A stretch of DNA of 33,912 bases. Source: Ignavibacteria bacterium (GTDB lineage Bacteria; Bacteroidota; Ignavibacteria; Kapaibacteriales; Kapaibacteriaceae). A model generated the notes under the pieces. It saw nothing but the letters and a program-made list of their open reading frames with translations. It made no database searches and was not told the DNA's origin. Location: positions 1-33,912 of the forward strand of contig CANHFG010000018.1 in the NCBI GenBank assembly GCA_947459875.1, in the 5' to 3' direction. This document shows positions 1 through 33,912 of the stretch, piece by piece (the stretch's first letter is position 1; every line of letters starts with the position of its first letter). The position numbers and the translations under genes were made by a program.

Positions 1-659
1 ACGATCTTGCCGACAATGTCGAGTTTGCCCTTGGCCTTGACGACAATGCGTCCCGTGTGATTGACCACCAGGCCTCCGTCGGTCTTCCAATCAGACAGCG
101 TGACATCGCTGTCCGAGTTGTTGACGAATTCGATCTTCGATGTTGCTTCGACGCCGATCTTTAGATCGTTGAATGAGAAGTACGTCGACGGCATAAAGGT
201 GATCTCGCGCTGAATATCAGCCTTGAGATACAAATACCCGGTGCGGATGTTCGTGTCGGCCCCGCTCGGCACGGCCGAACCGCTGCTGCGGAAGGCCTTG
301 AGTGCCTCATTACCGGCCAGGTCGGCCCACGAAAGCGTAATGCTCTTGGTGAGCGAGCCAGACTGCGTCGGGCTGATGTTGAGCTTCACCTTCATGGTAC
401 TGACTTCGCCCGGCTTTAGATCGTACTTATCAGGGTCGGTCTTTGTACAACCACAACCAGGACGCACTTCCGTGATGCGCACGGCCTTGTCACCGGTGTT
501 CTTCATCTGGATGGTCGCCTCAAGGTAGCCTTCCTTCGGCGGCTTGACCTTACCCCAATCGTATGTGTCACCACCGACCACTTCGAGTTTCGGTTGAGCA
601 AACGCCGTGACCGTGGTGACAATGGCAACGGCTACGCTAAGCAGGATACGGTTGAACAT
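1..659 (-). CDS. DUF1573 family secreted protein, 3' end cut by window edge
   Basis: The reading frame starts at ATG 659 and stays open to position 1, giving about 219 residues without a stop, so the C-terminus lies outside the window. Residues 1-21 look like a signal peptide: a hydrophobic stretch ending in AFA before Gln22. Residues 24-73 match the start of the DUF1573 domain, including a KNTG motif and a Gly-Cys-Gly-Cys-Thr motif with Cys69 and Cys71. The rest reads as beta-sandwich repeats. DUF1573 proteins are exported Ig-like proteins common in Bacteroidota; their molecular role is unknown. It is the last minus-strand gene after the barrel gene, 76 bases away, and seems to have its own promoter. 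The family call is firm and the function is open. Confidence 0.8.
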   Translation of the reverse strand, partial: MFNRILLSVAVAIVTTVTAFAQPKLEVVGGDTYDWGKVKPPKEGYLEATIQMKNTGDKAVRITEVRPGCGCTKTDPDKYDLKPGEVSTMKVKLNISPTQSGSLTKSITLSWADLAGNEALKAFRSSGSAVPSGADTNIRTGYLYLKADIQREITFMPSTYFSFNDLKIGVEATSKIEFVNNSDSDVTLSDWKTDGGLVVNHTGRIVVKAKGKLDIVGKI

Positions 660-715
660 GATGTGACCCCAACAGAGAAAGTTTTACTTGCGCTGCGCAG
701 TTGACGAACGCGTCA

Positions 716-723
716 CAAATATA
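716..723 (-). promoter_or_regulatory. Candidate -10/-7 box of the DUF1573 gene
   Basis: Read on the minus strand this is TATATTTG, an exact match to the TAnnTTTG -7 element described for Bacteroidota promoters. It lies 56 bases upstream of the ATG at 659, inside the 76-base gap. I saw no convincing -33/-35 element. Confidence 0.35.
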
Positions 724-735
724 GTATCGGTGGGC

Positions 736-1488
736 CTACCGCCCCTTCATCATGCGCAGCCCCAGGCCGACCGTTGTGGCGTGCCACGGATGGAGGGTCG
801 ACAGACTGGTGGCGGTGTATCCGATCATAATCGACGGCTGAAGGTAGTACCCCGTTGAAAGGGGCAGGTCGTAGCCGAGACTGACGTATGGCTCGAGAAA
901 AAGTCCGGATGCATCGGCGATGCCCGACGTAGGAAGATCCTCCACGGTCTTGCCGCTGGCGAACGTACCGGCGCCGACGACAACCTCGCGATTGGTCATA
1001 TTCGCACTCAACAGCACTCCGCCGCGCATTCCAGCCGCCGCGACGAACATCGACGATCCGAGGCGCTGACGCACCGATGCCCCGATTGTGATATGCGACG
1101 TCACCACGCTTAGCTCGTAGCGCGTTACCAGGGGGTCATTGCCTGCGCGCACAAGCGACTGCTCCGCGGCCGTGAATGCAGCCGAATGCGTAAGCAACCC
1201 CATTTCAATGCCGACTGCGCGTGTTGGATGGACCCAGAATTCGGCAGCCAGACCGAAGCGGATCGGCACCCCTGAGCCCCGTTCAAACGAGCAGCACGGA
1301 TCGGTAATGTCGGCCTCGAGATACGGCAGAGAACCACTGTGCCCCGCCAGCCCGATGGCCGCCTCGAGGCCGATAAACGACGTGGGCGCTACATACGGGC
1401 GGCGCGGCGACGGCTGCCATTCAAAGCCCTGAGCTGCAAGCTCGCTGCAGATCGCAAGCAGGACAACGATGATCGTCCATGACCTCAT
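736..1488 (-). CDS. Putative outer-membrane beta-barrel protein
   Basis: The 250-residue product begins with a clear signal peptide (about residues 1-19, ending in AAQ). It continues with alternating hydrophobic/polar strands rich in Gly and aromatic residues, and a strand-like end (VGLGLRMMKGR). This fits a small outer-membrane barrel of the PorT/OmpW-like size class, but I cannot assign a named family. A Cys-Cys pair near residues 65-66 is unusual for a barrel loop. The ATG overlaps the TGA of the upstream secreted-protein gene in an ATGA junction, so the two are probably translationally coupled. It could be an anchor or accessory for that protein; this is inference from position only. Confidence 0.6.
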   Translation of the reverse strand: MRSWTIIVVLLAICSELAAQGFEWQPSPRRPYVAPTSFIGLEAAIGLAGHSGSLPYLEADITDPCCSFERGSGVPIRFGLAAEFWVHPTRAVGIEMGLLTHSAAFTAAEQSLVRAGNDPLVTRYELSVVTSHITIGASVRQRLGSSMFVAAAGMRGGVLLSANMTNREVVVGAGTFASGKTVEDLPTSGIADASGLFLEPYVSLGYDLPLSTGYYLQPSIMIGYTATSLSTLHPWHATTVGLGLRMMKGR

Positions 1489-3686
1489 CGCTGCACCACA
1501 AGCGGTATTGTCTGAAACGCGTCGGCCATGCGCACGACTACCGCGTATGCTGCCGGCGGAAGCCCGGACACATCGATGGGGATGGTCGAAAGGGGCTCAC
1601 TGCACACAAACTGACGTGGCACGGCGCAAGGGCGGCCAAGCGCATCAAGGATGTCGATCGTAACAATGCTGCCGGGTTTGGCCATCAAAGCCACGGTTGC
1701 AGCATCGCCGGCCGGGTTCGGTAGGATGCCCGCACGGAACGTCTTGAGTCCACTGACCGCCGTCTTGTAGGAGAGTCCACAGACGGAATCGATCCGCACA
1801 GAGCCGGGCCTGACGAAGAGCGACAACAGATCATCACAGGCATTGGTGCCAAGGCGGCTGCTATCCTCGTTGAATGTGATCCCGCTGGCCACAGAATCAC
1901 CTAAAAACAGGCGTAGCTGCAGGATCAGGAGCGTGTCTCGATCAAGCAGTCCCTGCTGATCTTGTATAACAATGCGACGTCCACTGCTGCTCGGTACGTC
2001 GGTAACGACCGCATTCTGGCAAGCCGTCAGCTCCCGTCGAATGCCCACCAGCTCCACTACCGACGGATCGTACTCCAGATAAAGCGATCCCCTTTGCGCG
2101 CCGATAGCCGAACCCGAGCCGACGCGCACAGGCATCTCGACGATGCTGCCGGGACGTGCCGAGACCGATTCCGTCAGCACAAGTAAGAGCGCGGACGCAT
2201 CCTCCACATCAGCCGTCAGAGCAAGGGGGCGCACACGCTCCCGCCCCGAAGTATAGAGCAGAACGTCGCCCGTGATCCGGCCGCGTCCCTGTGGTACGAA
2301 GACCGCCTGCACGGTCCGCGTCGAGCCGGCTGGCAGAAGAAATGTCGATGGCGTAAAGGTCAGATCAACATCCGGCTGATTGAAGTGTATCGAATCGATC
2401 CGCACATCTACCGGGCCGCTATTGGTGATGGCAAACTCCTCCGTCTCCACCACATCACAGCCTCGGGAGATCAAGACAACACCGTAGTCGACAGACTCGG
2501 GCTGCACCTCAAGATGCGATCGCGACGAGCCGCGGATCGGGAATACGTGCTTTGCCGCCGTCGGTGGCACGCCTCGCACGGCTCTGCGTGCAAGGTCCGT
2601 ATACACCTCAATGCGGGCCTGAAAAATCGCTTTCCGGTCAGGAGCAAACTCGATCTTCAGCGTTTCCGTGCGGCCGACGCCAACGGTGGATATCGGCTCG
2701 CGGAGGACAAATGCAACGGTGCCGGACACGGTAACGATGCGCACACTATCGACGTGGATGTCGATGTTGCCGGCATTGACAAGGGGCACTGCGATCGTGG
2801 CTTTTTCCGATGCGGCAAGAACGTTCGAAACACTGATGGTATCAGCCATAACGCTCACGTCGCCCGCACCATCCGTCACCCTCACCTGTCCAAGTTCGAG
2901 AGACTGCCTGATGCCAATGCCGGTGATCGTCGTCGTTAGCGTCGTGTCGGCAACGATGTCCGAATTCACATACGAGACAACGAACTCCGCCGTGTCAGCT
3001 CCCATGTCCTGCGGCAGGTAACGCATCGGCCACTCCACACGCCCGCGTTCTGCAAACTCGACGGCAGCCATGGTGTCGACAAACACCTCACTAAAGCCCA
3101 GGGAGGATGTTCTTAGCCGTAGCCGCTGCGACCGGATCTGCAGTCTGCGCTGCAGGAGACTCTGCACGGCGTATCTGGTGGCCGGAACCGGAGTGGGGTT
3201 GACGTATACACTGTCGAAACGGATCCGCCTCTGCAGACTCCCAAGCGCCTTATTGGTCTTGAGTCCACGCAATATGAAGGTTTGTGACGCAACCTGATTT
3301 GCCGAGGCCACGTCAATAGCCCGAAGGACCAGCCGGATCTCTGCCAGCGAGTCAACCGGAAACACACCGCCGGCACGATACACAACCTTGAACGTCAAGG
3401 TCGTACCGGACTTTACTGTTTCCTCATTCGAAAAGATCGTGTCGAACTCGACCACGACAGCAGACGTCGCGCCGGTCAGATCAAGTCGCGTAGCGGTGAT
3501 CTTGACCTCGCTCGCCGAGGTGTTGCGCACCTGAAAACTGTCGACGATCGGCTCGCCGGGACGTGTTACGCCGAAGGCAATGACCGTATCGGCCTTGCTC
3601 GATTCACGGATAAAGAACTCGACCTGTGCGTGTGCCGCTATGGCACCGATCACAAATACGACGAGATGAACCAACCACGAATTCAT
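1485..3686 (-). CDS. Secreted multidomain protein with cohesin-like domain and T9SS type A sorting domain
   Basis: I chose ATG 3686 (733 aa) because it begins a textbook signal peptide (residues 1-21, ending in AHAQ) and has an AGAGGT-like ribosome site upstream; an upstream in-frame extension would bury that signal. Residues 22 to about 490 are serial beta-sandwich modules resembling ASH/choice-of-anchor D domains, with phrases such as ITNSGPVDVRIDSI. Residues about 499-632 resemble a cohesin fold (YDPSVVEL motif). Residues 653-733 resemble a T9SS C-terminal sorting domain: LPNPA, then a DALGR turn, then GLPPAAYAVVV, ending in Arg. The protein should be exported and surface-attached. It lies 22 bases downstream of nuoN, an odd neighbour. 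Confidence 0.8.
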   Translation of the reverse strand: MNSWLVHLVVFVIGAIAAHAQVEFFIRESSKADTVIAFGVTRPGEPIVDSFQVRNTSASEVKITATRLDLTGATSAVVVEFDTIFSNEETVKSGTTLTFKVVYRAGGVFPVDSLAEIRLVLRAIDVASANQVASQTFILRGLKTNKALGSLQRRIRFDSVYVNPTPVPATRYAVQSLLQRRLQIRSQRLRLRTSSLGFSEVFVDTMAAVEFAERGRVEWPMRYLPQDMGADTAEFVVSYVNSDIVADTTLTTTITGIGIRQSLELGQVRVTDGAGDVSVMADTISVSNVLAASEKATIAVPLVNAGNIDIHVDSVRIVTVSGTVAFVLREPISTVGVGRTETLKIEFAPDRKAIFQARIEVYTDLARRAVRGVPPTAAKHVFPIRGSSRSHLEVQPESVDYGVVLISRGCDVVETEEFAITNSGPVDVRIDSIHFNQPDVDLTFTPSTFLLPAGSTRTVQAVFVPQGRGRITGDVLLYTSGRERVRPLALTADVEDASALLLVLTESVSARPGSIVEMPVRVGSGSAIGAQRGSLYLEYDPSVVELVGIRRELTACQNAVVTDVPSSSGRRIVIQDQQGLLDRDTLLILQLRLFLGDSVASGITFNEDSSRLGTNACDDLLSLFVRPGSVRIDSVCGLSYKTAVSGLKTFRAGILPNPAGDAATVALMAKPGSIVTIDILDALGRPCAVPRQFVCSEPLSTIPIDVSGLPPAAYAVVVRMADAFQTIPLVVQR

Positions 3687-3708
3687 GGTTGAAGCTACCT
3701 CTCTGCTA

Positions 3709-5139
3709 TTACCACGAGCCGTAAACCGAAAGGAGCTGCGTTGTAAAGAGTCCCAGAACGATGCTGGCCGTGGCAGCCACAACAAGGGTGATACCGGCCA
3801 TGCCGGCAGGATTCGGTTCGTGATGACCCTGCGACTCGGAGAAGTACATCTTCACGATGAGTCCGAGGTAGAAGTATGCGCTGATAACAGACGACAGAAC
3901 TGCCACAAGTGTCAGCCACAGGAAGCCGGATTCAATCGCAGAAACAAACAGCAGGTACTTACCGAAGAAGCCCGCAAGGGGCGGAATGCCCGCAAGTGCA
4001 AACATGAATACCGCCATGGCAAACGCCAGAACGGGTTGCCGCTTGGCAAGTCCAGCATAGTCGCTGATCTGCAGATGCTGCTCGTTGCCGCGCTCAAGGA
4101 TACCGACAACGACAAAGGCACCGAGCTGCATGAACACGTACGACGTGACGTAAAACACGACCGCCATGCTGCCCTGATCGCTGTTGGCCACGATGCCCAT
4201 CAGCAGATAGCCGGCATGGGCTACCGATGAGTATGCAAGCATACGCTTGACGTTGGTCTGCGCAATGGCCGTGATGTTTCCGATCAGCATGGTGATGGCT
4301 GAGACCAAGGCCAGCATATTCTGCAGCTTGGGCGTGAGCACATTGCCGTGAGGCATGAGTGCTGCAAACACCATGATGAAGCTGGCAAACGCGGCCGCCT
4401 TGCCTGCCGTGCTCATAAATGCCGTCACAACCGAAGGAGCCCCTTCGTAAACATCCGGTGCCCACTGGTGGAAAGGGAAGGCCGCAACCTTGAAGCCCAG
4501 AGCAACGGCCATCAGCACCGCACCGATGGACAGCAGAGCCGGGAAGTTCACCTGGCCGGTGGCTATGTGCGACGCGATCACGTCGTACTGCAACGAGCCG
4601 GTGGCACCGTAGATCAACGCCATTCCGTAGACGAGAAAGCCGGAAGCGAAGGCTCCCAGAAGGAAGTACTTCAGTCCGGCCTCAATACTGCGCGAGTTCG
4701 TGCGCAGGAATCCTGCCATGACGTAGAAGGAAATCGACATCAACTCGACACCGACGAACAGCACCAGAAGGTTGTTGGCATGGGACATAAACATCATGCC
4801 CGATACGGCCGACACCAGGAGCGTGTAGAATTCGTCGATCTCAGCGTTCTCGCGCTGCAGATAGGGTCGGGCAGCCATCATCGTCATCAGCCCGGCGCCG
4901 CAGAACAGCACGTCAAAGTAGTTTGAGAAGCCGCCCAGGGCCACCATGCCGTTAAAAGCGATGCTCTTGTGTCCGGCCGTGATGATCGCCAGAACGGCCG
5001 TGGCCACGAGTGTTGCCACGTAGTAGCCGAAGATCAGGCGCGTGTTGTTGCGCACGAAGGCCTGAATGGCAATGCCAACGGCTCCGAGAGCAAGCCAGAT
5101 GACGATCAGGGGAAGCGATCCAAAGAAGTCGATGTTCAT
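3709..5139 (-). CDS. nuoN: NADH-quinone oxidoreductase subunit N
   Basis: NuoN is one of the three antiporter-like proton-pumping subunits of respiratory complex I in the inner membrane. The 476-residue length is typical. The product is almost entirely transmembrane helices. Key charged residues are in place: Glu132 in the GVELMS motif, Lys157 in EAGLKYF, and Lys217 followed by FPFHQWAPDVYEGAP, the broken-helix signature of the family. A GAGG-containing ribosome site precedes ATG 5139. It lies 22 bases after nuoM and is co-directional. The genes for the other subunits (A-L) are not in this window: the next gene beyond nuoM is divergent pth. Confidence 0.95.
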   Translation of the reverse strand: MNIDFFGSLPLIVIWLALGAVGIAIQAFVRNNTRLIFGYYVATLVATAVLAIITAGHKSIAFNGMVALGGFSNYFDVLFCGAGLMTMMAARPYLQRENAEIDEFYTLLVSAVSGMMFMSHANNLLVLFVGVELMSISFYVMAGFLRTNSRSIEAGLKYFLLGAFASGFLVYGMALIYGATGSLQYDVIASHIATGQVNFPALLSIGAVLMAVALGFKVAAFPFHQWAPDVYEGAPSVVTAFMSTAGKAAAFASFIMVFAALMPHGNVLTPKLQNMLALVSAITMLIGNITAIAQTNVKRMLAYSSVAHAGYLLMGIVANSDQGSMAVVFYVTSYVFMQLGAFVVVGILERGNEQHLQISDYAGLAKRQPVLAFAMAVFMFALAGIPPLAGFFGKYLLFVSAIESGFLWLTLVAVLSSVISAYFYLGLIVKMYFSESQGHHEPNPAGMAGITLVVAATASIVLGLFTTQLLSVYGSW

Positions 5140-5161
5140 TGAGAGGTCCTCGATCTCACAT

Positions 5162-6736
5162 TCAGCGGTGCGTGTTCATGGAGTGTGCCGCATGGGGCGC
5201 CTGCGTCGGGACGGTGATCGTCGGAGCAGCAGTTGATGGGTTCTGCACCCAGTTGACGACGGCCTGCACTCCCTTTTCCGACATGTTCATAAGGGGCTTG
5301 GGGTTCACACCAAGCCAGATGGCCAGAAGTGCAAGTGGCACCAGCTGCCAGTACTCGCTGCGACTCAGGTCGCGCAGATGATGATTTTCGGCGTTGTCGT
5401 TCGTGCCGAACATGACGCGCTGGAACATCCACAAGAGATACACAGCAGCGAAGATCACGCCGCTGGCACTGATGATGGCATACGTCCATGACCCGAGCGT
5501 CTGACTCTTGAACGCTCCGAGCAACGTAAGAAACTCACCGACGAATCCGTTGAGTCCCGGCAGTCCCACCGATGCAAACATGGCAATGGCAAACAGCACG
5601 GCAAAGCGAGGCATGACCTTGGTGATGCCACCATAGTCGGCGATCTCGCGTGTGTGACGACGCTCGTAAAGCACGCCAACGCAGAGGAACAACATCGGCG
5701 TCGAGATACCGTGGTTGACCATTTGCAGGACTGCACCCTGAACACCTTCGGTGGTGACCGAGAAGATGCCGAGCACGACAAATCCAAGGTGGCTCACGGA
5801 TGAGTAGGCAACGAGTTTTTTGATGTCAGTCTGTACCATCGCCACCAGCGCACCGTATACAATGCCGATGACGGCAAACACGCTGATGATCTCGGCAAAA
5901 TGCACCGAGGCCTGCGGGAAGAGTCCCAGGTTGAACCGGATAAGACCATACGTGCCGAGCTTCAGGAGCACGCCCGCAAGAATCACCGAACCTGCCGTTG
6001 GTGCCTGCACGTGCGCGTCCGGAAGCCATGTGTGCAGAGGGAAAAGCGGAACCTTGATCAGGAACGAAAGCGCAAATGCCCAGAAGAGGAACTGCTGAAC
6101 GTTAAAGCCGACATGCGAGCTGATCTGCTGGAGCTTTGTCAGGTCGGCCGTAAACCCGTGTCCGGCCCACTGCGACTCGAGGCCGAGCCAGACGATGGCC
6201 ACAAGCATCAGCAGTGATCCGACGAGCGTGTAGAGGAAGAACTTGATGGCCGCATAGATGCGATCCTTACCACCCCAGATTCCGATGATGAAGTACATCG
6301 GAATAAGGATCAGCTCCCAGAACACATAGAACAGGAAGGTATCCCAGGCCATGAACACACCCGTCATACCAAACTGCAGCAGGAGCATCAGCGCGTAGTA
6401 CTCTTTGACGCTTTTGCCGATCGAATCATAGGACGCCAGCAGCGCGATCGGCATGATCAGCGTTGTTAGCAGAACCAGTGGCAATGAGATTCCATCGACG
6501 CCCAGCCGGAAACCGGCGTCGAGTGCCGGGATCCAGGGTTGGTTGACCACGAACTGCAGTGCCGTGTTCGAGGCGTCGAACGCCGGGATCATCAGCAGTG
6601 ACAGCAGGAACGTGACACACGAGATCACCATGGCCGTGCGCTTGATCGCCGTCGTCTGATCGCGATGGATAAACAGAATGGCAATCGAACCCAGCAGGGG
6701 GCCGAATAATGTTGCAAGCAGCGCTGACACGCCCAT
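5162..6736 (-). CDS. nuoM: NADH-quinone oxidoreductase subunit M
   Basis: NuoM is a Mrp-antiporter-like proton channel of complex I. The 524 residues form about 14 predicted membrane helices. Glu141 in FWELILIPMYF corresponds to the essential Glu144 of E. coli NuoM. Lys228 followed by PLFPLHTWLPDAHVQAPTAGS (split here by family convention at His235) corresponds to the Lys234 region. The C-terminus ends in a short soluble Thr/Pro-rich tail. It is the first gene of the minus-strand run nuoM-nuoN-secreted protein-barrel, and a candidate promoter sits at 6783-6790. The start at 6736 fits the usual N-terminus, although the ribosome site is weak. The function is certain; the isolation from other nuo genes is the notable point. 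Confidence 0.95.
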   Translation of the reverse strand: MGVSALLATLFGPLLGSIAILFIHRDQTTAIKRTAMVISCVTFLLSLLMIPAFDASNTALQFVVNQPWIPALDAGFRLGVDGISLPLVLLTTLIMPIALLASYDSIGKSVKEYYALMLLLQFGMTGVFMAWDTFLFYVFWELILIPMYFIIGIWGGKDRIYAAIKFFLYTLVGSLLMLVAIVWLGLESQWAGHGFTADLTKLQQISSHVGFNVQQFLFWAFALSFLIKVPLFPLHTWLPDAHVQAPTAGSVILAGVLLKLGTYGLIRFNLGLFPQASVHFAEIISVFAVIGIVYGALVAMVQTDIKKLVAYSSVSHLGFVVLGIFSVTTEGVQGAVLQMVNHGISTPMLFLCVGVLYERRHTREIADYGGITKVMPRFAVLFAIAMFASVGLPGLNGFVGEFLTLLGAFKSQTLGSWTYAIISASGVIFAAVYLLWMFQRVMFGTNDNAENHHLRDLSRSEYWQLVPLALLAIWLGVNPKPLMNMSEKGVQAVVNWVQNPSTAAPTITVPTQAPHAAHSMNTHR

Positions 6737-6782
6737 ACGTCTAAGGTTCCGTCTGTAGTGTCACTTACCGTGAAGAGAAGCC

Positions 6783-6790
6783 GCAATATA
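6783..6790 (-). promoter_or_regulatory. Candidate -10 box for nuoM
   Basis: Read on the minus strand this is TATATTGC preceded by TTTGC, an extended -10-like element 47 bases upstream of the nuoM ATG. The identical octamer lies immediately upstream of sufB (16270-16277). No clear -35 hexamer was seen. The 6737-6827 gap is shared with divergent pth. Confidence 0.35.
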
Positions 6791-6827
6791 GCAAACGGCC
6801 TCGCTCGGGCTGACGGGAAACCGATGC

Positions 6828-7442
6828 ATGCGGTGCTTAGGTTTGCAGTCTATGAGCAGTTCTTCACGATCAACCCTTATGCTGGTCGGACTGGGCAATC
6901 CTGGCTCCGAGTATGAGCAGACCCGGCACAACATTGGTTTCATGGTCCTCGACGCGTTCGCAAGCGCATGTGAGGCGTCGTGGACGCATCCGTCGTCGCT
7001 GTACGATGAGGCCCGCACGCGCTATGCCGGCGTAGAGCTGGTGCTGATCAAGCCCCTTACGTTTATGAACCTGTCGGGCCGCGCCGTAACGAAGCGTTCT
7101 CGCGAGCTTTCGATCTCTCCGGCACATATCGTCGTGATCACCGATGAGTACAACTTCCCTGTCGGCAAGATCCACCTCAAACAGGGAGGCAGCGCCGGTG
7201 GACATAACGGCGTGGCGTCGGTGATCGACGAATTGGAATCGGCAAACTTCTGGCGTCTGCGCTGCGGGATCGACCGCCAGTTTGGGCCCGGGCAGCTGGT
7301 GGACTACGTTCTTTCGCCATTCGATGCGTCACAGTCGACCGACCTGCAGGCGATGATCGAAAGAAGCTGCGAAGCGATCCGGCTAGTGGCCAAATCCGGC
7401 CCCACGATGGCCATGCAGAAGATCAATACCACCGGCGGTTGA
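6828..7442 (+). CDS. pth: Peptidyl-tRNA hydrolase
   Basis: Pth recycles tRNA from peptidyl-tRNA that drops off ribosomes. The product has the GLGNPG motif, the catalytic His in TRHNIGF, the FMNLSG motif, an ITDEYNFPVG segment carrying the conserved Asp, and GGHNG with the second conserved His. The length of about 195-204 residues matches the family. Three starts are possible: ATG 6828, 6852 and 6879. The first two have weak GGGA or TAGG sites about 10 bases upstream, while 6879 aligns best with the short N-terminus of E. coli Pth. The gene is monocistronic here, divergent from nuoM and convergent with the suf/LON unit. The identification is secure; the start is not. Confidence 0.93.
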   Translation: MRCLGLQSMSSSSRSTLMLVGLGNPGSEYEQTRHNIGFMVLDAFASACEASWTHPSSLYDEARTRYAGVELVLIKPLTFMNLSGRAVTKRSRELSISPAHIVVITDEYNFPVGKIHLKQGGSAGGHNGVASVIDELESANFWRLRCGIDRQFGPGQLVDYVLSPFDASQSTDLQAMIERSCEAIRLVAKSGPTMAMQKINTTGG

Positions 7443-7450
7443 GACCGCCG
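7433..7450. terminator. GC-rich hairpin between convergent pth and LON genes
   Basis: A perfect 7-bp inverted repeat, CGGCGGT / ACCGCCG with a TGAG loop, overlaps the pth stop codon and lies 7 bases from the LON gene stop. There is no T-run on either strand, so a rho-independent terminator is only possible, not shown. Confidence 0.3.
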
Positions 7451-7456
7451 CGCGCC

Positions 7457-8074
7457 TCAGCGCCGCATGTATCCGTCGTTGCGGATGATGCGCTGGATAT
7501 TCTCGGCCTTTATGATCGACGGGAGCATGTCGTTGAGGTGCCCGTCTAGCATGCGCAGACGCGCCGCCTCGGAGGGCGTCTCGAGCAACCCCTGCTTCTG
7601 CTGCACAGACAATCCGGCCTTCGGAGCCAGCTCAAACGAGGGTGTGTCCGTGAGCTGATCGGCAGTAAAGGTAGGCGCACCGATGCCATAGACGAGCGTA
7701 ACGATGCGATTGTATCGCTCAATCACGGACTCGAGAAGGGGCGCACCGAAAGCCCCCTGCTCATCAGGGAAGTCCTCGACGGTGCCTACGGCAAAGGGCA
7801 TCTCCGACGAGACCAGTTCGAGAAGTCGATATCTCCGGGTGCCTTCGATGACAATATCCAGGCGACCGTCCGGATAGCGCTTGACCTCCTCGACCACCGT
7901 GGCGGCACAGCCGACCGGGTGCAGGTGACCGTCCTCGACAAGATTGATGCCAAACTCCAAACCCCGCTCAAGGCACCCGTTGATGAGGGCCTTGTAGCGG
8001 GGTTCGAAAATGTGTAGCGGCAGCCTGACGTGTGGAAACAGCACCAGGTTCAGCGGGAACAGCCCGAGCGTCAC
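7457..8074 (-). CDS. LON peptidase substrate-binding-domain protein
   Basis: The 205-residue product matches the N-terminal substrate-binding domain of Lon (PF02190) as a stand-alone protein. The diagnostic start is LFPLNLVLFPHVRLPLHIFEPRY, quoted here only as the LPLHIFEPRY core; a GTRRYRLLEL segment and a helical C-terminal half follow. It has no AAA+ or Ser-Lys protease domain. Such proteins are widespread and their role is poorly defined; an adaptor or chaperone-like function has been proposed. The start codon is GTG at 8074, forming a GTGA overlap with the superoxide dismutase stop, so translation is probably coupled. It is the last gene of the long suf unit. The family call is strong. 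Confidence 0.85.
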   Translation of the reverse strand: MTLGLFPLNLVLFPHVRLPLHIFEPRYKALINGCLERGLEFGINLVEDGHLHPVGCAATVVEEVKRYPDGRLDIVIEGTRRYRLLELVSSEMPFAVGTVEDFPDEQGAFGAPLLESVIERYNRIVTLVYGIGAPTFTADQLTDTPSFELAPKAGLSVQQKQGLLETPSEAARLRMLDGHLNDMLPSIIKAENIQRIIRNDGYMRR

Positions 8075-8697
8075 CGCGCGTGCGCCAGATACCGTTCGTT
8101 GATACGTTCCCAGTGGAGATTATTCAGGAATGCATCGATGTATCCCGCGCGGCCCGGACCGCTCTTATGATAGTAGGCATGTTCGAAAACGTCGCAACTG
8201 ATAAGCGGAATACCGCCCCAGATCGCCCCATAGTGGTGCTCGTCCACCAGCACATTGAGAAGACGTCCGGAATAAAGCGAGTCGATGCAAAGTACGCCCC
8301 ATCCTGAAAGCTTAGCTGCCAATGCTGAGGCTTTGAAGTCGGCCTTCCAAGCGTCGAAAGATCCGAATTCGCTCTCGATGGCAGCAAGAACTTCCGGACC
8401 CTTTGATGGATCACCATCGCCGCCCATGACTTCCCAGTAGACATCATGCAGCACGGTGCCAGCGTGATTCCACGTAAACCGGCGCTTGAGTTCACCAACC
8501 TCGCTCCAGTTGCCGTTGGCCGCCGAGCGGTCTGCACCGGCAAGCGCAGATTCGATCTTGTTGAGGAATGTCACGTATCCTTTGTGGTGCGTGTTGTAGT
8601 GCCAGTCGGTGGTCTCGGGCGAGATCACGTCCTTGAGCAGCTCCTTCGCCTCGTCGTCGCTGTATGGACGAGGATTGAATTTCCATTCGTAGGCCAT
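8071..8697 (-). CDS. Superoxide dismutase, Fe/Mn family, archaeal-like motifs
   Basis: The enzyme dismutates superoxide to oxygen and peroxide. I chose ATG 8697 (208 aa): a GAGG site lies about 8 bases upstream, and the longer in-frame extension is low-complexity. Metal ligands are His33, His84, Asp169 and His173, with gateway Tyr41. The usual D-x-W-EHAYY is D-V-F-EHAYY here. The HHKGYV motif and a His near 154-155, where bacterial Mn forms have Gln, resemble archaeal SODs (family knowledge from memory). Gly80, where Fe types have Gln, argues against a classic Fe-SOD; the metal is undetermined. No signal peptide is seen, so it is cytosolic. It follows the A-type carrier by 46 bases. Confidence 0.9.
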   Translation of the reverse strand: MAYEWKFNPRPYSDDEAKELLKDVISPETTDWHYNTHHKGYVTFLNKIESALAGADRSAANGNWSEVGELKRRFTWNHAGTVLHDVYWEVMGGDGDPSKGPEVLAAIESEFGSFDAWKADFKASALAAKLSGWGVLCIDSLYSGRLLNVLVDEHHYGAIWGGIPLISCDVFEHAYYHKSGPGRAGYIDAFLNNLHWERINERYLAHAR

Positions 8698-8743
8698 GTA
8701 TACCTCGGTAGGTGTTGGTGGGTAGAGTCGTAGGTAGGAAAGA

Positions 8744-9142
8744 TCAGACGCCGAAGCTGCTGCCGCAGCCGCAGGTCTTGGTGGCATTCGGATTATTGAA
8801 TGTGAAGCCCTTGCCCATGAGGCCGTCGCTGAAGTCCAGCGTCATCCCCATCAGATAGAACATGCTCTTGGCATCAATAAACACGCGCACACCGTCGGCA
8901 TCCAGCACGAGGTCGTTTTCCTTGGCAGCTGCGTCAAAGCCGAGCGTATAGGACATGCCCGAGCAGCCCCCTCCCTTGACGCCGAGACGCAGGCCGTAGT
9001 CGTCTGCGATAGAGTTCTGCTGCTTGATCTTCTTGACCTCGCTGATGGCCTTTGATGTGATGATGATGTTGTCGTGCTCATCCGTACCGGTCACTCCGGT
9101 TGGGATCGACACGACGTCGTCGCCGATCATGGTGACGCTCAT
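8744..9142 (-). CDS. A-type iron-sulfur carrier (IscA/SufA/ErpA family)
   Basis: A-type carriers receive Fe-S clusters from a scaffold and pass them to apo-proteins. ATG 9142 (132 aa) was chosen because it has a strong GGAGG site close upstream and forms an ATGA overlap with the rrf2 stop. The three cluster ligands are present: Cys60 in GGGCSG, then Cys124 and Cys126 in TCGCGSSF. The body (TSKAISEVKKI, MGMTLDFSDGLMGKGF) is canonical HesB/YadR/YfhF. An N-terminal extension of about 25 residues is longer than usual. I cannot separate SufA from ErpA by sequence alone; the suf operon setting favours a SufA-like role. Confidence 0.92.
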   Translation of the reverse strand: MSVTMIGDDVVSIPTGVTGTDEHDNIIITSKAISEVKKIKQQNSIADDYGLRLGVKGGGCSGMSYTLGFDAAAKENDLVLDADGVRVFIDAKSMFYLMGMTLDFSDGLMGKGFTFNNPNATKTCGCGSSFGV

Positions 9143-9573
9143 AGAACCTCCAGTTGAACGAGTTCGCGAGGAGCTGCCAGCTCGGCAATGCTCATCGATT
9201 TGAATGTTGATTGAATACGCTCCTGCAGTCGACCAAGGGGCTCCTTGATCGTACACACATGCTCTGCGCTGCATGATGAATGGTCGGTGCTCTGACAGTC
9301 CACCAGAGCCTGACCTGCCCCTTCCATGACCTCGATGATCTCCGCTACGCTGATGCTTCCGGCAGCACGCGCAAGCGTGTATCCACCGGTGGATCCGGCA
9401 AACGAACGAATCAGTCCATGACGCGCAAGCTGCTGCAGCACCTTGGCCACGAGTGCCTGCGAGATGTCATAATGCGACGCAACGTCTTTGGCCGAGACAA
9501 TGCTGTCGGGCCTTGCGGCCATATCCTGCATTGCCAGCAAGGCATACTCGATGCGTTTGGAGAGTCGAACCAT
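9139..9573 (-). CDS. Rrf2-family transcriptional regulator, probable Fe-S-sensing suf regulator
   Basis: Rrf2 proteins such as IscR and SufR-like regulators use an N-terminal winged helix and a cysteine-ligated cluster. The N-terminus (RLSKRIEYALLAM) and the GSTGGYTLAR wing are characteristic. Cys93, Cys101 and Cys107 would bind a cluster; the spacing is C-x7-C-x5-C, against C-x5-C-x5-C in IscR. A C-terminal helix (RLQERIQSTF) would dimerise. The gene lies after the ferredoxin (6-base gap) and overlaps the carrier gene by ATGA. It therefore sits inside the operon it probably controls rather than at its head. The likely operator is at 16279-16291. The target assignment is inference. Confidence 0.88.
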   Translation of the reverse strand: MVRLSKRIEYALLAMQDMAARPDSIVSAKDVASHYDISQALVAKVLQQLARHGLIRSFAGSTGGYTLARAAGSISVAEIIEVMEGAGQALVDCQSTDHSSCSAEHVCTIKEPLGRLQERIQSTFKSMSIAELAAPRELVQLEVL

Positions 9574-9579
9574 GAGATC

Positions 9580-9888
9580 TTACTGATCGTAATCGGCAAA
9601 ACAGTCGTCCGACGTCGGATGCGCCTGACAGGTGAGAATATACCCGTCGGCGATCTCGTCGTCCGACAGGGCTTCGCGCTCATCCATGATGGCGGTGCCC
9701 GAGACCAGACGCGCACGGCACGTGCAACAGGCGCCGATCTGACATGCATACGGAGGATCAAGGTTGGCACGCTGAGCCGCCGCGAGAATAGTCTCGTCCG
9801 GCTCGACGCTGAACTCGTGATCCTGACCATAGAGACGCACCTTAACGCGTCGTGTAATGAGTTGAGAAGTCTGTTCCATGTGCTCCAT
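9580..9888 (-). CDS. [2Fe-2S] ferredoxin, plant/PaaE-tail type
   Basis: This 102-residue one-electron carrier has the plant-type ligand pattern C49-x4-C54-x2-C57 with Cys87 about 30 residues later, plus an extra Cys55. The fold markers DETILAAAQ, PPYACQ and GYILTCQAHP are those of the C-terminal domain of PaaE-like oxygenase reductases. It begins (ATG 9888, alternative ATG 9879) one codon after the stop of the upstream reductase gene, in the same reading frame. The two together have the order of a full PaaE-type reductase. In this operon it could donate electrons to Fe-S assembly, as Fdx does for the ISC system; that is inference. The ferredoxin call itself is firm. Confidence 0.9.
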   Translation of the reverse strand: MEHMEQTSQLITRRVKVRLYGQDHEFSVEPDETILAAAQRANLDPPYACQIGACCTCRARLVSGTAIMDEREALSDDEIADGYILTCQAHPTSDDCFADYDQ

Positions 9889-9891
9889 CAG

Positions 9892-10680
9892 TTACGGTGT
9901 TGGCGTTGGCCGTGGGGTTGACGAAAAAGATTCAATGTGAATGTGTTCTGCAGGCACCGCAATGATACCAAGGGCGGCGTTCACCATCTCGAGAAAGCCC
10001 GGTGGACCGCACAGGGCGTACTCGGCGGTCTTGTTGCCGCTGCGATGTCGCTCAACGAGCTCCATCACATCGGTCGCAGCTAGACGTCCGCCGCGCACCT
10101 CGGCAAAATCAGCAAGCGTGGCATCAGCCCCCTCTTCGAGAAGGATCACAACACGCAGACGCTCACCGTGCTCGCCATGAAGCCTGCGCAGCTCATCGGC
10201 AAACATCGTATCGGCGGCCGATACGTTGGCGTAGAAAAGCTCGACGGTGCTGAGGGGTTCTGCTACCAGTACCGAGGTGGCAATTGCAAGCAGAGGTGTG
10301 ATGCCGCTGCCAGCGGCAAACAAGGCCACGCAACGCGAGGATTCCGGATGCAGGTCGATGGTGAACGACCCCTGCGGCGGGCTTACCAGGATGGTTGTGC
10401 CCGGTTGCAGAAGCGACTGGATAAAGGGCGCCGATCGCGACGTATCGCTGCGCTTTACGGCAATGGTAAGGGGCTGCCCTGCCTCGGGACTCGAGCACAG
10501 CGAAAACGCGTGTTCTTGCCAGACGCCATCAAGCTCCACATGAAGCGCGACGTATTGTCCGGCTCGATGCACGAAGGTCTGCCTGAGGTGATCCGGAACA
10601 CGGAACTCAGCAACACGTGCTCGTGGCGTGGTGTCCCACGCGCGCTCGATCACCAGCGGATGGTAAGCGCTCGACGACAT
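9892..10680 (-). CDS. FAD/NAD(P)-binding oxidoreductase, PaaE-like reductase domains without fused ferredoxin
   Basis: The 262-residue protein has the two domains of ferredoxin-NADP reductase-like enzymes: an FAD barrel (residues 1-110) and a pyridine-nucleotide domain (115-250). Visible motifs are GQYVAL, GSGITPLLA at 124-132 and CGPPGF at 224-229. The flavin motif normally R-x-Y-S is His57-Ala-Phe59-Ser60 here, so two usual flavin contacts are changed. The tail ends in a Thr/Pro-rich linker and TAA. ATG 10680 forms a TGATG overlap with sufT; a TTG at 10683 is possible but less likely. It probably moves electrons from NAD(P)H to the adjacent ferredoxin. A role in aromatic-ring oxygenation is unlikely, since no oxygenase genes are present. 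Confidence 0.85.
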   Translation of the reverse strand: MSSSAYHPLVIERAWDTTPRARVAEFRVPDHLRQTFVHRAGQYVALHVELDGVWQEHAFSLCSSPEAGQPLTIAVKRSDTSRSAPFIQSLLQPGTTILVSPPQGSFTIDLHPESSRCVALFAAGSGITPLLAIATSVLVAEPLSTVELFYANVSAADTMFADELRRLHGEHGERLRVVILLEEGADATLADFAEVRGGRLAATDVMELVERHRSGNKTAEYALCGPPGFLEMVNAALGIIAVPAEHIHIESFSSTPRPTPTP

Positions 10681-11036
10681 CAATAGAGTCCAATGGAAAA
10701 CAGGGCAGCATCCGACATCATCGTCTTATCCCATGGCGGATCGAACGTGAGCTCAAGCTGCACCGACTCAACACCCTCGACGCTGCGCGAGACCTGTTCG
10801 ACCTCTCTTGGAAGAGACTGCGCCGAGGGACAGTTTGGCGTGGTCAGGGTCATGGTGATGAAGACCTTTGTCTGGTCTTCAACGCGCACCTCGTAGATCA
10901 GACCAAGCTCGTAGATGTTGATCGGTATCTCCGGATCAAAAACGGTCTTGATCGCGTCGATCACCCGTTCACGCAGGTCTGGCATCGGCTGCGCGGCCGC
11001 TGCTGTCGTCGGTGTATCTGCTGGCGTATCGATCAT
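10680..11036 (-). CDS. sufT: SufT / MIP18-family (DUF59) Fe-S maturation factor
   Basis: The 118-residue product carries the DUF59 core: DPEIPINIYELGLIY, then TLTTPNCPSAQSLP with the family Cys, and a C-terminal DPPWDKTMMS segment. SufT-like proteins assist Fe-S protein maturation and are often encoded in suf operons; the same family includes PaaD. An Ala/Thr/Pro-rich N-terminus of about 17 residues precedes the domain. ATG 11036 forms an ATGA overlap with sufE, and its stop overlaps the reductase start by one base, so it is tightly coupled on both sides. The suf neighbours favour SufT over PaaD. Confidence 0.88.
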   Translation of the reverse strand: MIDTPADTPTTAAAAQPMPDLRERVIDAIKTVFDPEIPINIYELGLIYEVRVEDQTKVFITMTLTTPNCPSAQSLPREVEQVSRSVEGVESVQLELTFDPPWDKTMMSDAALFSIGLY

Positions 11037-11472
11037 GACGACGTCCTCAAACTGAGTGCAACAGCATAAAGGCGGATCTGCTTGAGCATGCTCGTGAGTC
11101 CGCTTGATCTGTTCTGTGAAAGATGCTGGGCAAGCCCCAGGCGCTCGGGGATGTCCTTCGGCGCTTCAAGGATCTCCTGCGGCGTCCGGTCCTGCATGAT
11201 GCGGATCACGAGTGCCACAAGCCCCTTGACAATGAGAGCATCACTGTCGGCATCAAAGTGTATGCGTCCGTCGACCATCTGCGCGTGCAGCCAGACGCGT
11301 GACTGGCACCCTTTGATAAGCAGATCATCACGCCGATGCTCTTCGGGGAAGGGAGCAAGTAGCTTGCCGGTTTCCATGATCGCACCGAAGCGTTCCTCCC
11401 AGTCCGGAAGAGATGCAAGTGACTGACCGATCTGGTCGGCGACTTCAAGGATCGTACCTGATGCAGTCGAGA

Positions 11473-11476
<4 letters not shown>
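11033..11476 (-). CDS. sufE: Cysteine desulfuration protein SufE
   Basis: SufE accepts persulfide sulfur from SufS on one cysteine and hands it to the SufBCD scaffold. The acceptor Cys lies in the IKGCQSRVWL motif, and the VKGLVALVIRI and LAQHLSQNRSSGL segments match the family, as does the 147-residue length. ATG 11476 was chosen because it makes an ATGA overlap with the sufS stop, the junction style used along this operon. ATG 11491, five codons earlier, cannot be excluded. It acts in the cytosol with the adjacent SufS. Confidence 0.93.
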
Positions 11477-12719
<1,243 letters not shown>

Positions 12720-12723
<4 letters not shown>

Positions 12724-14057
12724 GCCAGAATACTCTCGGCTGAAAGTCGGCGCGCGATGCGCCGCATGACAAGTTCGCGCAGTCCCTCAAGGGATATCTT
12801 CTCGGCTACTTCCGAGACAAACGCGTATGTCAGGAGTGCCTTGGCTGTTGCCTCGTCGATCCCACGGGAACGGAAGTAGAAGATGGCTTCATCGTCGACC
12901 TGTCCCATGGTAGCCCCATGAGAACACTTGACGTCGTCGGCCCAGATCTCCAGCTGCGGTTTAGCCTGCACCTGCGCCTTTGAGCTTAGCAGCAACGTAT
13001 GGTTTGACTGATAAGCTGTTGTCTTCTGCGCCTGCGGGCGCACGTAGATCTTGCCGTTGAAGACGCCGGTAGAGCTTCCGTCATAGATGCCCTTGTAGAG
13101 CTCTTCGCTGTGGCAATGCGGTACCATATGGTCCACAACCGTGTGATTGTCCGTGTACTCGCTCTGCGCAAGGAGGCTCACGCCGTACAAAAAGCCCTGA
13201 CTCGATGGTTCACACAGTCGAATGGCCAGATCGTTTCGGACGAATCGTCCGCCGATACTCAGGGCGTGCGAGGTGAACGTTGCGTCACGGTGCACGTCCG
13301 CCGTGACCGATGAGATCGAGCGGCTCGCATCCGAATCATCGGCGATCTTGTAGTAGCGGATGTGTGCAGTAGCCGCAATGCTCGCCTCGACGACCGTTAC
13401 GTCAAGCACCGTTGCGCCACCGGATGTGTGACTGGAGTGGATGATGTCGGCCTCAGCCCCCTCTTCGGCAATGATCAACAAGCGCGGAGCGATAAGTGTC
13501 GATGCGTTGGCCGTCGTCTCCACAGAAAGGTGTATAGGCAGCTCACACTGCACACCCTTGCGAAGTCGAATCACGATGCCCGACTCAAGAAGTGCGGTGT
13601 TCAGAGCCACAAAGGGGTGCGAGCCGATCGGCGCGCCGGAACCAAGAGTGCGGGCTACATCCTTATCGTTCTCGACGATATCGGACGTCAGCTCGAGAAT
13701 GTCAACTCCGTCAGGTACATTCGTCAGGTTTGCCTCAACGACGCCGTCGACGATACGAATGCTGATATGCTGACCCAGTGCAGAGGCGACCTCTGTCATC
13801 GAGGTGCGTGCGTCGGTAGACGCCGCTCGTTCACTCCATCGGACCGGTGCATAGGAATAGTCGAGTCCGATGAACGGGAAGAGATTTGTGTACTTCCATT
13901 CCTCGTGACGCGTTGTCGGGATGCCCATTCGGACGAATTCCCTCAGACCCTCCCGACGCAGAGCGTCGAGACGTCCGTCGGATGACTCCACGTCGCCAGA
14001 GACGACGTGTGCTGGCACCAGACGCTGGGCTAGTTCGACAAGTGGATGGGTTGACAT
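12720..14057 (-). CDS. sufD: Fe-S cluster assembly protein SufD
   Basis: SufD pairs with SufB and the SufC ATPase as the Fe-S assembly scaffold. The 445-residue product has the RHEEWKYTNL N-terminal motif, a central right-handed beta-helix region, and the C-terminal core CSHGATMGQVDDEAIFYFRSRGI, cited here by its CSHGAT and FYFRSRGI parts, which is diagnostic. The conserved His of CSHGAT is retained. ATG 14057 abuts the sufC stop, and the 3' end overlaps sufS by four bases. The gene order B-C-D-S-E is the usual one. I see nothing unusual in it. Confidence 0.95.
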
Positions 14058-14821
<764 letters not shown>

Positions 14822-14825
<4 letters not shown>

Positions 14826-16264
14826 CCGACGCTTCCTTCGAGTGAGATTGCTAGGAGTTTCTGGGCTTCCACGGCGAATTCCATGGGAAGCTGATTGAGC
14901 ACTTCACGTGCGTAGCCGTTGACGATCAGCGCCACAGCGGCCTCGGTGTCAATGCCACGCTGATTGCAGTAGAACAGCATATCCTCACCGATCTTCGAGG
15001 TTGTGGCTTCATGCTCGACCGTGGCCGTGGAGTTGGCAACTTCCAGGTACGGGAACGTGTGTGCGCCGCAGGCATCGCCGATCAGCAATGAATCGCATTG
15101 CGAGAAGTTACGTGCCCCCTGCGCCACCGGTAGCACCTTGACGAGACCGCGGTAGGAGTTCTGCGAAACACCGGCCGAGATGCCCTTGGAGACGATGCGC
15201 GAGCGCGTGTTGCGCCCGATGTGGATCATCTTCGTGCCTGTGTCGGCCTGTTGCTTGTTGTTGGTCACGGCTACCGAATAGAATTCTCCGATCGAATTGT
15301 CGCCCTTGAGGATGACGCTCGGATACTTCCACGTGATGGCCGAGCCGGTCTCGACCTGTGTCCACGAGATCTTACTGTCGACCCCGGCGCAGATCCCTCG
15401 CTTGGTAACGAAGTTGTAAATGCCGCCCTTACCGTCTTTGTCGCCCGGGAACCAGTTCTGCACGGTCGAATACTTGATCTCAGCGCGGTCATGTGCCACA
15501 AGTTCGACCACGGCGGCATGGAGCTGATTCTCATCTCGCTGCGGCGCGGTGCATCCCTCGAGATAGCTCACGTAGCTTCCCTCGTCGGCGATGATGAGGG
15601 TGCGCTCGAACTGCCCTGAATTACGAGCATTAATGCGGAAGTACGTGCTAAGCTCGATCGGACAGCGTACGCCTTTCGGAATGTAGACAAACGATCCGTC
15701 GCTAAAGACAGCAGAGTTCAGAGCCGCATAGAAATTGTCATTCGGTGGGACGACCGAGCCGATGTACTGGCGCACGAGTTCAGGATGACTTTCCAGGGCC
15801 TCACTGATCGGGCAGAAGATGATGCCAAGCTCGGCGAGCTTGTCCTGGAAGGTGGTCTTGACGCTGACCGAGTCGAACACCACGTCGACGGCAACTCCGG
15901 CCAGTACCTTCTGCTCCTCCAGAGGAATTCCGAGCTTTTCGAACGTAGCCAGCAATTCTGGATCGACCTCATCGATCGAGCTCAGCTCGGGTTTCTTCTT
16001 CGGTGCAGCCCAGTAGATGATGTCCTGAAAATCCACCGGCGGGTAGTCCACGTTGGGCCAGGTTGGCTCTTTCATGGTTTTCCATTGCTGATAGGCCTTC
16101 AAGCGCCATTCCAGCATCCATTCGGGCTCGTTCTTCCGAGCCGAAATGAAGCGCACGACGTCTTCACTGAGCCCCTTGGGGAGCAGTTCCTGCTCAATGT
16201 CGGAAGTGAATCCATATTTGTATTCACTCCCAACGACCTCATCGAGAAGTGTTTGTTGGTCCAT
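14822..16264 (-). CDS. sufB: Fe-S cluster assembly scaffold SufB
   Basis: SufB is the main scaffold on which clusters form. The product (480 aa from ATG 16264) is highly conserved: [47 protein letters not shown] with its cysteine pair, [11 protein letters not shown] and FYCNQRGID are all present, and the end [10 protein letters not shown] is canonical. ATG 16264 was preferred over an in-frame TTG at 16273. No Shine-Dalgarno sequence lies upstream. A -10-like box ends about 6 bases before the ATG, so the message may be leaderless. It is the first gene of the operon that extends to the LON-domain gene. Confidence 0.97.
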
Positions 16265-16269
16265 AGACG

Positions 16270-16291
16270 GCAATATACGACTAAATTAGTC
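16270..16291 (-). promoter_or_regulatory. suf operon promoter -10 with adjacent 13-bp palindromic operator
   Basis: On the plus strand 16279-16291 reads GACTAAATTAGTC, a perfect inverted repeat of two 6-base arms around one A. Directly downstream on the minus strand, 16277-16270 reads TATATTGC, the same octamer found upstream of nuoM. The palindrome thus fills the position between -10 and -35, classic for a repressor. A second small inverted repeat, CCTA-GA-TAGG, abuts it at 16291-16300. Binding by the operon's Rrf2 protein is inference. Confidence 0.55.
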
Positions 16292-16327
16292 CTAGATAGG
16301 TGTGCAGATGTGGAGCGAATACGAAAC

Positions 16328-16365
16328 CGCCCCCTTGGAACGTCGGAAAACAGACCAAGGGGGCG
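16328..16365 (-). terminator. Hairpin terminator of the downstream SBBP gene, before the suf promoter
   Basis: Arms 16328-16338 (CGCCCCCTTGG) and 16355-16365 (CCAAGGGGGCG) form a perfect 11-bp stem with a 16-base loop, 39 bases past the stop of the gene ending at 16404. The following minus-strand sequence is GTTTCGT, only a weak T-run. A smaller CCCGC/GCGGG hairpin lies between (16373-16386). It would shield the suf promoter from read-through. Confidence 0.55.
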
Positions 16366-16403
16366 CTTTGTTCCCGCTAACGCGGGAGAGGTTTCTCGGG
16401 ATA

Positions 16404-19400
16404 TCAGCGGGCGATCACGACTCTCGTGCGAGCAAGCGTTGCTCCATCGGTAAACTCAAGAGTATACATGCCGGGTGCCAGCATGTCGGTCTTGAGGCGG
16501 ATGTCGCCCGAGCGTCCGATGTTCTCAGCCCCCTGCATGGTAAGGCGAGCACCGCGCATATCGATGAACGTAAAATGCGCGCCCTGACGCGGTGTTTCGT
16601 TAAGATTCAGGCGCACGGTCAGATCACCGTCGGCAGGTACGGGGCCAAGTACGCGCAGCATTGCACTGTCATCCGACTCTTCGTCCACCGACGTGCCGCC
16701 CATGACCACGACCGTTGCCGGCGTGCTTGTTACGGTTCCGCATCCACCGGTGACAGCGCAGGTGTACTGACCATCGTTGGATTTGGCAGCAGCCGACACG
16801 GTGTACTCGGCAGCCGTTGCGCCGGGAATATCGGTTCCCGACTTGCTCCACTGGTAGGTAAGCGTCGACCCCGTGGCAGCCACTGACAGAGTGAATGGCT
16901 TACCCTCATCAACCGTAAGACCCTGCGGCTGGCGGCTAATGACAGTCGGCGTTCCGATCAGCACATTGGCCATGGATGACGTCACACTCGGGTTGCACGT
17001 GCCGCTGACCAGGCAGTCGTACTTGCCGGCCGTCGATGCGTCGACCGACGCAATCGTGTAGGTGGCTTCCGTCGCACCGGCGATGTTCACGCCCGCCCTA
17101 CGCCATTGATACTTTACTCCGGCACCATCGGCGGTAACAGAAAGCGTCACCGGCTTTCCACCGCAGGCAGAGGCATCAGCCGGCTGCTTGGTGATCGATG
17201 GTGGACTGGAGATCGTGAAGGGGGTGAGCAGCTCGCTCACGTGACCGTGGATGGTGGTCACACGCACGACGTACTGCCCTGTCGGGAGCGCCGGTACCTT
17301 CCACAGGTAACTGCGACCGCCCACATTCTTGGCTACATCCGTCCAGACGTTCGAACCATACGCCGAGTACTGCAACTGGAAACGCGCCGTATCGGCAAAA
17401 CCGGCAGCCGACCACGAGATCGGCTTGCTGATTCCGACGCAGTAGATCTCGCCCCCTGCCGGAGCAGTCACCTCAACAACGCCGAACGCATGCTTGGCAA
17501 CGTATCCGTGGAGTCCATCGGAGGCTCCGGAGGCAGATTTTGGATACGTCAGAAGGTTCTTCGAGGTTGTACTTGCGACGTAGTAAGGATTGCCGAGGGG
17601 GTCAAGCGCAAGGCAGCGAACGGTGTCGTTTCCGTTGCCGCTGACCAGCGTAGCGTAGATGTTCGTGGCCGTGTTGATGGTCGCGATGAACCCGTCGGTG
17701 TCGCCCGCGCGCGACGAGACAATTCCGGCACCCTCGAGCGGGAAGTTCTCCGAATTGGTCGTTCCGGCCATCATGACGGTTGTGCCGGAGATCAACCGCA
17801 CGGCATGTGCTTCGTCGTCGCCTGTGCCGCCATAGTATGTCGTTCCGGCAAGTTCACGTCCGTCGTCAGCATAGAACGAGAGGAAAATGTCCTTTTTACC
17901 GATCCGCTGCGTGTTGAGAGTGCCAACGGCCGGCAGATTAGCCGACGTGGTCCAGCCGACGATGTAGGCGCGTCCAAGGTCGTCGACCACAATGTCTTTT
18001 CCTTCCTCGTCTCCATCACCGCCGAAATACGTTGAATATGTTCCGTCGTCAGTGCTGGCAAGCGTCAGGTCGCGGCTAAGCTTCACGACAAACGCGTCCG
18101 TGTAGCCGCCGTTGAAGGTCTCGTCGGCCGGCTTCCGTCCCGATGCAAATCGGTCGGACGTCGGAGCCGTTTCGAAATTCGATGAGGTGGTCGAACCGGT
18201 CATGTAGACGCTGTTCGATCGATCAAGAGCCATGGCATTGAAAATGTCGTGACCCGTTCCACCAAAGAAGCGTGACAGAAGAAGCGAACCATTTGCAGAA
18301 AAGGACGCTACAAAGCCGTCGGTCTGACCCTGATTGGCTCCACCGCCCGGAACGTCGCGGAATGTAGGTGGCCTGCCCCAACCGCCCGGGATGCTGATCC
18401 TGACCGTGGCCGGGAAAGTGACCGGGAAGTTGGTGGTCGATGTTGTGCTGCCGGCAACGAACATCACCCCTTCCTGGTCGACCTTGATCGCACGGCCGAT
18501 GTCGTCCTTGTTCCCGCCATGATAGAACCCAACGATGAGCTTGGTAAGCGTCGAGTCGAACTTTGCTACAAAGGCATCCGACAGGGCCTTGTAGAGCTTG
18601 CCGGTAACGCCCGATGTCGTCGGGAAATCCGAAGAACCGGTCTCACCGGTCACATACACATTGTTGTTCTTGTCCTTGGTCAGCGAATAGATCCGGTCAT
18701 CGGCTCCCCCACCAATGAAGGTGTATGACAGGACCTTCTCCAGACGCGTGTCCAAGCGCGCCAGAAAGCCGTCGAGCTTACCCTTGATGGATGTGCTGTA
18801 GCCCCCTGTGGCACCCGGAACAGCGAGCTCCGAAGTCGTACCGGCAACCACGATGGTTCCATTGGAGAGATACTCGACGCCGACGAGCTCGTCATCACCG
18901 GGTCCACCGACAAACGAGCCGTAGACGGTCGACGTCGGCGGCGTAACATCAGCAACTTCATTCTTTGCGCCGCCAAGCAGGTCATGACGCAAAAGCGATA
19001 CGTCAGCACCAGCCTTGAGAATGATCTCGCGGCGGACGCGGCCATCAGCACCGCGGCTGAAGGCAAATGTCACCCCGGGGTAGTACTCCTCCAATGCTAC
19101 ATCTGACACTACCGGTGCTGTTACCCACTGACTAGGCTGATTGCCAAGCGCAAAAGTCACCATGCTGATGGTGGCCCCCGACTTGAGGTTGAATGCAGGG
19201 CTCATGAAACGGAATCCCTCACGCGTGACATTTCCGATGCGCTTCTGCTCGGCTCTGACAAGCGAATACTGGTCGACCACGACGCCCGTGCGCGTGACCC
19301 ACACATCGGCACCGTTCTGCCGGGCGGCACAGAGGACTTCGGCAGGCCACTGACCGACGTTTACTATGAAGCCCTGCACCTGCGTCTGTGCGGCTTCTAT

Positions 19401-19487
19401 GGTGGAGGCCAGCACTGCGTTGCCGGCAAATGTCATGACAAAGACTGCCGCGATCAGGCGCAGAAAACGCCCGTAATATGCTTGCAT
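16404..19487 (-). CDS. SBBP-repeat beta-propeller surface protein with Ig-like domains and T9SS-type C-terminus (copy A)
   Basis: ATG 19487 (1027 aa) starts a signal peptide of about 27 residues ending in VLA; longer in-frame starts would bury it. An N-terminal domain with the NVGQWP motif (DUF7948-like) follows. Then come seven SBBP blades, each marked by a GG-x-x-x-D-type loop (for example GGPGDDE, GGNKDDI, GGTGHDI, GGDGDEE) and a strand ending in GTT or GET. Next is a module with ISWSA resembling Kre9/KNH, then two Ig-like domains (YQWRRAG and YQWSKSG). The last 80 or so residues look like a T9SS sorting domain ending in VVIAR. Predicted location is the cell surface; substrate and role are unknown. 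Copy B lies directly upstream. Confidence 0.85.
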   Translation of the reverse strand: MQAYYGRFLRLIAAVFVMTFAGNAVLASTIEAAQTQVQGFIVNVGQWPAEVLCAARQNGADVWVTRTGVVVDQYSLVRAEQKRIGNVTREGFRFMSPAFNLKSGATISMVTFALGNQPSQWVTAPVVSDVALEEYYPGVTFAFSRGADGRVRREIILKAGADVSLLRHDLLGGAKNEVADVTPPTSTVYGSFVGGPGDDELVGVEYLSNGTIVVAGTTSELAVPGATGGYSTSIKGKLDGFLARLDTRLEKVLSYTFIGGGADDRIYSLTKDKNNNVYVTGETGSSDFPTTSGVTGKLYKALSDAFVAKFDSTLTKLIVGFYHGGNKDDIGRAIKVDQEGVMFVAGSTTSTTNFPVTFPATVRISIPGGWGRPPTFRDVPGGGANQGQTDGFVASFSANGSLLLSRFFGGTGHDIFNAMALDRSNSVYMTGSTTSSNFETAPTSDRFASGRKPADETFNGGYTDAFVVKLSRDLTLASTDDGTYSTYFGGDGDEEGKDIVVDDLGRAYIVGWTTSANLPAVGTLNTQRIGKKDIFLSFYADDGRELAGTTYYGGTGDDEAHAVRLISGTTVMMAGTTNSENFPLEGAGIVSSRAGDTDGFIATINTATNIYATLVSGNGNDTVRCLALDPLGNPYYVASTTSKNLLTYPKSASGASDGLHGYVAKHAFGVVEVTAPAGGEIYCVGISKPISWSAAGFADTARFQLQYSAYGSNVWTDVAKNVGGRSYLWKVPALPTGQYVVRVTTIHGHVSELLTPFTISSPPSITKQPADASACGGKPVTLSVTADGAGVKYQWRRAGVNIAGATEATYTIASVDASTAGKYDCLVSGTCNPSVTSSMANVLIGTPTVISRQPQGLTVDEGKPFTLSVAATGSTLTYQWSKSGTDIPGATAAEYTVSAAAKSNDGQYTCAVTGGCGTVTSTPATVVVMGGTSVDEESDDSAMLRVLGPVPADGDLTVRLNLNETPRQGAHFTFIDMRGARLTMQGAENIGRSGDIRLKTDMLAPGMYTLEFTDGATLARTRVVIAR

Positions 19488-19580
19488 GAAGGGTGTCCCA
19501 GATGAGGAAACTGATGCTTGGTCGACCCCGAAGAACAGCACACGAGGGAAAATGTTACGAGCGGATAACGAAAAACTGAA

Positions 19581-19610
19581 AAGGTCCCGCAACAAATGCT
19601 GCGGGACCTT
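19581..19610 (-). terminator. Rho-independent terminator of SBBP copy B
   Basis: Arms 19581-19590 and 19601-19610 (AAGGTCCCGC / GCGGGACCTT) form a perfect 10-bp stem with a 10-base loop, 35 bases past the stop at 19645. On the minus strand it is followed by TTTTCAGTTTTT, a good U-tract. It separates the two tandem paralogs into different transcripts. Confidence 0.8.
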
Positions 19611-19644
19611 GGTAACGTCGAGAGATGTGTCAGGGGGCTGAGGG

Positions 19645-22600
19645 TTAGCGCACCACCTGGATACGTAGCGTCCATGTTGTGGCTCCGGCCGCGATCTTCA
19701 ACAGATGCGTTCCGGACTGACACTCCGTGGTCGGAATGTGCATGTCGTGCGTTCCCTGTGCAAGCATACCGGCGTTAAGACGGGCAACCAATCGACCCTG
19801 AAGGTCGATCAGCGAGGCTGTCACCTCAGATGCAACCGGCAGTTCAAAGCGCACATGCGCCATGTCTGCTACGGGGTGGCTACCGACCAGGCGAAGCGAG
19901 CCGATGGCGAGGACCTCTTCATCAACTGACGTCGTCGTCACTGCAACGATGGCCTTTTCGGAGGTGACCGTTCCACAGCCCCCTTCAACGCGGCAGGTAT
20001 ACTCTCCCTCGTCAGCCTTGGATGCCGACGCAACAGTATAGTCGGCGGAGGTAGCCCCCGTGATCGGCGCTCCGTTGCGAAGCCATTGATATGCGAGATT
20101 CGAACCTGTGGCAGCTACCGACAGCGTGAATGGTCTGCCAGCATCGACCGCAACACCGGACGGCTGCCTGCTGATAGCCGTAGCCACGGCCGTTGTGACA
20201 TTGACAGCAGCAGACGTTGCATTCGGCGCGCAGGTTCCGGTGATCACGCAATCATACCGGCCAAGAGCGGCCGCATCAAGGGCAGGGATCACGAGTGTGT
20301 CGGCTGTTGCACCGGCGATGTTGTTACCACCTCGGCGCCACTGATACTTCAGTCCTGCACCCTCGGCCACAACACGAAGCACCAGACGTCCACCAAGGCA
20401 TGCGCTGGCATCCTTGGGTTGTTCCTTGATCGAAGGTGGATTGGAGATAGTAAATGGCGTCAGCAGGCGACTCATGTGACCACGTGACGTTGTGATGCGC
20501 ATCTGGTACAGACCTGTCGGAACGTTCGGGACCTTCCACGAGAAGCTGCGTCCGAGAGCCGTGCGCGTCAGCACAGTCCAGTTGCTGGAACCTGCAGGGG
20601 CGAGCTCGATAGAATACTTTGTCGAGTCTGGCAGTACTTGGGCCGACCAGCTAATGGCACGGTTCGAACCGGCACACCAGACCTCATCGCCGCTCGGGAC
20701 GGTGAGCTCAACAGTTCCGATCGCATACTTGCCGACATAGGCATTTGAGCCCCCTACTGCGCCTTGGGCTGCGCTGTCCGGGAGCCGAAGATTGTCCGAC
20801 GTTGTTGATGTCACGTAATACAGATCGCCAACGGGGTCGACCGACAGCGCAACCACAGTATCGGCATCGGAGCCACCGAGGAGAGTCGTGTAGGAGTTAG
20901 TGGACGTATTCATGAGTGTGATGAATCCGTCCGTTGGGCCGATGCGTTCGTTGCTCGCTCCATCGCCGGCAACGGGGAAGTCCCCTGACTGTGTAGCTCC
21001 GCAAAGCACGGCAAGACGAGACACGGAATTGAAGCGGACACTCCTGACGTCATCCTTACCTGTGCCGCCAAAGTAGGTTGCTCCCGTGAGATTTCGTCCG
21101 TCATCAGGAAACACAGCCAGAAAGATATCCTGGTCTCCGATGGGCTGCGTTACCAGTGTACCGATGGTCTCGAGGTTGGTCGACTTGGTCACTCCCACAA
21201 CTTGCGCGCGCCCGATCTCATCGACGAAAATGCCACGCCCCTCTTCGTCGCCATTCCCGCCGAAGAACGTCGAGTATGTTCCGTCATCGGACTTGGCCAG
21301 CTGGAGCTCATTGTTCATCTTCACCACAAAAGCATCGGTCGTGCCGCCGTTGAACGTCCGGTCATACGGAAGACGACCCGATGAGAAGAACCCCGGCGTG
21401 GGTGATGTCTCAAAGTCCGGCGACGTTGTCGAACCGGTGAAATAGACGCTGTTGGATCCGTCGATACACATCGCCGTCACGCGGTCGATGCCGCTGCGTC
21501 CGAAGTACCGGCTCTGTTGCATCGAACCGTTAACCGAAAAGAAGGCCAGGAAGATGTCGACGACACCCTGATTGGATCCGCCGCCGGGCTCGGTGAACGT
21601 CCGACCGCGCCAGTCACGTCGCGTGATGGTGACCGGAAATGTTATCGGCAGATTCGTCGTTGAATTCGTGTTGCCGGCAAGGAAGATGACGCCGTTCTGA
21701 TCAACGGCAATGGCAACGCCGATGTCATCCTTGTTTCCGCCATGGTAACCGCTGATCTGCAGCCTGGTGAGCGTACTGTCAAACTTCGCGATGTAGGCGT
21801 CGATGCCGGCCTTGTAAAGCTGGCCGGATGCTCCAGACGTCACGGGAAGATCGGCAGACGACGTCTCGCCGGTGATGTAGATGCTGTTTGCCTTGTCACG
21901 CACGAGCGAATTGATACGGTCTTCTCCGTTGCCACCGTAAAAGCTGTACGAAAGCACACGCTGGAGCTTCCGGTCGAGACGCACGAGATAGCCGTCGCTA
22001 ACCCCCTTGAGTGACGTCGAGTATCCGCCCGTAACGCCCGGGTAGGACAGGCTGGATGTCGTACCACCGATCACGACCTCCCCATTGGACAGGTACTCGA
22101 TACCGGCCACCTGGTCATCAGACGGACCACCCACATACGAGGCGTAGACGATCGACGAGGTCGGCGAGACGATCGCGCGCGGCGATCCGCCGTCAGCCGA
22201 CGGTTCCACAACAACACTGGCAGCGGATGGACTCACGCCCTGGTCAAGAATGAAGTGCTGCTCAAGCCCCCTGCCAACGGCGCGATACTCAACGCTCACC
22301 CCGGGTGCGGCATCACGGATCACGACCGATCGATAGACCGGCGCAGCAAACCACTGCGATGAGTTCCGCCCAAGAAAGAAACTGACCGTTGAGACCTGCT
22401 CGGATGCAACCACCGTTACCGCTTGCCCGGCGTTGAGCAGACGCCGCGACTCGACGCGTCCGTTGCGCATACCGGCGGCACGATCAGTTGTATAGGTATC
22501 GACCTCTGTTCCATAGCGCGTAACCCAGACGTTCTGTCCGTTCGAGCGATAGGCATACAGTACATGCGAGGGCCATTGTCCGACATTGCCAATGAGCCCA

Positions 22601-22737
22601 TCGATAGATGCCGATGGCGCGGAGGCCACGGACGTCGCTGGGGTCTTCTGACTGTAAAGGTCGCCCGTAGCACAACACCATACGAGCGTAGCAAGGAGGA
22701 AAAACTGCATTGGATAAGCCATCAGCTTGTTGAACAT
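19645..22737 (-). CDS. SBBP-repeat beta-propeller surface protein with Ig-like domains and T9SS-type C-terminus (copy B)
   Basis: This is a full-length paralog of copy A with the same order: signal peptide, NVGQWP domain, seven blades, ISWSA module, two Ig-like domains, sorting-type tail ending in VVR. By eye the blade region matches copy A at well over half of positions. ATG 22737 (1030 aa) gives a plausible signal peptide ending near LYSQ; ATGs at 22722 and 22710 are alternatives, and no start has a good ribosome site. Blade 4 has lost the paired glycine (FGRSGID), and blade 7 is GGSDADT. It is divergent from pdxJ across a 191-base gap and ends at its own terminator. Function unknown. Confidence 0.85.
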   Translation of the reverse strand: MFNKLMAYPMQFFLLATLVWCCATGDLYSQKTPATSVASAPSASIDGLIGNVGQWPSHVLYAYRSNGQNVWVTRYGTEVDTYTTDRAAGMRNGRVESRRLLNAGQAVTVVASEQVSTVSFFLGRNSSQWFAAPVYRSVVIRDAAPGVSVEYRAVGRGLEQHFILDQGVSPSAASVVVEPSADGGSPRAIVSPTSSIVYASYVGGPSDDQVAGIEYLSNGEVVIGGTTSSLSYPGVTGGYSTSLKGVSDGYLVRLDRKLQRVLSYSFYGGNGEDRINSLVRDKANSIYITGETSSADLPVTSGASGQLYKAGIDAYIAKFDSTLTRLQISGYHGGNKDDIGVAIAVDQNGVIFLAGNTNSTTNLPITFPVTITRRDWRGRTFTEPGGGSNQGVVDIFLAFFSVNGSMQQSRYFGRSGIDRVTAMCIDGSNSVYFTGSTTSPDFETSPTPGFFSSGRLPYDRTFNGGTTDAFVVKMNNELQLAKSDDGTYSTFFGGNGDEEGRGIFVDEIGRAQVVGVTKSTNLETIGTLVTQPIGDQDIFLAVFPDDGRNLTGATYFGGTGKDDVRSVRFNSVSRLAVLCGATQSGDFPVAGDGASNERIGPTDGFITLMNTSTNSYTTLLGGSDADTVVALSVDPVGDLYYVTSTTSDNLRLPDSAAQGAVGGSNAYVGKYAIGTVELTVPSGDEVWCAGSNRAISWSAQVLPDSTKYSIELAPAGSSNWTVLTRTALGRSFSWKVPNVPTGLYQMRITTSRGHMSRLLTPFTISNPPSIKEQPKDASACLGGRLVLRVVAEGAGLKYQWRRGGNNIAGATADTLVIPALDAAALGRYDCVITGTCAPNATSAAVNVTTAVATAISRQPSGVAVDAGRPFTLSVAATGSNLAYQWLRNGAPITGATSADYTVASASKADEGEYTCRVEGGCGTVTSEKAIVAVTTTSVDEEVLAIGSLRLVGSHPVADMAHVRFELPVASEVTASLIDLQGRLVARLNAGMLAQGTHDMHIPTTECQSGTHLLKIAAGATTWTLRIQVVR

Positions 22738-22750
22738 GATTGCGAACGAA

Positions 22751-22762
22751 CCGGCAAGCCGG
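22751..22762. other. Inverted repeat in the 5' leader of SBBP copy B
   Basis: CCGGC-AA-GCCGG lies 14 bases upstream of ATG 22737, where a ribosome site would be expected. It could form a small mRNA hairpin affecting initiation or mean that a later ATG is used. The rest of the 22738-22928 gap holds GC-rich partial repeats and an AT-rich stretch before pdxJ, and nothing else I can name. Confidence 0.3.
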
Positions 22763-22928
22763 CAGAGAATGACGCGTTGATGTACGTCCCATTGCCGCCG
22801 GCCGTACCTTTGCAGGCCAGCGTTGGCCGGAGGCGAAAATAGCACAACACGGTTGTCGTCACGGGCGTTCACAACTTCAAACACCTAATCAAACGCGGCG
22901 TTTCCACTAAATTTTTCCCCACCCGGCC

Positions 22929-23645
22929 ATGTCCATCCGTCTTGCCGTCAACATCGATCACGTAGCCACGCTCAGAGAAGCCCGCGGAGGCATTGAGCCC
23001 GATCCCGTGCATGCGGCCGTCCTTGCCGAACTGGCCGGTGCCAGCGGTATTGTCTGTCACCTGCGTGAGGACCGTCGCCACGTGAACGACCGCGACGTCC
23101 GTGTGCTGAGGGAGGTCGTAACCACCAAGCTCGATCTTGAGATGGCCGCTTCCGAAGAGATCATTGTCATTGCCCTGGACATTGTGCCGGACCTGGTGAC
23201 GCTGGTACCTGAGAAGCGCGAGGAGCTCACGACGGAAGGGGGCTTGGCAGTCGCCGGACACGTCGAACGCTATCGAACGCTTACCGAGCGGTTCCATGAG
23301 CGCGGCATCGAGGTCAGCTTTTTCATCGAACCGGAAGCCGATCAGATCGAGGCAGCCGCTGCGTGCGGCGCTGATATCATCGAGCTGCACACGGGAACGT
23401 ATGCCAATGCCCGCAGCGGAGCCGCATCGATGATCCAGCTGGAACGCCTAACGTCGGCCGCACGCATTGCGGCCCAGGCCGGACTGGTTGTTACGGCCGG
23501 ACATGGGCTCGACCTGCGAAACATCAGCCCCCTGAGATCGATCGAGGAGATCGAGGAAGTTTCCATCGGGCACGCCCTGGTGGGACGTGCCGTTCTGGTC
23601 GGATTTGAGCGCGCGGTGGAAGAATATCTCCAGCTGCTGCGCTAA
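22929..23645 (+). CDS. pdxJ: Pyridoxine 5'-phosphate synthase
   Basis: PdxJ condenses deoxyxylulose 5-phosphate with 3-amino-2-oxopropyl phosphate to make pyridoxine 5'-phosphate in the DXP-dependent vitamin B6 route. The 238 residues form a TIM barrel with all signatures: NIDHVATLREARG, HLREDRRH with His44, LEMA with Glu71, PEKREELTTEGGL, LHTGTYA, AGHGLD with His192, and SIGHALVGRAV. These match E. coli His45, Glu72 and His193. The start at ATG 22929 agrees with the family N-terminus. It stands alone, divergent from SBBP copy B and convergent with sdhB. Its product PLP is the cofactor of SufS, a metabolic rather than genetic link. Confidence 0.96.
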   Translation: MSIRLAVNIDHVATLREARGGIEPDPVHAAVLAELAGASGIVCHLREDRRHVNDRDVRVLREVVTTKLDLEMAASEEIIVIALDIVPDLVTLVPEKREELTTEGGLAVAGHVERYRTLTERFHERGIEVSFFIEPEADQIEAAAACGADIIELHTGTYANARSGAASMIQLERLTSAARIAAQAGLVVTAGHGLDLRNISPLRSIEEIEEVSIGHALVGRAVLVGFERAVEEYLQLLR

Positions 23646-23660
23646 CCCGTGAGAGTTAGC
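23641..23660. terminator. Small hairpin between convergent pdxJ and sdhB
   Basis: GCTAAC and GTTAGC form a 6-bp inverted repeat with an 8-base loop spanning both stop codons. It has no T-run, so a bidirectional terminator is only a weak possibility. Confidence 0.25.
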
Positions 23661-24405
23661 CCTTGCCGCCGAGAGCACTGGCCACAAAGTCGCGATTCAT
23701 CTGTGCGATGAATTCGGCGCTGATACCCTTCGGACAAGCGGCCTCGCACTCATAGTGATTCGTGCAGGCACCGAAACCTTCGGTGTCCATCTGAAGCACC
23801 ATGTTCATGGCGCGAGAAGAACGCTCGGCCTGTCCCTGCGGGAGTGATGCAAGGTGACCGATCTTGGCCGCCGTAAAGAGCATGGCCGAAGAATTCGGGC
23901 AGGCGGCTACGCATGCTCCGCAACCGATGCAGGCCGCAGCATCCATGGCACGGTCTGCATCCGGCTTACCGATGGGGATCGTGTTTCCGTCCTGGGCATT
24001 ACCCGTGTTAACGCTGACAAAGCCGCCCTTCTGGATGATCCGGTCGAACGAACCACGGTCGACCACTAGATCACGAAGAACCGGAAAGGCCTTGGCCCTC
24101 CATGGCTCGATGTAGATCTCGTCGCCATCCTTGAATGTCCGCATGTGCAGCTGGCACGCCGTGGTTCGGGCAAGTGGCCCGTGAGGGCGACCGTTGATGA
24201 CCATTCCGCAGGTTCCGCAGATACCCTCACGGCAGTCGTGATCAAAGGCAACCGGAATCTCACCCTTGGCAATGAGCTCCTCGTTGAGCACATCGAGCAT
24301 TTCGAGGAAGCTCATGTGCTCGCTCACGTTGGCAAGATCATACGTCTTGAGCATACCCGTGTCGTTCGGTCCGGCTTGACGCCAGATGTGAAGTCTGAGG
24401 TTCAT
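23656..24405 (-). CDS. sdhB: Succinate dehydrogenase/fumarate reductase iron-sulfur subunit
   Basis: This subunit wires electrons between the flavin of SdhA and the quinone site. All three clusters have ligands: [2Fe-2S] at Cys58, Cys63, Cys66 and Cys84; [4Fe-4S] at Cys159, Cys162, Cys165 and Cys169 ([11 protein letters not shown]); and [3Fe-4S] or third cluster at Cys214, Cys220 and Cys224 ([11 protein letters not shown]). The 249-residue length and long linker are typical of the Bacteroidota-type enzyme, which works with menaquinone. The ATG overlaps the sdhA stop in a TAATG junction. Direction (succinate oxidation or fumarate reduction) cannot be read from sequence. Confidence 0.94.
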
Positions 24406-26318
24406 TACTTATAGCTCCGTGTTGCCAGTTTGACGTTTTCAAAAGAAAGGGGCTCTTTGTGCAGCGTTGGGGTGTTGCCCACGCCGGTATGCTCCCACGC
24501 CGCAACGTAACAGTAGTCGTCGTCGTTGCGAAGCGCCTCGCCATCCTCGGTCTGGTACTCTTCGCGGAAGTGGCCACCACATGACTCGTTGCGCTGAAGG
24601 GCGTCAAAGCACATCAGCTCTGCAAACTCAAGGAAGTCGGCAACGCGCAATCCCCGCTCAAGGGACTGGTTCAGCTCGGTGCCCGAGCCGGGCACAACGA
24701 GATTCTGCCAGAACTCCTCGCGAAGTTCAGGGATCCGCTGCAACGCTTCCTTCAGGCCCGACTCGTTGCGAGCCATGCCACACTTGTCCCACATGATCTT
24801 GCCCAGTTCACGATGGAACGAATCAGGCGAGCGCTTGCCACCGATCGACAGGAGCGTCTGGATCTTCTGCTCCGCATCCTTAACGGCCTGCTGTGCTTCG
24901 GCACCCTCACTGCTGACGGCCGCAAGGCCGCCCTGGGCCAGATACCCACCTATTGTGTACGGGATGACGAAATATCCGTCGGCCAGACCCTGCATAAGAG
25001 CCGAGGCACCAAGACGGTTTGCTCCGTGGTCGGAGAAGTTAGCCTCGCCGAGCACGAACAGACCGGGCACGTTCGACATCAGGTTATAGTCCACCCAGAG
25101 TCCACCCATCGTATAGTGCACCGCAGGGTAGATGCGCATCGGCACCTTATATGGGTTTTCGCCGGTGATACGCTCGTACATTTCAAACAGGTTGCCATAG
25201 CGGTCGGCAATGGCCTTTTCGCCAAGTCGGCGGATGGCGTCCGAGAAGTCGAGATATACACCCAGACCGCCGGGTCCGACGCCGCGTCCTTCGTCACAGA
25301 CTTCCTTGGCGGCACGCGATGCGATGTCACGGGGCGAAAGGTTCCCGAACGAAGGATACTTACGCTCGAGGTAGTAATCACGGTCTGACTCAGGGATCTG
25401 GTCAGGACTGCGGTGATCGCCCTTGGTCTTCGGAACCCAGATGCGACCGTCGTTTCGGAGTGACTCCGACATCAGCGTGAGCTTTGACTGGTAGTCGCCG
25501 CTTTGGGGGATACACGTCGGATGGATCTGCGTATAGCAAGGGTTGGCAAACAGTGCACCACGCTTGTGAGCACGGTAGGTGGCCGTAACGTTACAGGCTT
25601 TGGCATTCGTACTCAGGTAGAAGACATTTCCGTACCCACCCGTTGCCAGGATCACTGCATCGGCCATGTGAGAGCGCACGACTCCCGTGACCAGGTCACG
25701 CGTGACGATGCCGCGGGCACGTCCGTCCACAACGATCAGGTCCATCATCTCCTGCTTGTTGTGAAGCTTGACCTTGCCAAGGCCCACCTGACGCATCAGC
25801 GCCTGATACGCGCCAAGCAGCAACTGCTGACCGGTCTGACCCTTCGCATAGAAGGTACGCGAGACCTGTGCTCCGCCAAACGAACGGTTGCTGAGGTAGC
25901 CGCCGTACTCACGAGCAAACGGAACGCCCTGCGCCACGCACTGATCGATGATGTTCACCGATACCTGGGCCAGACGGTAGACATTCGATTCGCGAGCGCG
26001 GAAGTCGCCCCCTTTGACCGTGTCGTAAAACAGCCGCCAGACGCTGTCACCGTCGTTCTGGTAGTTCTTGGCGGCATTGATGCCACCCTGTGCGGCGATC
26101 GAATGAGCCCGACGTGCCGAGTCATGATAGGTGAACGCCTGCACGTTGTAGCCGAGCTCTGCCAGCGTTGCCGAGGCCGACGCACCGGCCAGTCCGGTGC
26201 CGACCACGATGACGGAGAACTTCCGCTTGTTAGCAGGGTTGACGAGTTTGAGCTCAGCCCGATGCTTGTCCCATCGCTGCTGGATGGGTCCGCCCGGAAG
26301 TGCACTGTTGAGTTCCAT
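24405..26318 (-). CDS. sdhA: Succinate dehydrogenase/fumarate reductase flavoprotein subunit
   Basis: SdhA holds covalent FAD and the dicarboxylate site. ATG 26318 gives 637 residues; longer in-frame sequence upstream overlaps sdhC and is not family-like. The dinucleotide motif VVGTGLAG lies at 38-45. His72 in [13 protein letters not shown] is the covalent FAD attachment residue. The HPTCIPQSG and [17 protein letters not shown] segments carry substrate-binding residues, and [17 protein letters not shown] is the C-terminal FAD contact. It lies 19 bases after sdhC and overlaps sdhB by one base. The close match to Bacteroidota/Bacillus-type enzymes suggests a menaquinone complex. Confidence 0.95.
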
Positions 26319-26337
26319 ACCGTTGAGCTTTCTGCGA

Positions 26338-27039
26338 TTAGATCTTGACGAGTCCGAGAATGATGGCCAGCGGCACAGCCGAAAAACCGAGGGCGATGAG
26401 GATCGAAAGCGCCGGACCGATGGTGCGCACCAGCGGCACGATTCGGCGGTTGGTGACGCCGAGCGTCTGGAAGGCGCTGGCAATGGCGTGGTTCAGGTGA
26501 AGACCCACCATGACCATTGACAGCAGATACAGCACGGTGATAAGGGGCTCGCTGAAGCTCTTGACCACCATCGTGTAGACATCCGGCACGAGCTCGCCCG
26601 ACGGCAGGATGAACGTTGCCTGCGCATAATGCTGCGCATGAACGGCCCCCCATGTGAAATGGGCAAGATGATAGAGCACATAGGTGATCAGAAGCAGTCC
26701 GGAATACAGCATGGTTCGCGAGGCCAGCGTCGAGGAACGCGCCTCCACCCGTGCATACTTCTGCGGACGTGCCTGGCGGTTGCGACGCGAGAGCGTTATG
26801 GCCGACGCCACGTGCAGAATGAAGAACGTCAGCAGTCCGATGCGCGCGCCCCAGAGAACGGCACCATGACCCATGGTGCGCAGACCGTGAGCGTATTCGT
26901 TGATGTGCGCCTGACCCAGAAAGACCAGCAGGTTACCCGAGAGGTGACCCAGCAGGAACAGGACCAGGAAAAGTCCTGTAATGGCCATAAGCCACTTTTG
27001 GAACAGATTCGAACGCCAGATGTCGCCGAACGCCTTCAT
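26338..27039 (-). CDS. sdhC: Succinate dehydrogenase/fumarate reductase cytochrome b subunit, single-anchor type B
   Basis: This 233-residue protein is the only membrane anchor in the operon, as expected for type B complex II, which carries two hemes b. ATG 27039 has an AAGG site about 7 bases upstream and matches the usual N-terminus ([15 protein letters not shown]). Five membrane helices are visible. Candidate heme ligands are His32 (LGHLSGN), His76 (FILHVAS), His124 or His127 (YHLAHFTWG) and His181 or His184 (LHLNHA). No SdhD gene is present. It leads the C-A-B operon and is divergent from the ABC ATPase gene across about 100 bases. Confidence 0.92.
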
Positions 27040-27109
27040 GAGATGCCTTACCGTATTGATCGATGATCGACGAGCCAGAACACGCATGCCGTCGAAAAGG
27101 TGCCGCGAA

Positions 27110-27139
27110 TTTACAAATCGGCAAACGATCGTAGCTTTG
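27110..27139 (+). promoter_or_regulatory. Candidate promoter of the ABC ATPase-mltG operon
   Basis: TTTACA (27110-27115) and TAGCTTTG (27132-27139) are spaced 16 bases apart; the latter fits the Bacteroidota TAnnTTTG -7 pattern. It ends only 4 bases before ATG 27144, so the message could be leaderless. No Shine-Dalgarno sequence is visible. Confidence 0.3.
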
Positions 27140-27143
27140 AGTC

Positions 27144-28055
27144 ATGTTATCCGTACGCCACCTCACAAAATATTACGGCGCGCACTGCGCCAACAACGAC
27201 GTCTCGATCGATGTTCATCAGGGACGGATCTTTGGTTTGCTGGGCCCCAACGGGGCGGGCAAGACCACCCTCATCCGGATGATCACCGGCATCACACTGC
27301 CCGATTCGGGCACGATCACGCTCAGCGGACTGGATTCGGTGGACGTGCGGCGCGAGCGCATCGGCTACCTTCCGGAAGAGCGCGGGCTGTACAAGAAGCT
27401 CACCGTGGAGGCCCAGCTGCGATACTTCGCCGGCCTCAAGGGGCTTGATGCGCGCAGTGCCACAGAGCGCATCGGATACTGGCTTGATCGCATGGACGCC
27501 ACCGGCTGGGGGACGAAGAAGATCGAAGAACTTTCCAAGGGGATGCAGCAGAAGGTGCAGTTCATCGCTACGATCCTGCATGCCCCCTCGCTGCTGATCC
27601 TGGACGAGCCGTTCAGCGGACTCGACCCGGTCAACGCCGACCTGCTGATCACGGTCACCCGTGAGCTGCAGCAGAGCGGGACGACCATCATTCTCTCGAC
27701 CCATCAGATGGATCAGGTCGAACGGCTCTGTGACGACATCGCGCTCATCAACCACGGACGCGTGGTTCTTGCCGGTGAAGTCTCCGAAGTCCGCTCACGC
27801 TACGAGTCAGACCGCATCCGCGTGCGCTGCACGGGTTCAGTGGAGCCACTTCTGCATATCCCGGGAACGCAGGTGGTCGATCAGACAGGATCGGCCGTCG
27901 TCTTGCGCCGCGACCCGTCGACCAGCGTACGCGATGTGCTCGGCAACGTCGCTTCAGCGGTGGATGTTCTCGAGTTCTCCGTCATGCAGCCGTCTCTGCA
28001 CGAGATATTTGTGCGAACGGTCACGTCCTCATCGGCCGGGTCAGCCGCTGCATGA
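27144..28055 (+). CDS. ABC transporter ATP-binding protein, NatA/DUF4162 type
   Basis: The 303-residue ATPase has Walker A GPNGAGKTT at 34-42, the signature LSKGMQQK at 130-137 (Lys-Gly instead of Gly-Gly), Walker B LLILDEP around 150-156, and the switch His in STHQMDQ. PEERGLYKKLTVE and the C-terminal domain (about 220-295, ending with EFSVMQPSLHEIFVRTV) match the NatA/YhaQ-like exporters. No permease gene lies beside it: the next gene, mltG, starts inside its stop codon (ATGA). The permease must be elsewhere, or the protein serves another role. The ATPase call is firm; the substrate is unknown. Confidence 0.9.
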   Translation: MLSVRHLTKYYGAHCANNDVSIDVHQGRIFGLLGPNGAGKTTLIRMITGITLPDSGTITLSGLDSVDVRRERIGYLPEERGLYKKLTVEAQLRYFAGLKGLDARSATERIGYWLDRMDATGWGTKKIEELSKGMQQKVQFIATILHAPSLLILDEPFSGLDPVNADLLITVTRELQQSGTTIILSTHQMDQVERLCDDIALINHGRVVLAGEVSEVRSRYESDRIRVRCTGSVEPLLHIPGTQVVDQTGSAVVLRRDPSTSVRDVLGNVASAVDVLEFSVMQPSLHEIFVRTVTSSSAGSAAA

Positions 28056-29071
28056 TGCGACGTCGGCCGCTTGCAGCCGCAGTGATTCTTGGGCTGCTGC
28101 TGATCTGTCTCGCATCGGTTCTGTTGCGTCCGCTCAAGTGTGAGGGGTCGGTCAGCATCGCGCGCTCGAAGGTCTCCATCCGGCCCTTTATCGGACTGAT
28201 CTCGCGCCAGGCCGGCACGGTGCAGCTGTTTACCGTGCGCATTGGTGCGCGCTTGGGACTCTGGATAAGTGGCCGAAGCATTCAGCCGGGATGGTATGAT
28301 TTCCGACCTGACATGACGGCGCTGGACGCGATCACGATGATCGTTCTGGGGCGCCGCGAGCCCCTCATCAAGGTGACCATTCCGGAAGGGTACACCATCG
28401 ATCGTATTGCCCGCCGACTCTCGGCACGGGCAAACATCGATTCGGCTGCCTTCGTGGCATGGTGTTCGGCCGACTCTGTACGACGGCGCTACGGCGTGCA
28501 GGCCCCCTCGATGGAGGGTTTCCTGATGCCCGACACGTACTTCGTGCTTCGCTGTGATGATGTCGACTACGTCGGCGAAATGATGGCATCGCATGCACGG
28601 CGCGTCTGGTCGACGTTGCCTGGGTTGGACTCATCGGCCGACTGGAACGATCGTCTTCGGCTGGCCACACTGGCCTCGATCGTGCAGCTCGAAGCAGCCG
28701 TCAATGATGAGATGCCTACGATCGCCGGCGTGTATGCCAACCGGCTGCGCATTGGCATGCTGCTGCAGGCCGACCCGACGGTGCAGTACCTTACGGGCCG
28801 TGACCGCATCACCGGGGTTGAACTGCGCGATGCGTCAAACCGCTACAACACCTATGTGCACGAGGGGCTCCCGCCCGGACCGATCGGCAATCCGGGACGC
28901 CTTGCGCTGGAAGCCGCCTGCCGGCCGCAGTCGCACGACTTGTTGTTCTTTGTAGCAAGGGGCGACTCGAGCCGGCGTCACCGTTTTGCACGTACGCTCG
29001 CCGAACACAATGCCAACGTGCGCCTCTACCGCCAGGCGCGCCGAAGTGCTGCAGATGTCAGTCTGAACTGA
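28052..29071 (+). CDS. mltG: Endolytic murein transglycosylase MltG-like (YceG family)
   Basis: MltG cleaves nascent peptidoglycan glycan strands near the inner membrane. One N-terminal membrane helix (about residues 8-25) anchors a LysM-like region with PEGYTIDRIARRL. The catalytic domain follows: LMPDTYFV, ASIVQLEAAV with the presumed catalytic Glu214, VYANRLRIGMLLQADPTVQY, YNTYVHEGLPPGPIGNPG and a final LLFFVARGD. All are family hallmarks. Gln212 replaces a Glu found in the common SIVEKE motif; the residue aligned to E. coli Glu218 is kept. ATG 28052 overlaps the ABC gene stop. The 3' end overlaps the convergent GldM-like gene by 14 bases. Confidence 0.9.
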   Translation: MMRRRPLAAAVILGLLLICLASVLLRPLKCEGSVSIARSKVSIRPFIGLISRQAGTVQLFTVRIGARLGLWISGRSIQPGWYDFRPDMTALDAITMIVLGRREPLIKVTIPEGYTIDRIARRLSARANIDSAAFVAWCSADSVRRRYGVQAPSMEGFLMPDTYFVLRCDDVDYVGEMMASHARRVWSTLPGLDSSADWNDRLRLATLASIVQLEAAVNDEMPTIAGVYANRLRIGMLLQADPTVQYLTGRDRITGVELRDASNRYNTYVHEGLPPGPIGNPGRLALEAACRPQSHDLLFFVARGDSSRRHRFARTLAEHNANVRLYRQARRSAADVSLN

Positions 29072-30515
29072 CCACGGGACTTTCTTTGCCGCGCTCGTCG
29101 GTAGCCTGGACACGGAACGTGAACGGTTTGGAAGCATCTCTTCGGCTGACCTCGAAGACCTCGAGCCAGGTGATGGCCGGACGGGCATTATCGGCCTGAC
29201 GCAGATAGCCCGAAAGCTTTCGCACCGATCCGGCATTACCATCGACCAGGCGAAGCTGAGGCCTGTTCTCACCGCGCTCGTGCGACGAAAACTGCACCAC
29301 CACAAGTCGTTTATTCGGGTCTTGATCGCGCCGGATCTCACGGATCACCGGCGCCGGAAAGGGGCGCACCTGGATCTGCTGCGCATTCGGGTCCGACGCC
29401 CCATCGATCATCCGCTCAAACACAAAGGTCCGGCCAGTGTCACGGGCTGAAAACCGCAACCGTAGCTGCCCCTCGGACGTCGAGGCAATCTCGCGACTCC
29501 CGTCGCGGACAACCGCGCGGATACCGGGCCGATCGGCAGGGATCTTCGGGTCGACGACATACTCCACGCCCGGATAGACCACGTCGGGCACCGACGGTGT
29601 GGAGTAGCTCAGAGCTATCACCCGGAAACTAGTCGTCCGCATGACTCCATCGGAACGGCGTGCCGTGACTTCGACCGTTGAGGTTCCCGACCGTGGTGCG
29701 CGTCCCCGTATCACAAGCGTCCGCTGTTCGATCGTCCGCGAAAGATCAGAGATCGGCTCGCCGCTCACGCGCAGTGAGGGCATCTCGGCAAGGTCCCGCT
29801 GCGGGTCGGCCCCGCCCAGCGAAATGCGATTGCTCCACTCCTGCGATGAGAATGTGACCACCTGATCACGGGCCGGCTCGATCCAGAACTCGCCCGCTCC
29901 GGCAGGGCCTTCGGCTGGCATTGCCGTCTCGCGGAGCACGAGAGTGTCACGCCGACCCGGCATGAAGACCAGTTGAGGGGGCTGCTGATCGTTGACCACG
30001 GTTGTGAGCACAAACTGCGTGCTGCCGACGGCGCTGAGTGCATCGGTGGCAACGCCGTTGACGGGCACGCCACTGGCTTGAAGGATCACCCGGAACGTTT
30101 TCGATGCGGAAGCATCCGTCAGAGGTCGCCACGAAAAGACGAATGCACTGCGCCCGGCATCATGCCGCACTGTGGCAAACCGGCGCGGCATGCTGCTGTC
30201 CTCATCGATCGTCAGCGTCTGCCCGGTGGCAACGTCTTCAATGATCGCCCGGACCCTGACGTTGGTGAGCTCGGGTGAATAGCGGATAACGTTCGTCGAG
30301 TCCATACCAAGCACCCGAACACCCCCTGACGAGTCACGCTTGACCTCGCATGTAAGGCGGATACGTTCCGGGAAGAGCTCAATGCGAAGGGGCGCGTGCT
30401 TCTGCTGCGTCTCCGAACTTGGCGGGACGGCATCGGGCATCAGCAGCACCAGCGCAAGCAGGTACAGGATGAAGTAGATCTCAACTCTTCGACGGCGCGG
30501 CTGACGCTGATCCAT
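29058..30515 (-). CDS. Single-pass periplasmic protein, candidate divergent GldM/PorM
   Basis: ATG 30515 gives 485 residues. A short basic N-terminus (RQPRRRR) precedes one membrane helix at about 12-28, then about 450 residues of beta-sandwich-like sequence outside the inner membrane. This topology and length match GldM/PorM, the periplasmic stalk of the T9SS motor. A segment reading VVYPGVEYVV with a GIRAVVRDGS follow-up resembles the GldM inter-domain repeat, from memory. The start lies 35 bases inside the upstream two-helix gene, so the pair is coupled. Sequence similarity is too low by eye to be sure. An unrelated lineage-specific envelope protein is the alternative. Confidence 0.5.
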   Translation of the reverse strand: MDQRQPRRRRVEIYFILYLLALVLLMPDAVPPSSETQQKHAPLRIELFPERIRLTCEVKRDSSGGVRVLGMDSTNVIRYSPELTNVRVRAIIEDVATGQTLTIDEDSSMPRRFATVRHDAGRSAFVFSWRPLTDASASKTFRVILQASGVPVNGVATDALSAVGSTQFVLTTVVNDQQPPQLVFMPGRRDTLVLRETAMPAEGPAGAGEFWIEPARDQVVTFSSQEWSNRISLGGADPQRDLAEMPSLRVSGEPISDLSRTIEQRTLVIRGRAPRSGTSTVEVTARRSDGVMRTTSFRVIALSYSTPSVPDVVYPGVEYVVDPKIPADRPGIRAVVRDGSREIASTSEGQLRLRFSARDTGRTFVFERMIDGASDPNAQQIQVRPFPAPVIREIRRDQDPNKRLVVVQFSSHERGENRPQLRLVDGNAGSVRKLSGYLRQADNARPAITWLEVFEVSRRDASKPFTFRVQATDERGKESPVVSSD

Positions 30516-31305
30516 CTCGGTCGACAATGTTGCGTGAGAGAATGCGTTCCAATTCCTGGCGCACCAGGCCCTCGACCTCCTGACGCTCAACGGCGCGCAG
30601 CCGTTCGCTCAGCAGCATCACACTCTCGGAGAACTCCGCCAGTGCCTGGGTGTTCTGTTTCATCGACTGCATGAGTTCCGGATTTGGCGCGACAGCGCTC
30701 ACGGCAGCATCCACACTGCTGCGCAGCTGCTGCGTCATGGCGTCTTGCCGCTCTACAACTTCGTGGAGCGTCACCGAGATGGTCTCCAGCTGAACGGCCA
30801 TCGCCGCATAGTCGCGCCCGATCTCCCCTAGCTCGCGCAGTAGTTCCTGCGAAGTGCCGTCAGAACGCATATCGGATCCGGGGGCTTCCAGCTCGGAAGG
30901 GGGCGTGAAGAACATCACCAGAAAGAGCAGCAGAAGCAGAAGGGCCTCAAGGATGATCGCCGCGACCAACAGTCCGGGAGTGTCAACGATGCGTATGCGG
31001 TTAAGTCCGACAGCCACAAGTAGGAATGCCGCTCCGACGTACACAAACGCGTTGATCGGTGCATAGTAAAAGCGATTTACGATCTCCTGCATCCACAATG
31101 ACGTGCCCGAGAGCAGTCCAAGCGGGTGCAGAATGGTCACGTCGCGGTTGACCGTGCGGAACAGATCGGTTTCGCGCGTGCAGATCCGCCACAGGTAGCC
31201 GAGCGTTGTCAGCGCATTCAGCTGCTTGTCAAAGCGCAGCTCCTGATGCAGGTCCCGAAGCAGTGCTCGGCCGGCTGCCGTCGAGAGGGTCTCTAGCGTC
31301 GTCAT
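30481..31305 (-). CDS. Two-helix membrane protein with coiled-coil tail, candidate divergent GldL/PorL
   Basis: The 274-residue product has two membrane helices, about 85-102 (VYVGAAFLLVAVGLN) and 111-133 (LLVAAIILEALLLLLLFLV), with a glutamate, Glu120, in the middle of the second. A long charged helical region, about 150-262, follows. GldL/PorL, the proton-driven T9SS motor subunit, has the same hairpin with a functional TM2 glutamate and a cytoplasmic helical tail. Unusual here is an extra N-terminal region of about 80 residues. The gene overlaps the GldM-like gene, the known gldL-gldM order. No clear ribosome site precedes ATG 31305. The call is inference from topology and context; ExbB/MotA-like proteins are alternatives. 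Confidence 0.5.
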   Translation of the reverse strand: MTTLETLSTAAGRALLRDLHQELRFDKQLNALTTLGYLWRICTRETDLFRTVNRDVTILHPLGLLSGTSLWMQEIVNRFYYAPINAFVYVGAAFLLVAVGLNRIRIVDTPGLLVAAIILEALLLLLLFLVMFFTPPSELEAPGSDMRSDGTSQELLRELGEIGRDYAAMAVQLETISVTLHEVVERQDAMTQQLRSSVDAAVSAVAPNPELMQSMKQNTQALAEFSESVMLLSERLRAVERQEVEGLVRQELERILSRNIVDRDGSASAAPSKS

Positions 31306-31369
31306 GGTTCAGGTAGTTGTCATGGTTGTCAGACTTGCGCCAATGATACGCAATAGCACCGCTTGTTAC

Positions 31370-31398
31370 TTGTCGGTTGGCCGATTGTGTCGTATTCT
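31370..31398 (+). promoter_or_regulatory. Candidate sigma-70-type promoter of the third SBBP gene
   Basis: TTGTCG (31370-31375) and TATTCT (31393-31398) are 17 bases apart, in the 130-base gap between the divergent GldL-like gene and the SBBP gene, 37 bases before its ATG. Confidence 0.3.
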
Positions 31399-31435
31399 CG
31401 CCAGTCTGCATACCACCATCGTCGCGAGGATTTCC

Positions 31436-33912
31436 ATGCAACGTCGTTACCGTGTTCTAGTTACGGTCGTTCTGATGAGCCTGATGAGCTTCGGGCTATC
31501 ATTGAACGCAAAGATCAATCCGAAGCTTTCCTCTCCGTCGGCGCCGGTGGCCTTCGAACGGAACGTCGGCCAGGCCCGATACGAAGGCGGTAAGCAGCCG
31601 TACGGTGTCGACGCGGTGCTGCGCCTCGGGTCGACAACGGCCTACATCCATGGCACGGGGCTGGACATTCTTCAGCAGGTCACCTACCGGGTTGCAAACC
31701 GCGACCCCTACATGATGGACTACGAGGTCGATCTTTTCCGGACCGACATGCGCCTGATCGGCAGCAATCCGGACCCACGGATCGAGTTCTCGGGACGTCA
31801 GCCCGGAACGATGCGCTACATCAATGCACACACGGGCATCGATGGAATTGCGGCCGACCGTTTCGGCAGCATCGTCTACCACGACGTTTGGCCCGGCATC
31901 GATATGCGCCTGTATCTGACGTCGCTTGGACTGAAATACGACTTCGTGGTCAGGCCCGGTGCCGATCCGCGCATGATCGCCTTCCGCTATGTAGGCACAA
32001 CGGCTCCCGTAACGGACGAGGACGGTAATCTCGTGGTCGAGACGCCGCTCGGATCACTCGGCGAGCAGGCCCCGGTAGTCTTCACAACCGATGACAACGG
32101 TATGAACCGCATCCCCGTCAAGGCCCGGTATCAGATCAGTGGCTCGTCGGTGCGGTTCAAACTTGCAGCGTACGATCCAACGCGTTTGCTGGTGGTCGAT
32201 CCTCAGCGTGTATGGGCCACGTACTACGGCGGCAACAACACGATCGAGTCGGCCTACTCCGCCATTGATCCAACCGGCAATATCATTATCGCCGGTTCGA
32301 CGATCGCCACCAACATGCCGAGCTCACCCGGCGTTCTGCAGCGTCGCCTCAAGGCTCAGACCGACGGATATGTAGCCAAGTTTGACGAGCGCGGACAATT
32401 CCTCTGGCACACCTACTATGGCGGTTCGCTCATCGATAAACTCAACGACGTCACGACCGATGCCAAGGGGAACATCTGGGCCTGCGGACAGTCGAACTCG
32501 AAGGACCGTCCGGAGTTTAGCAACGCGTTGATCGGCAGTGCGCCGTATGGCGACCCCGATTCGATCCAACTGGCCGAAGCCATGGTTCTGATGCTGCAGC
32601 CGGATGGCAAGTGGGGCGACAGTTGGGAAGTGTATGGACGCGAGAACGACGTTGCCACGGGTATTGCCGTTACCGCAACCAGGGTGGCGATCGTCGGACA
32701 CACCCGATCGCCAAGGCTGGGTGGACTGTTCGGTGAAGCCCCCTATCGGAAGGACACCACGAACTTCAATGACAACACCGACCTTTTCCTGAGCATCGTC
32801 AAGCCGCGCACAAGCACACCCAACAAATGGACGAATGACTATCTGATCTTTTACGGAGGGGGCGATTTCGAATACGGAGGAAAGATCGCCTTCGACAAGC
32901 AAGGCAATGTGATCTTCAGCGGCACGACGGAATCGAACAACTTCCCTGTCACCGATGGCTCGAGGTTCAAGGGCATCTATGACGTTGGCGTTGTGAAGTT
33001 CGGAACCACACCGACGCGCCAGTGGGCCTCGGTCTTTGGATCGGCGAGCTTCGAGACGCTTGGTGACCTGGCCATCGACAGCAAGGGCGACGTGGTGATC
33101 GTCGGCACGGCAGAAGCCGGCGACTTCCCGGTATCCAATGCCATCAAGGCAACGCTTGCAGGACCAAGTGATGGCTTTGTTCGCAAGTACACCTCTGCGG
33201 GCGCCGTTGCATGGTCGACCTACTACGGCGGCGACTCGGCCGATGCTCTGCGTGGCGTAGCCATCGATCAGGCCGACAACATCTGGGTGGCCGGAAGCAC
33301 GGGTCGCTCTCCAAACATTCCACTGACGCCCGATGCCCTGCAGGCAACACCGTTTGCCCTCAGCGGCACCGACGGCATCATGGGTAAGCTCAACCCCACG
33401 GGTCAGACCCTCCTTTACGGTTCATTCCTCGGCGCACCGCCGCAGACGAATCTGCCAACGCCACCTCCACCACCGCCACCACCGCCGCCGGCCGTTCCAC
33501 CGAATGTTGACTTCGGTAACGATGAGCTTTTTGACGTGGCTCTCGACAACAACGCCTATGTGGTCTTTACCGGCATCGCTCAGAGTTACCGCATGACGAC
33601 AACGCCGGGGGCCTATCAGGACTCTTCGAAACTCGATAAGGATACTCTCCGTAAGAATGCGTTTCTGGCATACTTCACGCAGTGTAAGGATTCGATCATT
33701 CAGATCCAGCCCAACGGACCTGCCACGATCTGCGATGTTGACTCGCGTCAGCTGATCGGACCGAAGGGATTCGCACGGTATCTGTGGTCGACCGGCGAAA
33801 CCACCGCAAACATCATCGTGCGCGACTCGGGCTCGTACACGGTTCTCTGCACGACGACCGATGGTTGCCGTTACCGCGACACCATCTTCATCGGACGCAA
33901 TCCGAAACCATC
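31436..33912 (+). CDS. SBBP-repeat beta-propeller surface protein, 3' end cut by window edge (copy C)
   Basis: ATG 31436 follows an AGGA site by about 6 bases and begins a signal peptide of about 25 residues. The frame stays open for 825 codons to the window end. An N-terminal domain with NVGQARY resembles the NVGQWP domain of copies A and B. Seven blade starts are visible, such as TYYGGNN, TYYGGSLID, FYGGGDFE and TYYGGDSAD. Ten consecutive prolines (residues 676-685) interrupt the seventh blade. After the propeller a module with CKDSIIQI and YLWSTGETT resembles PKD/Ig-like domains of surface proteins. It is more distant from A and B than they are from each other. A T9SS sorting domain is expected beyond the edge. 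Confidence 0.85.
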   Translation, partial: MQRRYRVLVTVVLMSLMSFGLSLNAKINPKLSSPSAPVAFERNVGQARYEGGKQPYGVDAVLRLGSTTAYIHGTGLDILQQVTYRVANRDPYMMDYEVDLFRTDMRLIGSNPDPRIEFSGRQPGTMRYINAHTGIDGIAADRFGSIVYHDVWPGIDMRLYLTSLGLKYDFVVRPGADPRMIAFRYVGTTAPVTDEDGNLVVETPLGSLGEQAPVVFTTDDNGMNRIPVKARYQISGSSVRFKLAAYDPTRLLVVDPQRVWATYYGGNNTIESAYSAIDPTGNIIIAGSTIATNMPSSPGVLQRRLKAQTDGYVAKFDERGQFLWHTYYGGSLIDKLNDVTTDAKGNIWACGQSNSKDRPEFSNALIGSAPYGDPDSIQLAEAMVLMLQPDGKWGDSWEVYGRENDVATGIAVTATRVAIVGHTRSPRLGGLFGEAPYRKDTTNFNDNTDLFLSIVKPRTSTPNKWTNDYLIFYGGGDFEYGGKIAFDKQGNVIFSGTTESNNFPVTDGSRFKGIYDVGVVKFGTTPTRQWASVFGSASFETLGDLAIDSKGDVVIVGTAEAGDFPVSNAIKATLAGPSDGFVRKYTSAGAVAWSTYYGGDSADALRGVAIDQADNIWVAGSTGRSPNIPLTPDALQATPFALSGTDGIMGKLNPTGQTLLYGSFLGAPPQTNLPTPPPPPPPPPPAVPPNVDFGNDELFDVALDNNAYVVFTGIAQSYRMTTTPGAYQDSSKLDKDTLRKNAFLAYFTQCKDSIIQIQPNGPATICDVDSRQLIGPKGFARYLWSTGETTANIIVRDSGSYTVLCTTTDGCRYRDTIFIGRNPKP
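33461..33490 (+). repeat. Proline-codon run (ten CCN codons) in SBBP copy C
   Basis: Thirty bases made only of CCA, CCT and CCG codons encode ten prolines. The codons are mixed rather than a pure triplet repeat, which suggests selection for the amino acid run and not recent slippage. Translation would be expected to depend on EF-P. Confidence 0.85.

Follow-up and report, generated by a model that had tools for sequence, protein, structure and literature searches.

The closest described counterparts of the locus reported here come from regulators of the Rrf2 family and from the promoters of Bacteroidota. The type-1 operator of IscR has the consensus ATASYYGACTRWWWYAGTCRRSTAT, and site B of Pseudomonas aeruginosa is placed between the -35 and -10 elements by PMC6599224, which also lists C92, C98, C104 and H107 as the cluster ligands of IscR. 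For NsrR, PMC5411485 names Asp 8 as a ligand. Myxococcus xanthus RisR is described in PMC9973013 as an Rrf2 repressor that binds GAC-N7-GTC at the promoters of both isc and suf; Chlorobi are represented in its group, IS6. For Flavobacterium johnsoniae, PMC6847099 places the start of transcription 4 or 5 nt downstream of TAnnTTTG; 13% of predicted leaders in this species are given as 10 nt or less, while the figures reported for F. psychrophilum, with its -7 box variant TAnnTTGY, and for Bacteroides thetaiotaomicron are 5.5% leaderless and 3.7% below 10 nt, respectively. PMC5397173 states that a high leaderless fraction has been reported for Bacteroidetes, and a 2011 survey that recognised Pribnow-like signals only (PMC3160421) detected leaderless genes, at 2.4%, in one genome out of 37 from Bacteroidetes/Chlorobi. 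Among the matches listed in our literature search there was no operator study in this phylum and no study of leaderless genes in Kapaibacteria.

The window analysed here, a whole stretch of 33,912 nucleotides from an Ignavibacteria bacterium, carries on its minus strand a suf operon in the order sufB-sufC-sufD-sufS-sufE-DUF59-ferredoxin reductase-ferredoxin-rrf2-sufA. Up to rrf2 the genes overlap or are separated by a few bases: sufB (14822-16264), sufC (14058-14825), sufD (12720-14057), sufS (11473-12723), sufE (11033-11491), a SUF-associated DUF59/SufT-like gene (10680-11036), a PaaE-like ferredoxin-reductase gene (9892-10683), a [2Fe-2S] ferredoxin-like gene (9580-9888) and rrf2 (9139-9573), which encodes the proposed repressor and lies in the same tightly packed operon as sufB, where the sequence-only reading had placed it. 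The span of the sufA/erpA-like carrier gene (8744-9115) is that of the piece searched, and its start is approximate. An Fe/Mn superoxide dismutase gene follows directly 3' of sufA on the minus strand (8071-8721) and perhaps belongs to the same transcript.

Immediately before sufB, whose ATG occupies 16264-16262, the minus strand reads CTAG-GACTAATTTAGTC-G-TATATTGC-CGTCT-ATG from 5' to 3'. The palindrome GACTAAATTAGTC (16279-16291) is perfectly symmetric over 13 bp, occurs as a single exact copy in the 2.40-Mb assembly, and is separated by one G (16278) from the -7/-10 box TATATTGC (16277-16270), identified by comparison with the Bacteroidota -7 consensus. The sequence-only reading had described such a palindrome against the -10 box and the absence of a Shine-Dalgarno sequence; the first is exact and no Shine-Dalgarno-like sequence precedes the ATG. 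It was right that the box lies close to the ATG, the gap being 5 bases (CGTCT) rather than about 6. In the register of an IscR type-1 site (A-N5-GACT-N5-AGTC-N5-T) the proposed operator has the palindrome as its core, spans 25 bp (16273-16297, minus strand) and overlaps the -7 box. A second inverted repeat, CCTA-GA-TAGG, does lie beside the palindrome as had been claimed (CCTAGATAGG, 16291-16300, with one base shared), but it is not conserved: among 28 correctly oriented sufB upstream regions (30 less L019 and L024, excluded for wrong orientation) it is intact in this genome only, with CCAATCTAGG at that position in the nearest relative, and it was therefore rejected as a second operator. Between the stop of the upstream gene (16404) and the promoter stands a strong hairpin (16310-16380, minus strand; -37.1 kcal/mol, z -5.5) with an 11-bp core stem at about 16328-16365, only about 50-60 nt from the sufB ATG. 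It is a probable terminator with a weak T-run, and a terminator scan picked up its inner part only. Two adjacent long reading frames upstream on the minus strand (16404-19595 and 19645-22884) have similar-looking translations, the former with SBBP beta-propeller repeats, Ig-like domains and a sub-threshold match to a Por secretion tail.

Perfect symmetry was rejected as evidence of function because such 13-mers are too common, with 16 perfect 6-1-6 palindromes in the window against a first-order Markov mean of 11.2 (range 3-17 in 50 runs). The features of the palindrome that stand above chance are its conservation and its position. These were assessed in this genome and 59 relatives, 23 genomes in the family and 37 elsewhere in the order, by scanning the 120 nt before the first suf gene (sufB, or rrf2 if ahead) for the closest match to GACT-N5-AGTC. 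At least seven of the eight bases matched in 23/23 family genomes and 31/36 other genomes of the order (G052, the 37th, was left out as its sufB start was not found), as against 2.3% and 3.2% of the respective shuffled controls; the site is thus present in 54 of 59 assessable genomes where about 1.7 would be expected. No such site occurred in 57 equal-length stretches at -250 to -131, a count that omits a 7/8 match at -142 in G010 which straddles the edge of the control stretch. Two genomes counted as positive (G024 and G047) look like chance matches, and the site is lacking within 120 nt in G040, G046, G055, G056 and G057, with degenerate sites (6/8) about 52 nt upstream in G055 and G056. The site precedes rrf2 where rrf2 leads the operon and sufB where sufB leads. 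Phylogenetic footprinting, which the sequence-only reading had proposed as a check, hence finds the palindrome kept across most of the order and tracking the first suf gene. A second site lies 21-28 nt before the rrf2 match in five genomes (G029, G030, G031, G036 and G044), the copy in G036 being weak; tandem operator palindromes before rrf2 were observed in four of them (loci L216, L197, L066 and L220 of G029, G030, G031 and G044). The pattern extended into the promoter, GACT-N5-AGTC-GTATATT, was matched with at most one mismatch in 34 of the 60 genomes, including 22/23 in the family (not G014); eight of the 42 matches lay away from suf genes, and a reversed control pattern gave 17 matches.

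Comparison with the IscR type-1 site is closest at the core. This site agrees with the core GACTRWWWYAGTC at 13/13 positions, and the 23 family sites at 10-13/13; over the full 25-mer consensus the figures are 19/25 here, 16-20 in the family and 14-21 in the other genomes. The outermost A(-6) and T(+18) are both present in 23/23 family sites and are each present in 28/30 other sites (G058 left out at a contig end, and the site nearer to the gene used in five two-site genomes), while most inner flank positions depart from the consensus. Since the right flank doubles as the -7 box in the family, only genomes outside the family give independent support on that side. Taken with the conservation across the order, the agreement at the core supports the Rrf2-type operator layout that had been predicted from the sequence.

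The protein encoded by rrf2 is spanned by an Rrf2 domain (PF02082, 118.1 bits against a cut-off of 30; TIGR00738, 109.2 against 73.3). It thus exceeds the superfamily cut-off, with no equivalog model above cut-off; the regulator model suf_reg_Xantho (TIGR02944) reached 93.7 bits against 110.65 and the curated IscR model TIGR02010 only 66.6 against 207.55. Three cysteines (columns 93, 101 and 107) are invariant in 28/28 aligned relatives, the alignment covering 28 of 30 fetched loci (L094 and L100 were missed by the extraction pattern). A His at the position of the IscR ligand, three residues after the last Cys, was found in 0/28 of the aligned proteins; the residue after C-T-I, read by eye, is K or R in 27/28 rows and Q in 1/28. 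Glu9 likewise shows no variation; it lines up with a Glu of 6hsd (RsrR), the best PDB match, in which that residue is a cluster ligand. Because of this invariance and alignment, and because an Asp serves as a ligand in NsrR, a Glu cluster ligand is plausible in the present protein. More than one Rrf2 match occurs in 21/23 family genomes, and so the assignment of the operon's own Rrf2 as the cognate regulator derives from linkage. One genome, G020, has weak Rrf2 matches only, and its suf contig ends early.

We also looked for the site elsewhere. In a collection of one genome per species (genome_contigs; 84,980 species) the exact 22-mer GACTRWWNNAGTCGTATATTTG occurred at 10 loci, in a scan that cannot match TATATTGC-type sites such as the present one and from which records near this genome are possibly absent. 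Nine of these are Kapaibacteria/Ignavibacteria records, each with the start of a sufB or rrf2 frame no more than about 200 nt further downstream. The tenth is an Acidobacteriaceae metagenome-assembled genome, with the site at 63869-63890 and sufB about 0.1 kb downstream (a 73% identical match from residue 9, at 63995). The scan adds specificity more than new cases, since 8/9 genomes were already in the footprint. Within this genome GACTGAATTGGTCGTATATC (C15:5342-5361, equivalent to L033:1501-1520) precedes a lipoprotein-like gene with a sub-threshold match to DUF4856 (19.8 bits, cut-off 22.3). Nineteen related places were found and 16 examined; a site with at least 7/8 bases lies upstream in 8 of 15 assessable, the remaining one reading N. 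Other near matches in this genome were rejected as operators, being indistinguishable from chance (17 with up to three mismatches vs 22 for the reversed control), and only that at C15:5342 looks real. In L227, starting 32 bases upstream of the C15:5342 site, there is a perfect inverted repeat, TTTGGAC-AAA-GTCCAAA, possibly the site of another regulator; TTTGGAC-N3-GTCCAAA also stands upstream of the orthologue in G001, G009, G010 and G012.

At sufB the distance from the box to the ATG is held at 4-6 nt in all 11 genomes of the genus (4 nt in six, 5 in two and 6 in three) and the bases between them vary. The box is TATATTTG in 9/11 of these genomes, and the two with 5-nt spacing, this genome and G008, both have TATATTGC. 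Of the remaining 12 family genomes all but G014 were measured, and the box-to-ATG distance is 9 nt in two of these 11 and 23-52 nt in nine. As TATATTGC also fits the TAnnTTGY variant, the sigma factor involved is uncertain. The missing Shine-Dalgarno sequence is ordinary for this genome, where such motifs precede only 58 of 289 genes (15 in a control stretch); a 16S match that would give the anti-Shine-Dalgarno tail was not found in the assembly. Short spacing recurs beyond sufB. Across the 23 family genomes the pattern TAHHTTTG-N4-ATG has 556 occurrences, compared with 148 for N9, the one control spacing used, and 136 for the reversed N4 motif, and N4 exceeds N9 in 23/23; in 37 other genomes of the order N4 gives 1207 and N9 1594, with N4 larger in 5/37 and three ties. 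Stretches sampled from three genomes of the genus contain 56 boxes no more than 150 nt from an ATG; the distance is 3-6 nt for 20 of them and 7-14 nt for one, compared with 3-6 nt for 1/17 and 1/31 in two other families. Within the family the proportions are 3/13 in G012 and only 1/17 in G014. The short-spacing signal is therefore pronounced in the genus but patchy across the family. With a looser box, 15 genes of this genome have leaderless-type spacing; nine were compared with NCBIfam, and eight score above a cut-off (ThyX, GlmS, UppP, AccD, MtaB, MgtE, SerS and IMP dehydrogenase), the ninth having no match at the strict limit used. The start codons of GlmS and SerS are supported because both align to full-length models from residue 1. 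This excess at 3-6 nt in one Kapaibacteria family, housekeeping genes included, points to many leaderless mRNAs.

Our preferred reading, which we hold to be very probable, is that the operon's own Rrf2 represses suf with the palindrome as its operator, at a promoter whose close -7 box would probably start the mRNA at or next to the start codon. From the sequence, its conservation, the tracking of the first gene and the type-1 core we infer binding, cluster type and direction of control as follows. Rrf2 carrying a cluster on its three invariant cysteines would dimerise on 16273-16297. Bound there, it would occupy the spacer and reach into the -7 box, thereby keeping RNA polymerase out. When Fe-S clusters are short, the apo form would release the site and sufBCDSE...rrf2-sufA would be transcribed, giving negative feedback on the operon, rrf2 included. 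Weighing against this reading are the five order genomes that lack a site and the two chance-like positives, the matches away from suf genes and in the reversed control, the several Rrf2 matches per genome, the weak ones of G020, the missing ligand His, the divergent inner flanks and a -7 box that reads TATATTGC here instead of TATATTTG. That the symmetry is a functionless accident is hardly credible; the abundance of such 13-mers in the window favours it, and the presence of the site in 54/59 genomes contradicts it. Binding of the palindrome by another regulator, Fur-like or an Rrf2 paralogue encoded elsewhere in the genome, seems distinctly improbable. A weaker Rrf2 homologue does occur in this and most family genomes, and PMC9973013 describes repeated recruitment of Rrf2 regulators to Fe-S operons. 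However, the site precedes rrf2 itself where rrf2 leads, and a known Rrf2-family operator has the same core and 25-bp span.

In the genus of this genome, the 5' end of sufB mRNA probably coincides with the start codon or lies no more than two bases from it (in this genome, leaderless or with a 1-nt leader), a position we infer from the spacing in 11/11 genomes, the upstream hairpin and the family-wide excess of short spacing. The leaderless start that the sequence-only reading had raised as a possibility is supported on this comparative basis. The site could instead be an operator on a sufB mRNA with an ordinary leader from a promoter further upstream, the close -7 box being unused, which we consider unlikely. 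The same box stands 9-52 nt from the ATG in other genera of the family, and there is one sigma-70-like match (16489-16461, minus strand; 1 vs 0.4 expected) inside the upstream gene; this match, however, lies upstream of the -37 kcal/mol hairpin, and an unused box sits poorly with a spacing held in every genus genome despite varying intervening bases and with the short spacings in excess across the family. With so strong a hairpin, only about 50-60 nt to the ATG and the spacing held, a start well upstream, which would have told against the leaderless start, is judged unlikely. It is also improbable that TAHHTTTG-N4-ATG serves translation as an upstream motif instead of marking a promoter with a leaderless start. 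Kozak-like upstream signals have been described in Bacteroidetes (PMC6847099), but what recurs here is the -7 element, at the F. johnsoniae transcription-start distance (4 or 5 nt), and a peak at 3-6 nt is absent for the reversed motif.

As a finding, the predicted Rrf2 operator at a suf promoter is real, though largely of a familiar kind; more unusual is the putative leaderless arrangement at sufB, which the comparison supports. We lean slightly towards the view that this family made leaderless starts common, including those of glmS, serS, accD, thyX and IMP dehydrogenase, and at sufB fused operator, promoter and translation start, so that Rrf2 would control a leaderless mRNA from one stretch of roughly 35 bp serving all three functions. 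Most of the other order genomes compared lack such an excess, and leaders prevail in the Bacteroidota that have been measured. For an uncultured lineage the locus defines a candidate operator and a candidate regulon of Fe-S assembly. If the leaderless signal is confirmed, the family would be a test ground for leaderless initiation by ribosomes that seldom use Shine-Dalgarno sequences, with the relatives that keep leaders as natural controls.

Set against the described systems, the locus has a particular mixture of features. With the Bacteroidota in which leaderless mRNAs have been mapped it shares the -7 box TAnnTTTG and few Shine-Dalgarno sequences; unlike there, where such mRNAs are rare, about a third of the recognisable near-ATG boxes in this genus have leaderless-type spacing. 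Among specific NCBIfam models the SUF regulator of Xanthomonas type (TIGR02944) is the best after the superfamily and matches over nearly the full length, although the protein scores below its cut-off. RisR is alike in its GAC-N7-GTC palindrome, a comparison made by operator core alone, and differs in that it controls both isc and suf, whereas the regulator gene here sits inside the suf operon. The IscR type-1 sites of the Escherichia coli and P. aeruginosa iscR promoters share with ours the core GACTRWWWYAGTC, the 25-bp span, the conserved end bases, the placement between -35 and -10 and an autoregulated Fe-S assembly operon, as described in PMC6599224, autoregulation being predicted in our case. 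The present site, by contrast, stands at suf and not isc, in a Bacteroidota-type promoter and with different inner flanks, and its regulator is far below the IscR cut-off and lacks the aligned ligand His. This suggests that an IscR type-1-like core has been kept by a non-IscR Rrf2 protein far from the Proteobacteria.
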